Assembly (NCBI GenBank): GCA_016744595.1
Contig: JADGEB010000008.1
Span: 1-64,000, forward strand
Origin: Desulfuromusa sp.
GTDB taxonomy: Bacteria > Desulfobacterota > Desulfuromonadia > Desulfuromonadales > Geopsychrobacteraceae
Reading direction: 5' to 3'
Length of the DNA stretch: 64,000 bases
Each line of letters begins with the position of its first letter. The first letter of the stretch is position 1. The translations under genes were made by a program, and so were the position numbers. This document shows, piece by piece, positions 1 to 64,000 of this stretch. Below the pieces are notes generated by a model. The model ran no database searches. It saw only the letters and a program-made list of their open reading frames with translations, and had not been told where the DNA came from.

Positions 1-980
1 CGCAAAGGTGGAAGATTGACATGGTGTGAATAGAGCCGATAATACAAATCACGGCGAAACTCTCCTGCAGCCATCTTCGCATCCAGATCAGCGTGAGTAG
101 CTACGACAACCCGGGCGGTCATCTGCTTCGGCTGGTCACTTCCAAGGGGGTAATATTCCCCATTCTGCAATAATCGCAACAGTTTCACTTGTGATGCAGG
201 ATTAAGGTCGCCGATTTCATCAAGAAACAGAGTTCCTCCCGCAGCTCTCTCAATCATCCCCTTACGAACACTTTCAGCACCGGTAAAAGCCCCACGTATA
301 TGCCCGAACAAGGTATCAGCAAAAACATTGTCGTCCAGCCCAGCGACATTGACCGAAACCAGCGCTCCGCCATTGCCACTGAGAGTGTGAATCACCTGAG
401 CGACCAACTCTTTACCGACGCCACTTTCACCAGTAATTAAAATTGGCTGACTGCTGGGAGCCACAGCTTCCAAATATTGAAACCTGGCTCGCATAGCCGT
501 ATTATCGGTAACGATAGAAGCAAATACTTCAGGTGCATCAATCTGATCATGAAAAAATCGTCTGCGGATGGCGTGATTTTCCGATTCTAACTCAACCATC
601 TGAATGGCACGCCGCACCCCATCAACCAAACGCTCTTCATCAACAGTCTTAACAAAATAGTCAAAGGCTCCCGAACGCATACAATTAACCGCTGTTTCCA
701 ATTGATTCATTCCACTGAGGATAATGACCCGGGTCTGTGGATATTCGGTGACAATCTTCTCCAGCAACTCTTCTCCAGCAATGTGCGGCATGGTCAGATC
801 CAGCAGAACCAGACCAATATCATTCTTCCCCAGTACTGACATCACTTCCCTGCTATCCTGACACTGAAGCAAATTAGTGACTCCCCCTGGACCCTCTAGA
901 GTCAGACTCAAACTCCGCAACCAAGGGAGTTCATCATCAACCAACAATACCCCGAATGATGGATATAGTTTTGCTTCCAT
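1..980 (-). CDS. NtrC-family sigma-54-dependent response regulator (3' part outside window)
   Basis: This is a cytoplasmic transcription activator, cut by the left edge; about 326 N-terminal residues are visible. A receiver domain (residues 1-120) has the acidic pair D15/D16 and a phospho-acceptor near D61 in LVLLDLTMP. An AAA+ sigma-54-interaction domain follows, with Walker A GESGVGKE, the sigma-54 contact loop GAFTGA and GGTLFLDEIGD as Walker B. The Fis-type DNA-binding end is missing. The ATG overlaps the kinase stop by one base (TAATG), so the two are translationally coupled and almost certainly form a two-component pair. Its targets cannot be read here. Confidence 0.95.
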   Translation of the reverse strand, partial: MEAKLYPSFGVLLVDDELPWLRSLSLTLEGPGGVTNLLQCQDSREVMSVLGKNDIGLVLLDLTMPHIAGEELLEKIVTEYPQTRVIILSGMNQLETAVNCMRSGAFDYFVKTVDEERLVDGVRRAIQMVELESENHAIRRRFFHDQIDAPEVFASIVTDNTAMRARFQYLEAVAPSSQPILITGESGVGKELVAQVIHTLSGNGGALVSVNVAGLDDNVFADTLFGHIRGAFTGAESVRKGMIERAAGGTLFLDEIGDLNPASQVKLLRLLQNGEYYPLGSDQPKQMTARVVVATHADLDAKMAAGEFRRDLYYRLYSHHVNLPPL

Positions 981-2761
981 TATTCCTGTTCCTCATAGAT
1001 GGGGAGTAATAATGTCACCATCATTCCCTGCCCTGGTTGAGCTGAAAACTCCAATTGCCCGTGGTGATCCTGAACAATTCCATCGGAGACAGATAGTCCA
1101 AGGCCGGTTCCCCCGGTTTCCCGCTTGGTGGTAAAAAAAGGATCGGTAATTCGCTGCAAAGTTTCTTCGTCCAGGCCACGCCCCTCGTCATATACTTCAA
1201 GAACAACCATCCCGTCATCCTGTCGCTCATAAGTACTTAACTTAATAGACTGATCTACAGAAGTCAGAGCTTGGCAGGCATTCAAAATCAGATTGACAAT
1301 AACTTGCTCAATGCGATGACCATTACCGCGAAACAGTGGCAATTCAGAAGAGTAGTCAACCTGAAAGTGACGAGTTGCTTTCCGTAGGGCATTATCTACC
1401 AATCGCAGTGCCGAGCGGACAACTTCATTCAGATCAACTTTATCGTCCAAGCCAGAATCATTGCGGCGGGCAAAATCCTTCAAATCTTCTACAATTCGTT
1501 TGATACGATTGGAACTTTCCAGCATCTCCTGCAACATTTTTGGGATTTCTTGACGCATTCGCGAATAGTCAAACCAACCCAGCTTAAAATCACCCTGCTT
1601 CTGGTAATGATCATCAAGGATCGGTTCAATACTTTGATAAGCTTTGTTGAGTTGCGGCAGGCTAAGTTGAATCAAACCGTTAGGGTTGTTGATTTCATGA
1701 GCAACTCCAGCGACCAGAACCCCCAACGAAGTCATTTTATCCGCGTGCAATAATTGTTTCTGGCGAATTTGCAACTCTTCTGCAGAACGCATCCGCTCAG
1801 CAATTTCGCACTCCAGTTCTTTCGTCCTCAAGGCAACCTGTCGACGTAAAGTCCTCGACCAAAGGGCAAAAGCGATCAGCACCAACAATAAAGGCCCGAT
1901 AACCAGCGCCCCATAACGAATGAGGTTTTTCCAGGAGATGGGTTCTGGCTGCAAAACTCCCAGCCATCTTTCTCTGATCTGGCGATACTCGCCAGACGTT
2001 TTCAATAGAGACAATCCCTCATTAAATCGTTCCAGCTGTTCAAGATTTCCCTTTTTAACGGCAAACCCATAATCCTGCGCAACTAATGGGCGAGCAATAG
2101 GATGAATATTATTCAATATCGGGTCACTCAAGATAATATTCAATGCTGGATCGTTCAGAAGGTATTCTCCTGGAAGCTTAGCAACCAGGGCACAATCATG
2201 TTGACCTGAAGCCAATAGCTTAAGAGCATCAGCAAGAGTCTGAACCATAAACAAATCGGCAGCGATCTCATTATCAAGCATGAAGTCGTGCATCACGCTC
2301 CCCTTCATTACAATGACCTCCCTGCCAACCAAGTCATCCACGTTATGGATATTTTTATTGTTGTCACGAATCCAGATAGACTGATGAACTTTTGCGTGGG
2401 GAATCGAAAAATCAACTTCAGCCAAGCGCTCTTCAGTGTGAGCCATCCCCATCAAGATATCAACATCCCCCTGATCTAGAGCCTGACGCATAACACCCCA
2501 AGATCCAAGCTGAATATTGATCTCCATTCCCATCACCCGAGCAACCGCCTGACTCAACTCGACATTATAACCGGTCGGCAAACCATCCTGATCCAGATAT
2601 TCGTAGGGAGGATAGTTGTAATCACCACCAACCCGTACCGGCAAATCCAAGCGAACCGGTTCTTCTGCGAAAGCAATATTATTGCTGCAGAAAAGCAGTA
2701 AAATAGCGGGAATGATATATTGAAACAAGTTTTTCAAATCAGTTTTCCTGTTTAGCGTCAA
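980..2761 (-). CDS. Sensor histidine kinase with periplasmic SBP_bac_3 domain
   Basis: A membrane sensor kinase of 593 residues. An N-terminal signal/anchor (about 12-32) is followed by a periplasmic solute-binding domain of the amino-acid-binding type (about 40-270), a transmembrane helix (about 281-302), a HisKA domain with H355 in GVAHEINNPNG and a HATPase domain with the N box (NLILNACQAL) and G boxes (DEGRGLDEE, TGGTGLGLS). The fused binding domain suggests direct sensing of a small ligand, perhaps an amino acid; the ligand is unknown. It lies immediately upstream of, and overlaps by one base, the NtrC-type regulator, its presumed partner. Confidence 0.93.
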   Translation of the reverse strand: MTLNRKTDLKNLFQYIIPAILLLFCSNNIAFAEEPVRLDLPVRVGGDYNYPPYEYLDQDGLPTGYNVELSQAVARVMGMEINIQLGSWGVMRQALDQGDVDILMGMAHTEERLAEVDFSIPHAKVHQSIWIRDNNKNIHNVDDLVGREVIVMKGSVMHDFMLDNEIAADLFMVQTLADALKLLASGQHDCALVAKLPGEYLLNDPALNIILSDPILNNIHPIARPLVAQDYGFAVKKGNLEQLERFNEGLSLLKTSGEYRQIRERWLGVLQPEPISWKNLIRYGALVIGPLLLVLIAFALWSRTLRRQVALRTKELECEIAERMRSAEELQIRQKQLLHADKMTSLGVLVAGVAHEINNPNGLIQLSLPQLNKAYQSIEPILDDHYQKQGDFKLGWFDYSRMRQEIPKMLQEMLESSNRIKRIVEDLKDFARRNDSGLDDKVDLNEVVRSALRLVDNALRKATRHFQVDYSSELPLFRGNGHRIEQVIVNLILNACQALTSVDQSIKLSTYERQDDGMVVLEVYDEGRGLDEETLQRITDPFFTTKRETGGTGLGLSVSDGIVQDHHGQLEFSAQPGQGMMVTLLLPIYEEQE

Positions 2762-2763
2762 TT

Positions 2764-2840
2764 CCCCCCAGATCCTCTATATCAAAGAGGGAAGCGAATC
2801 AGATTTCCCCTTTTAGAAAAGAGGGATTGAGGGGGATTTA
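2764..2840. repeat. CCCCCT-rich palindromic intergenic repeat
   Basis: This fills the 82-base gap between the kinase and asnS. It contains two small hairpins (CCTCT 2774-2778 with AGAGG 2786-2790; CCCTTTT with AAAAGAGGG around 2808-2825) flanked by C-rich and G-rich outer arms. The composition resembles the dispersed CCCCCTCAATCC-type repeats common in bacterial intergenic DNA; that family assignment is from memory. It could terminate asnS transcription or separate the two transcripts. No second copy is visible in this window. Confidence 0.5.
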
Positions 2841-2843
2841 TAA

Positions 2844-4241
2844 TCAGAACTTTGCATGTCCCGGAGTCCGCGGAAAAGGGATAACATCGCGAATGTTCTC
2901 CATCCCAGTCAGATACATCAATAAACGCTCAAAACCCAGACCAAAGCCAGCATGTGGACAACTTCCCCAACGTCGAATATCGAGATACCAATCCATATCA
3001 CCAGCAGTAATTCCCTGCGCAGCCATCCGCGATTGCAACACATCGAAACGTTCTTCACGCTGGCTGCCACCAATAATTTCTCCGACCCGGGGCACAAGCA
3101 AATCCATAGCAGCAACGGTCTTTTCGTCATCATTCATGCGCATATAAAAAGCCTTGATCTGTTTTGGATAATCAGTCACAAAAACTGGCCCATTAAAGAT
3201 TTTTTCAGTCAGATATCGTTCGTGTTCCGATTGAAGATCATGCCCCCATACGACCGGATACTCAAATGATTGTCCCGATTTTTGTAGTTGCTCAATCGCC
3301 TCAGAGTAACTGATGGTTCGGAACTCCGCTTTTGCCAGTGACTCCAGCTTATCAAGCAAACCTTTTTCAATCCGTTGATTGAAAAAAACAAGATCTTCTT
3401 GACAGTTTTCCAATGCGTAGACAACCATGTAGCGGAGAAAATCTTCACCTAACTGACAGTTATCACGCAGGTCGGCAAAAGCGATTTCAGGTTCAATCAT
3501 CCAGAATTCAGCAGCGTGACGGCTGGTATTAGAATTTTCTGCACGGAAGGTCGGACCAAAAGTGTAAACATCTGAAAATGCCGTAGCAAATAATTCTGCC
3601 TGTAATTGGCCACTAACCGTCAAACCAGTGCGCTCACCAAAGAAATCTTGCGTCCAATCAATTTTACCGTTCTGCTGTGGTGAATTTTCTGGATCCAGAG
3701 TGCTGACTCGAAACATTTCCCCAGCACCTTCACAATCATTGGTGGTTACAATGGGTGTCTGTACGTAGAGAAAACTACGTTGCTGAAAAAACTGATGAAC
3801 AGCAAAAGCGAGAGAACTGCGCATCCGAAACACCGCACCAAAGGTGTTGGAACGAGGCCTCAAGTGAGCAATAGAACGCAAATATTCAAGACTATGGCGT
3901 TTTTTCTGCAATGGGTAGCTTTCATCTGCAACACCAACAATTTCAATTCCATGAGCCTGTACTTCCCAAGCCTGCCCTGCCGCCGGTGATTCAACCAACT
4001 GTCCAGTAACCGCCAGACAAGCACCAGTACCAACCTTAGATGCCGCTTCGTAATTATCAAGTTCAGGGCTCAAAACAATCTGCAAAGAGGCAAAACAGCT
4101 GCCATCATTCAAGGTGACAAAAGAAACATCCTTACCGCGCCGGATTGAGCGCACCCAGCCCTTGACACAAATAGACTCTTCCGGCTGCTGTAATCGCAAC
4201 AGTTCTTTAATCGAAATCTTTGCCAATCCATCCATCGTCAT
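2844..4241 (-). CDS. asnS: Asparaginyl-tRNA synthetase
   Basis: This cytoplasmic enzyme charges tRNA-Asn with asparagine using ATP. The 465-residue length is normal for bacterial AsnRS. An OB-fold anticodon-binding domain occupies about residues 15-115. The class II catalytic core carries motif 2 (FRAENSNTSRHAAEF) and motif 3 (GFGLGFERLLMYLTGM). FRAENSNTSRHAAEFW with Asn rather than Asp-type residues fits AsnRS rather than AspRS. The listed ATG has an SD (AAGGG) only three bases upstream; the second ATG at 4235 is better spaced and may be the true start. It appears to be a single-gene transcript. Confidence 0.97.
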   Translation of the reverse strand: MTMDGLAKISIKELLRLQQPEESICVKGWVRSIRRGKDVSFVTLNDGSCFASLQIVLSPELDNYEAASKVGTGACLAVTGQLVESPAAGQAWEVQAHGIEIVGVADESYPLQKKRHSLEYLRSIAHLRPRSNTFGAVFRMRSSLAFAVHQFFQQRSFLYVQTPIVTTNDCEGAGEMFRVSTLDPENSPQQNGKIDWTQDFFGERTGLTVSGQLQAELFATAFSDVYTFGPTFRAENSNTSRHAAEFWMIEPEIAFADLRDNCQLGEDFLRYMVVYALENCQEDLVFFNQRIEKGLLDKLESLAKAEFRTISYSEAIEQLQKSGQSFEYPVVWGHDLQSEHERYLTEKIFNGPVFVTDYPKQIKAFYMRMNDDEKTVAAMDLLVPRVGEIIGGSQREERFDVLQSRMAAQGITAGDMDWYLDIRRWGSCPHAGFGLGFERLLMYLTGMENIRDVIPFPRTPGHAKF

Positions 4242-4323
4242 TTTCCCTTCAACCTAGTGTAAAAAAAATCTTTTCTGATTATCACCAGATTAAGTCATGA
4301 TCTGCAAGGGATATCAAATAAAA

Positions 4324-4347
4324 AGACCATTCGATATCGAATGGTCT
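4324..4347 (-). terminator. Perfect 24-base palindrome with T tail
   Basis: On the minus strand a perfect 12+12 inverted repeat (AGACCATTCGAT / ATCGAATGGTCT) is followed by TTTTATTT, 38 bases after the hemerythrin stop. It reads as the intrinsic terminator of the 8.6-4.4 kb sensor operon. A real hairpin would open the central bases as a loop. Confidence 0.75.
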
Positions 4348-4384
4348 AAGACTAAAGAAACTATTTTAAATTTACAGATGGCTA

Positions 4385-4801
4385 TTATACGATAAAACGC
4401 CCACCTCTGGATTCCAGAAAAGCCCCGTATTCTTTATCTATTTTCAATATATGCTCTAAAACCCACACTCGAAGAAATGCTAATAATTCCCTGGCAAGAT
4501 CCTCAGCGCCAGAAGTATTTTTCTTTTTAAATTCTTGAATTTCATCAATTAACTCCTGATGTATTTTTTGATGCTCTACCAACCTAGGATAATGGTATTC
4601 TTCCATCAACTTTTCTTCATGCTGAAAATGATCAACGGTATATTTTTCCAACATCGTCAAAATATCCACTAAAATAGCTTCACCCTGCTTATCCCGTACT
4701 GCTTCATATAGGCGGTTGATCTCTTGAATTAAACTACGGTGTTCATTGTCCAGGGCAACAATACCGGTTTCATAGATACTCTTCCAACCAATCACAGCCA
4801 T
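4385..4801 (-). CDS. Bacteriohemerythrin
   Basis: A 138-residue single-domain, non-haem di-iron oxygen-binding protein of the McHr type. All seven expected iron ligands are visible: H21, H58, E62 (HFQHEE), H77, H81 (EHQKIH), H117 and D122 (EHILKID). No signal peptide, so cytoplasmic. Known members bind O2 reversibly and deliver it to oxidases or take part in O2 sensing; a role in O2 or NO sensing with the adjacent kinase is inference. It begins 21 bases after the multi-PAS kinase, with an SD (TAGGAGGATC). The operon order is solute-binding protein, kinase, hemerythrin. Confidence 0.95.
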   Translation of the reverse strand: MAVIGWKSIYETGIVALDNEHRSLIQEINRLYEAVRDKQGEAILVDILTMLEKYTVDHFQHEEKLMEEYHYPRLVEHQKIHQELIDEIQEFKKKNTSGAEDLARELLAFLRVWVLEHILKIDKEYGAFLESRGGRFIV

Positions 4802-4822
4802 TTGATCCTCCTAAGAAAGCGA

Positions 4823-7549
4823 CTATTCAAGAATAAAGGTCTCGGTATTATTTTCCAGCGGCAATACCATGGAAAAGCAACTCCCCATACCCGGATCAGA
4901 AGTCACGCTCAAGTTTCCATTATGATTATGTGTCACAATGAAATAAGCAATCGACAGCCCAAGACCAGACCCCTGGCCTACCTCCCTTGTTGTATAAAAA
5001 GGATCAAAAATCCTTGCAGCGACATCGGCTTCCATCCCCAATCCGTTGTCTTCGATTTGCAAGCAGACATGTTCCTTCCCAGAGGGGAAAAGCCTCAAGG
5101 TTATCTGTGGTTCTTCCGTTCTGAGGCTCAATGCCTGAGCAGCATTTTTTAACAAACTTAGACAGACTTGCTGAATTTGACTCGACTCACAACACACATC
5201 CGGAACTGGTTGATAATCGCGAATTATACGAATCTTTTTAAAATCAAAATGGTGACGCATATCATGATCACTACCAGCAAGCTCAACCATTCTCTCCAGC
5301 AGGTCAGTGATCGTACAAGGAATGAGGTTAGACGTACCACGCCGGCTGAAACTCTGCATGTTTTCTACAATTTTTGCTGCTCTCTGTCCCGCATCGGTAA
5401 TCGCATGAAGCATCTTCACACATCCCCGGAGTTTGGTGTATTCAACAATTGTCTCAATCTCTGTTCCAAGCTCCCGCGCGACTTCCCGATTTTTATCTAA
5501 ACCGGGAGACAAGCGCCGACTTAAAACCTGAACATTTTGTAGAATGACCGCCAATGGATTGTTGATTTCATGGGCCAACCCAGCAGCAAGACCTCCAATG
5601 GACTGCATTTTTTCTGACCGAACCATCATCTCTTCCATACGCAGCCGTTCGGTGACGTCATCCATATGGATAACCGCACCACTTGCCTCGGTCAGAGAAA
5701 GAGGATAGATCAATATATCAAAGAACCGGCTACTACCATCTTTCGCTTTTTTGATACTCTCAACCTTCAGAAGCCGGGTCGGTCTTCTGGTTTGTATTGT
5801 CTCCAGCAACTTTGGCATATATGCCATTGAATCGAACAATCGACAAACATTCACCATGGAAAGCCCTTTGGCTTGTTCTGCCGTAAGGATGCTTTCCTGC
5901 TCGGCTCGTTTATTCCAGAGCGTTACCTCCATATTTATGCCAACACCGATCAACACCGAAGGCATTGAGTCAATGATATTCTGTAAGTAAATTTGCAGCT
6001 GCTGAAGTGCCTCTTGAGAGGCTCGCTGGACAGAAATATCCCTTACAGTGCCTTCTATACAAGTAATATGACCTGTAGAATCACGAACCAGATGGCCATT
6101 GACTGCTGCCCAGAAAATATCACCATTCTTACGTAACAGTTGAACTTCAAAATCCCGAACCTCACCGTGCTGCCGAATCAAGTCAAGCCAGCGATCACGA
6201 TCTGCTTCTCGTAAATAGATACTCTGCTGAATGGAAAGCCCTTCCATTTCAATCATTGCTTCAGGCTTATCACCCGAATTGTAACCAAAGATTTCTGCCA
6301 GAGCGGGATTAGCATTAATCAACCTTCCAGAAATGCCAGCCTGAAAAATACCATCAGTCGCGTTGTAAAAAATATCCCGATAGCGTTGTTCCGATTCCTG
6401 TAAAGCAGAAAAACTTTTCTGAAGGTCGGCTAACATCCGGTTGAAAACTGCTTCAATATTGTCCCATTCATCAAATCGATTTAGATACATTGGGGAACTA
6501 TGATCACCCTGCTGAAACCGTTCCATTCGATCACTGACTAAAGTCATAGGAACCTGAATGTGCTTTTGAAACAGGTTCCGAAGAGCGACCCAAAATAGAA
6601 CCGCCAACAACAGTAAAAGAATCTGTACCGATGTGACAGTTGTTAATATGACATTTCTAATTTCGAACTTGGATCCGACCATTGTTTCAGCCACTTGTTT
6701 GTCAAGCTGTTCCATAGCAGACAAAATCTGTATCATTGTCTGATCCAAGTCCCGACTTAATTCCCCCAGCAGAATCATTTCCTTTTGATACTGTTGCATC
6801 AGGTATTGATAGTGAAAGAATCGATCGATCAAGTGCTGTCCCAAGCGATCAATGGGGGGTTCTGAAGCCGTTATGGTACGCAATCGCATTAGCAGGTTTT
6901 GCAATTCTGTTGCTAATGGGATGGGAGCATCAATGGAAGTGGAGAACAGATGTGCAGGGTTTTCTTCTGCATTCAGTTTTGCAATTTCGAATAGACTTTC
7001 ACGATATCCGGAAACCAAGAAGACCAACTGTTCCAGATAGTCAGTTTCCCCCCCTTCCAATGTCAATTTTATAGTTTTTTCGGCTATTATTTCCTGCAAA
7101 AGTGAAAGAAGCTCAGAAATATCCTTATCCTGCTCAGAACGCCAAAATCGGAGATAATTCACCCACCCACGGCGTTTTAAATATACAGAAAATTGTATTT
7201 GTAATTGCTCAACAGAACTCTCTAAATCAGAACCAGAAACAGCAGAACGTAAATCCTTGATATTTTCAAGAATCCTTTTTTTTTCAACCTCAAATCTTTG
7301 ATCGTCAAAATGAAAAGTATTTAAAAGGATACTTAAATGAGCATTTAACAACCCAAAATCGCGATTATTCTGTGAATTTTCTACGACAAACTGAAGGCTA
7401 CTTTCTACGATATGATCGATCTTTGATCGAACTCTTCCAGATGCAAAATGCAAGCTGATGGCAATTAGAATAAAAACCAAAACAAGAACCAAAGATATCT
7501 GTCCCAATCGACTCCTAATTGTTCTTTTTTTACCCTGCATAATCGTCAT
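4823..7549 (-). CDS. Multi-PAS sensor histidine kinase
   Basis: A 908-residue membrane kinase. TM1 lies at about 15-35, followed by a long helical periplasmic region (about 40-295), TM2 (about 300-322), a HAMP-like linker (about 325-380), PAS1 (about 385-505), PAS2 (about 515-635), a HisKA domain with H660 in GLAHEINNPLA and a HATPase domain (DNGLGMEAD, GQGSGLGLS). No receiver domain and no adjacent response regulator, so its partner lies elsewhere. It is 22 bases downstream of a solute-binding protein that may present ligand to the periplasmic domain. ATG at 7549 or the in-frame ATG at 7540 could be the start. Confidence 0.93.
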   Translation of the reverse strand: MTIMQGKKRTIRSRLGQISLVLVLVFILIAISLHFASGRVRSKIDHIVESSLQFVVENSQNNRDFGLLNAHLSILLNTFHFDDQRFEVEKKRILENIKDLRSAVSGSDLESSVEQLQIQFSVYLKRRGWVNYLRFWRSEQDKDISELLSLLQEIIAEKTIKLTLEGGETDYLEQLVFLVSGYRESLFEIAKLNAEENPAHLFSTSIDAPIPLATELQNLLMRLRTITASEPPIDRLGQHLIDRFFHYQYLMQQYQKEMILLGELSRDLDQTMIQILSAMEQLDKQVAETMVGSKFEIRNVILTTVTSVQILLLLLAVLFWVALRNLFQKHIQVPMTLVSDRMERFQQGDHSSPMYLNRFDEWDNIEAVFNRMLADLQKSFSALQESEQRYRDIFYNATDGIFQAGISGRLINANPALAEIFGYNSGDKPEAMIEMEGLSIQQSIYLREADRDRWLDLIRQHGEVRDFEVQLLRKNGDIFWAAVNGHLVRDSTGHITCIEGTVRDISVQRASQEALQQLQIYLQNIIDSMPSVLIGVGINMEVTLWNKRAEQESILTAEQAKGLSMVNVCRLFDSMAYMPKLLETIQTRRPTRLLKVESIKKAKDGSSRFFDILIYPLSLTEASGAVIHMDDVTERLRMEEMMVRSEKMQSIGGLAAGLAHEINNPLAVILQNVQVLSRRLSPGLDKNREVARELGTEIETIVEYTKLRGCVKMLHAITDAGQRAAKIVENMQSFSRRGTSNLIPCTITDLLERMVELAGSDHDMRHHFDFKKIRIIRDYQPVPDVCCESSQIQQVCLSLLKNAAQALSLRTEEPQITLRLFPSGKEHVCLQIEDNGLGMEADVAARIFDPFYTTREVGQGSGLGLSIAYFIVTHNHNGNLSVTSDPGMGSCFSMVLPLENNTETFILE

Positions 7550-7571
7550 TCAAGCCATCTCAAGAAAAGGT

Positions 7572-8576
7572 TTACTTTTCAATTCGCACCAACTCTACTC
7601 CCAGCAAAACCTTAGGATCCGGGACAATACCAAGTTTCTTCATGGTTGAAACATTGATTAATCTCTTGCCATGATAGTTGCGGGTAACCGGTAACTGATC
7701 AAAGGGAATACCACGCATGGCCTGCAACAGCATTGTCGCAGAGGTGGTACCGTGCTCTCGTCCATTTGTAATTACAGCACACAAGGCTCCCTGCTTTACG
7801 ACAGACTCAGCAATAGCCGTTGTTGGTTTTTCAAACACCTTAACCAGTTGGGGAATAGAATCTTCTTCCCGTAGTTTTTTCCCATCACCATCGGCCATTC
7901 CCCATAGAGCAACCAGAAATAGAAGATCAGCCTCATCCCGGACATTCTCCGCCATCTGGAGTGCTTCTTCCATTGTTGATGGAGTCAAAAACTTCACCAT
8001 GCGTGCAGACAACAGATGTTTATCCTCTGCCAACTGCTGGGAAATCAAACCAGAAACAGGACTGTCTTTGACCATAAAAGCAAACGTTTCAAGCTTTCCT
8101 GTTAACTGCCTACTTAATGAAATTGACTCTTCAAGGTGGAATCGCTCTAAAATACCTGAAATATTTTGAGTTGGATAACCGTAGAGTTCTGGTGCGCCAT
8201 TCACTCCACAAAACATGATTGGTACCGTTACCTTATTTTTCAAATAAGGGACGACAAACATCGTCTGAGCATTATCGTCAACAGCAATCACCCCATCAGG
8301 TCGAAGCTGTTGATAAAGTGTAAAAGCCTCAGCGGCTTTTTGTGCCCCACCCGCAAGTGCCGCTTTTGTATCCAAATAAAAATAAGATAATTCGGCAAAT
8401 GGATCGAGAACCTTCTCTATTTCTTCACGAATTTCAATATCCCAAGGAGCGTTTTCTTCATAACTGAAAACCACCAGAACCTTATACCGATCCTCAGCTA
8501 ACGCTGGAGATATCCCAACTAAACAACCAGAAAAGATCAGCAACAGGCAGAAAAAAGAGAGAGAGGTTCTGTTCAC
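7572..8576 (-). CDS. ABC-type solute-binding protein (ABC_sub_bind / LuxQ-like family)
   Basis: A periplasmic binding protein of the PF04392-like type (YKVLVVFSYEENAPWD at the start of the mature domain). I place the start at GTG 8576, not at the upstream ATG 8702: GGAG lies seven bases upstream of the GTG, the product then begins with a normal signal peptide ending in SPALA, and the ATG 8702 sits next to the prfC terminator. That gives 334 residues. No permease or ATPase is adjacent; the gene heads the kinase-hemerythrin operon, which suggests a sensory rather than transport role. Confidence 0.85.
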   Translation of the reverse strand: MNRTSLSFFCLLLIFSGCLVGISPALAEDRYKVLVVFSYEENAPWDIEIREEIEKVLDPFAELSYFYLDTKAALAGGAQKAAEAFTLYQQLRPDGVIAVDDNAQTMFVVPYLKNKVTVPIMFCGVNGAPELYGYPTQNISGILERFHLEESISLSRQLTGKLETFAFMVKDSPVSGLISQQLAEDKHLLSARMVKFLTPSTMEEALQMAENVRDEADLLFLVALWGMADGDGKKLREEDSIPQLVKVFEKPTTAIAESVVKQGALCAVITNGREHGTTSATMLLQAMRGIPFDQLPVTRNYHGKRLINVSTMKKLGIVPDPKVLLGVELVRIEK

Positions 8577-8651
8577 AACAGACTCCAATAAAATGGCAAA
8601 CAAATAATGAATAAAAACAAATATAACAGAAGAGTGTGCGAACAAACAACA

Positions 8652-8681
8652 AAAAAGGGGAAGCCGCGTTACGGCTCCCCC
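8652..8681 (-). terminator. Intrinsic terminator of prfC
   Basis: On the minus strand GGGGAGCCG, a TAACG loop and CGGCTTCCCC are followed by TTTTTT, about 30 bases after the prfC stop codon. It separates the prfC transcript from the sensor operon downstream. Confidence 0.9.
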
Positions 8682-8711
8682 TTTATAGAAAATATTGTAC
8701 ATTCAACGGTA

Positions 8712-10298
8712 TCAGCTATGTTCACGCGATTTTAAAAATTGTACACCTTCCCACTGTTCCATGGTATGGCCAAGACGCCACTCGCTTGCAGCCAGATAGG
8801 TCAAAAAACCTTCAGCATCATGTGCCAGACGACCTTGTTCCTTCTTCTGGAATTCTTCAAACAATTTCCGATCATCACACTCAATCCAACGTGCGGTTGT
8901 ATAATCAACCCCCTCATAAACAGCGTTGACATTATATTCTGCTTTGAGTCGCTCCATGGTCACATCAAATTGCAATACACCGACTGCACCAAGAATAAAT
9001 TCTGCCCCAGTCACCGGCTTAAAAACCTGCACAGCTCCCTCTTCTGCAAGCTGGATCAATCCTTTCTGTAACTGTTTTGACTTCAAAGGATCCTTCAGGC
9101 GAACACGACGAAAATGTTCCGGTGCAAAACTGGGAATTCCGGTAAACTTAAGAATCTCTCCGGTTGTAAAAGTATCACCAATCTTGATCGTTCCATGATT
9201 GTGCAACCCGATAATGTCCCCGGGATAGGCCTCTTCTACATGGGCTCGATCCTGAGCCATAAAAATAGTGGCATTCGACAGTGGAACATCCTTGCCAATC
9301 CGATGATGTTTCACCTTCATTCCACGAGTAAATTTACCTGAACAGATCCGCAAGAAGGCAATTCGATCACGATGGGCAGGATCCATATTTGCCTGAATTT
9401 TAAAAACAAACCCCGAAAACTGTTCTTCATCCGGCTCAACAATCCGCTCTACCGTTTCCCGTAGTCCCGGTGCTGGAGCCAGTTCAACAAAAGCATCAAG
9501 CATTTCCTGCACGCCAAAATTATTAATGCCGCTGCCGAAAAAGACCGGGCTTTGACTAGCACGCAAGTAATCGTCAAGGCAAAATGGGTTTGCCGCCCCT
9601 TCCAACAGTTCAATGTCCTCCCGCAACTCATCCGCTTGATTCCCCAGCAATTCATCCAGTTGTGGATCATTCAAATCAGCAATTTTTACCGTCTGGGTAC
9701 TGCGAATATCGTCACCAGGTCGAAATAAATTCAACTCTTTGCGATAGAGATTGTAAACTCCCTTAAAACGTTTCCCCATCCCGATTGGCCAAGACAATGG
9801 GGCACATTCAATCTGGAGTTTTTCCTCAATATCGGCAAGAATATCAAGGGGAGACAGGCCTTCTCGATCAAGCTTGTTGATAAATGTCAGCACTGGCGTG
9901 TTGCGCATCCGACAAACTTCCATCAATTTTTCGGTCTGAGGTTCAACACCTTTGGCACTGTCGATAACCATTAAAGCGCTGTCAACGGCAGTTAAAACCC
10001 GATAGGTATCCTCGGAAAAATCCTGGTGACCTGGGGTATCGAGTAGGTTGATTTCAAAATCGCGGTAATTAAATTTCATCACCGACGAAGAGACCGAAAT
10101 CCCACGCTCTTTCTCGATACTCATCCAGTCACTGGTTGCATGACGGTTAGATTTCCGTGCCTTGACCGTTCCGGCCATCTGAATCGCACCGCCAAACAAC
10201 AATAATTTTTCCGTCAAAGTGGTCTTACCAGCATCAGGGTGACTGATAATGCCGAATGTCCGGCGCTTATTTATTTCTCTTTGTAATTCTTTACTCAC
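8712..10298 (-). CDS. prfC: Peptide chain release factor 3
   Basis: A 528-residue translational GTPase that recycles RF1/RF2 from the ribosome after peptide release. G1 is HPDAGKTT, G3 is DTPGHQDF and G4 is NKLD; the switch region includes [10 protein letters not shown]. Length and C-terminal domains (about 300-528) match RF3. The start is GTG, overlapping the stop of the acyltransferase gene as GTGA, so the two are translationally coupled. The pairing with a lipid A gene has no obvious functional logic. Confidence 0.97.
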
Positions 10299-11209
10299 TT
10301 TTCACTATCCTTCACCTTATCTGGCTTCACCCGCCAGCGCTTATGCATCCAGAACCACTGGCTGACATCTTTACGTATTGCAGTTTCAATAATTTCAGTC
10401 AATCGCTGGGTATTTTTGCTAACAGCATTCTCACCATCATCACTCAATATCAACATCGGCTCCGCCCAAACCTTATAACGATCATCTGATTGTCGCAGAA
10501 AAAAGACTGGAACAATTGGAACCTGATGTTTCATCGCAATATTGGCAATTGCCGTCGTAGTATAAGCCTTACGACCAAAAAAATCAGTCACAACTGAACC
10601 CGGAGGAGAAATATGCTGATCGAGCAAAACCACGACTGCCTGCTTTTCCCGTAGCGACTTCAAAATCCGTCGGGCACCTTTTCGACTATTAAGAATCTCC
10701 GTTCCATAAGATGTCCGAATCCTCTCGAAAAAATGGTCGGAAAGAGGGTTTTTTAGTGGTTTTGCCACGGCAGCACACGGGATTCCCAATTCGGACATGA
10801 TAAAATGTCCAGCTTCCCAAAATCCCAAGTGCCCCGTAAGAAGGATAACTCCCCTGTTCAGCTCTAATGCCTCATGAAACAAATGAATATTTTCAAGATC
10901 GAAATAATGGTGGATATCATCACTACCAACTTTGAGCATATCCAGCCGCAGCATTTCTACACTACTGACCCCCATATGCTCAAAGTTCTTTCGGACATTC
11001 TCTTCAATCTCTTTCTCACTCAGTTCAGGTAGAGCCTTGATCATGTTTTCTTTTGCCAGACAATACCGCCCAGATAGAACTTTCATTCCCAGACGCCCTA
11101 CCAGACGCCCAAAAGCAAGAGCGGTCTTACGTGGCAATCCCCTGACGATCACCGCAACGACCCGCAAGGCAAAATATTCGGCGCGATGTTTAATAGATAC
11201 TGATGCCAT
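10295..11209 (-). CDS. Lipid A biosynthesis acyltransferase (LpxL/HtrB family)
   Basis: This transfers a secondary acyl chain to the lipid A precursor at the inner membrane. The family HxxxxE motif is visible in GHLGFWEAG, with later conserved segments including [18 protein letters not shown] and [10 protein letters not shown] choose ATG 11209 (304 residues) over the upstream ATG 11266, because the former has GGGGAG about ten bases upstream and starts at the expected N-terminus ([15 protein letters not shown]). Which chain or position it acylates cannot be judged. Confidence 0.9.
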
Positions 11210-11347
11210 CTGGCAGTTACTCCCCAAAAAGAACCTCAAACTGATCGACCGGGCACTATAACGCAACTTCAGGAAAAGAAGAAAGTCAGTTTTTGAAGTG
11301 TCTAAAAAACATTACTCAAGACTAACACAATTTCATCAGCTAAGTCC

Positions 11348-11376
11348 TTGACCAACCGAATCGATACTTTTATGCT
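11348..11376 (+). promoter_or_regulatory. Sigma-70 promoter for upp-uraA
   Basis: TTGACC (11348-11353), a 17-base spacer and TATGCT (11371-11376) lie 42 bases before the upp ATG. The spacing is ideal. No obvious attenuator is seen in the short leader. Confidence 0.7.
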
Positions 11377-11417
11377 GCGCTGTTGAATCAGACATAACAT
11401 TTCCCAAGGAGAAAACT

Positions 11418-12044
11418 ATGGCCGTTTTTGAAGTTAACCACCCCCTGGTCAAACATAAGCTAGGTCTGCTGCGCCAAAACGATATCAGCACCAAAGATTT
11501 TCGTGAACTTGCTTCTGAAATCGCCCGCTTACTGACCTACGAAGCCACCAAGGATCTTGAAACTGAGCCACAAACTATCACTGGTTGGAACGGCTCGGTG
11601 GAAGTTGAAAAAATTAAAGGGAAGAAAATCACAGTTGTCCCAATTCTCCGTGCTGGTCTAGGAATGATGGATGGGGTTCTCGACCTTATCCCAAGTGCAC
11701 GTGTCAGTGTCGTTGGTCTCTACCGTAATGAGGAAACTCTGGAGCCGGTCACCTACTATGAAAAATTTACCAGCAATATAGATAATCGCACTGCCCTGAT
11801 CCTTGATCCGATGCTTGCAACCGGTGGCTCATTGGTCGCATGTATCGACATGTTAAAGAAAGCCGGATGTACCAGTATTCGAGGACTCTTTCTTGTCGCA
11901 GCTCCAGAAGGAATCGCACTGCTCGAAAAAGAGCACCCCGATGTTGACATCTATGTTGCCTCGATTGATGAACAATTGAATGAAAACGGCTATATTCTCC
12001 CGGGTCTTGGTGATGCCGGGGATAAGATATTCGGCACCAAATAA
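11418..12044 (+). CDS. upp: Uracil phosphoribosyltransferase
   Basis: This cytoplasmic salvage enzyme makes UMP from uracil and PRPP. The 208-residue length is standard. Visible family features are [13 protein letters not shown], the PRPP loop [10 protein letters not shown] and the C-terminal uracil-binding stretch [11 protein letters not shown]. The SD is AAGGAG seven bases before ATG. It is followed 34 bases later by the uracil permease, a classic uptake-and-capture pair. Confidence 0.97.
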
Positions 12045-12078
12045 GCCCTACAACCTTTTGCGGAGAAGGATTTAAGAC

Positions 12079-13398
12079 ATGAAACAGACGCCATCCCCCA
12101 CAGATTATAATTTTCGAGCGAAAGACTGTCTCCTTGGTGCCCAGATGCTGTTTGTTGCATTCGGTGCCCTGGTATTGGTTCCTCTGCTAACGGGTCTTAA
12201 TGCTAACGTTGCACTATTCACTGCTGGTGCCGGAACCCTGATTTTTCAATTGATCACCCGTGGACGTGTGCCGGTTTTTCTAGCATCAAGTTTCGCATTT
12301 ATTGCGCCAATTATCTACGGTGTTGGCCAATGGGGGATCGCCGGAACAATGTGCGGTCTGGTCGCTGCTGGCTTGCTCTACGCAATTCTGAGTTTTGTCG
12401 TACGGATCTTTGGTTCTGATATCTTGCACAAAGTTTTGCCACCAATCGTCACAGGTCCGGTCATCATGGTTATCGGTCTGGTTCTGGCACCGGTAGCTAT
12501 CCATATGGCCTCTGGTCGCACCGGCGATGGTTCTGCCTGGTTGGTTCCAGAAACTACTGCCTATATCATTGCCGGAGTCGCCCTGGCAGTCACTATTCTA
12601 GTTTCCCTGCTCGGTCGTGGGCTATTCAAATTGATACCGATCTTAAGTGGAATTGTTGCTGGCTATGTCACATCGCTGATTCTTGACGGTACCGGATTCA
12701 CAGCCTCCACCCAAGCAGCTTTTGATCCAGGCACACTGCAAAACTGGACTGGTCCAGCACTGATCTCAATGCAGAAGGTTGCTGAGGCCCCATGGTTTGC
12801 GATACCGGACTTCACCTTCCCAGTTTGGAATCTCGAAGCCATCCTGTTCATTGTTCCAGTCGCCATCGCTCCAGCCATCGAACATTTTGGTGATGTGTTG
12901 GCGATCGGTGGAATCTCAGGAAAAGACTATGTGAAAGATCCAGGCATCGAAAATACCCTGCTAGGTGACGGCGTTGCAACCAGCTTTGCCGCTTTGCTCG
13001 GTGGGCCTCCAAACACCACCTATTCAGAAGTTTCTGGTGCAGTCGCTCTAACAAAATCATTTAATCCTGCCATCATGACTTGGGCAGCTATTACCGCAAT
13101 TCTGCTTGCTTTCATTGGTAAACTAGGCGGCTTTTTGAACTCTATCCCAGTACCAATCATGGGTGGAATTATGGTTCTGTTATTTGGCGCTATTGCCGTT
13201 ATCGGCATCAATACGCTGGTCAAAGCTGGAACCGACTTGATGCAACCCCGCAATCTGGCGATTGTTGCAATCATTCTGGTCTTTGGTATTGGTGGAATGA
13301 GTTTTGACTTGGCCATTGTCAAACTTGGCGGTATTGGTTTGGCGGGGGTCGTTGGTGTGTTGTTAAATCTGATTCTTCCAGCAGGCAATGACGCCTGA
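12079..13398 (+). CDS. uraA: Uracil/xanthine permease (NCS2 family)
   Basis: An inner-membrane proton symporter of 439 residues with about 14 hydrophobic segments. NCS2 signature regions include FGALVLVPLLTGL near the N-terminus and the substrate-site region VAIAPAIEHFGDVLAIGG (about residues 258-275) with GGPPNTTYSE following. Specificity for uracil is inferred from the upstream upp gene. SD GGAG precedes the ATG. It ends the operon; a long hairpin terminator follows. Confidence 0.95.
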   Translation: MKQTPSPTDYNFRAKDCLLGAQMLFVAFGALVLVPLLTGLNANVALFTAGAGTLIFQLITRGRVPVFLASSFAFIAPIIYGVGQWGIAGTMCGLVAAGLLYAILSFVVRIFGSDILHKVLPPIVTGPVIMVIGLVLAPVAIHMASGRTGDGSAWLVPETTAYIIAGVALAVTILVSLLGRGLFKLIPILSGIVAGYVTSLILDGTGFTASTQAAFDPGTLQNWTGPALISMQKVAEAPWFAIPDFTFPVWNLEAILFIVPVAIAPAIEHFGDVLAIGGISGKDYVKDPGIENTLLGDGVATSFAALLGGPPNTTYSEVSGAVALTKSFNPAIMTWAAITAILLAFIGKLGGFLNSIPVPIMGGIMVLLFGAIAVIGINTLVKAGTDLMQPRNLAIVAIILVFGIGGMSFDLAIVKLGGIGLAGVVGVLLNLILPAGNDA

Positions 13399-13429
13399 TA
13401 TTTGCTCAAAGAACAAATCAGCTAAAGTG

Positions 13430-13477
13430 AAATAGAAAAACGGGTTGAACTGTAGAGTTCAATCCGTTTTTCTATTT
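13430..13477 (+). terminator. Long hairpin terminator of upp-uraA
   Basis: Two 22-base arms (13430-13451 and 13456-13477) pair with one G-U and a four-base loop; the core is ACGGGTTGAACT / AGTTCAATCCGT followed by TTTTTCTATTT. It is A/T-symmetric, so it could act in both directions. Confidence 0.9.
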
Positions 13478-13480
13478 GGT

Positions 13481-13783
13481 TAATTACGCTGCACAACATG
13501 AAACCCAACAAAAACCCTCTTAGTCATCCAACGAACGGGCGTAGCCATTGTAGCCTTCCATCGCGACACAACCCGGGCTCTAGAATTGGTGCTCAAGATT
13601 TGACAGTCGCCTAGAAAAGGTCGCAAACCCGTCAGGCTGATGGGGAATGCTGAACGCATCCAGGATCTAATCAGCAGGGAGTCCAACAGCTACTTGGTAA
13701 TGTTTGCCACCAACATCGATGCTGACACGGATATCACGGGTCGGGGAATAAAAGGTGAAGGACTCCTTTCGCAGGCAAGGCAT
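13481..13783 (-). pseudogene. IS110-family transposase N-terminal remnant
   Basis: Reading from ATG 13783 on the minus strand gives a typical IS110-type (DEDD) N-terminus: VSIDVGGKHYQVAVGLPAD, then, after an in-frame TAG, ILDAFSIPHQPDGFATF, another TAG, and VAMEGYNGYARSLDD before a TAA. A frameshift then gives TKRVFVGFHVVQRN, matching the usual continuation. Two internal stops, a frameshift and loss of the catalytic remainder and C-terminal serine region make it dead. The remnant ends within a few bases of the uraA terminator. Family assignment rests on motif recognition only. Confidence 0.75.
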
Positions 13784-14142
13784 AAGACATCATCCACAGG
13801 TCACGCCTACAACACAGAGTCACTATCAAAAGAGCATCATCCCGGTTGCCCAATTGATGACGCAAATGACGGGGGCGGCATTTCAAAATCGAGCAAACCT
13901 GAAAATTCAGGCTGCGGATCCCATGAGTCATTCCCCCGTCAGAAACAAGTTTAACAAAACAGGGGTAACCCGCCATCCACTAAATATGATGGTAGACCCT
14001 ATTTTTACTGCGTAGGCAAAATAGCAGTTCTTGAATTGACTTTTCCGGTTGTTGAAACCATTGCGGAACAAAAAAACTTACCAGAATTCAAACGGTATGT
14101 GTTTTTACCATAATGATGGTGTGTTCAATTGAAATAACCCAT
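13784..14142. other. Non-coding stretch; possible IS110 left-end remnant
   Basis: No convincing gene. It lies upstream of the dead transposase. IS110-group elements carry a structured guide (bridge/seek) RNA in their non-coding left end, so 13784-13990 may be the decayed equivalent. A small hairpin (CCTGAA 13898-13903 with TTCAGG 13906-13911) is visible. The rest, up to the rhodanese promoter, shows nothing I recognise. Confidence 0.35.
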
Positions 14143-14171
14143 TTGACTTGCTTCTGCCAATCTTCTATTCA
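14143..14171 (+). promoter_or_regulatory. Sigma-70 promoter for rhodanese gene
   Basis: TTGACT (14143-14148), a 17-base spacer and TATTCA (14166-14171) lie 60 bases before the chosen ATG. Confidence 0.55.
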
Positions 14172-14230
14172 TATCTGCACATTCCGAATCATTTATGCAA
14201 ATTACATTCATTACTCATCAGGAGTTTCAG

Positions 14231-14656
14231 ATGCGAAGATTGTTTAAAGTTTCCACCATGGTTCTGTTTTTAACTATTTCTCTATCCATTCCGGCTTTTG
14301 CATATCAGTACATGACTGCTGCAGAGGTAAAGCAAAATATGGCTGAAAAAACCCCCATGGCTCTGGTTGATATTCAGGTTGAAGATGAATTTAACCAACA
14401 CCATATCATTGGTGCCCAGGCGACCTATGCCTACCCGGTCAAAACAGAAGATGATCGTAATAAGATGACAGCTGTTATCACGCCGCTTCTTAGTAATAAT
14501 GATCTTGCTGTGGTTGTTTGTCCTCGCGGTGGTGGCGGTGCAAAACGTGCTTACAATTTGCTGCTGAAATCAGGTATTGCTGAAGATCGTGTCTATATCT
14601 TGAAAAAGGGGCAAGCAGATTGGCCTTATCCTGAATTGTTGGATGATTCTCACTAA
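14231..14656 (+). CDS. Periplasmic rhodanese-like protein
   Basis: A single rhodanese domain of about 141 residues behind a signal peptide (hydrophobic segment then PAFAYQ). The active-site loop reads CPRGGGGA, with the catalytic Cys present, followed by KRAYNLLLKSG as in single-domain rhodaneses. Members move sulfane sulfur or act as protein-binding modules. The start at ATG 14231 is preferred over ATG 14195 because CAGGAG lies seven bases upstream and the signal peptide then starts normally. It is monocistronic, bounded by a strong hairpin. Confidence 0.88.
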   Translation: MRRLFKVSTMVLFLTISLSIPAFAYQYMTAAEVKQNMAEKTPMALVDIQVEDEFNQHHIIGAQATYAYPVKTEDDRNKMTAVITPLLSNNDLAVVVCPRGGGGAKRAYNLLLKSGIAEDRVYILKKGQADWPYPELLDDSH

Positions 14657-14663
14657 AAACACA

Positions 14664-14713
14664 GTTTTCAAGAAACCACATGTCTCGCCAGTAGCATGTG
14701 GTTTCTTGAAAAC
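14664..14713. terminator. 19-base perfect inverted repeat (bidirectional terminator)
   Basis: Arms 14664-14682 and 14695-14713 are perfect complements (GTTTTCAAGAAACCACATG) around a 12-base loop. It lies between convergent genes (rhodanese on plus, PLP enzyme on minus), and the arms supply A/T-rich tails in both directions. Confidence 0.75.
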
Positions 14714-14762
14714 GTCAATGGGAACATTCTTGTTTTAGTGCTTTAAGCCTGAAATCCTGCCA

Positions 14763-16265
14763 TCAAGCTTGGAGCTTATGAAATACTTCCTCCATAGCAT
14801 CAACTATATGCTGTGGAGAATCTTCCCCTACTGAAAGACGAATCAACCACGGGGAAAGCCCCATGGCATACAGGGTTTTCTGTTCCGCTTCATTGACCAG
14901 ATCCCAGTGAGCTAAAAGGGTGTAGCTCATAGCCAACGGGAAATCACAGCCGAGACTGGGGCCTTTGGGTAGATTCAGATCATCGTAAAACGTTTGAAAA
15001 TCACCAGCTATGACAAATGAGATGACACCACCGTAGCAACCGTCGTCTTTTGCGATCTGGCGGTAATTTTTGCAGGTTACATCAGAATAGACATGGTGGA
15101 TGATTTTCACCTGCGGATGTTTTTCCAGATAATCGACAAGGATCGCAGCGTTTTGATTGACCTGCTTGATCCGTTCACGGTAGCCACTGATTGTATATCC
15201 GATCCGCTGAAGATCTCTCCCCTCAAGAGTAATTAGAAATTTTCCCAATGCTTGCTCAGTGGCTTTCGGAAGTTGCGACTGTTTGGGAATAATGATGGCA
15301 CCCCCCATACAGTCACCTTTTCCTGACGCAAATTTGGTGAGACTCTCAATAATAATATCGACATAAGGAGCCACATCAACATTCCATGGAGTGGCAAAGG
15401 TATTATCCAAAATCACCGTAAAGCCATATTGTTGTGCCAGCTTTGCAAGAGCGAGGAGATCTGGCGTCTGCAAAAGGGGATTGGAAACGGTCTCGGTTAT
15501 TAACCCGGCAACTCGATTCCCGTTTTCTGCAAGGTATGCCTCAAGTTCTTCAAAATCGGTCACACGCCCTATCTGATGGAATTCTTTGCTGCACTTCCTG
15601 AGAATATGAATTGAGTCCGTGTAGATCCAGCCAAACTGGATAAAAACATCCCGTTCTGCAGAAACGGTCTCCTTAATTGCTGCATAGGCGGCATAGATCG
15701 CATTCATCCCCGATCCGCAGAGAGTAATTTCTGATTCTCCGTAGCCCTGTTGAAGGATGTGGATAATATGTTCTTCTGGATTAGTATGGTTATATTCTTC
15801 AATCCACTCGGGGACTTCAATACCATGAGAACAGAGGAAATCTTCAGCCTCACGAGAGTAAATCATATACCCGCAATGTTTCATGAAGGCATAGTAGTCA
15901 GCAGGAGTGTCGATCGTAGTTTTGGGGAAGTATGCGATAGCATACCTATCGTACTCATAGATTTCGGGAGAGGTGCCAGAGAGTTCGGCAACATGCTCTG
16001 CAAATTTCAGTGAAGGCAGAAGGTAGCAAGTTCCATTGCCATCAAGCCCCATTTCTGCCCTGATGAATTGTGCCACCTTTTTTACATAAGGATGAAACAG
16101 GATACGAGGGTAAGCATTTTTTACCCGGTCAAAAATACCGTTAGTTTCCTCTTCGTAATCAACGACATCCTGATAAGTCGGCATAGAGACAGAAAAAGCA
16201 TGAGGGTTATCCAGCGGAAGGTTCGCACCACAAGGAATTGGTTTGTAATAACGCTTGTCCATCAA
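14763..16265 (-). CDS. Extended cystathionine gamma-synthase-like PLP enzyme (fungal Str2-like)
   Basis: A PLP-dependent transsulfuration-family enzyme of 500 residues, about 100 longer than usual bacterial CGS/CGL. The PLP lysine is in SLTKFASGKGD, with CGSGMNAIYAAYAAI and DNTFATPW upstream. An N-terminal extension of about 160 residues (NPHAFSVSMPTYQDVVDYEE, NAYPRILFHPYVKK) resembles the extra domain of fungal cystathionine gamma-synthases such as yeast Str2. The exact reaction is unknown; C-S bond chemistry on a homoserine- or serine-type substrate is likely. It follows the DUF1015 gene by 13 bases, so they are cotranscribed. Confidence 0.85.
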   Translation of the reverse strand: MMDKRYYKPIPCGANLPLDNPHAFSVSMPTYQDVVDYEEETNGIFDRVKNAYPRILFHPYVKKVAQFIRAEMGLDGNGTCYLLPSLKFAEHVAELSGTSPEIYEYDRYAIAYFPKTTIDTPADYYAFMKHCGYMIYSREAEDFLCSHGIEVPEWIEEYNHTNPEEHIIHILQQGYGESEITLCGSGMNAIYAAYAAIKETVSAERDVFIQFGWIYTDSIHILRKCSKEFHQIGRVTDFEELEAYLAENGNRVAGLITETVSNPLLQTPDLLALAKLAQQYGFTVILDNTFATPWNVDVAPYVDIIIESLTKFASGKGDCMGGAIIIPKQSQLPKATEQALGKFLITLEGRDLQRIGYTISGYRERIKQVNQNAAILVDYLEKHPQVKIIHHVYSDVTCKNYRQIAKDDGCYGGVISFVIAGDFQTFYDDLNLPKGPSLGCDFPLAMSYTLLAHWDLVNEAEQKTLYAMGLSPWLIRLSVGEDSPQHIVDAMEEVFHKLQA

Positions 16266-16278
16266 TTACCTCCAGGAG

Positions 16279-17613
16279 CTACCTCTGAATTCTCCGACAT
16301 TCTAAATAAAAGCGTTTTTCATCCGCCTCTCCCAGTGAGAAAGTTTTACGCGGCAATGCACCATCCAGAACAATTGTTTTAAACAGATCGTGCTTGGAAA
16401 TCGCTGGCAAGTAAAAACCGACACAACCGGGCTGGCCACCAAGGGTAGTCACAGCCTTTTCACCATGAATATAATCAATGCGCGCAGTCGGATTTTCCTG
16501 TAGGTAATGATCGAGAAATACCTGCAATGTTGCGACCGTCAAAGTATATTCGGGGTTTTCAACCGTATAGACCCCAAACCGTCCACCGAGAATAATCGGG
16601 AAGACATGTGCCCCTTCGGTGCTGGCCGCAATCGATGCTGCTTCCGCAAAATCAACACAAAAAGAAAAACTCAAGGGTGTATTCCGCACAGCAAAAAAAG
16701 TTTCCATCTGTTGTCGTAGATGAACACAATTGACGTTGAACAAGACCCGGTGGATGGCCTCAAATTCCAGCCCAGAGTCATGAACATTGACCAGCTCAAC
16801 CAAAGCAAAACGAGCCGGATGACTCATCACAATTGTGGGATCATCAGCCTCCTCCTTCAATTTTGTCCAGATTGCTTTCGCAGTGGCGAATGAGTGATTG
16901 CCATCCCCCATGGCGTAAAGCATCACGTCACCATCAACATTGTATTTTTCACGATAGGCGGCAGGATCAGCCAACTTTTCCAGTGCAGTTGTGATTTGAG
17001 TGATCAGCTCCGGTTGATCAACTCGATATCCTTTAAGGTGGCCACCATTCTCCAACAAACTGAAATCGTAGACCGTTTCCAGATCTTGATTGAACAACGG
17101 TTCAATAACTGTTCGTTGTGGATCATCGATCAGGACCATGATATGTGGCAATTCAATCGGTGCGTTCTGCCGTACCTTGATCCGTGGCGGTAAGCGGTCA
17201 AGAATGGTTCCCTCAGTTGACCGAATCAGTCCTGTTGCTCCTTCAGTATAATCGTATTGCTCCAGGTCAAGCGCCAGAATCAATCCCTTACGTGATTCAA
17301 CTGCTGTTGTTTTACGATCAACCAGAATAAATCCTGAGGGTTGCTCTTCTAAACTACCATCGGCCAAATAAGCTTCCATGGTTCGGTTGATCGCTGCAAT
17401 CCGCTTCTCAGTATCTGCATCATCCAGATAGACTTCTGGAAAAACTAAATTCAATGTTGAAATATTTTTTGCCGTCTGCTGCTCCAAGCGCTGCCAATAT
17501 TCTGGATCAGAAGTATACTGGTCACAGGCAATCACCGCCCAGTGCTGCATATCTGTTCCTTTTTTTGGCAGCAAAATCTTTGGCACCTGCACCCCTATTT
17601 TTTCAAAAATCAT
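16279..17613 (-). CDS. DUF1015 family protein
   Basis: A 444-residue cytoplasmic protein of the DUF1015 (COG4198) family, recognisable from MYAMGDGNHSFATAKAIW, VIACDQYTSDPEYW near the N-terminus and the closing HGEKAVTTLGGQPGCVGF region. The family's biochemical function is not settled as far as I know. It is first in a two-gene operon with the CGS-like PLP enzyme, which suggests a link to serine, homoserine or sulfur amino-acid metabolism. That is inference from context. Confidence 0.85.
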   Translation of the reverse strand: MIFEKIGVQVPKILLPKKGTDMQHWAVIACDQYTSDPEYWQRLEQQTAKNISTLNLVFPEVYLDDADTEKRIAAINRTMEAYLADGSLEEQPSGFILVDRKTTAVESRKGLILALDLEQYDYTEGATGLIRSTEGTILDRLPPRIKVRQNAPIELPHIMVLIDDPQRTVIEPLFNQDLETVYDFSLLENGGHLKGYRVDQPELITQITTALEKLADPAAYREKYNVDGDVMLYAMGDGNHSFATAKAIWTKLKEEADDPTIVMSHPARFALVELVNVHDSGLEFEAIHRVLFNVNCVHLRQQMETFFAVRNTPLSFSFCVDFAEAASIAASTEGAHVFPIILGGRFGVYTVENPEYTLTVATLQVFLDHYLQENPTARIDYIHGEKAVTTLGGQPGCVGFYLPAISKHDLFKTIVLDGALPRKTFSLGEADEKRFYLECRRIQR

Positions 17614-17765
17614 TATTTATCCCTTTCGACTTCCAACTGAACAAGACCGCCGTTTCAAAAAATATAAGGTAGCATGATTTTAATAGATGGAAAAGCATCT
17701 ACCCCAAGTCTATTCATGGTGATAACAAATTTTGCCAGACCAGCAATGTTGAGTATTTTGTGTGC

Positions 17766-17795
17766 TTGACAGAAGACATGATATTCTTCTATAAG
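17766..17795 (+). promoter_or_regulatory. Sigma-70 promoter of the btu operon
   Basis: TTGACA (17766-17771), 18-base spacer, TATAAG (17790-17795), just upstream of the cobalamin riboswitch. Confidence 0.75.
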
Positions 17796-17804
17796 CAGGA
17801 TCAC

Positions 17805-17972
17805 AATTGAATCGTTTTACGGTTAGAGAAGAGGAGTGTAAATCTCCCACGGACCCGCCGCTGTAATCGAGTTGAATCGGACAAACATGTCACTGGGAGA
17901 AAACCCGGGAAGGCTGTCCGTTTCTTCGGCAGAAGAGAATGTCGAAAACTCGTAAGTCAGAAGACCTGCCAT
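17805..17972 (+). ncRNA. Cobalamin (B12) riboswitch
   Basis: The leader contains the conserved elements of the AdoCbl/B12 aptamer: the GGAGTGTAAATCTCC hairpin, ACCCGCCGCTGTAA, the B12-box-like stretch TCACTGGGAGAAAACCCGGG and the distal AGTCAGAAGACCTGCC. A GC-rich segment (about 17993-18024) and an intrinsic terminator (18039-18070) follow before btuB. This fits transcriptional shut-off of corrinoid uptake when B12 is plentiful. Confidence 0.95.
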
Positions 17973-18038
17973 AAAACACATCCATTATCAGTCTCCCCGG
18001 GTACGGGAGTGTGGGCAAATGCGGATAACAATACGGAA

Positions 18039-18070
18039 AACCCGCACCTGTCATAGGTGTCGGGTTTTTT
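18039..18070 (+). terminator. Riboswitch-controlled terminator
   Basis: AACCCG-CACCT, loop GTCAT, AGGTG-T-CGGGTT followed by TTTTT, 45 bases before the btuB ATG. It is the expected expression platform of the B12 riboswitch. Confidence 0.85.
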
Positions 18071-18114
18071 TATTGCGTGCTGTCCACCTCGCCGAGGGAA
18101 ACAGGAGGAACAAA

Positions 18115-19926
18115 ATGAAGAAATGTTTAATCGTACTATGCTCCCTGCTACTCATAGCAGGAACACTCCAGGCAGAAACCGTAAGACTTGATCCGGTTGT
18201 CGTGACCGCGACTCGAACAGGAACCCCGTTGAGCCAGGTTGCTAGTTCGGTCACTGTCATTACGGCAGAAGAGATTGAGGCGAAACAGCAACCCTTGGTC
18301 GTTGATCTACTACGCAGTGTGCCAGGAATCACCGTTTCTCGCTCTGGTGGAACTGGTGGTGTCGTCTCAATTTTTATGCGCGGTACCGACAACAAGCACA
18401 CACTTATCCTGGTAAACGGTATTGAACTTAACGACCCTTCTGCGGTTGGAGCTGCTGCAAACCTGACAAATATGACCACCGACAATATCGAAAGGATCGA
18501 AGTCGTTCGTGGCGCCCAAAGCGTACTTTACGGTTCTGATGCAATTGGCGGGGTTATCAATATTATCACCAAAAAAGGAACTGGACAGCCCATTGGTTAC
18601 GTTTCTGTCGAAGGTGGTTCCTATAACACTTGGCAAGAGCAAGCAGGTATTTCGGCAGGCAGTGATTCAAGCCATTTTTCCTTGGCAATATCAAACTCCA
18701 GCTCAGATGGTTTTTCTGCAGCAAATAAAAATGATGGCAATACAGAAAAAGACGGGTATAAAAACACCTCCATCTCTTTCAATGGTGGAGCTGACCTCAG
18801 CGAGCAGTTTGAGCTTAATTTTGGCTTTCAATATGCCACCGCTGATTATGACTATGATGCCACCACTGATGCCAACAATTCACAGCAGACTGACGAACTC
18901 GGCAGTCAGATCCACGGTATTCTTCACCTGTTTGACAACCGTTGGAGACTAAAACTAGGAGCAACCTACACCAGCATTGGGCGGGATGATGACAATGAAT
19001 CCTGGGGTACTAGCAATTTTGAAGGGACAAAAACCAAACTAGAAATGCAAAACACCCTGCAACTCGATAGTAATAATATTCTGGTTTTCGGTGCAGAAAA
19101 TGAAACAGAGCAAGCAGAAAACAGTTACGGTCAGGACGCTGAAGCGACCAATAATGCCATATTTCTAGAAGATCAGCTCGCCCTAGGGAATTTTATTACT
19201 ACGATCGGTGCCCGTTACGACAACCACGAAGAATTTGGCGGTAAAACGACTTGGAAGATCGCACCGTCTTATACCTTTGTTGCCACAGGAACCCGAGTCA
19301 AGGGATCATTAGGTACCGGTTTTAAAGCCCCAACGTTGTATGAACTTTATGATCCATTCAATGGCAATGAAAACCTAGAAGCAGAACAAAGCCTGAGTTA
19401 CGACATTGGTATCGAACAAAGTCTGTTCAGCCATAGACTGATATTCGATATCACCTGGTTCAAAAATGATATTGAAGACTATATCGAGTGGGTCAGTACT
19501 GGGGGCTGGTCTGGTATCTACCAAAATGGTGGCGACATTACCACACAGGGTCTAGAAACCTCCGTCCAGATCTACCCATCGGACCTTTTCGACCTCAACC
19601 TCAGCTATACCTATACTGACACTGAAGACACAAATGGAGACAGCCTCCTTAAACGCCCACGACATAAAGGAAATCTTAGCCTAAACCTTTATCCTGATGA
19701 CGAAAAACAAATTACCCTTAACCTGCTTTATGTTGGAGAACAGGATGATATCAGTGAAACTCTGGACGACTACATCCTGGTAAACCTTGCTGGTTCACAT
19801 CAGATCACTCCCAACATAAAAGGATTTATACGGGTCGATAATCTGTTTGACGAAGAATATGAAGAAGTTGCCGGATATGGGACTGCTGGACTATCTGCAT
19901 ATGCAGGGATAAAATTGACCTTCTAA
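18115..19926 (+). CDS. btuB: TonB-dependent vitamin B12/cobamide outer-membrane receptor
   Basis: A 603-residue outer-membrane receptor. A signal peptide (LLLIAGTLQA) is followed by a TonB-box-like segment (DPVVVTATRT), the plug domain (to about 150, with IERIEVVRGAQSVLYGSDAIGG) and a beta-barrel ending in an aromatic residue (AGIKLTF), as required for outer-membrane assembly. The ATG at 18115 has a near-perfect SD (AGGAGG); upstream in-frame codons run into the riboswitch terminator. B12 specificity is inferred from the riboswitch and the btuFCD genes downstream. Confidence 0.95.
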   Translation: MKKCLIVLCSLLLIAGTLQAETVRLDPVVVTATRTGTPLSQVASSVTVITAEEIEAKQQPLVVDLLRSVPGITVSRSGGTGGVVSIFMRGTDNKHTLILVNGIELNDPSAVGAAANLTNMTTDNIERIEVVRGAQSVLYGSDAIGGVINIITKKGTGQPIGYVSVEGGSYNTWQEQAGISAGSDSSHFSLAISNSSSDGFSAANKNDGNTEKDGYKNTSISFNGGADLSEQFELNFGFQYATADYDYDATTDANNSQQTDELGSQIHGILHLFDNRWRLKLGATYTSIGRDDDNESWGTSNFEGTKTKLEMQNTLQLDSNNILVFGAENETEQAENSYGQDAEATNNAIFLEDQLALGNFITTIGARYDNHEEFGGKTTWKIAPSYTFVATGTRVKGSLGTGFKAPTLYELYDPFNGNENLEAEQSLSYDIGIEQSLFSHRLIFDITWFKNDIEDYIEWVSTGGWSGIYQNGGDITTQGLETSVQIYPSDLFDLNLSYTYTDTEDTNGDSLLKRPRHKGNLSLNLYPDDEKQITLNLLYVGEQDDISETLDDYILVNLAGSHQITPNIKGFIRVDNLFDEEYEEVAGYGTAGLSAYAGIKLTF

Positions 19927-19937
19927 AAATAATTGTC

Positions 19938-19959
19938 GGGTGGGCCTTTGTGCCCACCC
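19938..19959 (+). terminator. Intercistronic GC hairpin
   Basis: GGGTGGGC, loop CTTTGT, GCCCACCC with no T tract, between btuB and btuF. More likely an RNA-stability or partial attenuation element than a full terminator. Confidence 0.5.
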
Positions 19960-19979
19960 ACTTCTACCAAGAGAATTAG

Positions 19980-20858
19980 ATGCGTAAATACCTTGTCCTC
20001 AGTCTATTTTTTTTCTTCACCATCCCGTTCAATGCTGGAAGTGCACAATTCACCGATGCTGTAAACCGGCAAATCTCTATCCCTCACCCTCCTCAACGAA
20101 TCGTTTCTCTCGTCCCCAGCGTGACCGAAATATTATTCAAATTAGGTCTCGAAAAACATATTGTCGCAGTCACGGACTTTTGCACCTATCCGCAAGCAGC
20201 CCTCAAACTGCCAAAGGTTGGAAACTATGCTGATCCCAGTCTGGAAAGCATCCTTCTTCAAAAACCGGATCTGATTATTGCAGCAGCTGACATGAACCGT
20301 CCTGCTTTAGTGCGCAGATTAGAGTTATTAAAAATCCCTGTATACGTCGTCTACCCACAGACCGTCGCTGAAACACTCAAAACAATCCAGAACCTCGGAA
20401 AAATCACCGGAGCAGAAGAACAAAGCAGCCAACTGGCTGGTTCCATCAAAATGAAAATTCAGCGCATTCAGCAAAAGATCGTCAACGCCAAGAGACCAAC
20501 GACCCTTGAGTGTGTCCTTCTACAACCACTCACAGTGGCAGGCCCGGACACCTTTGTTGCTGATATCATCGCTACTGCCGGAGGTCATAATATTGTTCCC
20601 AAAGGGCCATCACGCTACCCAACCTGGAATACCGAGGCATTATTAAGCACCAATCCAGAAACTATCGTTGTCTCATCATACCCAGGACAACCTGATCCCA
20701 ACCGTTATTTTGATACTTGGCCCCAATTACAAGCAGTAAGGAATCAACGCATTATTCATATAGACGCTGACTGGATTCACCGCCCGGGACCAAGGATGAT
20801 TCTTGGCATTGAAACCCTGGCTAAAGCTCTCCATCCAGATATTGAATTTGATGAATAG
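19980..20858 (+). CDS. btuF: Cobalamin ABC transporter, periplasmic binding protein
   Basis: A 292-residue type III (helical-backbone) binding protein with an N-terminal signal peptide (cleavage near NAGSAQF). Motifs typical of BtuF/FhuD-like proteins include PQRIVSLVPSVTEILF and VGNYADPSLESILLQKPDLI. It captures cobamides released by BtuB and hands them to BtuCD. The stop overlaps the btuC start by eight bases. Confidence 0.92.
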   Translation: MRKYLVLSLFFFFTIPFNAGSAQFTDAVNRQISIPHPPQRIVSLVPSVTEILFKLGLEKHIVAVTDFCTYPQAALKLPKVGNYADPSLESILLQKPDLIIAAADMNRPALVRRLELLKIPVYVVYPQTVAETLKTIQNLGKITGAEEQSSQLAGSIKMKIQRIQQKIVNAKRPTTLECVLLQPLTVAGPDTFVADIIATAGGHNIVPKGPSRYPTWNTEALLSTNPETIVVSSYPGQPDPNRYFDTWPQLQAVRNQRIIHIDADWIHRPGPRMILGIETLAKALHPDIEFDE

Positions 20859-21855
20859 ACCCAAGAAAGAAAATAAACGCCGGCTATGGCAATTGCTTCT
20901 TCTGCTGTCTCCCCTGCTGGCCACATTAATCTCTCTTTCTGCAGGTAGCCTCGATCTGCCTTGGAATAAGCTGTTTGCTATTCTACGCCAAGGTCCCGGA
21001 TCTGACGTTGAACAGGTTATCATCTGGCAAATCCGCTTCCCCCGAGCATTACTCGCTGGATTGGTTGGAGCAGCCCTAAGTTTGTCAGGGGTCACTTTCC
21101 AGGCAGTATTACGCAACCCACTTGCTGATCCATATTTGCTAGGAGTTTCCGGCGGCGCAGCACTAGGAGCCGTGACAGCCCTAACCTGTGGCATTCAGTC
21201 CCCAATCGTCATTCCTCTTGCTGCTTTTGTCGGTGCACTCACAGCACTGCTTCTCGTATATCTGGTCGCACAAGCCCACACCTGCTCCTCTCACACCTTG
21301 ATTTTATCTGGTGTAATGATTGGCAGCTTGGCTGCGGCGTTATTACTCTTCCTCCTTTGGCGGGCACCAGCCGATGCAACTCGACAGGCGATTTTCTGGC
21401 TAGCAGGAAATCTCTCTCTCGCAGACCCGGATTGGCTTTCTTGGGGCTGGCTGTGGGTTATCATCGGATTTCTACTACTTTGGTCACAATCTCTCAATCT
21501 GGACTTGCTCACCCAGGGAGAAGAAACGGCTGCAGACCTAGGTCTGAATGTTGGCAGAACCCGCTTGATCCTGTTCACTCTGGCCGGAGCATTAACCGCC
21601 TGTGCAGTATCTCTGGCGGGACTGGTTGGTTTTGTTGGATTGGTGATCCCACACATCTGTCGATTACTTTGGGGGCCGGGACATCGCCTGCTACTCCCAT
21701 TCTCTGCCCTACTTGGCAGTACCTTTCTAATCATTGCCGACGCCATTGCACGCAGCCTTTATGCCCCGGCGGAAATACCGGTCGGTGTTGTCACGGCACT
21801 GCTGGGCGCACCATTTTTTCTCTATCTGTTGCGGCGTAAAGGAGGGGATTTATGA
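20851..21855 (+). CDS. btuC: Cobalamin ABC transporter permease
   Basis: An inner-membrane permease of the FecCD/BtuC family, 334 residues with about ten helices. Recognisable segments are RFPRALLAGLVGAALSLSG, ADPYLLGVSGGAALGA and the ATPase-contact region GFVGLVIPHICRLLWGPGH. The ATG at 20851, inside the end of btuF, gives the usual cytoplasmic N-terminus; the longer frame starting at 20803 would overlap btuF by 56 bases. The stop overlaps btuD (ATGATT). Confidence 0.93.
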   Translation: MNRPKKENKRRLWQLLLLLSPLLATLISLSAGSLDLPWNKLFAILRQGPGSDVEQVIIWQIRFPRALLAGLVGAALSLSGVTFQAVLRNPLADPYLLGVSGGAALGAVTALTCGIQSPIVIPLAAFVGALTALLLVYLVAQAHTCSSHTLILSGVMIGSLAAALLLFLLWRAPADATRQAIFWLAGNLSLADPDWLSWGWLWVIIGFLLLWSQSLNLDLLTQGEETAADLGLNVGRTRLILFTLAGALTACAVSLAGLVGFVGLVIPHICRLLWGPGHRLLLPFSALLGSTFLIIADAIARSLYAPAEIPVGVVTALLGAPFFLYLLRRKGGDL

Positions 21856-23105
21856 TTCAGATCAACAACCTCTCTTTCTCGTTTGCGGCAGCTGAAATAT
21901 TCAGTGATCTTAATTTTAGCGTCAGCCGGGGAGAAATCCTTTCAATCATTGGCCCAAACGGTTGTGGAAAATCGACTTTATTACGCTTATTGCGCGGCAG
22001 TCTTAAAATACAGACAGGAGAGGTTCTCTGGGAAAAAACTCCTGTCGAAAAGATTCCCCCCCGCGAGATGGCTCGTAGAGTTGCCGTGGTTCCACAATCA
22101 ACCACCATTCCCTTCCCCTACAAGGTGCGGGAATTGGTTGCCATGGGTCGCTATCCTCACCGAAAAAACCTGCTCAGTTTTCAGGATAAATCGGATCTGT
22201 ACGCAATTGAACAGGCGCTGGTCATGACTGACATTCTTCCTCTTGCAGAGCGCCCTGTCACACAATTAAGTGGGGGAGAACTACAACGCGTCCTGCTAGC
22301 GAGAGCATTAGCACAAAATAGCTCAGTGCTGTTTCTGGATGAAGCAACCAGCCATCTGGACATCGATCATCGACTGGAATTGACTGAACTCCTGGTACGA
22401 TTGAACCGGGAACAGCAAACAACCATTGTCCAGATCAGCCATGATCTTGATCTGGCCGCTGCTATCTCCCAGCGAATTCTTTTATTGACCGAACATGGCA
22501 AGATTGCTGAAATCGGCATACCCAAAAAAGTGATGACAGCGGCTAATTTACAACGGATTTTCCGGGTTGATGTTAAAGTGAACAGTAATCCTTTCACCGG
22601 TACGCCGCAGATAGTGCCGTTAATCAACTGTTCAGCTCACCAATTAAATGGCCTTAAAATTCATCTGATCTGCGGGGGGGGCAGCGGTAAAACTTTGCTG
22701 CGTCGACTCCATCTGACACAAGCAGAAACCACTGCTGGCCCTCTAAACCAAGGTGATTCAGATGAAGCAGTTGCCACAACTCTCAACATTCCAGTGGCAC
22801 AAGAAGTTCCGTTCAACCCATTTTCGGAAAGTACCCTACTCAAAGCAAAAAAGTTAATCGATCAAACAGGAGTTCTGGTTATTACAACTCAATGGTGGGG
22901 AGAGGGGAACCTTCCCTGCCTCGATCTGGCAGAAAAAGCAATCCGGCAAGGAATCGCTGTCTATCTACTGGCACAGCAGCGAGAACAGGACTTTACTGAG
23001 GGCAAGGCCTGGGGGAAAATACAACAATTACAGCAGCAAGGTGCCAAAACCATTCGTAATGAAGAACATCTCTTCGAAGAACTAGCCCAGCAACTTATTG
23101 TTTGA
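21852..23105 (+). CDS. btuD: Cobalamin ABC transporter ATPase with C-terminal extension
   Basis: Residues 1-250 are an ABC ATPase of the BtuD/FecE type: Walker A GPNGCGKS (34-41), signature LSGGE (139-143), Walker B VLFLDEA (159-165) and switch H197. About 150 further residues form a second domain with a P-loop-like GGGSGK (275-280) and NQGDSDEAVATTLNIP and VPFNPFSE segments. Similar extensions occur on some corrinoid/haem ATPases of anaerobes (from memory); the function of the extra domain is unknown. It is the last gene of the B12 uptake operon. Confidence 0.92.
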   Translation: MIQINNLSFSFAAAEIFSDLNFSVSRGEILSIIGPNGCGKSTLLRLLRGSLKIQTGEVLWEKTPVEKIPPREMARRVAVVPQSTTIPFPYKVRELVAMGRYPHRKNLLSFQDKSDLYAIEQALVMTDILPLAERPVTQLSGGELQRVLLARALAQNSSVLFLDEATSHLDIDHRLELTELLVRLNREQQTTIVQISHDLDLAAAISQRILLLTEHGKIAEIGIPKKVMTAANLQRIFRVDVKVNSNPFTGTPQIVPLINCSAHQLNGLKIHLICGGGSGKTLLRRLHLTQAETTAGPLNQGDSDEAVATTLNIPVAQEVPFNPFSESTLLKAKKLIDQTGVLVITTQWWGEGNLPCLDLAEKAIRQGIAVYLLAQQREQDFTEGKAWGKIQQLQQQGAKTIRNEEHLFEELAQQLIV

Positions 23106-23268
23106 CAGACATTGGGCGTTAACATATATATTAATGAAGATTTTGGGGTAGCTAACGTTTCCCATTATCAAAAAAAACCAAACAGTGTTTTTTTGTGGTA
23201 GGATTATTGTTTATAATCCTACTTATGAAGTTTTCAGTATCTTAACACCCTAATAGGAGGAGTAACGC

Positions 23269-24288
23269 ATGAAAATCACGAAAACTCTGGTTCTGGTTCT
23301 CAGTCTTTGCCTGATGTTGGTTTCTTTTGCCCATGCGGGAAAAGATCTTGATGCGGTCAAGAGCAAAGGATTTATTCAAGCTGGTGTTAACGGCTCTGTC
23401 TTCGGCTTCGGAATGCCTGATGAAAAAGGCAACTGGGCTGGGCTGGATGTTGATACCGCTCGCGCCATTGCAGCTGCTATTTTTGGTGATGCCAGCAAGG
23501 TTAAGTTTACCCCTCTGTCAGCCCAGCAGCGTTTCACTGCTCTGCAATCAGGTGAAATCGATGTGCTGACCCGTAACGCAACCCAGACATTGAGCCGTGA
23601 GACTCAACTGGGCCTCAACTTTGTCTCAGTCAACTACTATGACGGTCAAGGGTTCATGATTTCGAAGAAGCTAGGAGTTAAAAGCGCTACAGAACTTGAT
23701 GGTGCAACTGTCTGTGTTCTCCCGGGAACCACCACTGAGCAAAATGCTGCTGACTATTTCCGCACGAATAAGATGTCCTGGAAACCAGTAGTTATAGAAT
23801 CAACCGCAGAACTGGCTAAAACATTTTTTGCCGGTCGTTGTGATGTGTTGACCTCTGATGCTTCCCAGTTAGCTGGAACCCGTGCCATAGCTGCCAATCC
23901 TAAAGGTTATGCAATCCTGCCAGAAATCATTTCCAAGGAGCCTCTGGCACCAGCAGTACGCCACGGTGATGACCAATTCAGAGATATCGTCGACTTCTCG
24001 GTTTTGGCAATGATCAATGCTGAAGAACTAGGCATTACTTCTAAAAATGTTGATATGATGCTCAAGAGTAAAAATCCAGTTATCCAACGCTTCCTCGGAA
24101 CCTCCCCAGGAAACGGCAAGTCTCTCGGTCTGGATGAAAAATGGGCTTACAATATTATTAAACAAGTCGGAAATTACGGTGAGGTTTTTGAACGCAATGT
24201 TGGAGTTAACACCACTCTGGGTATTGAGCGCGGCCTCAACGCACTCTGGACGAATGGTGGCCTGATGTACTCTCCTCCATTCAAGTAA
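23269..24288 (+). CDS. aapJ: General L-amino acid ABC transporter, binding protein (AapJ/BztA type)
   Basis: A 339-residue periplasmic binding protein with a signal peptide ending SFAHAG. AapJ/BztA hallmarks include VKSKGFIQAGVNGSVFGFG, DVDTARAIAAAIFGD and the FTPLSAQQRFTALQSGEIDVL segment. It binds polar and acidic L-amino acids in known systems. A very strong SD (GGAGGAG) precedes ATG. An intercistronic terminator follows, which should give more binding protein than permease. The 163-base gap upstream holds an A/T-only inverted repeat near 23169-23195 that may end the btu transcript weakly. Confidence 0.95.
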   Translation: MKITKTLVLVLSLCLMLVSFAHAGKDLDAVKSKGFIQAGVNGSVFGFGMPDEKGNWAGLDVDTARAIAAAIFGDASKVKFTPLSAQQRFTALQSGEIDVLTRNATQTLSRETQLGLNFVSVNYYDGQGFMISKKLGVKSATELDGATVCVLPGTTTEQNAADYFRTNKMSWKPVVIESTAELAKTFFAGRCDVLTSDASQLAGTRAIAANPKGYAILPEIISKEPLAPAVRHGDDQFRDIVDFSVLAMINAEELGITSKNVDMMLKSKNPVIQRFLGTSPGNGKSLGLDEKWAYNIIKQVGNYGEVFERNVGVNTTLGIERGLNALWTNGGLMYSPPFK

Positions 24289-24309
24289 AATTACTGTGGA
24301 TTGATTTTC

Positions 24310-24346
24310 GCCGTCGGAACTTAACTGTTCCGACGGCGCTCTTTTT
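24310..24346 (+). terminator. Terminator/attenuator between aapJ and aapQ
   Basis: GCCGTCGGAAC, loop TTAACT, GTTCCGACGGC (perfect 11-bp stem), then GCTCTTTTTT. Partial read-through would set the ratio of binding protein to membrane components. Confidence 0.9.
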
Positions 24347-24369
24347 TCACCCTTCCCAGGAACTACGAT

Positions 24370-25566
24370 TTGGAACAGAAACAAAATCCCATACCGATAA
24401 ATACAGCGGAAACAGCTGTTCCTTTTTGGCGTGACGCTGGAAAACGAGCGCTTCTATTTCAAATTGTTGCGCTGTTTGTTGTCGGTGGCATCAGCTATTA
24501 TCTATTTTCTAATACCCAAGCCAACTTAGCTCGTCAATCGATCGCAACTGGATTTGGCTTCTGGGAAAAAGAAGCATCTTTTGAAATTGGCGAGTCACTG
24601 ATCCGCTATTCAGCGGCCGATAGTTATGCCAGAGCCCTGCTGGTAGGTGCACTAAATACCTTAAAAGTTGCTTTTATTGGTATCATACTAACAACGATTC
24701 TCGGCAGTTTTGTTGGAGTTGCACGCCTTTCGAGTAACTGGCTGGTTTCAAAAGTAGCTGGCTCTTTTATAGAAGTCATGCAGAATATCCCGGTGCTGTT
24801 ACAACTGTTTTTCTGGTACGCCATTTTTTACGAGTCTTTCCCCTCACCACGTCAGGCACTGAACCCGATTAAAGGAGTTTTCTTCTGCAATCGTGGATTT
24901 ATTTTTGCAATACCAGAGTCTCACAGTGCCCACGTTGCAATGGGTGGGATGTTTCTCGTGGTATTGATCGGGGGCTGGTTCTTGAACCGTTGGGGGTATA
25001 AACGTCAAGAATTGACGGGGAAAGCCTTTCCTGCAGGACGGATCACTACAGCGCTCGCTCTTTTTTTGCCACTCCTGGTCTGGGCTTTTTATGGCGCTCC
25101 TACTGCGATGAATGTTCCAGAACTACGTGGTTTCAATTTCCAGGGAGGGCTGACGATCAGCCCTGAATTCAGTGCTCTTCTACTGGGTCTGGTGCTTTAC
25201 ACATCGGCTTTCGTTGCTGAAATTGTCCGGGCAGGAATTCAGTCAATCAATCGTGGACAAATTGAAGCTGCCAAAGCTATTGCACTACGTCCGGGACAAG
25301 TTCTGCGCTTGGTCATTATGCCCCAGGCATTGCGAGTTATCATTCCACCATTAACCAGTCAGATGCTTAACTTGACCAAAAATAGCTCTCTTGCCGTTGC
25401 CATTGGCTATGCCGATTTCGTCGCAGTGGCCAACACCACCATCAACCAAACCGGTCAAGCCATTGAGGGTGTTGCAATGATTATGGTTGTGTACCTGTTC
25501 TTCAGCCTGTCAACCTCAGTTTTTATGAACTGGTACAACAAACGTATGGCCTTGGTGGAGAGATAA
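24370..25566 (+). CDS. aapQ: General L-amino acid ABC transporter permease 1
   Basis: A 398-residue inner-membrane permease of the HisM/AapQ type. Inserted sequences between the early and late helices are typical of AapQ/BztB, and the EAA loop reads EAAKAIALRPGQVLRLVIMPQ. The start appears to be TTG (24370) preceded by CAGGAAC; no ATG occurs in-frame until well inside the conserved region. TTG plus the upstream terminator would both lower expression compared with aapJ. Confidence 0.92.
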   Translation: MEQKQNPIPINTAETAVPFWRDAGKRALLFQIVALFVVGGISYYLFSNTQANLARQSIATGFGFWEKEASFEIGESLIRYSAADSYARALLVGALNTLKVAFIGIILTTILGSFVGVARLSSNWLVSKVAGSFIEVMQNIPVLLQLFFWYAIFYESFPSPRQALNPIKGVFFCNRGFIFAIPESHSAHVAMGGMFLVVLIGGWFLNRWGYKRQELTGKAFPAGRITTALALFLPLLVWAFYGAPTAMNVPELRGFNFQGGLTISPEFSALLLGLVLYTSAFVAEIVRAGIQSINRGQIEAAKAIALRPGQVLRLVIMPQALRVIIPPLTSQMLNLTKNSSLAVAIGYADFVAVANTTINQTGQAIEGVAMIMVVYLFFSLSTSVFMNWYNKRMALVER

Positions 25567-25569
25567 TTT

Positions 25570-26661
25570 ATGCCTGAATCAACTGCGGCCAAAAGAGAAC
25601 AACTGAAACCACCCGTCAGCAATGTCGGCATTATCGGTTGGCTACGAACCAATCTGTTCAGTACCTGGTACAACTCACTGCTGACAATAGCTATGTTGGG
25701 GATACTTGCATGGCTGGTTCCACCGCTCTTTCGGTGGGTCTTTATTGACAGTCTCTGGAACAGTTCTGCCGAAGCCTGCCGTGACATTGATGGCGCCTGC
25801 TGGTCTGTCATTCCCAACAATATCAGATTCATTATTTTGGGATTTTTCCCTGAAGGTCAGGAATGGCGACCGATCCTGGCAATGATTTTATTGCTGAGCC
25901 TGGTGATATACTCCAAAGAACGCTCCCGTTGGAAAAAATCTCTTGCCTGGCTCTGGCTCATCAATCTGATCATCATGGGCACCTTGATGTATGGTGGAGT
26001 TTTAGGCATGCCCGTTGTCGAAACTTCACAATGGAGCGGCTTACCACTGACCTTCCTGCTATCTTTCTTTGGGATGATTGTTGCCTATCCACTAGGAATC
26101 CTTTTGGCTCTCGGTAGACGCTCAGAAATGCCCGCAATCAAAACCTTGTGTGTTGTCTATATTGAGATGATTCGAGGCGTGCCACTAATCAGCCTGCTGT
26201 TCATGTCTTCAATCATGTTCCCGTTGTTCCTCCCTGAAGGGGTCTCAATTGACAAGGTTCTGCGTGCCCTGATTGCCATTATCCTATTCACTGCCGCCTA
26301 TATCGCGGAAGTTGTGCGCGGAGGATTACAGGCCATGCCACGAGGGCAATATGAAGCTGCTGACTCCCTTGGATTACCCTACAAACACACCATGCGTCTG
26401 GTTATTTTGCCACAGGCGTTGAAAATTGTTATTCCTCCTTCGGTTGGTGTTTTACTCTCGGTCTTTAAGGATACCTCTCTGGTTGTTATCATCGCTTTAT
26501 ATGATGTACTAAAAACAACCATGGTGACCCTTTCCAACCCTAAATGGGCCGGATATTCATCAGAATCTTATATTTTCCTGGCATTACTCTACTTCGTCTT
26601 CTGCTACGCCATGTCAAGCTACAGCCGCAAGTTGGAAAAAGAGCTACATACCGGGCACTAA
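25570..26661 (+). CDS. aapM: General L-amino acid ABC transporter permease 2
   Basis: A 363-residue partner permease of the AapM/BztC type. The EAA loop is YEAADSLGLPYKHTMRLVILPQA, slightly shortened here to its key residues EAADSLGLP, and the C-terminal half has the usual HisMQ fold. It starts three bases after aapQ and pairs with it as a heterodimer. The ATPase gene follows after 27 bases. Confidence 0.93.
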   Translation: MPESTAAKREQLKPPVSNVGIIGWLRTNLFSTWYNSLLTIAMLGILAWLVPPLFRWVFIDSLWNSSAEACRDIDGACWSVIPNNIRFIILGFFPEGQEWRPILAMILLLSLVIYSKERSRWKKSLAWLWLINLIIMGTLMYGGVLGMPVVETSQWSGLPLTFLLSFFGMIVAYPLGILLALGRRSEMPAIKTLCVVYIEMIRGVPLISLLFMSSIMFPLFLPEGVSIDKVLRALIAIILFTAAYIAEVVRGGLQAMPRGQYEAADSLGLPYKHTMRLVILPQALKIVIPPSVGVLLSVFKDTSLVVIIALYDVLKTTMVTLSNPKWAGYSSESYIFLALLYFVFCYAMSSYSRKLEKELHTGH

Positions 26662-26688
26662 TTTATAGCCACAATAAGTGAGATTGAT

Positions 26689-27459
26689 ATGAACGATTCA
26701 CAAAAAAGTGTTAGCCCTGAAGATTCCGCCAAGCCGATCATCGAAATTCGTGAGATGCATAAATGGTATGGGGACTTTCACGTTCTCAGCAATATCAACC
26801 TTCAAGTACAAGCTCAGGAAAAAATTGTTATCTGCGGCCCATCGGGATCAGGAAAGTCAACACTGATCCGTTGTATTAACCGGCTGGAAGAACACCAACG
26901 TGGTCACATTATTGTCAATGGAACTGAGCTCTGCAACGATATTAAAAATATCGAAAAAGTACGAGCCGAAGTCGGTATGGTCTTTCAGCACTTCAACCTT
27001 TTTCCTCATTTAACAATCATAGAAAATCTCACTCTTGGCCCGATCTGGGTTCGCAAGACACCCAAGAAAGAGGCCGAAGAAGCCGCCATGATGTATCTTG
27101 AAAAGGTGCAGATTGCCGAACAGGCAAAGAAATTCCCCGGTCAGCTTTCCGGCGGACAGCAACAACGTGTCGCTATTGCCCGCAGTTTGTGTATGAATCC
27201 ACAGGTGATGCTATTTGACGAACCAACTTCAGCTCTTGACCCGGAAATGATCAAGGAAGTTCTTGATGTCATGATCGGACTGGCAGAAGAAGGGATGACG
27301 ATGCTGGTCGTCACTCATGAAATGGGCTTCGCCAAGAGTGTCGCTGATCGGGTAATGTTCATGGATGACGGCGAGATCGTTGAACAGAATAGTCCAGACG
27401 TATTCTTCGACAACCCTCAGCATGAACGAACCAAGCTGTTCCTAAGTCAGATCTTATAA
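26689..27459 (+). CDS. aapP: General L-amino acid ABC transporter ATPase
   Basis: A 256-residue polar-amino-acid ABC ATPase. Walker A is GPSGSGKS, signature [15 protein letters not shown], Walker [15 protein letters not shown] and the switch His is in [10 protein letters not shown]-terminal [12 protein letters not shown] is typical of the GlnQ/AapP group. It completes the importer aapJQMP and is followed by a very long hairpin terminator. Confidence 0.96.
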
Positions 27460-27463
27460 TGCA

Positions 27464-27516
27464 CTGCAGGGTATCGGATTTCACATAAACCCAAAGTGAA
27501 ATCCGATACCCTGCAG
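27464..27516. terminator. 21-base perfect inverted repeat after aapP
   Basis: Arms 27464-27484 and 27496-27516 are exact complements (start CTGCAGGGTATCGG) around an 11-base loop. No T tract follows directly. It lies between convergent aapP and the TAXI gene and probably ends both transcripts. Confidence 0.75.
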
Positions 27517-27568
27517 ATTAAATCCCTTTTCAAGGTTAAGTTAAGACCTCCGCCCTCCTGTTGACACC

Positions 27569-28552
27569 TTAATGTTCAGCAAAGTACATAGCAGCACCCG
27601 GATGAAGCGGTATCCCGGATGCGCTTTCTCGAGCGATATCCACAGAAAACAACGCTAGTGCCGAATGGGCAGCTATTAAACGTTTCTTGTTTTCATCGAT
27701 AACTTCAATAATCTTGTAAACTGTTTCTTTGTCTAAATCACTAGAAGCCACCAGCATAGCGCGAGTACCAAATGTAACAATTTTTTCTGGATGGGAGGGA
27801 TAGGTACCAGCAGCAAGATCAACCCTCCAAAATGCCGGATCGGCTTTGACCATTTTTTCAATATCCCGATCATCCATGCTCATCAACTCACCATTACAGG
27901 TTTTAAGTACCCGTCGCAAAGAAAAATCGGGGTGGAGACCGACATAAACCATTGCCTGAATAGTTCCATAGCAAAACGCCTTGGTATCCTGCGATTTTAT
28001 TGGAGGGAGAGCTCCGACAAGACTGAAATCGTCTCGTGACCATTTTTTTGCCTTCAGAAGTGACTTAATGGCCAAACTCTGTGGTGATTGTGGATACCCA
28101 GCATTAATCCGTTTCCCCTTCAAGTCACCCAATGAAGAGATCCCGGCGTCTTTGCGAACAACCAGCGTAACCGGAGTATCATAAAGTGGAGCAAGAGCAC
28201 GTAAGTTTTCGTAGTTTAAATCAAAAAATTCAAAATCACCGGTCTTGTTGACTGCATCAAGCAGTGAACGTGAATCGACCAAACTGAGATCCAAAGAACC
28301 ACCTTGTACGTTGGTCAAATTATGGACATCATCAAGCGCCGGTGCCTGTTTGCAGTTAACATCAACAACATCGCTATTGATCATCCGACAGAGCATCCGC
28401 CCGGTGAAATAAGAAAATGACCCGGGAGCTTCCGTGCCTAACAGAATATCGAAAGCATGAGCCGAAGAAGGGAATACGGATACACTAACAAAAAGCAATA
28501 AACAGATAACCCGTGCTCGAATAAGAAATAAATCTGTCAGGATAGCTATCAT
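27569..28552 (-). CDS. TAXI-family TRAP transporter solute-binding protein
   Basis: A periplasmic binding protein of the TAXI type (327 residues from ATG 28552). The signal peptide ends near SSAHAF, and family features follow: LLGTEAPGSFSYFTGRMLCR, GSLDLSLVDSRSL and LKGKRINAGYPQS. ATG 28552 is chosen because AAGGAGG lies just upstream; the longer frame to 28588 lacks one. No TRAP permease gene is adjacent, so it is an orphan here; it may serve a permease elsewhere or act as a sensor. Confidence 0.88.
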   Translation of the reverse strand: MIAILTDLFLIRARVICLLLFVSVSVFPSSAHAFDILLGTEAPGSFSYFTGRMLCRMINSDVVDVNCKQAPALDDVHNLTNVQGGSLDLSLVDSRSLLDAVNKTGDFEFFDLNYENLRALAPLYDTPVTLVVRKDAGISSLGDLKGKRINAGYPQSPQSLAIKSLLKAKKWSRDDFSLVGALPPIKSQDTKAFCYGTIQAMVYVGLHPDFSLRRVLKTCNGELMSMDDRDIEKMVKADPAFWRVDLAAGTYPSHPEKIVTFGTRAMLVASSDLDKETVYKIIEVIDENKKRLIAAHSALALFSVDIARESASGIPLHPGAAMYFAEH

Positions 28553-28805
28553 GCCTACCTCCTTTAAATAATTGCATTTCAGCCACATCTGCTCGTTGGT
28601 CGACGGTTTTTAAAAGACATGCAACCATTATAGCAACCTTTTAGGCGGTTTCCACTTCAGCCAAGCAGATGCCATCCCGTGCAGAGCAATTTTTTGTGGT
28701 TACTTCAAGTTTTACAGGCAAGAATGGTTGAAGTATGTCAGTGTTATTGATAAATTATTTCTGTCCTCCCCAGAGGATTAGAACCTTTCAGCCAAGGTAA
28801 TATCT

Positions 28806-29771
28806 ATGGTAGTGACAGAGAAAAAACGAGTACTGGTTGCGGATGCAGAGATTCTCAATTTGGCAACCCTGATTGGAACTTTGAAAGATGACTATCATGT
28901 CGTTGTTGCCAAGAACGGTGCTGAAGTCTTCAAGCAGCTGAAAAAAAACAGTATTGACATAATTCTTCTCGATACCAGACTTCCAGACATTGCTGGATTT
29001 GAAATCTGTCAGAGGCTCAAATCAGACAAACAAACCCAAGAAATACCAGTTATTTTTATTACCTCCCAAAATTCTGTCACCAACGAAGAAAAGGGATTTG
29101 AGGTGGGTGCCGTTGACTACATCGCCAAACCTTTCAATGCACCGACAGTGACCGTTCGAATTAAAAATCAATTAAAGCTCAGCAGTGCAATTATCGAGTT
29201 AAAAAGGCTCAACCAGCTCGCCCTTGATGCTAATCCAAATACAGGTCTACCAGGAAACAACAGTATTCTTAAAGAAATTCAGCGTGTCGTCACTAAAAAG
29301 GAAGATGTTTGTATCATTTATGCCGATCTGGACTACTTCAAAATTTACAACGATACCTACGGTTTTGCCAAAGGTGACGATGTCATTGTCTTTACTGCAA
29401 CCATGATCAAGGTTGCCCTGCAGATTAATGACTGTGCAGGTTCGTTTCTGGGACATATCGGTGGGGATGATTTTGTCATTGTTGTTCCAGCAGAAAAACA
29501 TGTCGCCGTCGCTGAAGAAATTATCCGTAAAATTGATCAAGGAATTTTAGAATTTTACAGTGATGAAGATGCTGAAAGAGGCTATGTCGTTGCTATAAAT
29601 CGCGAAGGAAAAGAAAAGCATCACCCACTGGTCAGTCTCAGTATGGGTGGAGTTGACCTATCTCAACGTGAAGTAACAACGGCACTTGAAGTCATTGACA
29701 TCTGCACAGAAATGAAAAATACGGCAAAAGAACAACAGGGCAGTAATGTTCTTATCTGCCAGCGACATTAA
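28806..29771 (+). CDS. Response regulator with GGDEF-type domain
   Basis: A 321-residue PleD-like protein. The receiver domain (1-120) has D13/E15, phospho-acceptor D56 in ILLDTRLP and K108 in YIAKPF. The second domain (about 140-315) begins NTGLPGNNSI and carries GGDDF at 219-223 in GHIGGDDFV instead of GGDEF; no RxxD inhibitory site is seen in the five residues before. The Glu-to-Asp change leaves cyclase activity uncertain, although this variant recurs in a TGLPGN subfamily (from memory). No partner kinase is adjacent. Confidence 0.9.
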   Translation: MVVTEKKRVLVADAEILNLATLIGTLKDDYHVVVAKNGAEVFKQLKKNSIDIILLDTRLPDIAGFEICQRLKSDKQTQEIPVIFITSQNSVTNEEKGFEVGAVDYIAKPFNAPTVTVRIKNQLKLSSAIIELKRLNQLALDANPNTGLPGNNSILKEIQRVVTKKEDVCIIYADLDYFKIYNDTYGFAKGDDVIVFTATMIKVALQINDCAGSFLGHIGGDDFVIVVPAEKHVAVAEEIIRKIDQGILEFYSDEDAERGYVVAINREGKEKHHPLVSLSMGGVDLSQREVTTALEVIDICTEMKNTAKEQQGSNVLICQRH

Positions 29772-29773
29772 AA

Positions 29774-30286
29774 TCAAATAGTCTCAAACCGATTCATCTC
29801 AATATTCTTCCGTGATTTTTCTGGATCGAAAATTTGTCCATTCATGGCAATCCACACCCCTGTAGGCAACAATTGAACGGCCGTAATAGCGCTGGCAATA
29901 TTATATATTGCATCGGTAAAACGAAATCTGGCCGGTTGCATAGAACCAGTCAACACAACCGTCTTCCCACTAATCCCACGCAAATAATTAGCTGTTGCAA
30001 CCATCGTATCGGTTCCATGAGTCATAACAATTTTATCAATCGAACTCTCAGTGACCGCCGCTTTTATCAACTCTCGATCTGCATCATTCAAATCAAGGCT
30101 GTCTTTACGTAATAATGGTGTAATTTGATAATCAACTGTCAAATTCGCATCACGGAGAACATCATCAATCTGTGGCTCACCAATTTCATAACTGCTCTTA
30201 GCATCAAAGTAAACCTTGTCAATCGTTCCACCAGTCGTCATGATTTCAATCTGCACAGTAATCTCCCGTAAAGAATCTGCCATCAT
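29774..30286 (-). CDS. Single-domain asparaginase-like protein
   Basis: A short (160-170 residues) protein equal to only the N-terminal domain of type I/II L-asparaginases. It keeps the two catalytic Thr motifs: TTGGTID near the N-terminus and MTHGTDTM in the middle, plus LTGSMQPARF. It lacks the C-terminal domain of normal 330-residue asparaginases. Two starts are possible: ATG 30286, overlapping the upstream stop, or GTG 30256 with GGGAG six bases upstream, which gives MQIEIMTTGGTID. Last gene of the DUF302/UPF0251 operon. Substrate unknown. Confidence 0.85.
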   Translation of the reverse strand: MMADSLREITVQIEIMTTGGTIDKVYFDAKSSYEIGEPQIDDVLRDANLTVDYQITPLLRKDSLDLNDADRELIKAAVTESSIDKIVMTHGTDTMVATANYLRGISGKTVVLTGSMQPARFRFTDAIYNIASAITAVQLLPTGVWIAMNGQIFDPEKSRKNIEMNRFETI

Positions 30287-30573
30287 TCGTGTGGCTTGAT
30301 CACCAAAGCATGCCCCAACAACAGAGCTTCAACTATTTTTTTTCTCCCACTGGTGACCAACCGTTGAATTGTGCCACGGGAGATCCCCATTTGCACCCCC
30401 GCTTCGGCCTGAGTCATAGCATCCCGATCACAAAGTGATATCGCTTCAAGTTCATCAGCCTCAAGTTCAATCCTCTGCAGTTTCGACAACGGCGTCCCCG
30501 CTGGCTTGAACATATGATCGGTGGGTCGACGTGTCGGACAACACCTTCTTGGTTTTCTGGGTCTAGGAGACAT
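30283..30573 (-). CDS. UPF0251 (DUF134) DNA-binding protein
   Basis: A 96-residue protein of the UPF0251 family. The N-terminus MSPRPRKPRRCCPTR and central ELEAISLCDRDAMTQAEAG lead into a sigma-region-4-like helix-turn-helix (ISRGTIQRLVTSGRKKIVEAL). It probably regulates its own operon. The stop overlaps the asparaginase-like ATG (ATGA). Members often sit next to metal-cofactor or redox genes. The likely operator is the palindrome at 31030-31045. Confidence 0.88.
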   Translation of the reverse strand: MSPRPRKPRRCCPTRRPTDHMFKPAGTPLSKLQRIELEADELEAISLCDRDAMTQAEAGVQMGISRGTIQRLVTSGRKKIVEALLLGHALVIKPHE

Positions 30574-30586
30574 AGATATTTTCCAG

Positions 30587-30994
30587 TTAAAGGGCTTCTT
30601 CTATCGCAGAAACCAAACTGTCACAGACAGCTTCATGCATAGCAGGGAATGAGACATCATCGACAAGCTCTGCGACCAAATCTTGATAGATACGTAACAT
30701 TCGAACCTGAGTTTGATTGTTTTTAGTGAAGACAACGATAAATTTAGGGAGAAGAACCGCCCGCTCAAGGTTTTCCATCAAAGACTGTGCTGATTTTTTT
30801 GGCGCACAGACCTGCACCATGCGAAGATCAAAACCTTCTGCCAATTCAACCCCATGATGACCAAAGTGATGCACCATTTCCATCTTATCGTCATTGTGAA
30901 TCATAAAACCCTGCATCGCCATGGTTTTACCTAGATCCTGAATAAAATCAACGATACTTTTATCTGTTTCGGCATGAAAAACATCTGCAGACAT
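30587..30994 (-). CDS. DUF302 family protein
   Basis: A 135-residue cytoplasmic protein with the DUF302 pattern: alternating G-rich and hydrophobic segments (KTMAMQGFMIHNDDK, LRMVQVCAPKKSAQSL, ERAVLLPKFIVVF). The family has no firm function; some members sit with redox or metal genes. It is the first gene of a three-gene operon with UPF0251 and the mini-asparaginase, 13 bases ahead of the former, behind a clear promoter and operator-like palindrome. Confidence 0.8.
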   Translation of the reverse strand: MSADVFHAETDKSIVDFIQDLGKTMAMQGFMIHNDDKMEMVHHFGHHGVELAEGFDLRMVQVCAPKKSAQSLMENLERAVLLPKFIVVFTKNNQTQVRMLRIYQDLVAELVDDVSFPAMHEAVCDSLVSAIEEAL

Positions 30995-31029
30995 AGCTAT
31001 TCCCTCTAAAAAATTGGCTCACGTTTAAT

Positions 31030-31045
31030 TTGTGCATATGCACAA
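31030..31045. promoter_or_regulatory. 16-base perfect palindromic operator
   Basis: TTGTGCATATGCACAA is exactly self-complementary. It lies 36-51 bases upstream of the DUF302 ATG and overlaps the -10 box of the minus-strand promoter, the standard geometry for repression. The encoded UPF0251 protein is the natural candidate to bind it (inference). Confidence 0.75.
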
Positions 31046-31070
31046 TAAAGTTATTGAGCAAAAAAGTCAA
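31042..31070 (-). promoter_or_regulatory. Sigma-70 promoter of DUF302 operon
   Basis: On the minus strand TTGACT (31070-31065), a 17-base spacer and TATTGT (31047-31042). The -10 shares four bases with the palindrome. Confidence 0.7.
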
Positions 31071-31407
31071 CTTAAGCGAAACAATATAGACATGTCAAAT
31101 CTATGAATTTTACAGCCATAAAACCAATCATCGGTGCAAATTTAACCCTACAATTCCTTTTAGAACAATTGATACTAAGAGATTGATAACGATAAAACAG
31201 TTGTTTTTTTTCTCATTATGAAAAATAATGCGGTTTCATTTAATGAGTAGACTAGCGTATTCTACTTATTTGAAGAAAATGACGCTGCTTTCTAGAGAAT
31301 AAATCATCGCCTAACCCCGGATAACACTGATCTATAACGGCGGATTTTTTTATTTTTTTAACAATTTCTAGAACAGCATTCTACTAATCAGAGAAAGAGG
31401 AGGAACC
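31071..31407. other. Intergenic leader upstream of livK
   Basis: An A/T-rich non-coding stretch of 337 bases between divergent operons. A possible livK promoter is TTGATA (31169-31174), 17 bases, ATAAAA (31192-31197). No leader peptide, riboswitch or gene was recognised. Confidence 0.4.
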
Positions 31408-32571
31408 ATGAAACGACTGTTGACCACCCTGTTAATTACTGGCATCGCCATGATGTTAGCTGTACCGGCCATGGCTGCACAGACTATCAAGATCGGTTTC
31501 AATATTCCCATGACCGGCGACATTCCTGAAGTCGGTGAAGGTTCGAAAAACGCCGCCGAAATGTATCTTGCAGATATCAACGGCGCCGGTGGCCTCGAGG
31601 TCGGTGGCAAGAAATACATGCTTGAGTTCGTCTACATGGATAACGAGTCCAAGGCCGATTCGGCGGTCAACGCTGCACTCAAACTAATCGAGCAGGAAGA
31701 GGTCGTGGCAATTATCGGTCCCAACTCCTCTAAGCAGGCCGTGCCTGGCGGCGGTACCGCTAACGAAAACCGCGTGCCAATGATCAGTCCATGGTCGACT
31801 AACCCTAATACTACGTTGGATCGTCCTTGGGTTTTTCGCGCTGCCTTCCTCGACCCCTTCCAGGGACCAGTCGTTGCTGACTTTGCAGCCAAGAAGTTCA
31901 GTGCTAAGACTGCAGCCGTACTTTTTGACGTTGAGAATGACTATTCTGTTGGTTTAGCAGAAGTCTTTAAATCTGCCTGGGAATCCAAGGGACTCGGTCC
32001 AGTTGTAGCCTACGAATCAAATGGTACCAAAGACCAGGATTACTCCGCCCAGCTGACCACAATTATTGCAGCCAAACCTGACTTTATCTTTGTGCCAGAG
32101 AATTACAACCAAGTCGCCCTGATCATCCCACAGGCGCGTGATCTCGGTTACAAGGGTCAATTCATGGGTTCCGATGCTTGGGGCACACCAGATTTGGTCA
32201 AACTTTGTGGAGAACAGTGCAACGGCCAATACTTTTCAACTCATTACGCTGCAGCCGGTGCCAAGGGCGCAACCAAGGTCTTCATCGACCGATACATGGA
32301 AAAATACGGTGCAGAACCAGCTGACTACGCTGCTCTGACTTGGGACTCCATTGGTTTGATGGTGGAAGGTATCAAGAATGCCGGCAAGGTCGACTCCAAC
32401 CCACGCAAAATGCGCAAAGCCATCCGTGATGGTTTGGCCGCCATCAAGTCTTTTGACGGCGTCACCGGTTCGTCCAAGTTTAATGAGCAGGGCGACCCAA
32501 TCAAGTGCGCTGTTGTGGTTAAAATCTCCGAAGAAGGAACCTTTGTCTTCGAAGAGTCCGTTTGCCCATAA
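31408..32571 (+). CDS. livK: Branched-chain amino acid ABC transporter, binding protein
   Basis: A 387-residue periplasmic type I binding protein of the Leu/Ile/Val family. The signal peptide ends VPAMAAQ; then TIKIGFNIPMTGDIPEVGEG, AIIGPNSSKQAVPGG (ligand-binding Ser/Thr) and QDYSAQLTTIIAAKPDFI. GAGGAGG is the SD. It heads the liv operon and is separated from livH by a terminator. GC and codon use look higher than in the neighbouring DUF302 operon, which fits high expression. Confidence 0.96.
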   Translation: MKRLLTTLLITGIAMMLAVPAMAAQTIKIGFNIPMTGDIPEVGEGSKNAAEMYLADINGAGGLEVGGKKYMLEFVYMDNESKADSAVNAALKLIEQEEVVAIIGPNSSKQAVPGGGTANENRVPMISPWSTNPNTTLDRPWVFRAAFLDPFQGPVVADFAAKKFSAKTAAVLFDVENDYSVGLAEVFKSAWESKGLGPVVAYESNGTKDQDYSAQLTTIIAAKPDFIFVPENYNQVALIIPQARDLGYKGQFMGSDAWGTPDLVKLCGEQCNGQYFSTHYAAAGAKGATKVFIDRYMEKYGAEPADYAALTWDSIGLMVEGIKNAGKVDSNPRKMRKAIRDGLAAIKSFDGVTGSSKFNEQGDPIKCAVVVKISEEGTFVFEESVCP

Positions 32572-32612
32572 CACTTTAGTGACATAAGTTTAGTGATGTA
32601 GTTCGAAAAAAA

Positions 32613-32640
32613 GCGGGGATTCTTGGATCCCCGCTTTGCT
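32613..32640 (+). terminator. Terminator/attenuator between livK and livH
   Basis: GCGGGGAT, loop TCTTGG, ATCCCCGC, then TTTGCT. The same placement as in aapJ-aapQ: directly after the binding-protein gene. Confidence 0.85.
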
Positions 32641-32702
32641 ATGCTTAAAATAAGTCGCCACAGGCGACCCTGCAACTCCAACGTTTTATAAGGAAAATCT
32701 CT

Positions 32703-33614
32703 GTGGATTTCATTATTCAGAATATCCTGAATGCCATGCAATGGGGGAGCTTTTACGCTCTCATTGCTCTGGGCTACACCCTGGTTTACGGGGTACTGCG
32801 CCTGATCAACTTTGCCCATGGCGATATCTTCATGGTCGGAGCCTATATCTCTTTTTTCGTGGCGAGTTTCCTTATCGGCCCTATCACCGGGCTCTCCCCG
32901 GTGATGGCCTTCGTCATCACTGTGCCTCTGACTATGGCTCTGACTTCGCTGGTCGGCGTAACTTTGGAACGAATTGCGTACCGCCCCCTACGGCGTAAGG
33001 GAGCACACCGGCTCTACGTCGTCATTACTGCGCTGATGTGCGGTCTGGTTCTCGAATACTCGAACCTGGCTTTGCTCGGTGCCAGCCGCTTGAAGTTCCC
33101 AGAGTTGCTAGAAAAACAAATTTGGCACTTTGGTGGTGTCACTCTGACCAACCTCAAGGTTATGGTCATCGTCGCTGCTATTGTGGTCTTCCTGTTTCTG
33201 CAGTGGGTCGTGACTCGTACGCGAGTCGGGATGGCAATGCGAGCCATCTCTTATGATAAATTCGCAATCCCACTAATGGGTATCCCTATCGATAGAATTA
33301 TCGTCGTCACCTTTGTTCTCGGCTCAGGTTTTGCTGGTCTAGCCGGGCTGTTATTCGCCATGAGCTATCCGGTCTTGGAGCCATTCATGGGGATGTTGAT
33401 CGGCTGGAAGGCTTTTATCGCCGCAGTTGTTGGCGGCATCGGTGACATCAAGGGGGCGTTTGTTGGGGGCTTTCTGCTCGGCTTCATCGAAGTAGGCGTG
33501 GTCATGGTCTTCCCCTCGTCCTACAGAGATCTTTTCGCCTTCACCATTTTGCTGCTGATTCTGTGGGTGAAGCCATCCGGGCTGTTCGGCATACCTCAGT
33601 CGACTAAGATATAG
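32703..33614 (+). CDS. livH: Branched-chain amino acid ABC transporter permease
   Basis: A 303-residue inner-membrane permease of the LivH family: GYTLVYGVLRLINFAHGD near the N-terminus and the conserved GIPIDRIIVVTFVLGS segment. About eight helices. The start is GTG, preceded by AAGGAAA. It pairs with LivM. Confidence 0.95.
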   Translation: MDFIIQNILNAMQWGSFYALIALGYTLVYGVLRLINFAHGDIFMVGAYISFFVASFLIGPITGLSPVMAFVITVPLTMALTSLVGVTLERIAYRPLRRKGAHRLYVVITALMCGLVLEYSNLALLGASRLKFPELLEKQIWHFGGVTLTNLKVMVIVAAIVVFLFLQWVVTRTRVGMAMRAISYDKFAIPLMGIPIDRIIVVTFVLGSGFAGLAGLLFAMSYPVLEPFMGMLIGWKAFIAAVVGGIGDIKGAFVGGFLLGFIEVGVVMVFPSSYRDLFAFTILLLILWVKPSGLFGIPQSTKI

Positions 33615-33630
33615 GTTGGGAGATAATAAT

Positions 33631-34701
33631 ATGAAAAAATACACTCTCAACATACTGCTGGTCATCTTTGCCATTGGACTGCTGTTTGCTGCTCATTTCC
33701 GCATCATTGATGGCTATATCCAAATTGTCGTCATGACCATCGGCATAAATATTATGATGTCGACCAGTCTCAACCTGGTCAACGGTAACATGGGTGAATT
33801 TACCTGTGGCCATGCTGCTTTCATGTGCATTGGTGCCTATATTTCATCGGTCCTGTCAGTATTTTGTTTCGGATCCAATTTCGGTGATCCGCTTTTGCCA
33901 GCTGCCTCAGTGGTGATTGTTTTCCCCATCATCCTTCTGATCGGCGGGGCTGTGGCCGCCGTATCCTCGCTACTGGTATCAGTTCCCTCATTCAAAACCC
34001 GCGATGACTATTTGGCAATCATTTCTATCGCTGTCAACTACATGGTCATCTCGGCCATACAGAACATGGACTTTCTTGGTGGATCGCGTGGTTTTCAGGG
34101 AATGAAGGATACCGTCTGGGCAATGATTGATGTCTTTGATGGCCCCTGGATGCTTTTCTGGGTCATCAACTTCACCATATTCACGGTCTGGGCGATCCGA
34201 CGCTTCATCTCATCCACCTATGGCAAGGGCGTCAACGCCATCTGTCAGGATGAAGTGGCTGCAGAAATCATGAGCGTTAACACCAATAAGATCAAAATCA
34301 TCAATTTCATGGTCGCCGCTGGCTTGGCAGGGTGTGCCGGGGGTCTTTACGCACACATCATTGGTTATGTGAATCCGCAGTCCTTCAATATACTTAAATC
34401 GACGGAAGCTCTCGTCATGGTTTATCTTGGCGGGATGGGGTCTTTGTCCGGCGCCATTATGTCTGCCATCATTTTCACCTGCCTGCTGGAAGTACTCCGC
34501 TCGCAAGCGATCATCGATGTCCTTCTCTCACCAGCGACCTTTATATTTCCCGACTGGGAACCTTCGGCAGGCGTCATCAAGTGGGTCATGATCCCGTTAC
34601 TGCTGATCATTGTCATGCAGTTCCGTTCCGAAGGAATCATGGGCAACCGGGAACTGGGAGATGTTTTCCCCAAGCTGAAGAAATTTTACAGGTTTAAATA
34701 A
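33631..34701 (+). CDS. livM: Branched-chain amino acid ABC transporter permease
   Basis: A 356-residue LivM permease (SLNLVNGNMGEFTCGHAAFM, then KTRDDYLAIISIAVN). I choose ATG 33631, with GGGAG eight bases upstream, over the in-frame TTG at 33616, which lies inside that SD. The stop overlaps the livG ATG by one base (TAATG). Confidence 0.94.
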   Translation: MKKYTLNILLVIFAIGLLFAAHFRIIDGYIQIVVMTIGINIMMSTSLNLVNGNMGEFTCGHAAFMCIGAYISSVLSVFCFGSNFGDPLLPAASVVIVFPIILLIGGAVAAVSSLLVSVPSFKTRDDYLAIISIAVNYMVISAIQNMDFLGGSRGFQGMKDTVWAMIDVFDGPWMLFWVINFTIFTVWAIRRFISSTYGKGVNAICQDEVAAEIMSVNTNKIKIINFMVAAGLAGCAGGLYAHIIGYVNPQSFNILKSTEALVMVYLGGMGSLSGAIMSAIIFTCLLEVLRSQAIIDVLLSPATFIFPDWEPSAGVIKWVMIPLLLIIVMQFRSEGIMGNRELGDVFPKLKKFYRFK

Positions 34702-35498
34702 TGGCACAGACACAAATACAAACCGAACAGACACCAGTCCTTGAAATACGTAGTTTAACCCAGCGCTTCGGCGGTTTGACCGCGGTCAACGACTTCAATG
34801 TCAAACTGATGCCGGGAGAGCTTTCCGGGCTCATCGGCCCCAACGGTGCTGGAAAAACGACGGTCTTTAATCTGGCGAGTGGCTTCTATCAGCCAACCGA
34901 GGGGCAAATTCTCGTCGATGGCATCCCTACCGCTGGACTCAAACCGCACAAGGTCACTACTCTCGGCATGGCCCGAACTTTTCAAAACATCCGCCTCTGG
35001 AACGACATGACGGTGCTTGATAATATCCGCGTCGCACAACACTCTCAACTTGGCTACGGCTTTTTCCATGCCATTACCCGCAGTAAACGTTATCGGGCAA
35101 GAGAGGAGCAAATCACCAAAGAGGCCGAAGAGCTCCTTGATGTCTTTGATCTGAAACGCTATGCCGAAGAACTGCCAAAAAACTTGCCCTACGGGACCCA
35201 GCGCAAACTGGAGATCGCCCGCGCGTTATCAAGCCACCCGAAGCTCCTGCTGCTTGACGAACCGGCCGCCGGGCTCAATTCAGCCGACGCAAAAGATCTG
35301 ATTCGACTGATACGCTGGATCCACGAAACGTTTGATGTGACTATCTGGATGATTGAACATCACATGGATGTCATGATGGAACTCTGTACCCAGATCAAGG
35401 TCATCGATTTTGGTGAAACCATTGCAGAGGGAAGTGCAGAACACGTACGTAATCATCCTGCGGTTATGACTGCTTATCTGGGAGATGACAATATCTGA
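34701..35498 (+). CDS. livG: Branched-chain amino acid ABC transporter ATPase LivG
   Basis: A 265-residue ATPase. Walker A is GPNGAGKT, and the LivG-type insertion FQNIRLWNDMTVLDNI is present. The signature region is unusual: NLPYGTQRKLEIARAL, as is normal for LivG rather than LSGGQ. Walker B is LLLLDEPAAGLN and the switch His is in MIEHHMDVMM. The stop overlaps livF (TGATG). Confidence 0.95.
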   Translation: MAQTQIQTEQTPVLEIRSLTQRFGGLTAVNDFNVKLMPGELSGLIGPNGAGKTTVFNLASGFYQPTEGQILVDGIPTAGLKPHKVTTLGMARTFQNIRLWNDMTVLDNIRVAQHSQLGYGFFHAITRSKRYRAREEQITKEAEELLDVFDLKRYAEELPKNLPYGTQRKLEIARALSSHPKLLLLDEPAAGLNSADAKDLIRLIRWIHETFDVTIWMIEHHMDVMMELCTQIKVIDFGETIAEGSAEHVRNHPAVMTAYLGDDNI

Positions 35499-36223
35499 TG
35501 CTATTATCAGTTGAGAACCTTGAAGTAAAATATGGGAATATCCAGGCTCTGCATGGAATCAGTTTTCACGTCAATGAAGGTGAAATTGTCACCCTGATCG
35601 GAGCCAATGGAGCAGGAAAAACCACTTGCATGCATACGATTACCCGGCTACCACCGCCAGAAGCACCACGGGTGATCGGTGGAGATATAAAATTTCAGGG
35701 GGAATCAATCCTCAAAACCCAGCCGAGTGATGTGGTTAAAAAACTGCATCTTGCCCTTTCCCCAGAAGGTCGGCGGATTTTCGGCAACTTAACAGTTTTG
35801 GAAAACCTTAAACTGGCAACCTATGCTCGAGGAAAAGATGCTGACCTGGATAAGGAATACCACTATATCTTTGACCTTTTCCCTCGCTTAAAAGAACGTA
35901 GTAATCAGCGTAGCGAATCATTAAGTGGTGGTGAGCAACAAATGCTGGCGGTTGGTCGAGCCCTCATGACTGGCTGTAAAATTCTGCTATTGGATGAACC
36001 AAGCATGGGACTGGCACCCGTTCTCAAATATGAAATGTTCCGCAAACTTAAACAACTCAATGAAGATGGTATGACAATTCTTCTGGTTGAACAGAATGCA
36101 AATCTGGCATTAAAACTAGCTCACCGTGGCTATGTTATGGATACAGGAAATATCGTTGCGGAAGGGACTGGAGAAGAGTTGCTGAATAATCCAGAAGTGA
36201 AGAAAGCTTACCTGGGAGGGTAA
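35498..36223 (+). CDS. livF: Branched-chain amino acid ABC transporter ATPase LivF
   Basis: A 241-residue ATPase. Walker A is GANGAGKT, then LALSPEGRRIFGNLTVLENL, signature LSGGEQQMLAVGRAL, Walker B ILLLDEPSMGLAPV and LVEQNANLAL. It completes the livKHMGF importer; a hairpin terminator follows about 80 bases later. Confidence 0.95.
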   Translation: MLLSVENLEVKYGNIQALHGISFHVNEGEIVTLIGANGAGKTTCMHTITRLPPPEAPRVIGGDIKFQGESILKTQPSDVVKKLHLALSPEGRRIFGNLTVLENLKLATYARGKDADLDKEYHYIFDLFPRLKERSNQRSESLSGGEQQMLAVGRALMTGCKILLLDEPSMGLAPVLKYEMFRKLKQLNEDGMTILLVEQNANLALKLAHRGYVMDTGNIVAEGTGEELLNNPEVKKAYLGG

Positions 36224-36303
36224 TTTTCAATCAGCCTTTGGTTGGTCGCTAACACTCCTTATCGTCCAGAGCAAAGCAATAAATACAAACTATTGTATTC
36301 TTT

Positions 36304-36350
36304 AATGCCATCAACCCGATCAAATATCGGTTGATGGCATTGTTTGTTTT
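36304..36350 (+). terminator. Terminator of the liv operon
   Basis: AATGCCATCAACC(C)GAT and ATCGGTTGATGGCATT pair with one bulge around a CAAAT loop, followed by GTTTGTTTT. Confidence 0.85.
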
Positions 36351-36492
36351 GCTACGAAGGTTCAATGCAGAGCGACAATTAAACTTCGGTTTAATTTAGG
36401 AAATGATATATTTCAACATGACAAAAAACGTGGAGGCGTCCTCGGCGTTTGGCAAGTACATAGCAACCAACTCTCTTAAGGAAGTAGTCTTT

Positions 36493-37197
36493 ATGTCTCC
36501 GAATCGTTCGAATAGTACAGAGAATCCCTGGGAATTAATCGATACCGCACCAATCCCAGGACAAGGAACAGAGTTGCAGCTCTACCAGCGTAAAGGAGAA
36601 TTTTCTATCAGTATCCTCGATGGAGGTGTTCTGATGAGTACCTGGGCGCACCAGTCTGAAGATGCTCTCGCTGAATTACCATGCCGTAAAATTGCTAACC
36701 GCACTAACCCTCGCGTGCTTATTGGTGGTCTGGGGATGGGCTTTACATTAGCTGCAGCATTAAAGACTCTCGGCAATAATGCTGAGGTTGTGGTCGCAGA
36801 ATTAGTACCAGGTCTGATCGAATGGAACCGCGGGTCACTTGGAAAGTATGCAGATCATCCGCTACAGGACTCACGCACTCAAGTCCGTGTGGGGGATGTT
36901 GCCAAAATTTTGCGCGCACAACGGCAAGCGTATGATGCAATTTTACTCGATGTCGATAATGGACCCCACGCGATAACCCGCAAGAAAAATAATTGGCTCT
37001 ATACCACGGATGGATTGACAGAATCCTACCGCGCCCTGCGTCCAGAGGGGATACTTGCCATATGGTCTGCTGGTCCGGATCGTGAATTTATGCAACGGCT
37101 ACAAAAAATTGGCTTTAAAGTGAAGCAAGTTCGGGTACGGGAGCACCAGAACAAAGGGGATCTGCATGCAATCTGGTTTGCCGAGCGGGAAGCCTAG
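36493..37197 (+). CDS. Spermidine synthase-like SAM-dependent methyltransferase
   Basis: A 234-residue Rossmann-fold protein of the spermidine synthase-like group. The nucleotide-binding loop is VLIGGLGMGFTLAAAL, followed by VVVAELVPGLIEW and the acidic DAILLDVDNGP. The polyamine-binding His/Tyr set of true SpeE is not obvious, so the substrate is open. ATG 36493 has AAGGAAG eight bases upstream; the earlier in-frame ATG 36403 would add 30 residues of low similarity to anything known. Monocistronic. Confidence 0.8.
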   Translation: MSPNRSNSTENPWELIDTAPIPGQGTELQLYQRKGEFSISILDGGVLMSTWAHQSEDALAELPCRKIANRTNPRVLIGGLGMGFTLAAALKTLGNNAEVVVAELVPGLIEWNRGSLGKYADHPLQDSRTQVRVGDVAKILRAQRQAYDAILLDVDNGPHAITRKKNNWLYTTDGLTESYRALRPEGILAIWSAGPDREFMQRLQKIGFKVKQVRVREHQNKGDLHAIWFAEREA

Positions 37198-37295
37198 AGC
37201 AATAAACATCCTTTACATGGGTCACAGCTGACACATAAACTGTTGGAAGCTTCCATTTCTTTCATCGATGACAACGTGAAATCAAAGAGGAACTC

Positions 37296-38411
37296 ATGAA
37301 AAACTCATCGAGCCGCCATATTTTGCGTATCGTTTTCTTTGCGTTACTCGGAATGCTGTTGGCAACCAATCTATTGGCCGCCAGACCAATCAACTCAGGT
37401 GAATTATTTCCGGAAGTCCCCCTTCCCGCTCCATTTGAGCCCTCTCAGCAATCTTACTTGGGACTTTCCAACAGCCAACCTTTTACCCTCAGCCAAGTCG
37501 ACGCAAACATTGTCTTGGTCGAAATATTGAACGTCCACTGCCCACACTGTGTCAGACAAACAACACCCTACAACAAGCTCTACCGAAAGATTGAAGCCGA
37601 TCCAGAAACCCGTGGACGAATCAAGATTCTTGGCGTAGCGGTAGCCAACGACGATGAAGCAATTGATGATTTCAGCGTCATTTATTCGGTCGCCTTTCCG
37701 GTCATTTCTGACCGCCATTTCAAGCTACACAAAGCTCTACGTGCGGGACCAACTCCGTTTTCAATCTACGTATTACGCAACCATACCGAAGAGCCGTTTG
37801 TCGTCACGGATACTCATCTTGGCAACGATTACAAAACGGATGAGCTGTTTGCTTATCTCAAAGACTTGCTGACTATGGACGTCAGCGAGTTCAGTTCACT
37901 ACCTCAGGACATGGAACCAGAAGAGGAACTACGGCCACCACAGTCTGAAAAAGAAATTTCTCAGCTGGTCAAAAATACTTTTGCCGGACAGGGGAAAAAC
38001 ATCAGTAGTTTCCGCAAACTCAAATTACCTAGTGGACGTTGGGTCTACACCGCCATCCTCACGAGAGATGGACACACTCAGCCAATATTTGCCGAAGTTG
38101 CCAATCGTTCTGCCATCTGTGATATCTGCCACAGTGTCCATTTTTTCTATATATTTGACCAGACTGGGCGAGTCCTCGACTTTGTCCCACTTCATTTGAC
38201 CAAGTACGGCAATGTAGAGTGGGATCAGACAGAAATCGATCACTTCAGCCATCGCGTAATCGGCAAACAACTATCCGATTCCTGGAATTTTGATCCACAG
38301 ACGGATGCCGTGACCCGTGCCACCATGACTTCGGCAATCATATTTGACGATCTTGGGCACGGACACGCACTACTTGAAGAGCTAAGGCAAGAGAAACTGC
38401 TGGAACCGTGA
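37296..38411 (+). CDS. Periplasmic thioredoxin-like (TlpA) protein with CxxCH and FMN_bind-like C-terminus
   Basis: A 371-residue exported protein: signal peptide (about 1-29), a TlpA/redoxin domain (about 45-195) with active site CPHC (82-85) and cis-Pro-like GPTPFSIYV, an acidic linker, then a C-terminal domain (about 220-365) containing CDICH (275-279), a c-type haem-binding pattern, and DAVTRATMTS (337-346), which resembles the FMN-attachment motif of FMN_bind domains (usually SGATxT/S, here R for G). GRVLDFVPLHL fits a FMN_bind-like strand. Haem or flavin loading is not proven. Monocistronic, SD GAGGAAC. Confidence 0.75.
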   Translation: MKNSSSRHILRIVFFALLGMLLATNLLAARPINSGELFPEVPLPAPFEPSQQSYLGLSNSQPFTLSQVDANIVLVEILNVHCPHCVRQTTPYNKLYRKIEADPETRGRIKILGVAVANDDEAIDDFSVIYSVAFPVISDRHFKLHKALRAGPTPFSIYVLRNHTEEPFVVTDTHLGNDYKTDELFAYLKDLLTMDVSEFSSLPQDMEPEEELRPPQSEKEISQLVKNTFAGQGKNISSFRKLKLPSGRWVYTAILTRDGHTQPIFAEVANRSAICDICHSVHFFYIFDQTGRVLDFVPLHLTKYGNVEWDQTEIDHFSHRVIGKQLSDSWNFDPQTDAVTRATMTSAIIFDDLGHGHALLEELRQEKLLEP

Positions 38412-38462
38412 GGTTGGGGAAACATCGACGAAAGTAAGACCGACAACGAAAAGGAATAGATA

Positions 38463-38912
38463 ATGGAATCGTTCAAACAAAACATCCAAGTTCGCTGGTC
38501 TGATCTAGATCCCAATGGTCACGTGCGCCACTCAGTCTATTACGATTATGGTGCTCAGATACGAATTGCCTACCTGCTCAAACAGGGCTTCAGTATTGAC
38601 TGGATGAAAAGCAATGACATTGGACCTGTAATATTTCGCGAGGAAGCAAAATTTTACCGTGAATTGCGATCAGGAGATGAACTGATTATTGATGTTCGTC
38701 TGTCAGGCTTATCTGACGACCATCGGAAATGGAGCATGTGCCACCGCATCCTGCGCGGCGATAAACTCTGCGCCACTATCGAGTTGGACGGCGCCTGGCT
38801 CAACTTAAAAACCCGGCGCATTGCACCTCCGCCCAAAGAGCTGATAGAAAAGTTTGAAGTATTGGAACGCACGGAGGAATTTCATATAATTGCCTCGAAG
38901 AAGTCGAGATAG
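38463..38912 (+). CDS. Acyl-CoA thioesterase (hot-dog fold, 4HBT/YbgC-like)
   Basis: A 149-residue cytoplasmic hot-dog protein. VRWSDLDPNGHVRHSVYYDY contains the catalytic Asp of the YbgC/FadM group. It hydrolyses an acyl-CoA thioester; chain length unknown. It follows the TlpA-like gene by 51 bases and may be cotranscribed. Confidence 0.87.
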   Translation: MESFKQNIQVRWSDLDPNGHVRHSVYYDYGAQIRIAYLLKQGFSIDWMKSNDIGPVIFREEAKFYRELRSGDELIIDVRLSGLSDDHRKWSMCHRILRGDKLCATIELDGAWLNLKTRRIAPPPKELIEKFEVLERTEEFHIIASKKSR

Positions 38913-38992
38913 GCATATACCATCTAGATTTTTGATACCTCGATCATAGAGAAGATCATGACAGAGGTTGAAGTAACAATGAGGAAAAGCGA

Positions 38993-39142
38993 GTGGCAAG
39001 CATAAGCGGCTTGGATTTCTCAAAGAAATATTGGGAATTGTGGATGAGATCGAGCAGGATGTTCGCTACCAGTTATTACATCGGACAGCATCGCATTTTT
39101 AATATAAGAGGAGTTTGGCAATATGAGCAACTTGAAAAATAA
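38993..39142 (+). CDS. Possible small protein, 49 residues
   Basis: An unlisted short frame starting at GTG with GAGG eight bases upstream and ending 20 bases inside the SDR gene. It reads MASISGLDFSKKYWELWM and continues with aromatic/basic residues (RIFNIRGVWQYEQ), more protein-like than most shadows. No homologue recognised; it could equally be the remnant of a larger gene. Confidence 0.35.
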   Translation: MASISGLDFSKKYWELWMRSSRMFATSYYIGQHRIFNIRGVWQYEQLEK

Positions 39143-39896
39143 AACTGTCCTGGTGACGGGCGCAAGCAAGGGTATTGGCGAAGCGATTGCCAGACACTGT
39201 GCCACTAAGGGTGCCAACGTACTTCTCGCGGCACGCAATAAGTCAGTACTCGACATGATTGTAACAGACATTCGATCCCAAGGAGGTCAGGCGCTTGCGG
39301 TGAAATGTGATGTCATTCATTATAACGAAGTAAATCGTGCGGTCGCTCAGGCTGTTAAAACATATAATAGCCTGGACATCTTGGTAAATAACGCTGGACT
39401 CATTGATCCTATTGCGCATCTGGCCGACAGCGACCCGGAGACCTGGGGTTTTGTCGTCGATGTTAACGTTAAAGGCGTTTATCATGGATTAAGAGCCGCC
39501 ATACCAGAAATGCTGAAAACAGGTCGTGGCACGATTATCAATATCAGTTCGGGTGCTGCTACTGGTGCACTGGATGGTTGGAGCCACTACTGTTCGACCA
39601 AAGCAGCTGCTCTCTCGTTGACCCGCTGTGCCGATAAGGAATATGGTTGGCAGGGAATTCGTGTTATCGGATTGAGTCCGGGAACAGTTGCCACAGACAT
39701 GCAGAAAATTATTCGTGACTCTGGCATCAACCCGGTAAGTCAACTGAATTGGGATGCGCATATTCCACCAGAGTGGGTTGCCAGAGCTGTCGAATACTTG
39801 TGCGATAAAACTGGTGATAAATTCGCAGGAAAAGATTTTTCTCTGAAGGACAACGAAGCGCGGAAACAAATTGGATTGCCTCTGATGAAATCCTGA
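39123..39896 (+). CDS. Short-chain dehydrogenase/reductase
   Basis: A 257-residue classical SDR with cofactor loop TGASKGIG, NNAG, catalytic Ser in NISSG and YCSTK (Tyr/Lys). The residue after the second strand (CDV) suggests no clear NADP preference. Its oxidised substrate is unknown; the nearby thioesterase hints at acyl-CoA or polyhydroxyalkanoate-type chemistry, but that is weak. SD GAGGAG. Confidence 0.92.
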   Translation: MSNLKNKTVLVTGASKGIGEAIARHCATKGANVLLAARNKSVLDMIVTDIRSQGGQALAVKCDVIHYNEVNRAVAQAVKTYNSLDILVNNAGLIDPIAHLADSDPETWGFVVDVNVKGVYHGLRAAIPEMLKTGRGTIINISSGAATGALDGWSHYCSTKAAALSLTRCADKEYGWQGIRVIGLSPGTVATDMQKIIRDSGINPVSQLNWDAHIPPEWVARAVEYLCDKTGDKFAGKDFSLKDNEARKQIGLPLMKS

Positions 39897-39972
39897 CAAC
39901 AAGATGGGACGGAGTAAATATCATCAACAGAGCTAACCACACTTCAAAAACAGCAGTACATAACCTTCATCA

Positions 39973-39996
39973 GCTCACTTCATTTGAGCGGTTTTT
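39973..39996 (+). terminator. Terminator after the SDR gene
   Basis: GCTCA, loop, TGAGC, then GGTTTTT. A short stem, but well placed 76 bases after the stop. Confidence 0.5.
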
Positions 39997-40031
39997 AGGA
40001 CTTTAGGGGCAGTATATTCAATTCCAACTTT

Positions 40032-40083
40032 CGACATATCTAGACCATATGTCGATCTGATCGACATGCCAAGGGGACATGTC
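40032..40083. repeat. Overlapping alternative hairpins built from ACATRTCGA
   Basis: Three inverted repeats share arms: CGACATAT/ATATGTCG (40032-40039, 40047-40054), ATGTCGAT/ATCGACAT (40049-40056, 40060-40067) and GACATG/CATGTC (40063-40068, 40078-40083). They are mutually exclusive as RNA. The region separates convergent genes and may be a terminator or a binding site cluster. Confidence 0.55.
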
Positions 40084-40664
40084 TACAAAACTGCCTTATT
40101 TCGACATAATAATTTTGCAAAATTGATAGCCCGCTCCTTTACACTCTCGTCAAGATTCTCCGCAGTCGTACATTTCCCGATATAAAGATTCCCACCCAAG
40201 ATAGCTCGATGGGGCTTCTGCAAACGCTCAAAAGCGGTGAATGTCGCTTCAGCATTGTTCTCCCAGGCACCGGCACCTGTCACCAACAAGGCTTGACGCT
40301 GCCCCTCAACCAGTGAGGCATGTTCAGGTTGGTGATAATCAACATAGAAACTGTAGGTTCTGTCAATCAGAGATTTTAAAGGTCCAGCAATCCCCCAGAA
40401 ATAAAGAGGAGAAGAGAAAACAACCAGATCTGCTGCGACCATTTGATCAAGAATCTCGGTGGCATCATCCTTCTGAATACAGCCCACAACCTCCATTGTC
40501 TCCTTGCACTTTCCGCAGGCAAGACACCCTTTAATTTCTTTATTTTGCAAATAAACAGACGAAACCTCGTGTCCCATACTGACAAGTTCTTCTTCGACCC
40601 AGCCAAGAACGGTTGCAGTATTTCCATTTTTTCTAGCGCCACCTTGTAATGTCAAAACTTTCAT
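40083..40664 (-). CDS. Iron-sulfur flavoprotein (NADPH-dependent FMN reductase family)
   Basis: A 193-residue flavodoxin-fold protein. The FMN loop is GGARKNGNTATVL; a cysteine cluster follows (KGCLACGKC, then VVGC), as in archaeal/clostridial iron-sulfur flavoproteins, and SPLYFWGIAGPLKSLIDR is the second FMN contact. It would bind FMN and possibly a [4Fe-4S] cluster. Its electron partner is unknown. It stands alone on the minus strand. Confidence 0.87.
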   Translation of the reverse strand: MKVLTLQGGARKNGNTATVLGWVEEELVSMGHEVSSVYLQNKEIKGCLACGKCKETMEVVGCIQKDDATEILDQMVAADLVVFSSPLYFWGIAGPLKSLIDRTYSFYVDYHQPEHASLVEGQRQALLVTGAGAWENNAEATFTAFERLQKPHRAILGGNLYIGKCTTAENLDESVKERAINFAKLLCRNKAVL

Positions 40665-40850
40665 TCAACCTCCATTTTTAGATAAATTTACTTATTTGTG
40701 GGTATCTATCAATAATTCAAAAAAGTACGGGTTCTGCTGGTATAGTTGGGTCATAAATGACATCGACACGAGTGAAATTTTTCTCTGTCCTTTGCCATTC
40801 CACATCAGCAATAACAGCTCCCAATGCAAACACATTGCTATGCTTTATTT

Positions 40851-41690
40851 TCAATATTCAGATGATAAAATTAACCTATCTCGGTACTCCACCATTTTTT
40901 GTGGGTTGTCTGAAATAACAATATCTACTCCGCTGTTTATTGCTAATTCAAGATTTTCATTACTATCAACTGACCATGTATTAATATTTTTTTTAGTTAA
41001 AAGCGGGTTATTTTGCCAAAAAAACTTCTTCCTGGTGCTGAATAAACTTATTTCAGGGTGAATTGTATTCGTTGCAGCAATTAATGCCTTAAGCCCAGAG
41101 CGATTAATTATTCCGTTTATTTTATATTTTAACGATTTCTTATCTTCCACATTGAGAACTCGATCATCTTTTCTAAACAAGTAAGCAGTTTCAAGATCAG
41201 GATGCTTGAACTTTACAGTTAAGAGTGTGTTGATATCAAAAGAGGAAAGAATGACTTGGTTTTCAATTCCAAAATTATAAATTTGACTGGTGGCTTTCTT
41301 GGCAGTTCGACAATATCCTTTATCACTGGATTTTATTTCAACGTTGCAAATGAAATCAGGGATTCCCTGTATAAATTCACAAACTTCATCAAACGTTGGA
41401 ATCAAGATCCCCTGATGATTCCCTTGTGACTGAATATAATTCAGATCGCGCTCCCAAGGGAAAAAATTAAAAGTTTGTTTCAAAAACCACCGATTGGTTA
41501 CAACTAACTTCTTATCACATGTTGTTTCTACATCAATTTCAATACCATCAGAACCCACTTCTAATGCTTTTTGAAAGGCCGCTAACGTGTTCTCAGGGAC
41601 ATCTAAATTTTTACATCCCCGGTGGCCTAAGATAAGAATGCCTTTTTCTTTTTTCAATTCTTTGATGGATTCTTTAAGCATTTTTTTCAT
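40851..41690 (-). CDS. Glycerophosphodiester phosphodiesterase homologue lacking the HD motif
   Basis: A 279-residue GDPD-family TIM barrel: GHRGCKNLDVPENTLAAF (first catalytic His, E), GSDGIEIDVETT (metal ligands) and NVEIKSSDK. At the position of the second catalytic His (normally V-x-HD-x-x-L-x-R-T) it reads LVVTNRWFLKQTF, with no HD. The gene is strikingly A/T-rich compared with neighbours and has no clear SD, signs of recent transfer and perhaps loss of activity. No signal peptide. Confidence 0.82.
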   Translation of the reverse strand: MKKMLKESIKELKKEKGILILGHRGCKNLDVPENTLAAFQKALEVGSDGIEIDVETTCDKKLVVTNRWFLKQTFNFFPWERDLNYIQSQGNHQGILIPTFDEVCEFIQGIPDFICNVEIKSSDKGYCRTAKKATSQIYNFGIENQVILSSFDINTLLTVKFKHPDLETAYLFRKDDRVLNVEDKKSLKYKINGIINRSGLKALIAATNTIHPEISLFSTRKKFFWQNNPLLTKKNINTWSVDSNENLELAINSGVDIVISDNPQKMVEYRDRLILSSEY

Positions 41691-41826
41691 TCAATTAGTT
41701 TTGTGTGAGGGAATTAAAAGTATCATCGCACTGCAAAAAAATGAGTATGTCTAATTAATTAGTTCAGGATGAACAAAATAAAACCTGAAATTATTCTATT
41801 ATATATCCTAAGAACCAGTGACATAG

Positions 41827-42831
41827 CTAAAAGCCCAAATTGTTTACCTGTGGAACCATCTGCATATAATCACGATAGCTTAAGATGGTCTCCCAATGAC
41901 CACTTGCCATCCCCGCGCCGACACCGACAGTGTACAAGCCAAGCACCAAAAGGGGAAAAACCCAGCCCGGTAACCGTCGCTGCAACAATGGTGGGGCCAT
42001 CTGTAACGCATCATCCTGACAGCTGGAGACACAGGTTAAACAACCGGTACATTCGGGACTATGGATAACCGGCTTTTGATCTACCGGCAAGGAAGAAGGA
42101 CAGGCGTGGCGACAACGCTGGCAATGGGTACAGCTTGACAAGTCTCGGCGAATCTTCATCGGACTCAACATGCTGACTAAACCTAGCAACGCACCGTAAG
42201 GGCACAAGTAACGGCACCAAAAATTCTTGTAAAATAGCGACAGAATTGCTAACCCGATAATTGCAACGGCAGGGATAAGTGAAACCTCGGTAAAAAAATG
42301 GAGCATCTTCACATCGCTCATAGCCCAATAGGGTGATTTTAAAAAATGCCCCAGCGCCATTGACGGCATATCCAACAGCAATATTTTACAAAAGAACAAT
42401 AGCAAAGCGTACTTGGCACCACGCATCACCATATCGAGCCAATACAATATTTTGTAGTTATCTCCCAATAACCTGCGCCCTGCTTTCCATAACAGTTCCG
42501 AAACAGTACCAACGGGGCACAACCACGAACAAAACGATTTCTTCGCTAACAAGCTCATCGCAATAAAGGTAAGCAGCAACACCAACGCGGCAGGATGAAA
42601 GGAATTAAACTCACCATTCAGGAGCAAGTGACGCAAACTCGCTAATGCACCAATCGGCAAGAATCCTTCCACTCCCGGAGGACGGGCATAGTAAGGGGTC
42701 ACTCCTCCAGATTCAAAATGACGGACAAACAAACCAAATTGAATACCGATGGCAACAATCCAGGCAAAAAAACACCAATGGAAAACAAGGCGCCAAAAAA
42801 GAGGCGTCGTTTCTTTTATGTTGATTTTCAT
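41827..42831 (-). CDS. NapH/CcoG-like membrane polyferredoxin
   Basis: A 334-residue integral membrane protein with six predicted helices, two CxxxCP motifs (CSWLCP and CRYLCP), and two [4Fe-4S] sites in a cytoplasmic loop (CTHCQRCRHACP and CTGCLTCVSSCQ). The pattern matches NapH/NosR/CcoG-type electron carriers between quinol pools and reductases. No reductase partner is adjacent. The second cluster lacks the final Pro. Confidence 0.88.
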   Translation of the reverse strand: MKINIKETTPLFWRLVFHWCFFAWIVAIGIQFGLFVRHFESGGVTPYYARPPGVEGFLPIGALASLRHLLLNGEFNSFHPAALVLLLTFIAMSLLAKKSFCSWLCPVGTVSELLWKAGRRLLGDNYKILYWLDMVMRGAKYALLLFFCKILLLDMPSMALGHFLKSPYWAMSDVKMLHFFTEVSLIPAVAIIGLAILSLFYKNFWCRYLCPYGALLGLVSMLSPMKIRRDLSSCTHCQRCRHACPSSLPVDQKPVIHSPECTGCLTCVSSCQDDALQMAPPLLQRRLPGWVFPLLVLGLYTVGVGAGMASGHWETILSYRDYMQMVPQVNNLGF

Positions 42832-43223
42832 ATATAAGAACTTTCCACAACCAGTAATAAAAAGATGCAGACTCGTTTACTACCCCCCCTTGAGTCGACA
42901 TCAATAGATGTTTAAAATCATTTTGACCAACTTTAACCAGTTCAGGATAGACAATTAGCTTCTTTTTTCCAACCTTGATTTTATGCAGAACCAAGGAACT
43001 CACCAACAGCCTATTTCGGCATAGGTCAAAGAAAAATAGGCTGACTTAAAAAAACGGTACTATTCAAGTTTTATGTTCAACACACAAATTTTCTTTAACG
43101 TAGTACCATTTCATACTCTACCCGGAATTTATCAAGATTTTTCCCAAGAGTCTCAGGTTCAGGTGTAAGATAAGTTTTCCTACAAAAGATTAAACATCAA
43201 CTGATGAAAGAAAGAAAAACCAC
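42832..43223. other. Intergenic region between divergent genes
   Basis: 392 bases without a convincing gene. It contains an inverted repeat (CAGCCTATTT 43007-43016 with AAATAGGCTG 43034-43043) and a longer-range one (GGTACTA 43056-43062 with TAGTACC 43101-43107) that may be operators or RNA structure, and the promoters of the two flanking genes, which I cannot place with confidence. Confidence 0.4.
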
Positions 43224-44411
43224 ATGGACTACAAACATCTTCTTGCTGATCGCACCCAACGGATGTCTGCAAGCGCCATCCGTGAAATCCTCAAAGTCGT
43301 TTCCCTACCCGGAATGATCTCACTGGCCGGTGGTATCCCGGCGCCCGAGAGCTTCCCGATGGAGATTATTGATCAATTGACCCGTACTGTTTTGAAAAAA
43401 TATGGTTCCAGCGCTTTTCAGTACGACTTGACCGAAGGATTCATGCCGTTGCGTAAGGCACTGGTCACCCACCTCTCCAAGAAAGGAGTTTGCACCGAAG
43501 CGGAGAGAATTACTATCTCCAGCGGTTCTCAGGGGGCTCTAGACGGTATTGGCAAGTTACTCATCAGTAAAAGAGATAAGGTTGCAGTAGAAGCACCGAC
43601 CTATCTCGGAGCATTGCAGGCATTTAATCCCTATGAACCGGACTATGTCCGCATGGATACCGATGACGATGGCTTGATCCCGGAATCTCTCGATGACGTT
43701 TTGAGTCATAACGATATCAAATTTGTTTACCTGGTTCCAACCTTCCAGAATCCAACGGGACGCACCCTCCCCCTGGCACGACGAAAACAGGTCGCGGATA
43801 TTCTACATAAACATCAGGCTTTGCTGTTTGAAGATGATCCCTACGGCGATCTTCGTTTCAGTGGTAACGAACTACCAACTATCCAAAGCCTGGCACCAGA
43901 ACACGTTATTTATGCTGGAACCCTGTCAAAAATTTTCGCACCCGGATTACGCATCGGTTATCTAGTGGCTCCTAAATTTATCAGTCATTGGTTGGTGCTG
44001 AGTAAGCAGGGAGTTGACCTCCACACCAGCACCTTTAATCAAGCACTGGCTGCCGAGTATTTGGAAGGTGGTTATTTACAAACACATCTGCCAAAAATCA
44101 TTGAACTCTACCGTCCCCGGCAGCAAGCTATGCTGAAGGCACTGGAACAGTACTTCCCAAAAGAATTCCACTGGGCTCATCCAGAAGGAGGGATGTTCAT
44201 TTGGGTCGAAGGACCAAAAGGGTTTAATCTGGAAAATGCTTACAAAAAAGCGGTCAGCCGGAATGTCGCCTTCGTCCCTGGACGCTATTTCTATTCCCAT
44301 CCGGACGAAGGACTGGAAACCATGCGTCTAAATTTCACCATGTTCGATGAAGAAACTCTAGCACAGGCAATTAAAACACTTGGTGAGGTTTTAAAAGAGG
44401 AATTGGCATAA
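43224..44411 (+). CDS. Class I/II PLP-dependent aminotransferase (LysN/MocR-like)
   Basis: A 395-residue cytosolic aminotransferase: SLAGGIPAPESFP near the N-terminus, SGSQGALDGIGKLL, NPTGRTLP, DDPYGDLRF and the PLP lysine in AGTLSKIFAPGLRIG. This subgroup includes 2-aminoadipate and aromatic aminotransferases; the donor and acceptor are not fixed. No HTH domain, so it is not a MocR regulator. SD is weak (GAAAGAAAGAAAAAC). Confidence 0.9.
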   Translation: MDYKHLLADRTQRMSASAIREILKVVSLPGMISLAGGIPAPESFPMEIIDQLTRTVLKKYGSSAFQYDLTEGFMPLRKALVTHLSKKGVCTEAERITISSGSQGALDGIGKLLISKRDKVAVEAPTYLGALQAFNPYEPDYVRMDTDDDGLIPESLDDVLSHNDIKFVYLVPTFQNPTGRTLPLARRKQVADILHKHQALLFEDDPYGDLRFSGNELPTIQSLAPEHVIYAGTLSKIFAPGLRIGYLVAPKFISHWLVLSKQGVDLHTSTFNQALAAEYLEGGYLQTHLPKIIELYRPRQQAMLKALEQYFPKEFHWAHPEGGMFIWVEGPKGFNLENAYKKAVSRNVAFVPGRYFYSHPDEGLETMRLNFTMFDEETLAQAIKTLGEVLKEELA

Positions 44412-44647
44412 ATTTTCCCATCACGCCATTAACGCAACGATTTATCCTGTCCCCCATTCGAGCATATTGGGCAGAACCTTTCTGTTCAAATTGATCAGCG
44501 AGATTCATGACCAGGCAAAGATATTCATCGGGTGTGCTGTAACTCTGGAGCACTATCTCCAATTTGTCGGCGGAGCTGATTTCAGAATTGTGGAGAATGT
44601 CTTGCCGCTGGGAAAAATTCAGACGACCACCAGAAGAAAGTGGGTGG

Positions 44648-46267
44648 TCAGGAGCTACAAGAAAGCATCGAACAACCCGCCCGATGCCGTGCCCATTCGG
44701 GTCGTTTCTGAGCAAATTCTTCATTTTCAGGCTGTTCCGCATACGGTTGTCGCATCACCTGCAGCAAATCATTGACCAGACCATAATCACCATCTTCCGC
44801 TTTATCAATCGCTAATTGTACCAAATAGTTGCGCAGCACATATTTGGGATTAACTGCTTTCATCCGTTCCTGACGTTCATCAACACTGAGTCCATCCTGA
44901 GCGACCCGATTAAGGTAGGTACGTAGCCAACCGTTGATCTGAGCTTTATTTTTTTCAGACAAATCTTCCGGTTGGTAGTAAGCATCGAGCAGCGGGGCAA
45001 ATAAATCAGCGCCGTCATTGCTATCTGTAGGCACCAGATCAACCAATTTACGGTAAAATATCGTCATATCGGTTTCCACCAACTGCAACATCTTTTCCAG
45101 TTCGGCAATCAACAGCAGATCGGTTGCTGGTTCAAACTTTTTTAGCCCCAGCTTTTGTGCCATCATCTCCCGCCAACCCTGCTGGTAGTGATCGTTATAA
45201 AGTTGCAGCGCTGCTTCCAACGGTTCTGCCTGCTCAATCAGTGGGTAGATAGCATTAGCCAGCTGGACAAGATTCCAGAGGGCAATCTGTGGCTGATGAC
45301 CGAACCGATAGCGCCCCCCTTGGGCATCAGTGGTATTAGGAGTCCAATCAGGATCGTAATTTTCTAGCCATCCGTAGGGACCGTAATCGATAGTCAAACC
45401 GAGAATCGACATATTGTCAGTGTTCATGACTCCATGGACAAAACCAACGCGCATCCAGTGGATAATCATCTCAGCAGTACGGCGGCAGACAGTTTCGAAC
45501 CACTGCTGATATACAGCGGTCGAAGGCTTCCCCAAATGGGGGAAATCAGTCTGGATTGTGTAATCAACCAGTTGGCGCAACGGCTCGATTTCGTTGCGCC
45601 AAGCAAAAATTTGAAAGCTTCCAAAACGGGTAAAGGAAGGCGCCACCCGACAAACCACTGCACCTGGCTCTTCCTGTGGATGCCCATCATAAAACATGTC
45701 GCGGTTAACCTGTTCACCTGTCAGCAGCAAACTCAGAGCGCGTGTAGTTGGTACTCCCAGATGATGCATCGCTTCGCTACAGAGAAATTCTCGCACCGAA
45801 GAGCGCAGCACTGCCCGCCCATCAGCCCGGCGTGAATAGGGAGTTGGCCCCGCACCTTTCAGCTGCAACGCCCAGCGTTCCCCCTGCTTGTTGACAATCT
45901 CACCAAGGTTTACTGCCCGGCCATCACCCAATTGTCCAGCCCAGTTGCCAAACTGGTGACCTCCATAGCAGGTCGCATAGGGATCCATACCAAGGAGTAA
46001 CTTGTTGCCAACAAAAATCTGTGCGAACTCTTTACTTTTGCAAGTTTCATTCTTTAAATTGAGTAGTTCAGCAACCTCTTGAGAGAAGGCCACGAGTTGC
46101 GGTGCCACCACTGGAGTCGGTGTGACCCGTGAGTAACAAGCACTGTGCACTTGGCGTAATTGGTTGCTACTATCCGGATCGGCTGGAAGCTCACGAACAA
46201 AGCAGTTATCGAACTTCAGTGCGCTGAGGGACAAATCAGCCGGTTGCAAAACCATATTTGTTTTCAT
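44648..46267 (-). CDS. selO: SelO/YdiU protein AMPylase
   Basis: A 539-residue pseudokinase-fold enzyme that transfers AMP to protein Ser/Thr/Tyr, reported to act in the redox stress response. Conserved segments are GGHQFGNWAGQLGDGRA, LKGAGPTPYSRRADGRA, FVHGVMNTDNMS and DYGPYGWLENYDP. It ends in SCSS, as bacterial SelO proteins do, so it is full-length and has Cys where the human enzyme has Sec. A GACCACC/GGTGGTC inverted repeat at 44625-44649 spans its stop. Confidence 0.95.
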   Translation of the reverse strand: MKTNMVLQPADLSLSALKFDNCFVRELPADPDSSNQLRQVHSACYSRVTPTPVVAPQLVAFSQEVAELLNLKNETCKSKEFAQIFVGNKLLLGMDPYATCYGGHQFGNWAGQLGDGRAVNLGEIVNKQGERWALQLKGAGPTPYSRRADGRAVLRSSVREFLCSEAMHHLGVPTTRALSLLLTGEQVNRDMFYDGHPQEEPGAVVCRVAPSFTRFGSFQIFAWRNEIEPLRQLVDYTIQTDFPHLGKPSTAVYQQWFETVCRRTAEMIIHWMRVGFVHGVMNTDNMSILGLTIDYGPYGWLENYDPDWTPNTTDAQGGRYRFGHQPQIALWNLVQLANAIYPLIEQAEPLEAALQLYNDHYQQGWREMMAQKLGLKKFEPATDLLLIAELEKMLQLVETDMTIFYRKLVDLVPTDSNDGADLFAPLLDAYYQPEDLSEKNKAQINGWLRTYLNRVAQDGLSVDERQERMKAVNPKYVLRNYLVQLAIDKAEDGDYGLVNDLLQVMRQPYAEQPENEEFAQKRPEWARHRAGCSMLSCSS

Positions 46268-46323
46268 TGGCTAATTGTCGCATTGCTTTTACTTCTGAGG
46301 CAAGAGGTCTGAAATAAATTACT

Positions 46324-46343
46324 CTAGCAGCCAGTCCATTGAT
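46324..46343. repeat. 20-base repeat shared with 62250
   Basis: CTAGCAGCCAGTCCATTGAT here is identical to the first 20 bases of the palindromic element at 62250-62287. It is a partial copy upstream of selO. Confidence 0.6.
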
Positions 46344-46559
46344 AGGCAGATAGGAAATAAAAGACCACGGGGGAGAATGTCATTATTATTTTACAGAGAT
46401 AATGAGCAATACTGTATTCGCAAAAAGGTTAAAAATTTAAGCAAAAATCGCCCTGCAAGCGTATTGATTTTTAGAGACGAAGACCCACATAGGAGAGGTC
46501 TAGCGCCTGCAAAACCGTGACAACGCAAGAGGGCAAAATTTCCCAATGTCATCGATAAA

Positions 46560-47039
46560 TCAGCCGCAGCACTTCTTGTACTTCTTCCCACTGCCACAAG
46601 GACAAGGGTCGTTACGGCCAACTTTGGTCACGCTGATCGGCTGCGACTTGACCATATTCCCATCAGTAAACAACCATTTTTTTCTCTTGCGCTTGAACTG
46701 ACCGCATTCGTGATAGTTACGTAAACCGTCTTTATCACGGTAGCGGGCGATAAATTCGACCTCCCCCTCGTCATCATCCAGACCACCTGCCGTAGTCCCA
46801 ACAATTTCAAGGCCGTGCCATTCAGAGTTTTCAGCCCAGGTTTTGGTTCCCTTATGATCGTAGTCCTTCCGAAAATCAGGGTGAGTCGTGTTATAAATAA
46901 AGTCGACATCGACTTTAACGTGGGCTGTGTAACGCGCCCGCATCAATTCTTCCGCAGTTTCAGCCGTTTTCTTTTCAGTGATGATTGGCTCACAGCAGGA
47001 AGCGTAACCGTTACCACTCCCACAAGGACAGCTATTCAT
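46560..47039 (-). CDS. YchJ family SEC-C motif protein
   Basis: A 159-residue protein with a SEC-C metal-binding motif at each end ([13 protein letters not shown] and [13 protein letters not shown]) around a YchJ-like NTF2-fold domain ([15 protein letters not shown]). ATG 47039 is preferred (GGAGGAG upstream) to the longer frame at 47108. Zn binding is likely; the function of YchJ is not established. Monocistronic. Confidence 0.92.
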
Positions 47040-47303
47040 GTTGGTTCTCCTCCATAGATCAAATGTAAATGCCTGCCGAAGTCTATTCACCCATGAGCAG
47101 AGTGTCAAGACTGTCTTAAGCTGAAATCACCTGAATAACCTGCCTTCAAACAATGAATATGTTCAGAAGTGACAAGACAAAATGATCACCCCAAGAAGAC
47201 AAATTAAACCCTCTCACATTAATTCATTGTAATGCCAATCAATATCCAGTAAAGTATTCCTGATTATGTTGCTCTTCATAGCTTAATAGCAGGAGGATAA
47301 TAG

Positions 47304-48215
47304 ATGAGACTTTTAACACGTTCCGACTTCGATGGTATTGCCTGCGCAGTACTTTTAAAAGAGATTGGCATAATGGATGAAATGGTTTATGCCCATCCTA
47401 AAGATCTTCAGGACGGCAAGGTCGAAGTCACCAAAAAGGATATTCTGGCAAATGTTCCTTATGTCGAAGGGTGTGGACTCTGGTTTGACCATCACTCCAG
47501 CGAACAGGAACGCCTTGAACTCGAAGGTAAGTATGAAGGGTTGAGTAAACTTGCTCCAAGTGCAGCCAGAGTTATCAGCGATTACTATGGTGCAGATAAA
47601 TTCGACAAATATCAGGAAATGCTTCAGTACGTAGACAAAGTCGACTCAGCACAACTCACCGAAGATGAGATCATGAATCCTGAAGGATGGGTTTTGCTCG
47701 GTTTCATTTGCGATCCTCGAAGTGGGCTTGGCTATCACAAAGATTACCGGATCAGTAATCTGCAACTGATGCGCGATTTGATGGATCACCTCGGCAATAA
47801 ATCAATCGAGGAAATTCTTCAACTTCCTGATGTCAAAGAGCGGGTCGATCGCTACTTTGAGAACAACGTGATTTTCAAAAAATTTCTCCTCGAACAATCA
47901 ACTCAGGTTGGTTCTGTCGTTATCACCGATTCCAGAGGGACGAAGGAGAACCCTCCCGGTAACCGTTTCCTCATTTACTCATTATTCCCGGAAACAAACA
48001 TTTCAATCCGTCTGATTGACGGACGTGGAAAAGAGTTTGTAGCCATCTCTGTCGGCTACAGTATCCTGAATCGAACCTCCAACGTTAATGTTGGCTCCTT
48101 GATGCTGAAATATGGTGGCGGCGGCCACAAAGCGGTCGGCACCTGTCAGGTTCCTTACGCTGAAGCCAATCAGGTTTTAAAAGAAATAATTGAAGCAATC
48201 AAAGCACAGGACTGA
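47304..48215 (+). CDS. DHH-family phosphoesterase
   Basis: A 303-residue DHH/DHHA1 protein: SDFDGIACAVLL, the DHH signature in WFDHHSSE, and the substrate-binding GGGGH in YGGGGHKAVGT. Relatives are exopolyphosphatases and nanoRNases; which applies here is unclear. AGGAGG precedes the ATG. Monocistronic. Confidence 0.9.
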   Translation: MRLLTRSDFDGIACAVLLKEIGIMDEMVYAHPKDLQDGKVEVTKKDILANVPYVEGCGLWFDHHSSEQERLELEGKYEGLSKLAPSAARVISDYYGADKFDKYQEMLQYVDKVDSAQLTEDEIMNPEGWVLLGFICDPRSGLGYHKDYRISNLQLMRDLMDHLGNKSIEEILQLPDVKERVDRYFENNVIFKKFLLEQSTQVGSVVITDSRGTKENPPGNRFLIYSLFPETNISIRLIDGRGKEFVAISVGYSILNRTSNVNVGSLMLKYGGGGHKAVGTCQVPYAEANQVLKEIIEAIKAQD

Positions 48216-48248
48216 AAATCTGAAGCTCTTGGAAGATAGAATATCCTG

Positions 48249-48267
48249 TAATGTATTAATTACATTA
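48249..48267. repeat. A/T palindrome (7-5-7)
   Basis: TAATGTA, TTAAT, TACATTA is a perfect inverted repeat after the DHH gene. It lies next to the GGGGACAGACTT element and may be part of the same repeat or a binding site. Confidence 0.4.
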
Positions 48268-48275
48268 TAAATATA

Positions 48276-48324
48276 GGGGACAGACTTTGAACAACGCATT
48301 TATTACGCTGTGAAGTTTGTCCCC
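48276..48324. repeat. GGGGACAGACTT inverted repeat (REP-like)
   Basis: GGGGACAGACTT (48276-48287) and AAGTTTGTCCCC (48313-48324) pair with one G-T, around a 25-base loop. The GGGGACAGACTTT signature is familiar from REP/IS200-type palindromes in many genomes (from memory). It lies between convergent genes. Confidence 0.55.
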
Positions 48325-48346
48325 ATTTATTTTTAGCCAGACAGAC

Positions 48347-49243
48347 TCAGGTGAGAAGATTTTTTGCCTCGCTTACAAGCAGCTTTGAAAGGGTGGTTAA
48401 AGGTAAAGATTCAATATTCCAACAATGCCAATAGTGTTTTACTGCTTTTTGTGCTCTTTTGTGAACTTCGACAACCTTACCTGTTTCTCGGAGTGCGTTG
48501 CTTTGCCAATCGGGAACCATACCGTACGCATATCCAGAGCTGATCATCTGCATGAATTGCTCAGTAGCGGGGACATAATGCACAGCTCTCAATTTCACAG
48601 TTACGCCAAGCACATCTTGTAATATTTTGTTATGCAGCATGTCTTTGCGATTAAAAATCACAGCGGGAGCTTCTTCCGCAGCGGAAACGGTTAAGCCATC
48701 AGGAAACCATTGTGAGATGAAATCCTGTCTTGCAAGTAGCCTATAATTCATTGACCCGAGAAATTCAACTTTACATCCCTGCATAGCAGATGCTGCGTCG
48801 CTAATACAGCCAACCACAACACCATCTCTAAGAAATTTATGGGTTTGCTCCTGATCATCAATATGCATATCGATCAAGATCTTGCCATTTTTCAAAAGCT
48901 CTCCTACCGCAGGCAAAAACCAACTGGCAAGACTGTCAGCGTTAATTCCCACCGCAAGCCTGATTGGCTTGGTGTCAGTATCTTCACACATCTCCTTTTC
49001 GAAACCATCCTCCAGCAATCTTACTTGCAGATAATGTTTAATAAACTGCTGACCAGCATCCGTAGGTTGTGGAGGAGAAGTTCTTGAGAGAAGAATTTTC
49101 CCGGTGCGCTCTTCCAGAAGGCGGACTCGCTGTGATATAGCAGACTGAGTTAAATGCATCACAGAGGCTGCTCTTTCGAAACCACCTTCGTGAACAACCA
49201 TCGCCAATGCTTCTAAAAGTTTGTAATCAATCATAAGTGACAT
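48347..49243 (-). CDS. LysR-type regulator (ArgP/IciA-like)
   Basis: About 298 residues. The N-terminal HTH (GGFERAASVMHLTQSAISQRV) and following LLEERTGKILLSR match ArgP, the regulator of arginine/lysine export; the C-terminal part is a periplasmic-fold effector domain. Starts at ATG 49243 or 49234 (MIDYK) are both plausible; the frame open to 49312 extends past the conserved N-terminus. Divergent from the LysE/ArgO-type exporter, the usual ArgP target. Confidence 0.9.
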   Translation of the reverse strand: MSLMIDYKLLEALAMVVHEGGFERAASVMHLTQSAISQRVRLLEERTGKILLSRTSPPQPTDAGQQFIKHYLQVRLLEDGFEKEMCEDTDTKPIRLAVGINADSLASWFLPAVGELLKNGKILIDMHIDDQEQTHKFLRDGVVVGCISDAASAMQGCKVEFLGSMNYRLLARQDFISQWFPDGLTVSAAEEAPAVIFNRKDMLHNKILQDVLGVTVKLRAVHYVPATEQFMQMISSGYAYGMVPDWQSNALRETGKVVEVHKRAQKAVKHYWHCWNIESLPLTTLSKLLVSEAKNLLT

Positions 49244-49342
49244 TAGCACTACTAATGATATCTTAAAACAATTAATTTTACATTTCACGCCTATGCCAGT
49301 ACGTTGGGTCAAACAATCGCACCTTAGCTACTGGAGGCAATT

Positions 49343-49501
49343 ATGGGTTTTCTATTTTTTGTAATTTTGGTCATCATGGTTTTAATTGCAACAGGGCTTG
49401 CCAGACATGAGACAAGAGAAAACCATGCAGACATAATAAATGTTGCATGGCTATCTGAATCAGATAAATTTAAGTTGATCATGCGCTGGGGAATTAAATG
49501 A
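49343..49501 (+). CDS. Small single-pass membrane protein, 52 residues
   Basis: An unlisted short gene between the ArgP-like regulator and the ArgO-like exporter. ATG has a good SD (CTGGAGG, seven bases upstream). The product has an N-terminal hydrophobic helix (FFVILVIMVLIATGLA) and a charged C-terminus ending LIMRWGIK. It precedes the exporter gene by 50 bases and is likely in its transcript. No homologue recognised. Confidence 0.6.
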   Translation: MGFLFFVILVIMVLIATGLARHETRENHADIINVAWLSESDKFKLIMRWGIK

Positions 49502-49551
49502 TAACTGTTGAGATTTTCAGAACTCAGCATGATTTTTTTGAGGCTAGATAA

Positions 49552-50193
49552 GTGAATGATACTGCCATAACCTATGCACCTCTTGTTCAGGGATTTTTCC
49601 TTAGCGCCGGTCTCATTATTGCCATTGGTAGCCAGAACGCATTTGTCCTGCGCCAAGGGTTGAAGAAAGAATATGTCTTTACCATCTGCACGATTTGCTT
49701 TTTATGCGATGCATTGCTTATTTTTCTTGGTGTTGGCGGCATTGGCAAGTTGATTGCGACATCCCAAACACTCATGCTGATAGCACGCTGGGGAGGAGCC
49801 TTATTTCTGCTTTTTTATGGAATTCGCTCATTCTGTGCTGCCTTCAAAAATGAAGTTTTATCAGTTGATAAATCGAAGGGTCTTGCTGCCGGATTGACAT
49901 GGGCTATTGTAACAACACTTGCCTTAACCCTTCTCAATCCACATGTTTATATTGATACCGTCATCCTGATTGGCAGTATTGCCAGTCAATATCCCGAAAC
50001 AGAAAGGTTCGGTTTTGCTATCGGTGCCGCTTTTGCTTCTATGCTCTGGTTTTACGGTATAGGATATGGTGCCCGCATTCTGACACCTTTTTTCCAGAAA
50101 CAAATTTCCTGGAAAATTCTCGATGTCCTCATTGGTGCTGTAATGTGCGTCATTGCCGGGAACCTTCTTTGGCCAATTATTGTATCCGTATAG
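49552..50193 (+). CDS. LysE/ArgO-type amino-acid exporter
   Basis: A 213-residue inner-membrane exporter with about five to six helices (GFFLSAGLIIAIGSQNAF-like start, here GFFLSAGL, SQNAFVLRQG; LTLLNPHVYIDTV). It exports arginine or lysine in known relatives; the ArgP-like regulator next door supports that. The start is GTG with GAGG upstream; no in-frame ATG exists. Confidence 0.92.
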   Translation: MNDTAITYAPLVQGFFLSAGLIIAIGSQNAFVLRQGLKKEYVFTICTICFLCDALLIFLGVGGIGKLIATSQTLMLIARWGGALFLLFYGIRSFCAAFKNEVLSVDKSKGLAAGLTWAIVTTLALTLLNPHVYIDTVILIGSIASQYPETERFGFAIGAAFASMLWFYGIGYGARILTPFFQKQISWKILDVLIGAVMCVIAGNLLWPIIVSV

Positions 50194-50252
50194 GGATCCT
50201 TAAAGCTTAAGAATTCAAAACTTATGATTGTCAAACCTTACAAGGTATCAAG

Positions 50253-51467
50253 ATGAAAATAGCCATAATTGGTGGTGGAGCAGCCGGTTTTTTTGCCGCA
50301 ATTTCGGCAAAAGAAAACTATCCAAAAGCCACAGTTGTTATCTTTGAAAAAACACAGACTATTTTGACCAAGGTAAAGATATCAGGTGGCGGTCGGTGTA
50401 ACCTCACCAACGGTTGCTCAAATATAAAGGAACTGAGTAGCGCTTATCCCCGTGGTAGTAATTCCCTAAAAAAAGCCTTCAAAACTTTCGATAACAGACA
50501 TGCAATGCAGTGGTTTGAGTCACGTGGAGTCCCGCTGATCATTCAGGATAACAATTGTGTGTTTCCCCTTTCGCAAAGCTCACAAAGCGTCATCGACTGT
50601 TTTCTGGAACAAACAGACAAGTTAAAAATCAAAATAGAGCTGGGAATAGGGGTAAAAACCATCAAAAAATTCCTTGGGAAACTACAGTTAAGCTTTTTTG
50701 GCGGAAAAATTCCTGACAGAATATTTGATAAGGTCATCGTTGCAACTGGCGGCTCCCCAAAAAGAGATGGTTTAATATGGCTTGAAAAGCTGAATCACAA
50801 AATTGAGGCTCCCGTGCCATCCCTATTCACCTTCAAGATAGCTGATGAAACGGTGACGGAACTAATGGGGATTGTCGTTGAAAATACCTTGGTGAGTATT
50901 CAGAGTACCAAGCTTAAAGCCGAGGGACCGTTACTAATCACACATTGGGGGATGAGCGGTCCGGCGATTTTAAAGTTATCGGCCTTTGGTGCCAGGGTTT
51001 TGAGTGAGAAAAGTTACGAATTCAAGATTCAAGTCAACTGGACCAACGTACGTGACCACGATGCTGTCGTTGCCCAGCTGAGCAATATCACTGTTGAACA
51101 TCCAAAAAAAATATTGGCAAACATCAGACCCTACTCTTTACCGGATCGATTGTGGAACTATTTGTTGGAAAAAACCCACCTGCCAACAAACAAAAAATGG
51201 GGAGAGATTGGAAAATCCGGACTGAATAAACTGGTCAACATACTGACCAATGATGTTTATTCAGTCAAGGGGCGAACCCAGTTCAGGGATGAGTTTGTAA
51301 CCTGTGGTGGAGTCAGTCTGGAAAGCATCGACTTTAATACGATGCAGAGCAAGGTATGTGAAAATTTATATTTTGCCGGGGAAATCATGAATATCGACGG
51401 CATTACTGGGGGATATAACTTTCAGGCGGCATGGACAACAGCGTTTATTGCGGCAAAGTTAAATTAA
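50253..51467 (+). CDS. HI0933-family NAD(P)/FAD-dependent oxidoreductase
   Basis: A 404-residue flavoprotein: dinucleotide motif GGGAAGFFAAISAKE, SGGGRCNLTN, ATGGSPK, THWGMSGPAILKLS and the C-terminal FAGEIMNIDGITGGYN. This is the YhiN/BaiN-like family, whose physiological substrate is mostly unknown. Monocistronic with a weak SD. Confidence 0.92.
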   Translation: MKIAIIGGGAAGFFAAISAKENYPKATVVIFEKTQTILTKVKISGGGRCNLTNGCSNIKELSSAYPRGSNSLKKAFKTFDNRHAMQWFESRGVPLIIQDNNCVFPLSQSSQSVIDCFLEQTDKLKIKIELGIGVKTIKKFLGKLQLSFFGGKIPDRIFDKVIVATGGSPKRDGLIWLEKLNHKIEAPVPSLFTFKIADETVTELMGIVVENTLVSIQSTKLKAEGPLLITHWGMSGPAILKLSAFGARVLSEKSYEFKIQVNWTNVRDHDAVVAQLSNITVEHPKKILANIRPYSLPDRLWNYLLEKTHLPTNKKWGEIGKSGLNKLVNILTNDVYSVKGRTQFRDEFVTCGGVSLESIDFNTMQSKVCENLYFAGEIMNIDGITGGYNFQAAWTTAFIAAKLN

Positions 51468-51494
51468 TAGATTCTTAAGCTGGTTCACGCTGCT

Positions 51495-52028
51495 TCAACG
51501 CCGCCTCTTCCCTTTAGCTTTTGGCTGCCTAGGGGGCTTGACTGTCTTGGAAAGCGTTTTAAATTCAGCCTCATAACCAATAACAAAATGTGAGCTAGTT
51601 TCATTTCGCATACTAAGAAAATGAGCATTATTTTTATCAAAAGGGCAAATTGGCAAGTCACAAGATTCGAAACCAAACTTTCGGTAATAACTTGATTCAC
51701 CTAGGACAAACAGGGTTCGGCTTTTAATATGTTCCTGCCTTAAAGCAAATCGAAGCAGTTCGGATCCTACTCCCTGCTTTTGAAAATCAGGTGACACTGC
51801 CATCGGTGCCAGATGCAAACCACAAACCTCGTCACCATGATAGGCATTAGAAAAAGCAATATAAGCGATGCCCTTTCCGGCATGTAGACAGATCCAATCG
51901 TGCACCATTTTGTCATTTTCATGAAACTTCTGTGCTAGTAGTGCTTCGTACTCACTGCCAGGAAAAGCACGGCGCAGCAACGCATAAACCTTAGCCCGGT
52001 TTTCGATGCTTACCTGCTGTATTTTCAT
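51495..52028 (-). CDS. GNAT-family N-acetyltransferase
   Basis: A 177-residue acetyltransferase. The acetyl-CoA loop is VSPDFQKQGVGSELLRFAL and the following strand reads TLFVLGESSYYRKFGFE, as in the YhbS-like subgroup. The basic C-terminal tail (PKAKGKRRR) is unusual. Substrate unknown. Confidence 0.9.
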   Translation of the reverse strand: MKIQQVSIENRAKVYALLRRAFPGSEYEALLAQKFHENDKMVHDWICLHAGKGIAYIAFSNAYHGDEVCGLHLAPMAVSPDFQKQGVGSELLRFALRQEHIKSRTLFVLGESSYYRKFGFESCDLPICPFDKNNAHFLSMRNETSSHFVIGYEAEFKTLSKTVKPPRQPKAKGKRRR

Positions 52029-52063
52029 AATATCTATCCCTGAAAGTTACGACTAAATTGGTT

Positions 52064-52495
52064 TTAGTCAGGCAGTAAAGCTGGGATAGTGGCAACAAAA
52101 TCCCTAATTGCATCACGTACGCGGCGATAATGATTAAGCGCTTCCTCCTCTGTTTCTGCAGTTTTTGCCAGGCTTGGGGGATCATCAAAACCCACATGAA
52201 CAGTTTTGCTTGCATTAGTAAAAAGAGGGCAGTGCTCATCGGCGTGACTACACACAGTGACAACAATATCAAAATAGAGTCCGCCAAACTCATCAATGTG
52301 CTGACTCTTATGTGTTGAGATATCAATCCCTGATTCTGCCATCACTTTAACAGAATTGAGATTAAGACCGTGGGTCTCAATCCCGGCAGAATAAACCTCA
52401 TAATATTCACTTTTTAGATGGCGACACCACCCTTCAGCCATTTGACTACGACAGGAGTTACCGGTACAGAGAAAAAGAATTTTATGTCTACTCAT
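52064..52495 (-). CDS. arsC: Thioredoxin-type arsenate reductase (low-MW phosphatase fold)
   Basis: A 143-residue LMW protein-tyrosine-phosphatase-fold enzyme. The P-loop is CTGNSCRSQMAEGW with the nucleophilic Cys and Arg; a later Cys (VTVCSHADEHCP) fits the thioredoxin-linked ArsC type. ATG 52495 overlaps the YbaN-like stop by eight bases and is preferred to ATG 52516. No arsB/arsR is adjacent, so a phosphatase role cannot be excluded. Confidence 0.88.
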   Translation of the reverse strand: MSRHKILFLCTGNSCRSQMAEGWCRHLKSEYYEVYSAGIETHGLNLNSVKVMAESGIDISTHKSQHIDEFGGLYFDIVVTVCSHADEHCPLFTNASKTVHVGFDDPPSLAKTAETEEEALNHYRRVRDAIRDFVATIPALLPD

Positions 52496-52919
52496 GGTGT
52501 GACCCTTGATCATCAATCTTGGCAGTTGGCAAATAAAGGAGGTAAACTGTCACACCAAAGGCGATGGCAAGCAAACATGCCCGCAACCAAAAAGTCTCCA
52601 GAAAAAACAGCACAGAAAGCGCGATACTGATCCAGATCAGTGTAATTGCCTTCACCTTAGTAGCACGAGGGATCGCGCCACCCTGCAAGTAGGGACGAAC
52701 CAGAGGGCCAAGGTGGGAATGATCAATCAGCCAAGCATAAAAACGCTCCGAACTGCGAGCAAAACACCCCGAAGCCAGTAGCAAAAAAGGAACCGTTGGC
52801 AATACTGGCAAAAAAATACCCATAATAGCCAGAAAAATAGAAGCAAATCCTATTAACAGTAAAACCCAGCGCCAGGCCGGGTTTAGTTGTTTTGGAAGTT
52901 GGTTAGAAAAAGAGTTCAT
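52488..52919 (-). CDS. YbaN/DUF454 inner-membrane protein
   Basis: A 143-residue membrane protein with three to four helices; the DUF454 hallmarks are FLPVLPTVPFLLLASGCFARSS and WLIDHSHLGPLVRPYL, of which FLPVLPTVPF is the clearest. Function unknown. ATG 52919 has GGGAA upstream. It is coupled to arsC. Confidence 0.9.
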   Translation of the reverse strand: MNSFSNQLPKQLNPAWRWVLLLIGFASIFLAIMGIFLPVLPTVPFLLLASGCFARSSERFYAWLIDHSHLGPLVRPYLQGGAIPRATKVKAITLIWISIALSVLFFLETFWLRACLLAIAFGVTVYLLYLPTAKIDDQGSHHE

Positions 52920-53043
52920 CGTTCCCAGTCTAAACAATTCAAAGGCAAAGGCAAGATGAAAAGAGCAGTGTAAGAGCAACTGCCTTTATCAGCATCGCCA
53001 AGATTATTTATTTTTGTCACCCAGTTCGAAGTGTTGTGGAAAA

Positions 53044-53817
53044 TCAATACAGGAAATGCTTGATCTTCTCCCCCTTTTCCCCAATTTCAGTCATTGCATC
53101 AATACCAATCTGCAGATGGCTGTTGACCCATTGTTCGGTCACCTGCTGATCCGACTCCTCAGTTTTCACCCCTTCAGGAGTCAGAGGCACATCTGAAACC
53201 AGCAAAAGCGCACCACGAGCAATAACATTATAATGACCAACAATAAAAATTGTCGCTGTTTCCATGTCAATGCCAATACTGGTCATCCTCTTGAGTTTTT
53301 CTAAAAACTCCTGATCATGCTCCCAGATACGTCGATTAGTCGTATAAACCACTCCAGTACGGTAGTCGTGTCCGTGTTCAAGAATTTTTTCGGAAATAAA
53401 TTTGTGCAGTTTAAACGAAGGCAAAGCCGGAACCTCCGCTGGGAAGTAATCGTTGCTGGTTCCTTCGCCACGGATAGCCGCATTCGGCAAAATAAAGTGA
53501 CCAATCTCTGTCGATTTCTTCAGTCCGCCACACTTACCGAGAAACAGCACCCCTTTCGGCGGTATCGCACTGAGCAGATCCATTATCGTGGCCGCATTTG
53601 CCGAGCCAATGCCAAAGTTGATGATAGTCAGACCACTGCTGTTGGTGGCCGACTGCATCGGTCTGTTCTCCCCTTGAATGTCGCAGGAGAATTTTTCTGC
53701 AAATTTATCTACATAATGGCGGAAGTTGGTCAGTAAAATATAGTCGCCAAAATCATCAAGCGACATCCCGGTGTAGCGCGGCAACCAGTTTTTGGTGATC
53801 TGCAGGCGGTCAACCAT
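53044..53817 (-). CDS. AMP nucleosidase-like protein (PNP superfamily)
   Basis: A 257-residue nucleoside phosphorylase-fold enzyme: NFGIGSANAATIMDLL, GKCGGLKKS, GIDMETATIF and SDVPLTPEGVKT. This short type is annotated as AMP nucleosidase (AMP to adenine plus ribose 5-phosphate). E. coli Amn is larger, so substrate certainty is moderate. SD AAGGAG lies within the repeat at 53827. Confidence 0.87.
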   Translation of the reverse strand: MVDRLQITKNWLPRYTGMSLDDFGDYILLTNFRHYVDKFAEKFSCDIQGENRPMQSATNSSGLTIINFGIGSANAATIMDLLSAIPPKGVLFLGKCGGLKKSTEIGHFILPNAAIRGEGTSNDYFPAEVPALPSFKLHKFISEKILEHGHDYRTGVVYTTNRRIWEHDQEFLEKLKRMTSIGIDMETATIFIVGHYNVIARGALLLVSDVPLTPEGVKTEESDQQVTEQWVNSHLQIGIDAMTEIGEKGEKIKHFLY

Positions 53818-53826
53818 AAAAACTCC

Positions 53827-53850
53827 TTAGCAGTCTGTCGGGCTGCTGAA
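53827..53850. repeat. TAGCAG-TCTGTCGGG-CTGCTG palindrome
   Basis: TTAGCAG and CTGCTGAA flank TCTGTCGGG. It shares TAGCAG(T)YTGTCGGG with the complement of the 62250 element and seems to be the same repeat family. It supplies the SD of the AMP nucleosidase gene. Confidence 0.5.
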
Positions 53851-53869
53851 TAATGCTAATATTTTTCAT

Positions 53870-54118
53870 TTAACGACAGACGATAAAATTTGCCGTTTGT
53901 GAGGTTAAATCGAATACAACCTTAATTTTTTTGTTTCTCAGTTGCTGAAGAACTTGCTCGACCTTATCTTCCAGCGTGCAACCGACATCAGCCCAATCCA
54001 CCCCATCTCTGGTCACAAACTCCTGGATCATCCTCTGCAAGGTATCCGGGGGGATCTGATCGTACGGAATATCTAATCCTTCTTCGTGAAGCTTTGTTAC
54101 TATTTTATCCTCAGACAT
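53870..54118 (-). CDS. YheU/UPF0270 family protein
   Basis: An 82-residue protein. IPYDQIPPDTLQRMIQEFV and the following EGxD-like RDGVDW and LEDKVEQVLQQL segments match YheU, and the ending KVVFDLTSQTANFI matches its C-terminus. Function unknown. It overlaps the GIY-YIG gene by eight bases, so they are coupled. Confidence 0.85.
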   Translation of the reverse strand: MSEDKIVTKLHEEGLDIPYDQIPPDTLQRMIQEFVTRDGVDWADVGCTLEDKVEQVLQQLRNKKIKVVFDLTSQTANFIVCR

Positions 54119-54398
54119 TGAATGACCTCAACGCTTTATCTGCCAACCGGTTGCCAAGCGATGTAATCAAGCGTCGTTTATCAATGGGGCGCAGCTTCTT
54201 TATCTCAGCTTCTCGACGACTGGCACTACTGCGGTTATGACCGTTCTCCAAATAAACCAGGTGCTGCGGTTCACGACTGCGAAAGTATTTAGCCCCCGTC
54301 CCTGCAATATGCTGGGCAAAACGGCGCTCAATATCGGTAGTAATACCGGTATAGAGAGAATCATCTGAGCAGAGAATGATATAAACCTGCCAGTTCAT
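54111..54398 (-). CDS. GIY-YIG nuclease-domain protein
   Basis: A 95-residue single GIY-YIG domain: VYIILCSDDSLYTGIT (the GIY/YIG tyrosines), RRFAQHIAGTGAKYFRSR and the catalytic Glu region SASRREAEIKKL. ATG 54398 is preferred to 54425. YhbQ/UPF0213-like; probable DNA-repair related nuclease, not proven. Confidence 0.9.
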   Translation of the reverse strand: MNWQVYIILCSDDSLYTGITTDIERRFAQHIAGTGAKYFRSREPQHLVYLENGHNRSSASRREAEIKKLRPIDKRRLITSLGNRLADKALRSFNV

Positions 54399-54577
54399 GG
54401 TTTCACCCTGTTTCACGTCGATCACAACTTCTCCCTTTGTAGGTGTGTTCTACATGGTAACATACAAAATGATGATACCAATTACAGAACACCAGCATAT
54501 CTGCTTGCGTATTTAAATCTCCGCAACTACACTCGCCAAAGCGCCATTTCTCTGACAATACGGATAAAATAGAATTT

Positions 54578-54802
54578 ATGAGCGAACAAAAAAGCAACGA
54601 TCCACTACACGGAATAACTCTGAAACAGATCCTTGACAGCCTAGTTGAATACTATGGCTGGGAGGAATTAGGAGAACACATCGACCTCAGATGTTTCAAC
54701 AACAATCCTTCAGTGAATTCCAGCCTTAAATTCCTGCGCAGAACACCATGGGCAAGGAAAAAGGTTGAAGATTTATACCTCTCCTCAGGAAAAAGTGATT
54801 GA
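54578..54802 (+). CDS. VF530 family (DUF2132) DNA-binding protein
   Basis: A 74-residue protein; [25 protein letters not shown], recognised by NDPLHGITL and [17 protein letters not shown], is the VF530 signature (double-stranded DNA-binding fold in its structure). It is followed by RNase HI after 23 bases. Confidence 0.93.
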
Positions 54803-54825
54803 TAACAAGACTTAAGGTCCTTTCT

Positions 54826-55305
54826 ATGCCTGAACTACTGCTGTTCACTGATGGAAGTGTGAACACTAAGTCAAATATTGGCTATGGGGCCTACCTTATC
54901 GTGTCGGACTCCAATCTTTCGTTGGATGAATTAAGAACGCAAGTCAAAGTGCGGCGTTTCGAACAAACATCTTCAACAAAGCTGGAATTACAAACTTTAT
55001 TATGGGCGATCAAAGATATTCAGACATCAGGGTGTAAGGTGATTATCTATACTGATTCTCAGAATATTATTGGATTACCACAAAGACGTGAGCGATTAGA
55101 ACAAAATGATTATCGTTCAAACAAAGGTAACCGCCTCAATAATTTTGAGCTATATCAGGATTTTTATCAACTGATCGATCAATTAGATTGTCAGCTAATT
55201 AAAGTACATGGCCATCAGCCAGTTAAACAAAAGAATGCTATTGATCTACTTTTTACCCTTGTGGATAGAGCTTCCAGAAAAGCATTAAGAGAAGATATTT
55301 GTTGA
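54826..55305 (+). CDS. RNase HI-type ribonuclease
   Basis: A 159-residue RNase H fold protein. The catalytic acids are visible: D in FTDGS, E in TKLEL, D in YTDSQ and D in LVDRASRKAL. HGHQPVKQKN is the C-terminal His region. ATG 54826 with AAGG upstream is chosen rather than the TTG at 54799. It removes RNA from RNA-DNA hybrids. Confidence 0.88.
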   Translation: MPELLLFTDGSVNTKSNIGYGAYLIVSDSNLSLDELRTQVKVRRFEQTSSTKLELQTLLWAIKDIQTSGCKVIIYTDSQNIIGLPQRRERLEQNDYRSNKGNRLNNFELYQDFYQLIDQLDCQLIKVHGHQPVKQKNAIDLLFTLVDRASRKALREDIC

Positions 55306-56169
55306 ATGAATAATTTTACGGACTCGCCTACATATCTATTGGCAAAAAAGAATGGTGGGAGTCTCTGTCGGCTGACGTTGGGAATGTTTATTTTTTTCGT
55401 CCTTTCGGTGTTTTTGTCCTCCTGCTCGATTCAAAAAAAGAAACCCTTTGATTTGGGTAGGTGGAACCACACAAGGATTGAACATCTATTAGCTGAGGCT
55501 AGAAATATTCCTGATCCTGGGGACAAAATCACATTCATTTCAGCTGCTTTTCTCAAAACACCCTATCTTGCCAACACCCTGATTGGGAGCACCGAAACGG
55601 CCGAAGTGTTTGTTCTCCGGCTGGATGGTGTCGATTGTTTCACCTTCCTCGACTATGTGGAGGCACTTCGCAGAGCCGACAATTTTGACGATTTTAAAGA
55701 GACCCTGCGGGAGATCCGTTACCGTAATGGGCAAGTCACTTTTTTAGACCGAAACCATTTTTTCTCTGCTTGGGGAAATGCGTTGTTTGCTCCATTGCGT
55801 GATGTGACCGCTCAGGTAGGGGGAACAGATGCTAACTGGGCACAAAAGAAATTGAACAAAAAGGCTGACGGGACACTCTATCTGCCGGGATATCCGGCAA
55901 GAAAACAGGTGATTGCTTTTATTCCAGCAGAAATCATTGACGAATCGATACTTGATCGATTGCATAACGGAGATTATGTTGGCATCTACAGCCCTATTCC
56001 AGGTCTTGATGTCTCCCATACCGGGATTGTCATCAAAAAAGCAGGCAAGATTTTCCTGCGACACGCCTCCTCCAAAAACTTCAGGAAAAGGGTAGTTGAC
56101 GATGAATTACGCTCATATCTGGGAGGAAAGAAAGGATTGGTAGTGTACCGGCCAATCATACTAAAGTGA
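55306..56169 (+). CDS. DUF1460 lipoprotein, probable amidase fold
   Basis: A 287-residue protein of the DUF1460 (NlpC/P60-like) family, with catalytic Cys in DGVDCFTFLDY and His in SHTGIVI. An internal hydrophobic segment ends LSSC, a lipobox, so it is probably anchored in the outer or inner membrane facing the periplasm. The ATG overlaps nothing; the RNase H stop abuts it. It probably cleaves peptidoglycan peptides. Confidence 0.85.
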   Translation: MNNFTDSPTYLLAKKNGGSLCRLTLGMFIFFVLSVFLSSCSIQKKKPFDLGRWNHTRIEHLLAEARNIPDPGDKITFISAAFLKTPYLANTLIGSTETAEVFVLRLDGVDCFTFLDYVEALRRADNFDDFKETLREIRYRNGQVTFLDRNHFFSAWGNALFAPLRDVTAQVGGTDANWAQKKLNKKADGTLYLPGYPARKQVIAFIPAEIIDESILDRLHNGDYVGIYSPIPGLDVSHTGIVIKKAGKIFLRHASSKNFRKRVVDDELRSYLGGKKGLVVYRPIILK

Positions 56170-56270
56170 TAACGTTACCAGCAGATCCTTTTTTGAGAAT
56201 GCATCAAGATTGAGAGGATTTTTGGTGATACCTCTTTTGAAACAGCAACCACTTATTGAGAAACGACCCT

Positions 56271-57602
56271 ATGTCATTTTCATCTTTTGGACTCTCTGAG
56301 GCCATTCTTCGTGCCATCAATGAAGTCGGATATTCCACACCAACTCCGATCCAGGTTAAGGCGATCCCCGCGGTTCTCTCCGACAGGGATGTCATGGCTG
56401 CAGCGCAAACTGGCACTGGCAAAACTGCCAGCTTTGTCCTGCCATTGTTACAACGACTTGCCAACGACGATAAAGTTAAATCAAACCATATCCGTGCACT
56501 AGTACTGACACCGACCCGTGAACTGGCGGTACAGGTTGCCGAAAGTGTTGCGACCTACGCTAAACACCTGTCGTTGAAGTCGAGTGTTGTCTACGGTGGA
56601 GTAAAAATCAATCCGCAGATGATGAAACTACGCAGTGGCGTCGATGTACTGGTAGCAACACCAGGACGGTTACTGGATCTCTTTGATCGAAATGCTGTAA
56701 AGTTTTCTCAGCTGGAGACGTTGGTTCTGGATGAGGCGGATCGGATGCTGGACATGGGCTTCAGCGACGAAATTCGCAAAATTCTTATGTTGCTACCAAA
56801 AAAGCGTCAGAATTTGCTCTTTTCAGCAACCTTTTCCGACGATATCCGCAAACTGACCAACGGTCTACTCAAGAATCCGGTGAAGATAGAAATCAGTCAA
56901 CGTAACTCTGCACCGAAAAGTGTCAAACAATGGGTTTACGAAGTCGATAAAAGTAAAAAATTTGCCCTTCTCAGCCATCTGATACGCGACAAAGACTGGT
57001 CGCAAGCACTGGTCTTCACCCGTACAAAAAACGGCGCTGACCAATTAGTTCGACATCTAAAAAGTGAAAATATCTCTGCAGTGGCAATCCATGGAGATAA
57101 GAGTCAGGGTCTACGAACTCGTGCCCTGGCCGATTTTAAAGCAAACAAAACCCGTATTTTGGTTGCCACCGATATTGCCGCACGTGGTCTCGACATCCAC
57201 GATCTGCCTCATGTAATTAATTTTGACCTACCAAAAGTTCCTGAAGATTACATTCACCGCATCGGTCGAACTGGTCGTGCCAGCTCTCAAGGGGAAGGAA
57301 TCTCTCTGGTCAGTGCCGATGAGGTCAAGCTGCTCGCCGCAATTGAAACTCTGATTCGTCAGACTTTGATCCGTGAGGTTGAGACCGGTTTTATCCCGAG
57401 CCATAAAGTCCCCTTGACCCGCCAAACCAGGGTTCGGCCGAAGAAACCGAAAAAGCCAAAGCAGGTACAAGCACGAGGGGAAAACCGGAGAGCTGGTAGT
57501 GAACAAAAACAAGAGAGCAGCAACCCACGCAGGGGAAGCAAACCACAGGACACGGGAAAAGCTAAGGTAGCAACAGCAAGCAGGAGGAAGCGGAGGCGTT
57601 GA
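56271..57602 (+). CDS. rhlE: DEAD-box RNA helicase (RhlE type)
   Basis: A 443-residue helicase: Q motif ([15 protein letters not shown]), Walker [16 protein letters not shown] written DEADRM, SAT, and motif [12 protein letters not shown] basic, Arg/Lys-rich C-terminal tail (from about residue 385) fits RhlE. ATG 56271 is chosen over TTG 56256. Confidence 0.95.
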
Positions 57603-57664
57603 TCTTTTACTTCCCCGACAAAACAGCATAAGATAAAACTTCATCAACTTTAAACTGAGTCAAC

Positions 57665-58177
57665 ATGTCAAATCAAAAAACATCGAATCCTGTCCCAATT
57701 TATCTGACTCCCGCCTGCGCCCAGAGATTGAGGGCTGAGCTCAAAGAAACTCTCTATCAGCTACGACCTGAGATGGTTAAAACTGCTGCCTGGGCTGCGA
57801 GTAACGGTGATCGAAGTGAAAATGCCGATTATCACTACGCCAAAAGAAAACTCAGGCAATATGACGGACGGATTCGCTTTCTGACCAAACGCCTAGAGGA
57901 TGCAACCATCGTTGACCCGGTTGAGCAGCAGAAAATTGCCAACGGCAGAGTCCTCTTCGGCTGTACCGTCACGGTTGAAAATGAAGCGGGAGAAGAGAGG
58001 GTTTTCAGTATTGTCGGCACAGATGAACTTGATCCATCGCGCGGTTACGTGAGTTGGGTATCCCCCATTGGCCGAGCCCTGCTGGGTTCATCAGTTGGTG
58101 AACTAATCTCGTTCGCAACTCCCGGTGGACAAACAGAATTTGAGATTGTCAAGGTCACCTACAAGGCTCTTGAGTAA
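57665..58177 (+). CDS. greB: Transcript cleavage factor GreB
   Basis: A 170-residue Gre factor that rescues backtracked RNA polymerase. The N-terminal coiled coil carries the tip acids in GDRSENADYHYAKRKL, and the C-terminal domain ends GGQTEFEIVKVTYK. GreB is indicated by the length and basic patch. 14 bases upstream of the small gene at 58192. Confidence 0.94.
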   Translation: MSNQKTSNPVPIYLTPACAQRLRAELKETLYQLRPEMVKTAAWAASNGDRSENADYHYAKRKLRQYDGRIRFLTKRLEDATIVDPVEQQKIANGRVLFGCTVTVENEAGEERVFSIVGTDELDPSRGYVSWVSPIGRALLGSSVGELISFATPGGQTEFEIVKVTYKALE

Positions 58178-58191
58178 ACAGGAGAAAAAAT

Positions 58192-58398
58192 ATGGAGCTC
58201 GACTTGAAGAAACTGAGCAACCTGGTTAATAAGAGATTAGACAAAATTGAACAGAGTGTTGCTGGAACCGGCTACCTGCCCAAAACAGTCATCGGTGTCG
58301 GCACTTTTTTACTCGACAATGAAGGTAACATCGATCTACTAACCACAAAGCAAAAAGTCACCTTTGACAGGTTTCTTAAACCGCTGCTGGAAAATTAA
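58192..58398 (+). CDS. Conserved small protein of unknown function
   Basis: A 68-residue soluble protein with SD AGGAG and no motif that I know (MELDLKKLSNLVNKRLDKIE, then GYLPKTVIGVGTFLL). It sits between greB and arfB with gaps of 14 bases each, so it is likely cotranscribed and perhaps ribosome- or polymerase-related. Confidence 0.7.
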   Translation: MELDLKKLSNLVNKRLDKIEQSVAGTGYLPKTVIGVGTFLLDNEGNIDLLTTKQKVTFDRFLKPLLEN

Positions 58399-58412
58399 TC
58401 TGGAGCACCAGA

Positions 58413-58832
58413 ATGGAAGACCTGAAGATCTCAAACAATATTATTATTCCTAAACAAGAGATTGAGCTGACTGCCATCCGTGCACAAGGAGCCGGAGGGC
58501 AAAATGTCAATAAAGTTGCAACCAGTATTCACCTCCGCTTTGATATCCAAAACTCCTCACTGCCAGAATATATGAAACTTCGGTTACAACATCTTTCTGA
58601 TCATCGAATCAACAAAGATGGCGTTATTATCATCAAATCACAACAAACCCGCAGCCAGGAACAAAATCGAGCTAATGCACTGCTCATACTACAGGCATTG
58701 ATTCAATCTGCCATGGTTATGCAAAAGCTGCGAAAAAGAACCCGCCCAAGTAAAACTTCACTCAAAAAAAGAACCGACAAAAAAAAGATCCGTGGAAAGG
58801 TAAAAGAGCTACGACAGAAAGTTACCCACTGA
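58413..58832 (+). CDS. arfB: Alternative ribosome-rescue factor ArfB
   Basis: A 139-residue peptidyl-tRNA hydrolase that frees ribosomes stalled at mRNA ends. The GGQ-containing loop is AQGAGGQNVNKVATS, and the basic C-terminal tail (KRTDKKKIRGKVKELRQK) is the part that enters the mRNA channel in known ArfB. It lacks the RF1/RF2 codon-recognition domains. Confidence 0.95.
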   Translation: MEDLKISNNIIIPKQEIELTAIRAQGAGGQNVNKVATSIHLRFDIQNSSLPEYMKLRLQHLSDHRINKDGVIIIKSQQTRSQEQNRANALLILQALIQSAMVMQKLRKRTRPSKTSLKKRTDKKKIRGKVKELRQKVTH

Positions 58833-58908
58833 TGGCTTCTCTCCTTGCCACACTTTCTTAAATAATATAAATTATCAGAATCTATTAATATGAGTGGGTT
58901 GTGGACAA

Positions 58909-60900
58909 ATGACTCAAGTAAACTATCTGATCATTGAGCAGCAGCAGAAACCACCTGAAAATTTACCCGAGATCCTGCAAGAGCTGTCACAGAAGTTTCA
59001 GCTTGACATCTATCAGTGCCGCCAGCGCTTGACCGGACGTGGCTTATCTCTATTGACAAAAGGCAAACGTGAAACACTGGAAAAGATTTCAGAGTTTCTG
59101 CAAAGCACTGCCTTTATTCACTGGCTGGTAAAGCCATCCAAATCCGGATTTGTCCCTCTCAGGGTTCGCAATCTAAAAATCAGTTCTGGTTGCATCAACT
59201 TTGGTTGTCAGAAAAAAGAAATTGTTTTCTCAAAAGGGGCGACAATTCTGGCCATTTTTGCCGAGACAACCGGAGAGCTGGCTGACAAAAGTGTTAAACA
59301 GCTCCTCTCCAGTCACGCCTACCGTGGCCGAGATGACATTCGCCACCTGGAAGAGAGTAAAATTCACCAGGTTATCCTGCAAGGAAAACCGGTTCTTGAC
59401 CTTTATCTTCTAGATGACAATAAGCAGGTCAGAGATGCCGTGCGCATTTTCCCAGGAAAATTTGACCCCAAAGGATTGGGAGAACGTGCAACTCTCAGCA
59501 GCAAACAAAATCTGCAAGTAATCCTCAAACTGGCCGAGGAATATGCCGGAGAATTTCATTTACAAACGGACTTTGGCCTGTCTAACCTTCCCGGCTGTAC
59601 TCTTCGACAAGATGATCTGGATAATCCAGAAACCCAACGACAGAATCTTCTCAGCTTGGCTCGATACGGTTGGTTGATGGCCGATCTGATAAAATCAGAA
59701 CCCATAAAGCCATCACAACAAAATGGTGAGAATGACCTGAGCGGAGCAGTCACAGCGGCCATACTAACGCAAAATCCGGCATTCGCTGCCGAAGGACAAT
59801 TGGATAAAATCCTTCCTATAGCCAACGAAATCAGCGCCGAGATCGACAAAGCAGCAAACCATAAAAAGAAAACCTCCAGCCAAACACCAGAAGCTGCTGA
59901 GGCAGGACTCCCCTCCCCCCCTCCAGCAAAATCTGGAGCGGGTTGGTCTAGACCAGGTTTCTGGTTTGGTGGAGCAGGAGCAACACTTTTTATACTCTTT
60001 ATCGGTCTTTCTGAAATAAATGACGGGATATTCCTAAGTAAATTAGCACATTACACTTTTGCGTCAGGAGCACTTCCCTTTGCCATAGCTATGCTGATGT
60101 TCTGGTATGCTTTCTATTTTCTACGCATGAAACGACAGATGGAAAACACCCCGACCAGCAAAGTTCGATCGGTCGCTATGGGAATGGTTGAAGTCAAAGG
60201 GCAGGCAATTCGTAGTCATGCCCTGATTTCGCCCATGTCAAACACCCCTTGTGTCTTTTATAGGCTGACAAAGTACCGCAGAGATCGAAACAATCAGTGG
60301 CGAATCAGCAGTGTCAGCAGCAGTGATAATGTTCCATTTCTTCTGGAAGATGAAACCGGTCGGGTTGAAATTAATCCGGCAGGATGCCGAGTCAGTGCCG
60401 GATCAAAACAAGAAGGGATTCCTGGACAAGTTGGATTGATGCGGCTTGGTGACGACAGCAATAACAAATGGGTCGAAGAAGTTATTGTTGATGGCACCCT
60501 CCTTTATGTTCTTGGTTTCGCCTCAGTCAGGCACGCTAAAGGTTCCGGCCTGACAGAAAAGAAAATGGAAGCGTTACGCGAATTGAAGAGGAACCCACAA
60601 AACCTGCAACAATTTGACCATGATGGAGACGGAAAAATCAGCGCAGATGAGTGGGACGATGCTCGATCTGCCGTTGAGAATAAGGTTATGCGAGACTCGT
60701 TACAAAATAAGCAGCAGCGCAAAAAGCAGGAAGAACACATTGTCATCGGCAAAAAAAAGGGGCGTCCCCTGATCATTACCGAAACTCACTCGGAGGAACA
60801 TCTGACAACCCGTTACCTTTATTACAGCATCCCCCTGTTCTTCGCAGCCGCAACTGCAACGGGTGGAGCAATCTATTTATTGCTAAACTACTTAAAATAA
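58909..60900 (+). CDS. Membrane protein with GIDE domain and EF-hand
   Basis: About 663 residues. An N-terminal region (about 1-330) of unknown fold is followed by a Pro-rich linker, two helices (about 350-367 and 388-407), a GIDE-like domain (about 425-545: GMVEVKGQA, ISPMSNTPCVFYR, DNVPFLLEDETGRVEI), a canonical EF-hand calcium loop (DHDGDGKISADE, about 570-581) and a C-terminal helix (about 637-660). ATG 58909 is preferred to GTG 58894. It precedes lemA by 32 bases, matching the known co-occurrence of GIDE-type proteins with LemA. Confidence 0.75.
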   Translation: MTQVNYLIIEQQQKPPENLPEILQELSQKFQLDIYQCRQRLTGRGLSLLTKGKRETLEKISEFLQSTAFIHWLVKPSKSGFVPLRVRNLKISSGCINFGCQKKEIVFSKGATILAIFAETTGELADKSVKQLLSSHAYRGRDDIRHLEESKIHQVILQGKPVLDLYLLDDNKQVRDAVRIFPGKFDPKGLGERATLSSKQNLQVILKLAEEYAGEFHLQTDFGLSNLPGCTLRQDDLDNPETQRQNLLSLARYGWLMADLIKSEPIKPSQQNGENDLSGAVTAAILTQNPAFAAEGQLDKILPIANEISAEIDKAANHKKKTSSQTPEAAEAGLPSPPPAKSGAGWSRPGFWFGGAGATLFILFIGLSEINDGIFLSKLAHYTFASGALPFAIAMLMFWYAFYFLRMKRQMENTPTSKVRSVAMGMVEVKGQAIRSHALISPMSNTPCVFYRLTKYRRDRNNQWRISSVSSSDNVPFLLEDETGRVEINPAGCRVSAGSKQEGIPGQVGLMRLGDDSNNKWVEEVIVDGTLLYVLGFASVRHAKGSGLTEKKMEALRELKRNPQNLQQFDHDGDGKISADEWDDARSAVENKVMRDSLQNKQQRKKQEEHIVIGKKKGRPLIITETHSEEHLTTRYLYYSIPLFFAAATATGGAIYLLLNYLK

Positions 60901-60932
60901 CCACAGGCAAAAACTCGGAGAAGGAGACACTT

Positions 60933-61502
60933 ATGGGCGGCTTGATCACACTTGGAATCATTTTATTCTCATTGATCGGACTCATCATTTACACAGTTAT
61001 CATCTATAACGGCTTTGTTGCACTGAAGAATAATATCGATCAGAATTGGAGCAACATAGATGTTCTCCTCAAGCAGCGTTACGATGAACTTCCAAAACTG
61101 ATCAAGGTCTGCGAAGGCTATATGCAGCATGAGCAAAAAACTCTGGAGGCAGTTGTCAAAGCCCGTTCGATGGTTAATTCAGCCCAGAGCGAAGACCAAA
61201 AGCTGCACGCACAAAATACGCTAACCGATACGCTAAAATCACTGTTTATGGTCGTAGAACGCTACCCCGATCTAAAGGCCGATGCTGGATTCAGACAACT
61301 CAGCAACCGGATATCTGAACTTGAAGATCAGATCGCTGACCGGCGTGAGCTATACAACGCCTCAGTCACCATCTACAACACCCGACTGGAGCAGTTTCCT
61401 GATATAGTTATTGCCAAGACCTTCAACTTTAACAATCGAGCTCTATGGAAAGTCGACCCTGCACACCGGGAAGATGTTGAAGTCAACTTTCAACACAACT
61501 AA
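60933..61502 (+). CDS. lemA: LemA family protein
   Basis: A 189-residue protein with an N-terminal transmembrane helix and a coiled-coil domain: NGFVALKNNIDQNWSNIDVLLKQRYDELPKL is recognised from NNIDQNWSNIDVLLKQRYDE, and the ending NTRLEQFPDIVIAKTFNF is typical. Function unknown; a partner of the GIDE/EF-hand protein upstream is likely. SD GGAGAAGG. Confidence 0.93.
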   Translation: MGGLITLGIILFSLIGLIIYTVIIYNGFVALKNNIDQNWSNIDVLLKQRYDELPKLIKVCEGYMQHEQKTLEAVVKARSMVNSAQSEDQKLHAQNTLTDTLKSLFMVVERYPDLKADAGFRQLSNRISELEDQIADRRELYNASVTIYNTRLEQFPDIVIAKTFNFNNRALWKVDPAHREDVEVNFQHN

Positions 61503-61671
61503 TGTGCCTCTGAGGGGTCTGAGTGACTCCGTCCTCTCTTTCTGTTTAGATTTTGCTGGATAATTCTTCAGTAATTCAAATGTAAAAAAAGTTAAATTTT
61601 CCACTATCAACTGTCGATAAATAGGATGCGACTTGAGGCTTTTGTAAAACTCAACAAAGGAAATCTTGTTC

Positions 61672-62175
61672 ATGGCGCTTAATTACTATCGACTTCTCGG
61701 CGTCCCTCCTGATACCGGGCAACGACGGATCAAGTCTGCATACCGCAGCCTTGCCAAACGTTTCCATCCAGATCGCAACAGTGGATCAGAAACAGCAGCC
61801 GAGCTGTTCCGTCAGGTTAATCACGCCTACCGGGTGCTTTCAAATCCTCAACTTCGCGCACACTACGATCTGAAGCTCTCCCGGGAAGAAAATCAGTCAG
61901 CAACAACAACAAAAGCTCCCCAGCGTGATCCGCAGCAGAAGTTCAACAACTTTGTCAAATCGCTACTTGACGCCCTGTTCGGCTCGATGGATGCACAAAC
62001 CGACCTCCCTACAAAAAAACAACACCAGAGAGCAAAGAATAAAACGGGAAAAGTTGGAAAACCTGCCTTTAATTTTCACTACAATTTGGCAATGGAAAAA
62101 AACAAAACACCCTATGTCCGCGACAAAGATGGCATCATCAGAAAAGTACCACGACAAAATCAAGGTAGACAGTAA
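61672..62175 (+). CDS. J-domain protein
   Basis: A 167-residue DnaJ-domain protein. The J domain (about 3-70) has the HPD motif in RFHPDRNSG; the rest is a basic, low-complexity linker and a short C-terminal segment (KTPYVRDKDGIIRKVPR). No zinc-finger or DnaJ C-terminal domain, so it is a specialised Hsp70 co-chaperone. ATG 61672 is preferred to TTG 61666. Confidence 0.88.
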   Translation: MALNYYRLLGVPPDTGQRRIKSAYRSLAKRFHPDRNSGSETAAELFRQVNHAYRVLSNPQLRAHYDLKLSREENQSATTTKAPQRDPQQKFNNFVKSLLDALFGSMDAQTDLPTKKQHQRAKNKTGKVGKPAFNFHYNLAMEKNKTPYVRDKDGIIRKVPRQNQGRQ

Positions 62176-62249
62176 ACCCACCGATACGGATTCATGTTTG
62201 ATCCAAAATTCAAACATTCCTCTTGAAGCCCTTTTCTGACTCATCACCC

Positions 62250-62287
62250 CTAGCAGCCAGTCCATTGATTTCCCGACAAACTGCTAG
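62250..62287. repeat. REP-like palindromic element
   Basis: CTAGCAG (62250-62256) and CTGCTAG (62281-62287) flank 24 bases. The first 20 bases recur at 46324-46343, and the complement of its right half resembles 53827-53850. Probably a dispersed intergenic repeat. Confidence 0.65.
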
Positions 62288-62377
62288 AATTGATCTCCAG
62301 ATAATCCTCTGTTTGATGTTTCGGCTTGATACGAGTATCATTCAACATTGCTTTATTAGAGAAAGAAGGAGAACCTA

Positions 62378-62566
62378 ATGACTGATAACGTCGGCACACT
62401 AAAAATGTGTGAACTAAGAGCCAAAGGGCTTATGGAAGAAATAGACAACCGCTCAACTAATCCAACAGTTGTTTGCGGTAAATGCGGTGCAAAGGCTGAC
62501 AAGCCAGAAGATTTGCATAACCCGCGCCCGCTAATGAAAAAGAAACTCGACAATTTTTGGAGTTGA
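62378..62566 (+). CDS. Small zinc-ribbon-like protein
   Basis: A 62-residue protein with SD AGAAGGAG. It contains CGKCGAKAD and one other Cys (KMCEL), which could bind metal, perhaps as a dimer. No family recognised. It precedes the PaaI-type thioesterase by six bases, so they are cotranscribed. Confidence 0.7.
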   Translation: MTDNVGTLKMCELRAKGLMEEIDNRSTNPTVVCGKCGAKADKPEDLHNPRPLMKKKLDNFWS

Positions 62567-62572
62567 AAAAAT

Positions 62573-63007
62573 ATGCAGAATATTTTGGATTTTTTTTCTA
62601 AGAATGATCACTTTGCCCGTCATTGCGGAATTAAACTTCTGGAGGTCAAATCAGGCTGGGCCAGAACCGAGATGGAAATCCAGCCATATCATATGAACGG
62701 GGCAAAAACAGTTCATGGTGGTGCTATTTTCACTATGGCAGACTTCACTTTTGCGGCGGCCGCAAATAGCCAGGGGCAGTTAGCATTGGCAATAGATACC
62801 TCCATCTCTTTTTTTAAGCCAACCTATGGCGGAACAACTCTTTATGCAGAAGCAGAAGAACTTTCCAGCAATCGACGACTTGGTTATTATCAGGTTAAAA
62901 TCACCGACAATAATCAGCAACTGGTCGCTCAATTTCAGGGAACCGCATATCGCAAAAAAGAGTCTTTATTCCAGAAACAGCCGATAATAGAAAATCCATT
63001 ACGATAG
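62573..63007 (+). CDS. PaaI-type hot-dog thioesterase
   Basis: A 144-residue hot-dog-fold thioesterase: VHGGAIFTMADFTFA carries the conserved catalytic region of the PaaI group. It hydrolyses an acyl- or aryl-CoA; substrate unknown. Confidence 0.9.
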   Translation: MQNILDFFSKNDHFARHCGIKLLEVKSGWARTEMEIQPYHMNGAKTVHGGAIFTMADFTFAAAANSQGQLALAIDTSISFFKPTYGGTTLYAEAEELSSNRRLGYYQVKITDNNQQLVAQFQGTAYRKKESLFQKQPIIENPLR

Positions 63008-63046
63008 ACACAGCATCATCTATCCCCTTAAAGGAGTTCTACAGAA

Positions 63047-63610
63047 ATGATTAATGCCAATGACCTGCGACGCGGGATTGTGTTTCAACTCGACTCTGCT
63101 CCCTGTATCGTTATTGATGTCAGTTTTCAATCCCCGACAGCACGCGGGGGCAACACTCTGGTCAAAACAAAATACCGCAACCTGATAACCGGACAAGTTT
63201 TAAACAGTTCATTTAAATCGGGAGACCGTATGGATGAAGCTGATTTTGTTCGTCGAAAGGGACAGTTTCTTTATGCTTCTGGTGATCAGGGAGTATTTAT
63301 GGATCAGGAAAACTATGAACAGTACGAAATCAGCGGTGAACTTTATGATGAAATCAAAGGCTATCTTTTGGAAAGTGGTGAAGTGACTCTGGGCGTGTTT
63401 AATGATCAGGTTGTCACCCTTGAACTTCCACAAGTTGTTGAGTTGACGGTCACGGAAACGGCTCCAGCAATCAAAAATGCGACCGCAACCGCGCAGACGA
63501 AAGAAGCAATTCTGGAGACCGGCATTTCTCTCCAAGTTCCTGGATATCTGGTCGAGGGAGAAAAAATTAAAGTCGATACGCGGGAATGTCGCTTTGTGTC
63601 CCGCGCCTGA
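63047..63610 (+). CDS. EF-P paralogue EfpL (YeiP)-like
   Basis: A 187-residue three-domain EF-P family protein. The tip loop reads SPTARGGNTLVK, resembling YeiP/EfpL (SPTARGAATLYK) and not the PGKGxA loop of canonical EF-P; the tip residue is Arg instead of Lys. The ETAPAIKNATATAQTKEA segment also matches YeiP. It should ease stalling on proline-type motifs. SD AAAGGAG. Confidence 0.85.
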   Translation: MINANDLRRGIVFQLDSAPCIVIDVSFQSPTARGGNTLVKTKYRNLITGQVLNSSFKSGDRMDEADFVRRKGQFLYASGDQGVFMDQENYEQYEISGELYDEIKGYLLESGEVTLGVFNDQVVTLELPQVVELTVTETAPAIKNATATAQTKEAILETGISLQVPGYLVEGEKIKVDTRECRFVSRA

Positions 63611-63630
63611 CAGTAGGATTAGAAAAAACG

Positions 63631-64000
63631 ATGCTTGATATTACACAAATAAAATCGGAGCTAGCCAAATACCAACCACGACCACTGAAGCAAGGATCCG
63701 CCCGACATGCAGCTGTTGCCATGCTGTTACGTAACAATGGCCAAGAAACAGAAGTCCTGCTGATCCGCCGAGCTGAGCACGACAAAGACCCTTGGTCTGG
63801 TGATTTAGGCTTTCCCGGTGGCCGAATTGAAGATCAGGATTCAAGTCCACGCGCTGCTGCAGAACGAGAGACTTGGGAAGAAATCGGTTTTCGTCTAAAC
63901 AATGAAAATTATCTTGGGCAAAGCGATGACCTTACAGGAGCCTATTTGTCAGTTCATATCTCCTGCTTTATTTATCAGGTCGACAGCGATACACAATTCA
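63631..64000 (+). CDS. Nudix hydrolase (CoA pyrophosphatase-like), 3' part outside window
   Basis: About 123 N-terminal residues are visible. The Nudix region GFPGGRIEDQDSSPRAAAE and RETWEEIGF has the spacing of NudL-type CoA pyrophosphatases. The typical UPF0035 HxGQ part is missing: DPWSGDLGFPGG is seen instead. It begins 20 bases after efpL. Cut by the right edge. Confidence 0.88.
   Translation, partial: MLDITQIKSELAKYQPRPLKQGSARHAAVAMLLRNNGQETEVLLIRRAEHDKDPWSGDLGFPGGRIEDQDSSPRAAAERETWEEIGFRLNNENYLGQSDDLTGAYLSVHISCFIYQVDSDTQF

Follow-up and report, generated by a model that had tools for sequence, protein, structure and literature searches.

Short-chain L-asparaginases (scASNases), represented by RrA of Rhodospirillum rubrum, form a described family for which a structure has been solved and activity measured (PMC10949315). 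Di-Nase and Mrp/NBP35 domains bind and transfer Fe-S clusters, and Di-Nase/Mrp proteins carry such clusters (PMC6345978). DUF302 proteins have been tied to sulfur oxidation by gene context (PMC5037610). For the DUF134 (UPF0251) family, a search of the open literature found no function, no site or regulon, no palindrome and no account of DUF134 together with NifX.

The window, which is the whole stretch of DNA analysed, comprises 64,000 nucleotides from Desulfuromusa sp. Its minus strand carries an operon with the gene order DUF302, DUF134/UPF0251 and short asparaginase, spanning 29774-30994. The sequence-only reading had described three genes behind one promoter and a palindrome overlapping the -10, and all of these features are present:

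31065..31070, minus strand: -35 hexamer TTGACT of the sigma-70-type operon promoter
31042..31047, minus strand: -10 hexamer TATTGT of the operon promoter, spacer 17 nt
31030..31045, minus strand: perfect 16-base palindrome TTGTGCATATGCACAA with core TGTGCATATGCACA, the proposed DUF134 operator
30587..30994, minus strand: DUF302 protein (Pfam PF03625), 135 aa, operon gene 1, with an orthologue that is also first in relatives' operons
30283..30573, minus strand: DUF134/UPF0251 protein (PF02001), 96 aa, with a sigma-region-4-like HTH, the proposed repressor
29774..30286, minus strand: short-chain L-asparaginase of the RrA type (PF00710, E 7e-23), N-terminal domain only

The first four bases of the palindrome are also part of the -10 hexamer, and the exact 16-mer occurs once in the window. 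Consensus promoter matches are equally common in shuffled sequence, with 4.6 expected in the region and 4 observed. By itself the promoter match therefore does not exceed chance, and the case rests on comparison with related loci.

The DUF134 protein is a clear family member, clearing the PF02001 gathering score with 71.8 bits against 27 (E 7e-20). The Sigma70_r4 profile also matches within it, as expected of a DNA-binding HTH protein, and a genome-wide search found a single DUF134 copy. The DUF302 assignment is borderline, at 23.5 bits against a gathering cut-off of 23, and covers only profile positions 18-61 of 63. A second, weak DUF302-like match (E 0.012) lies just beyond the window in a 150-aa open frame (G000 contig 94, 70928-71062). 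A response regulator at 28806-29771, whose GGDEF domain has a GGDDF signature, converges on the asparaginase gene and ends 3 bases from it. In this genus the operon is flanked by branched-chain and general amino-acid ABC transporter operons.

The probable start codon of the asparaginase is the GTG at 30256, which follows GGGAG and gives a protein of 160 aa; most relatives' asparaginases are 160-161 aa long. With this start, the 4-base overlap with the DUF134 gene may not be real. The best PDB match was 8uoo, a 185-residue asparaginase chain, with E 3e-40 compared with 4e-11 for the best full-length chain. Six residues, Thr21, Lys24, Tyr26, Thr92, Asp93 and Lys160 (170-aa numbering), correspond to RrA Thr16, Lys19, Tyr21, Thr87, Asp88 and Lys158, and all six are identical; they include both catalytic threonines, Thr21 and Thr92. 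The protein has the N-terminal domain only, a length of 160-170 aa compared with ~170 aa for the family, and RrA rather than class 1 as its nearest relative. Judged by these features, ASPARAGINASE is a member of the short-chain RrA family. The sequence-only reading was correct that only the N-terminal domain is present and that both threonines are kept, but not in calling the family obscure, since scASNases are a known family (PMC10949315). The short asparaginase was accordingly rejected as a novelty.

The order DUF302-DUF134-asparaginase is conserved in close relatives. The asparaginase joins the DUF134 operon in close relatives only and is absent from most DUF134 operons, so it was rejected as the core of the system; by its distribution it is a late, lineage-specific and local addition. 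A separate full-length asparaginase is encoded elsewhere in the genome. Across the phylum the usual DUF134 partner is NifX rather than an asparaginase.

Conservation of the palindrome was examined in about 150 related loci in all. The first set comprised 68 DUF134 genes from family-level and phylum-level loci, and the second comprised 80 named DUF134 loci, part of which come from the same genomes as the first. In the 68-gene set, sites of the general form TGxyCATATGy'x'CA, allowing one mismatch, numbered 35 in 129 kb upstream and 1 in 131 kb downstream; the lone downstream site precedes a NifX gene. The sequence-only reading had staked its self-encoded regulator on the palindrome recurring upstream of orthologous operons. 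In the 80 named loci, allowing two mismatches, the palindrome was found 51 times upstream (2.5 kb) and 0 times downstream (binomial p 1e-16, with kinship ignored), which supports UPF0251 as that regulator, with binding inferred. With TGTGCATATGCACA and at most one mismatch the counts for the 80 genes were 34 upstream and 0 downstream. Five such sites occur in this genome compared with 0 for the reversed control.

Position is conserved along with sequence. When the operon promoters of this genome and 7 close relatives are compared, hardly any block is conserved apart from the -35 and the palindrome. A TTGACA-like -35 begins 33-37 bp ahead of the dyad in ~53/64 related sites; this constant distance indicates that the operator lies over the -10 and start region alike across Desulfobacterota. 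DUF134 has a conserved operator in its own promoter, as an autoregulatory repressor does. Two MAGs labelled Nitrospirae and Nitrospira (L295, L310) likewise have perfect sites ahead of their DUF134 genes. At four loci (L183, L185, L298 and L314) two sites 48-50 bp apart flank the promoter, an arrangement like the NifX/Mrp pair described below.

Among near-complete genomes of the family, a site was found in 17/20 that bear DUF134 and in 0/6 that lack it, although the latter are uninformative as natural knockouts for site loss because most of them also lack the NifX/Mrp operon. It is as if DUF134, its sites and the NifX/Mrp operon had been lost together as a module. Allowing one mismatch, a site is present in 76/247 genomes, many of them without DUF134, and lone one-mismatch sites elsewhere are therefore taken as background. 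No site was detected at four DUF134 loci of the genus (L046, L047, L060 and L061; the L046 sequence stops 350 bp upstream), and the TGTGCATATGCACA-type motif found none in many Desulfocapsaceae loci or in most loci with other recognition helices. The exact 14-mer was rejected as a phylum-wide motif because it fails beyond the SRGT helix type.

The proposal of a small self-contained system was not supported. Sites for the single DUF134 of this genome also lie at other loci, above all at a NifX/Mrp Fe-S-carrier operon, and these trans sites led us to reject a purely local circuit. Trans sites were found at the following loci:

L006, L196-L203, L206, L208, L211, L212, L215, L349: NifX-Mrp operons
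L217: second DUF302 gene with an SBF/ACR3-like permease
L207, L210: NifU-like genes
L357: CoA-disulfide reductase-rhodanese
L008, L220: hybrid histidine kinase

In this genome a DUF5320-NifX-NifX-Mrp/MinD operon has a promoter with one site on either side, the two being 56 bp apart, and the pair is kept in nine genomes at 56-57 bp. Between the two palindromes lie a conserved TTGACA and a TAATCT-type -10; apart from the palindromes and the -35/-10, hardly any columns are invariant across the nine genomes. Features of sigma-54-dependent control were not found at this operon. Both NifX-like proteins carry PF02579 and the ATPase has CbiA/ParA and 4Fe-4S domains, that is, the operon encodes Di-Nase proteins with an Mrp/NBP35-type ATPase. 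Some trans targets elsewhere are NifX-Mrp-Mrp operons. The site GAGTGCATATGCACAA lies ~50 bp ahead of a PAS/GAF hybrid histidine kinase (G000 contig 51, 7442-7457; L008:4943), and the site block is retained in a second species (L220) whose kinase is 75% identical.

Two further groups of sites were noted. The near-perfect palindrome GTGTGCATATGCACAT (G000 contig 17, 115182-115197; L007:5183) lies within the spacer between TTGACT and CATAAT, ahead of small ORFs of apparent prophage origin, and may be a DUF134 operator that has been captured. TGTGCAAATGCACA sites lie upstream of a pyridine nucleotide-disulfide reductase in L205, L219 and L223, with a divergent SLAC1/TehA-like channel at the first two.

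The commonest DUF134 partners are NifX-like proteins; DUF302, SBF/ACR3-like permease, NifU and CoA-disulfide reductase-rhodanese also occur. A typical operon has DUF134 either after NifX alone or after NifX, DUF302 and permease, and NifU is sometimes included. Locus L175 (G140) contains a 327-aa open frame in which a DUF134 domain is joined to a NifX-like (Di-Nase) region, which supports a functional link between the two. Taken together, the Di-Nase/Mrp proteins, the gene context of DUF302, NifU and CoADR-rhodanese point to Fe-S and sulfur homeostasis, and we consider Fe-S/sulfur handling a reasonably probable theme of the regulon. Because no function has been established for DUF302, DUF5320 or the permease, it is NifX, Mrp, NifU and CoADR-rhodanese that carry this theme.

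The operator also changes with the protein. DUF134 proteins were divided by recognition helix into an SRGT[VI]QR type and others (SR[PQ]TF[GS]R and similar). With the SRGT[VI]QR helix, the variable positions are TG/CA in 47/50 sites, whereas with other helices they are TG/CA in 0/7, with AG/CT, AA/TT, GG/CC or GT/AC instead. A seeming exception, L186, proved to be a broken SRGT-type sequence. The changed palindromes are of the TGAGCATATGCTCA type, for example TTGACATATTATGAGCATATGCTTATAAT, and lie in or beside the promoter at 8/24 loci compared with 0.02 expected. Since the operator shifts with the recognition helix, DUF134 itself appears to be the binder. The correspondence is strong but not final, because helix type largely tracks taxonomy; the counts throughout ignore phylogeny. 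We regard it as highly likely, from these comparisons, that DUF134 binds the palindrome.

DUF134 proteins occur in bacteria and archaea, judged by matches from a control search. AlphaFold2 run on an alignment of 48 sequences gave a confident HTH (pLDDT 86), compared with pLDDT 56 for a single-sequence run. The best Foldseek matches of the model in the PDB were sigma region 4 and DeoR-type domains over ~46 residues, with modest E values (best 5e-3). Cys11 and Cys48 are invariant in the 48 aligned SRGT-type proteins, and the LCD motif that contains Cys48 is present in 105/106 SRGT-type proteins compared with 2/26 of the remaining DUF134 proteins. These cysteines are candidate sensors, although we hold cysteine sensing to be somewhat less than an even chance.

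A different regulator, CRP/FNR-like or Rex-like, might own the palindrome, with DUF134 as a frequent passenger. The TGTG...CACA half sites resemble CRP/FNR-type motifs, and some DUF134 loci have no site. However, the spacing of the palindrome is unlike that of CRP/FNR and Rex sites, sites are confined upstream of DUF134 genes and are not found in near-complete family genomes that lack DUF134, and their sequence varies with the DUF134 recognition helix. We felt that a passenger role was very unlikely.

If DUF134 does bind the palindrome, it could still activate, or act in both directions, by recruiting polymerase through its sigma-region-4-like domain. The match to sigma region 4 fits activation, as does the position of one of the two NifX/Mrp sites ~15 bp upstream of the -35. 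Most cis promoters, however, have a single site over the -10/+1 behind a good -35, and the sites of other helix types mostly fill the spacer or overlap the -10; both arrangements are typical of repression and make activation rather unlikely. The third alternative is an asparagine or amino-acid utilisation unit, with the scASNase as its core and DUF134 as a dedicated asparagine-responsive regulator. Its appeal comes from the amino-acid transporter operons on either side in this genus. Against it, asparaginase accompanies DUF134 in close relatives only, most DUF134 operons that share the operator contain NifX but lack an asparaginase, the genome already has the full-length enzyme, and the trans targets are NifX/Mrp genes. 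We consider this reading very unlikely.

The best overall reading, with a probability of roughly 0.75, is that DUF134 is an autoregulated repressor of a regulon for Fe-S and sulfur handling. Operators over the -10/+1, or paired around the promoter, point to repression with autoregulation, and DUF134 is likely to act as a repressor. Very probably it shuts down both its own operon and a distant Fe-S-carrier operon by covering promoter palindromes; the comparative evidence is the conservation of the sites, the promoter geometry, the targets in trans and the way the operator varies with helix type. A DUF134 dimer would bind TGTGCATATGCACA directly and cover the -10 and start region, which would exclude RNA polymerase and hold DUF302-DUF134-scASNase expression low. 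In trans, it would repress the DUF5320-NifX-NifX-Mrp/MinD operon through the two flanking sites, and probably the PAS/GAF hybrid histidine kinase as well. The regulon would handle Fe-S or metal-sulfur clusters and reactive sulfur. Derepression may come from Cys11/Cys48 sensing Fe-S or metal supply, sulfane sulfur or redox state. More tentatively, DUF134 proteins may be widespread one-domain, sigma-region-4-like repressors whose N-terminal and HTH-adjacent cysteines sense Fe-S cluster, metal or sulfane-sulfur status, and which govern an alternative anaerobic Fe-S carrier regulon (NifX-like, Mrp/NBP35, NifU, CoADR-rhodanese and DUF302).

The operator, the fixed promoter geometry and the target genes turn DUF134 from a name into a testable regulator. 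One switch would link the NifX-like and Mrp/NBP35 Fe-S carriers of anaerobes, which are poorly understood, with DUF302. The correspondence between helix and operator offers a specificity rule usable for finding DUF134 regulons in other phyla.

Compared with known systems, the protein shares the conserved HTH of the DUF134/UPF0251 family (PF02001) and scores over its cut-off; for this family, with no function found in open papers, the present proposal supplies an operator together with a promoter geometry and a regulon. The asparaginase has the same length as RrA, the N-terminal domain only and identity at the six residues checked, but the candidate enzyme is encoded here in a regulator's operon. 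In protein content the trans target operon matches the ORP/MrpORP systems of Desulfovibrio (PMC6345978, PMC3897727): it encodes Di-Nase (NifX-like) proteins and an Mrp/NBP35-type P-loop ATPase with ferredoxin motifs. It differs in that the genes are separate, a DUF5320 protein is included, and the promoters are of sigma-70 type and carry DUF134 sites instead of being under sigma-54 control. Like small autoregulated HTH repressors, the system has a self-encoded HTH protein, a palindrome over the -10/+1 and trans targets; DUF134 differs from them in consisting of a single sigma-region-4-like domain that has N-terminal cysteines and lacks a separate effector domain.
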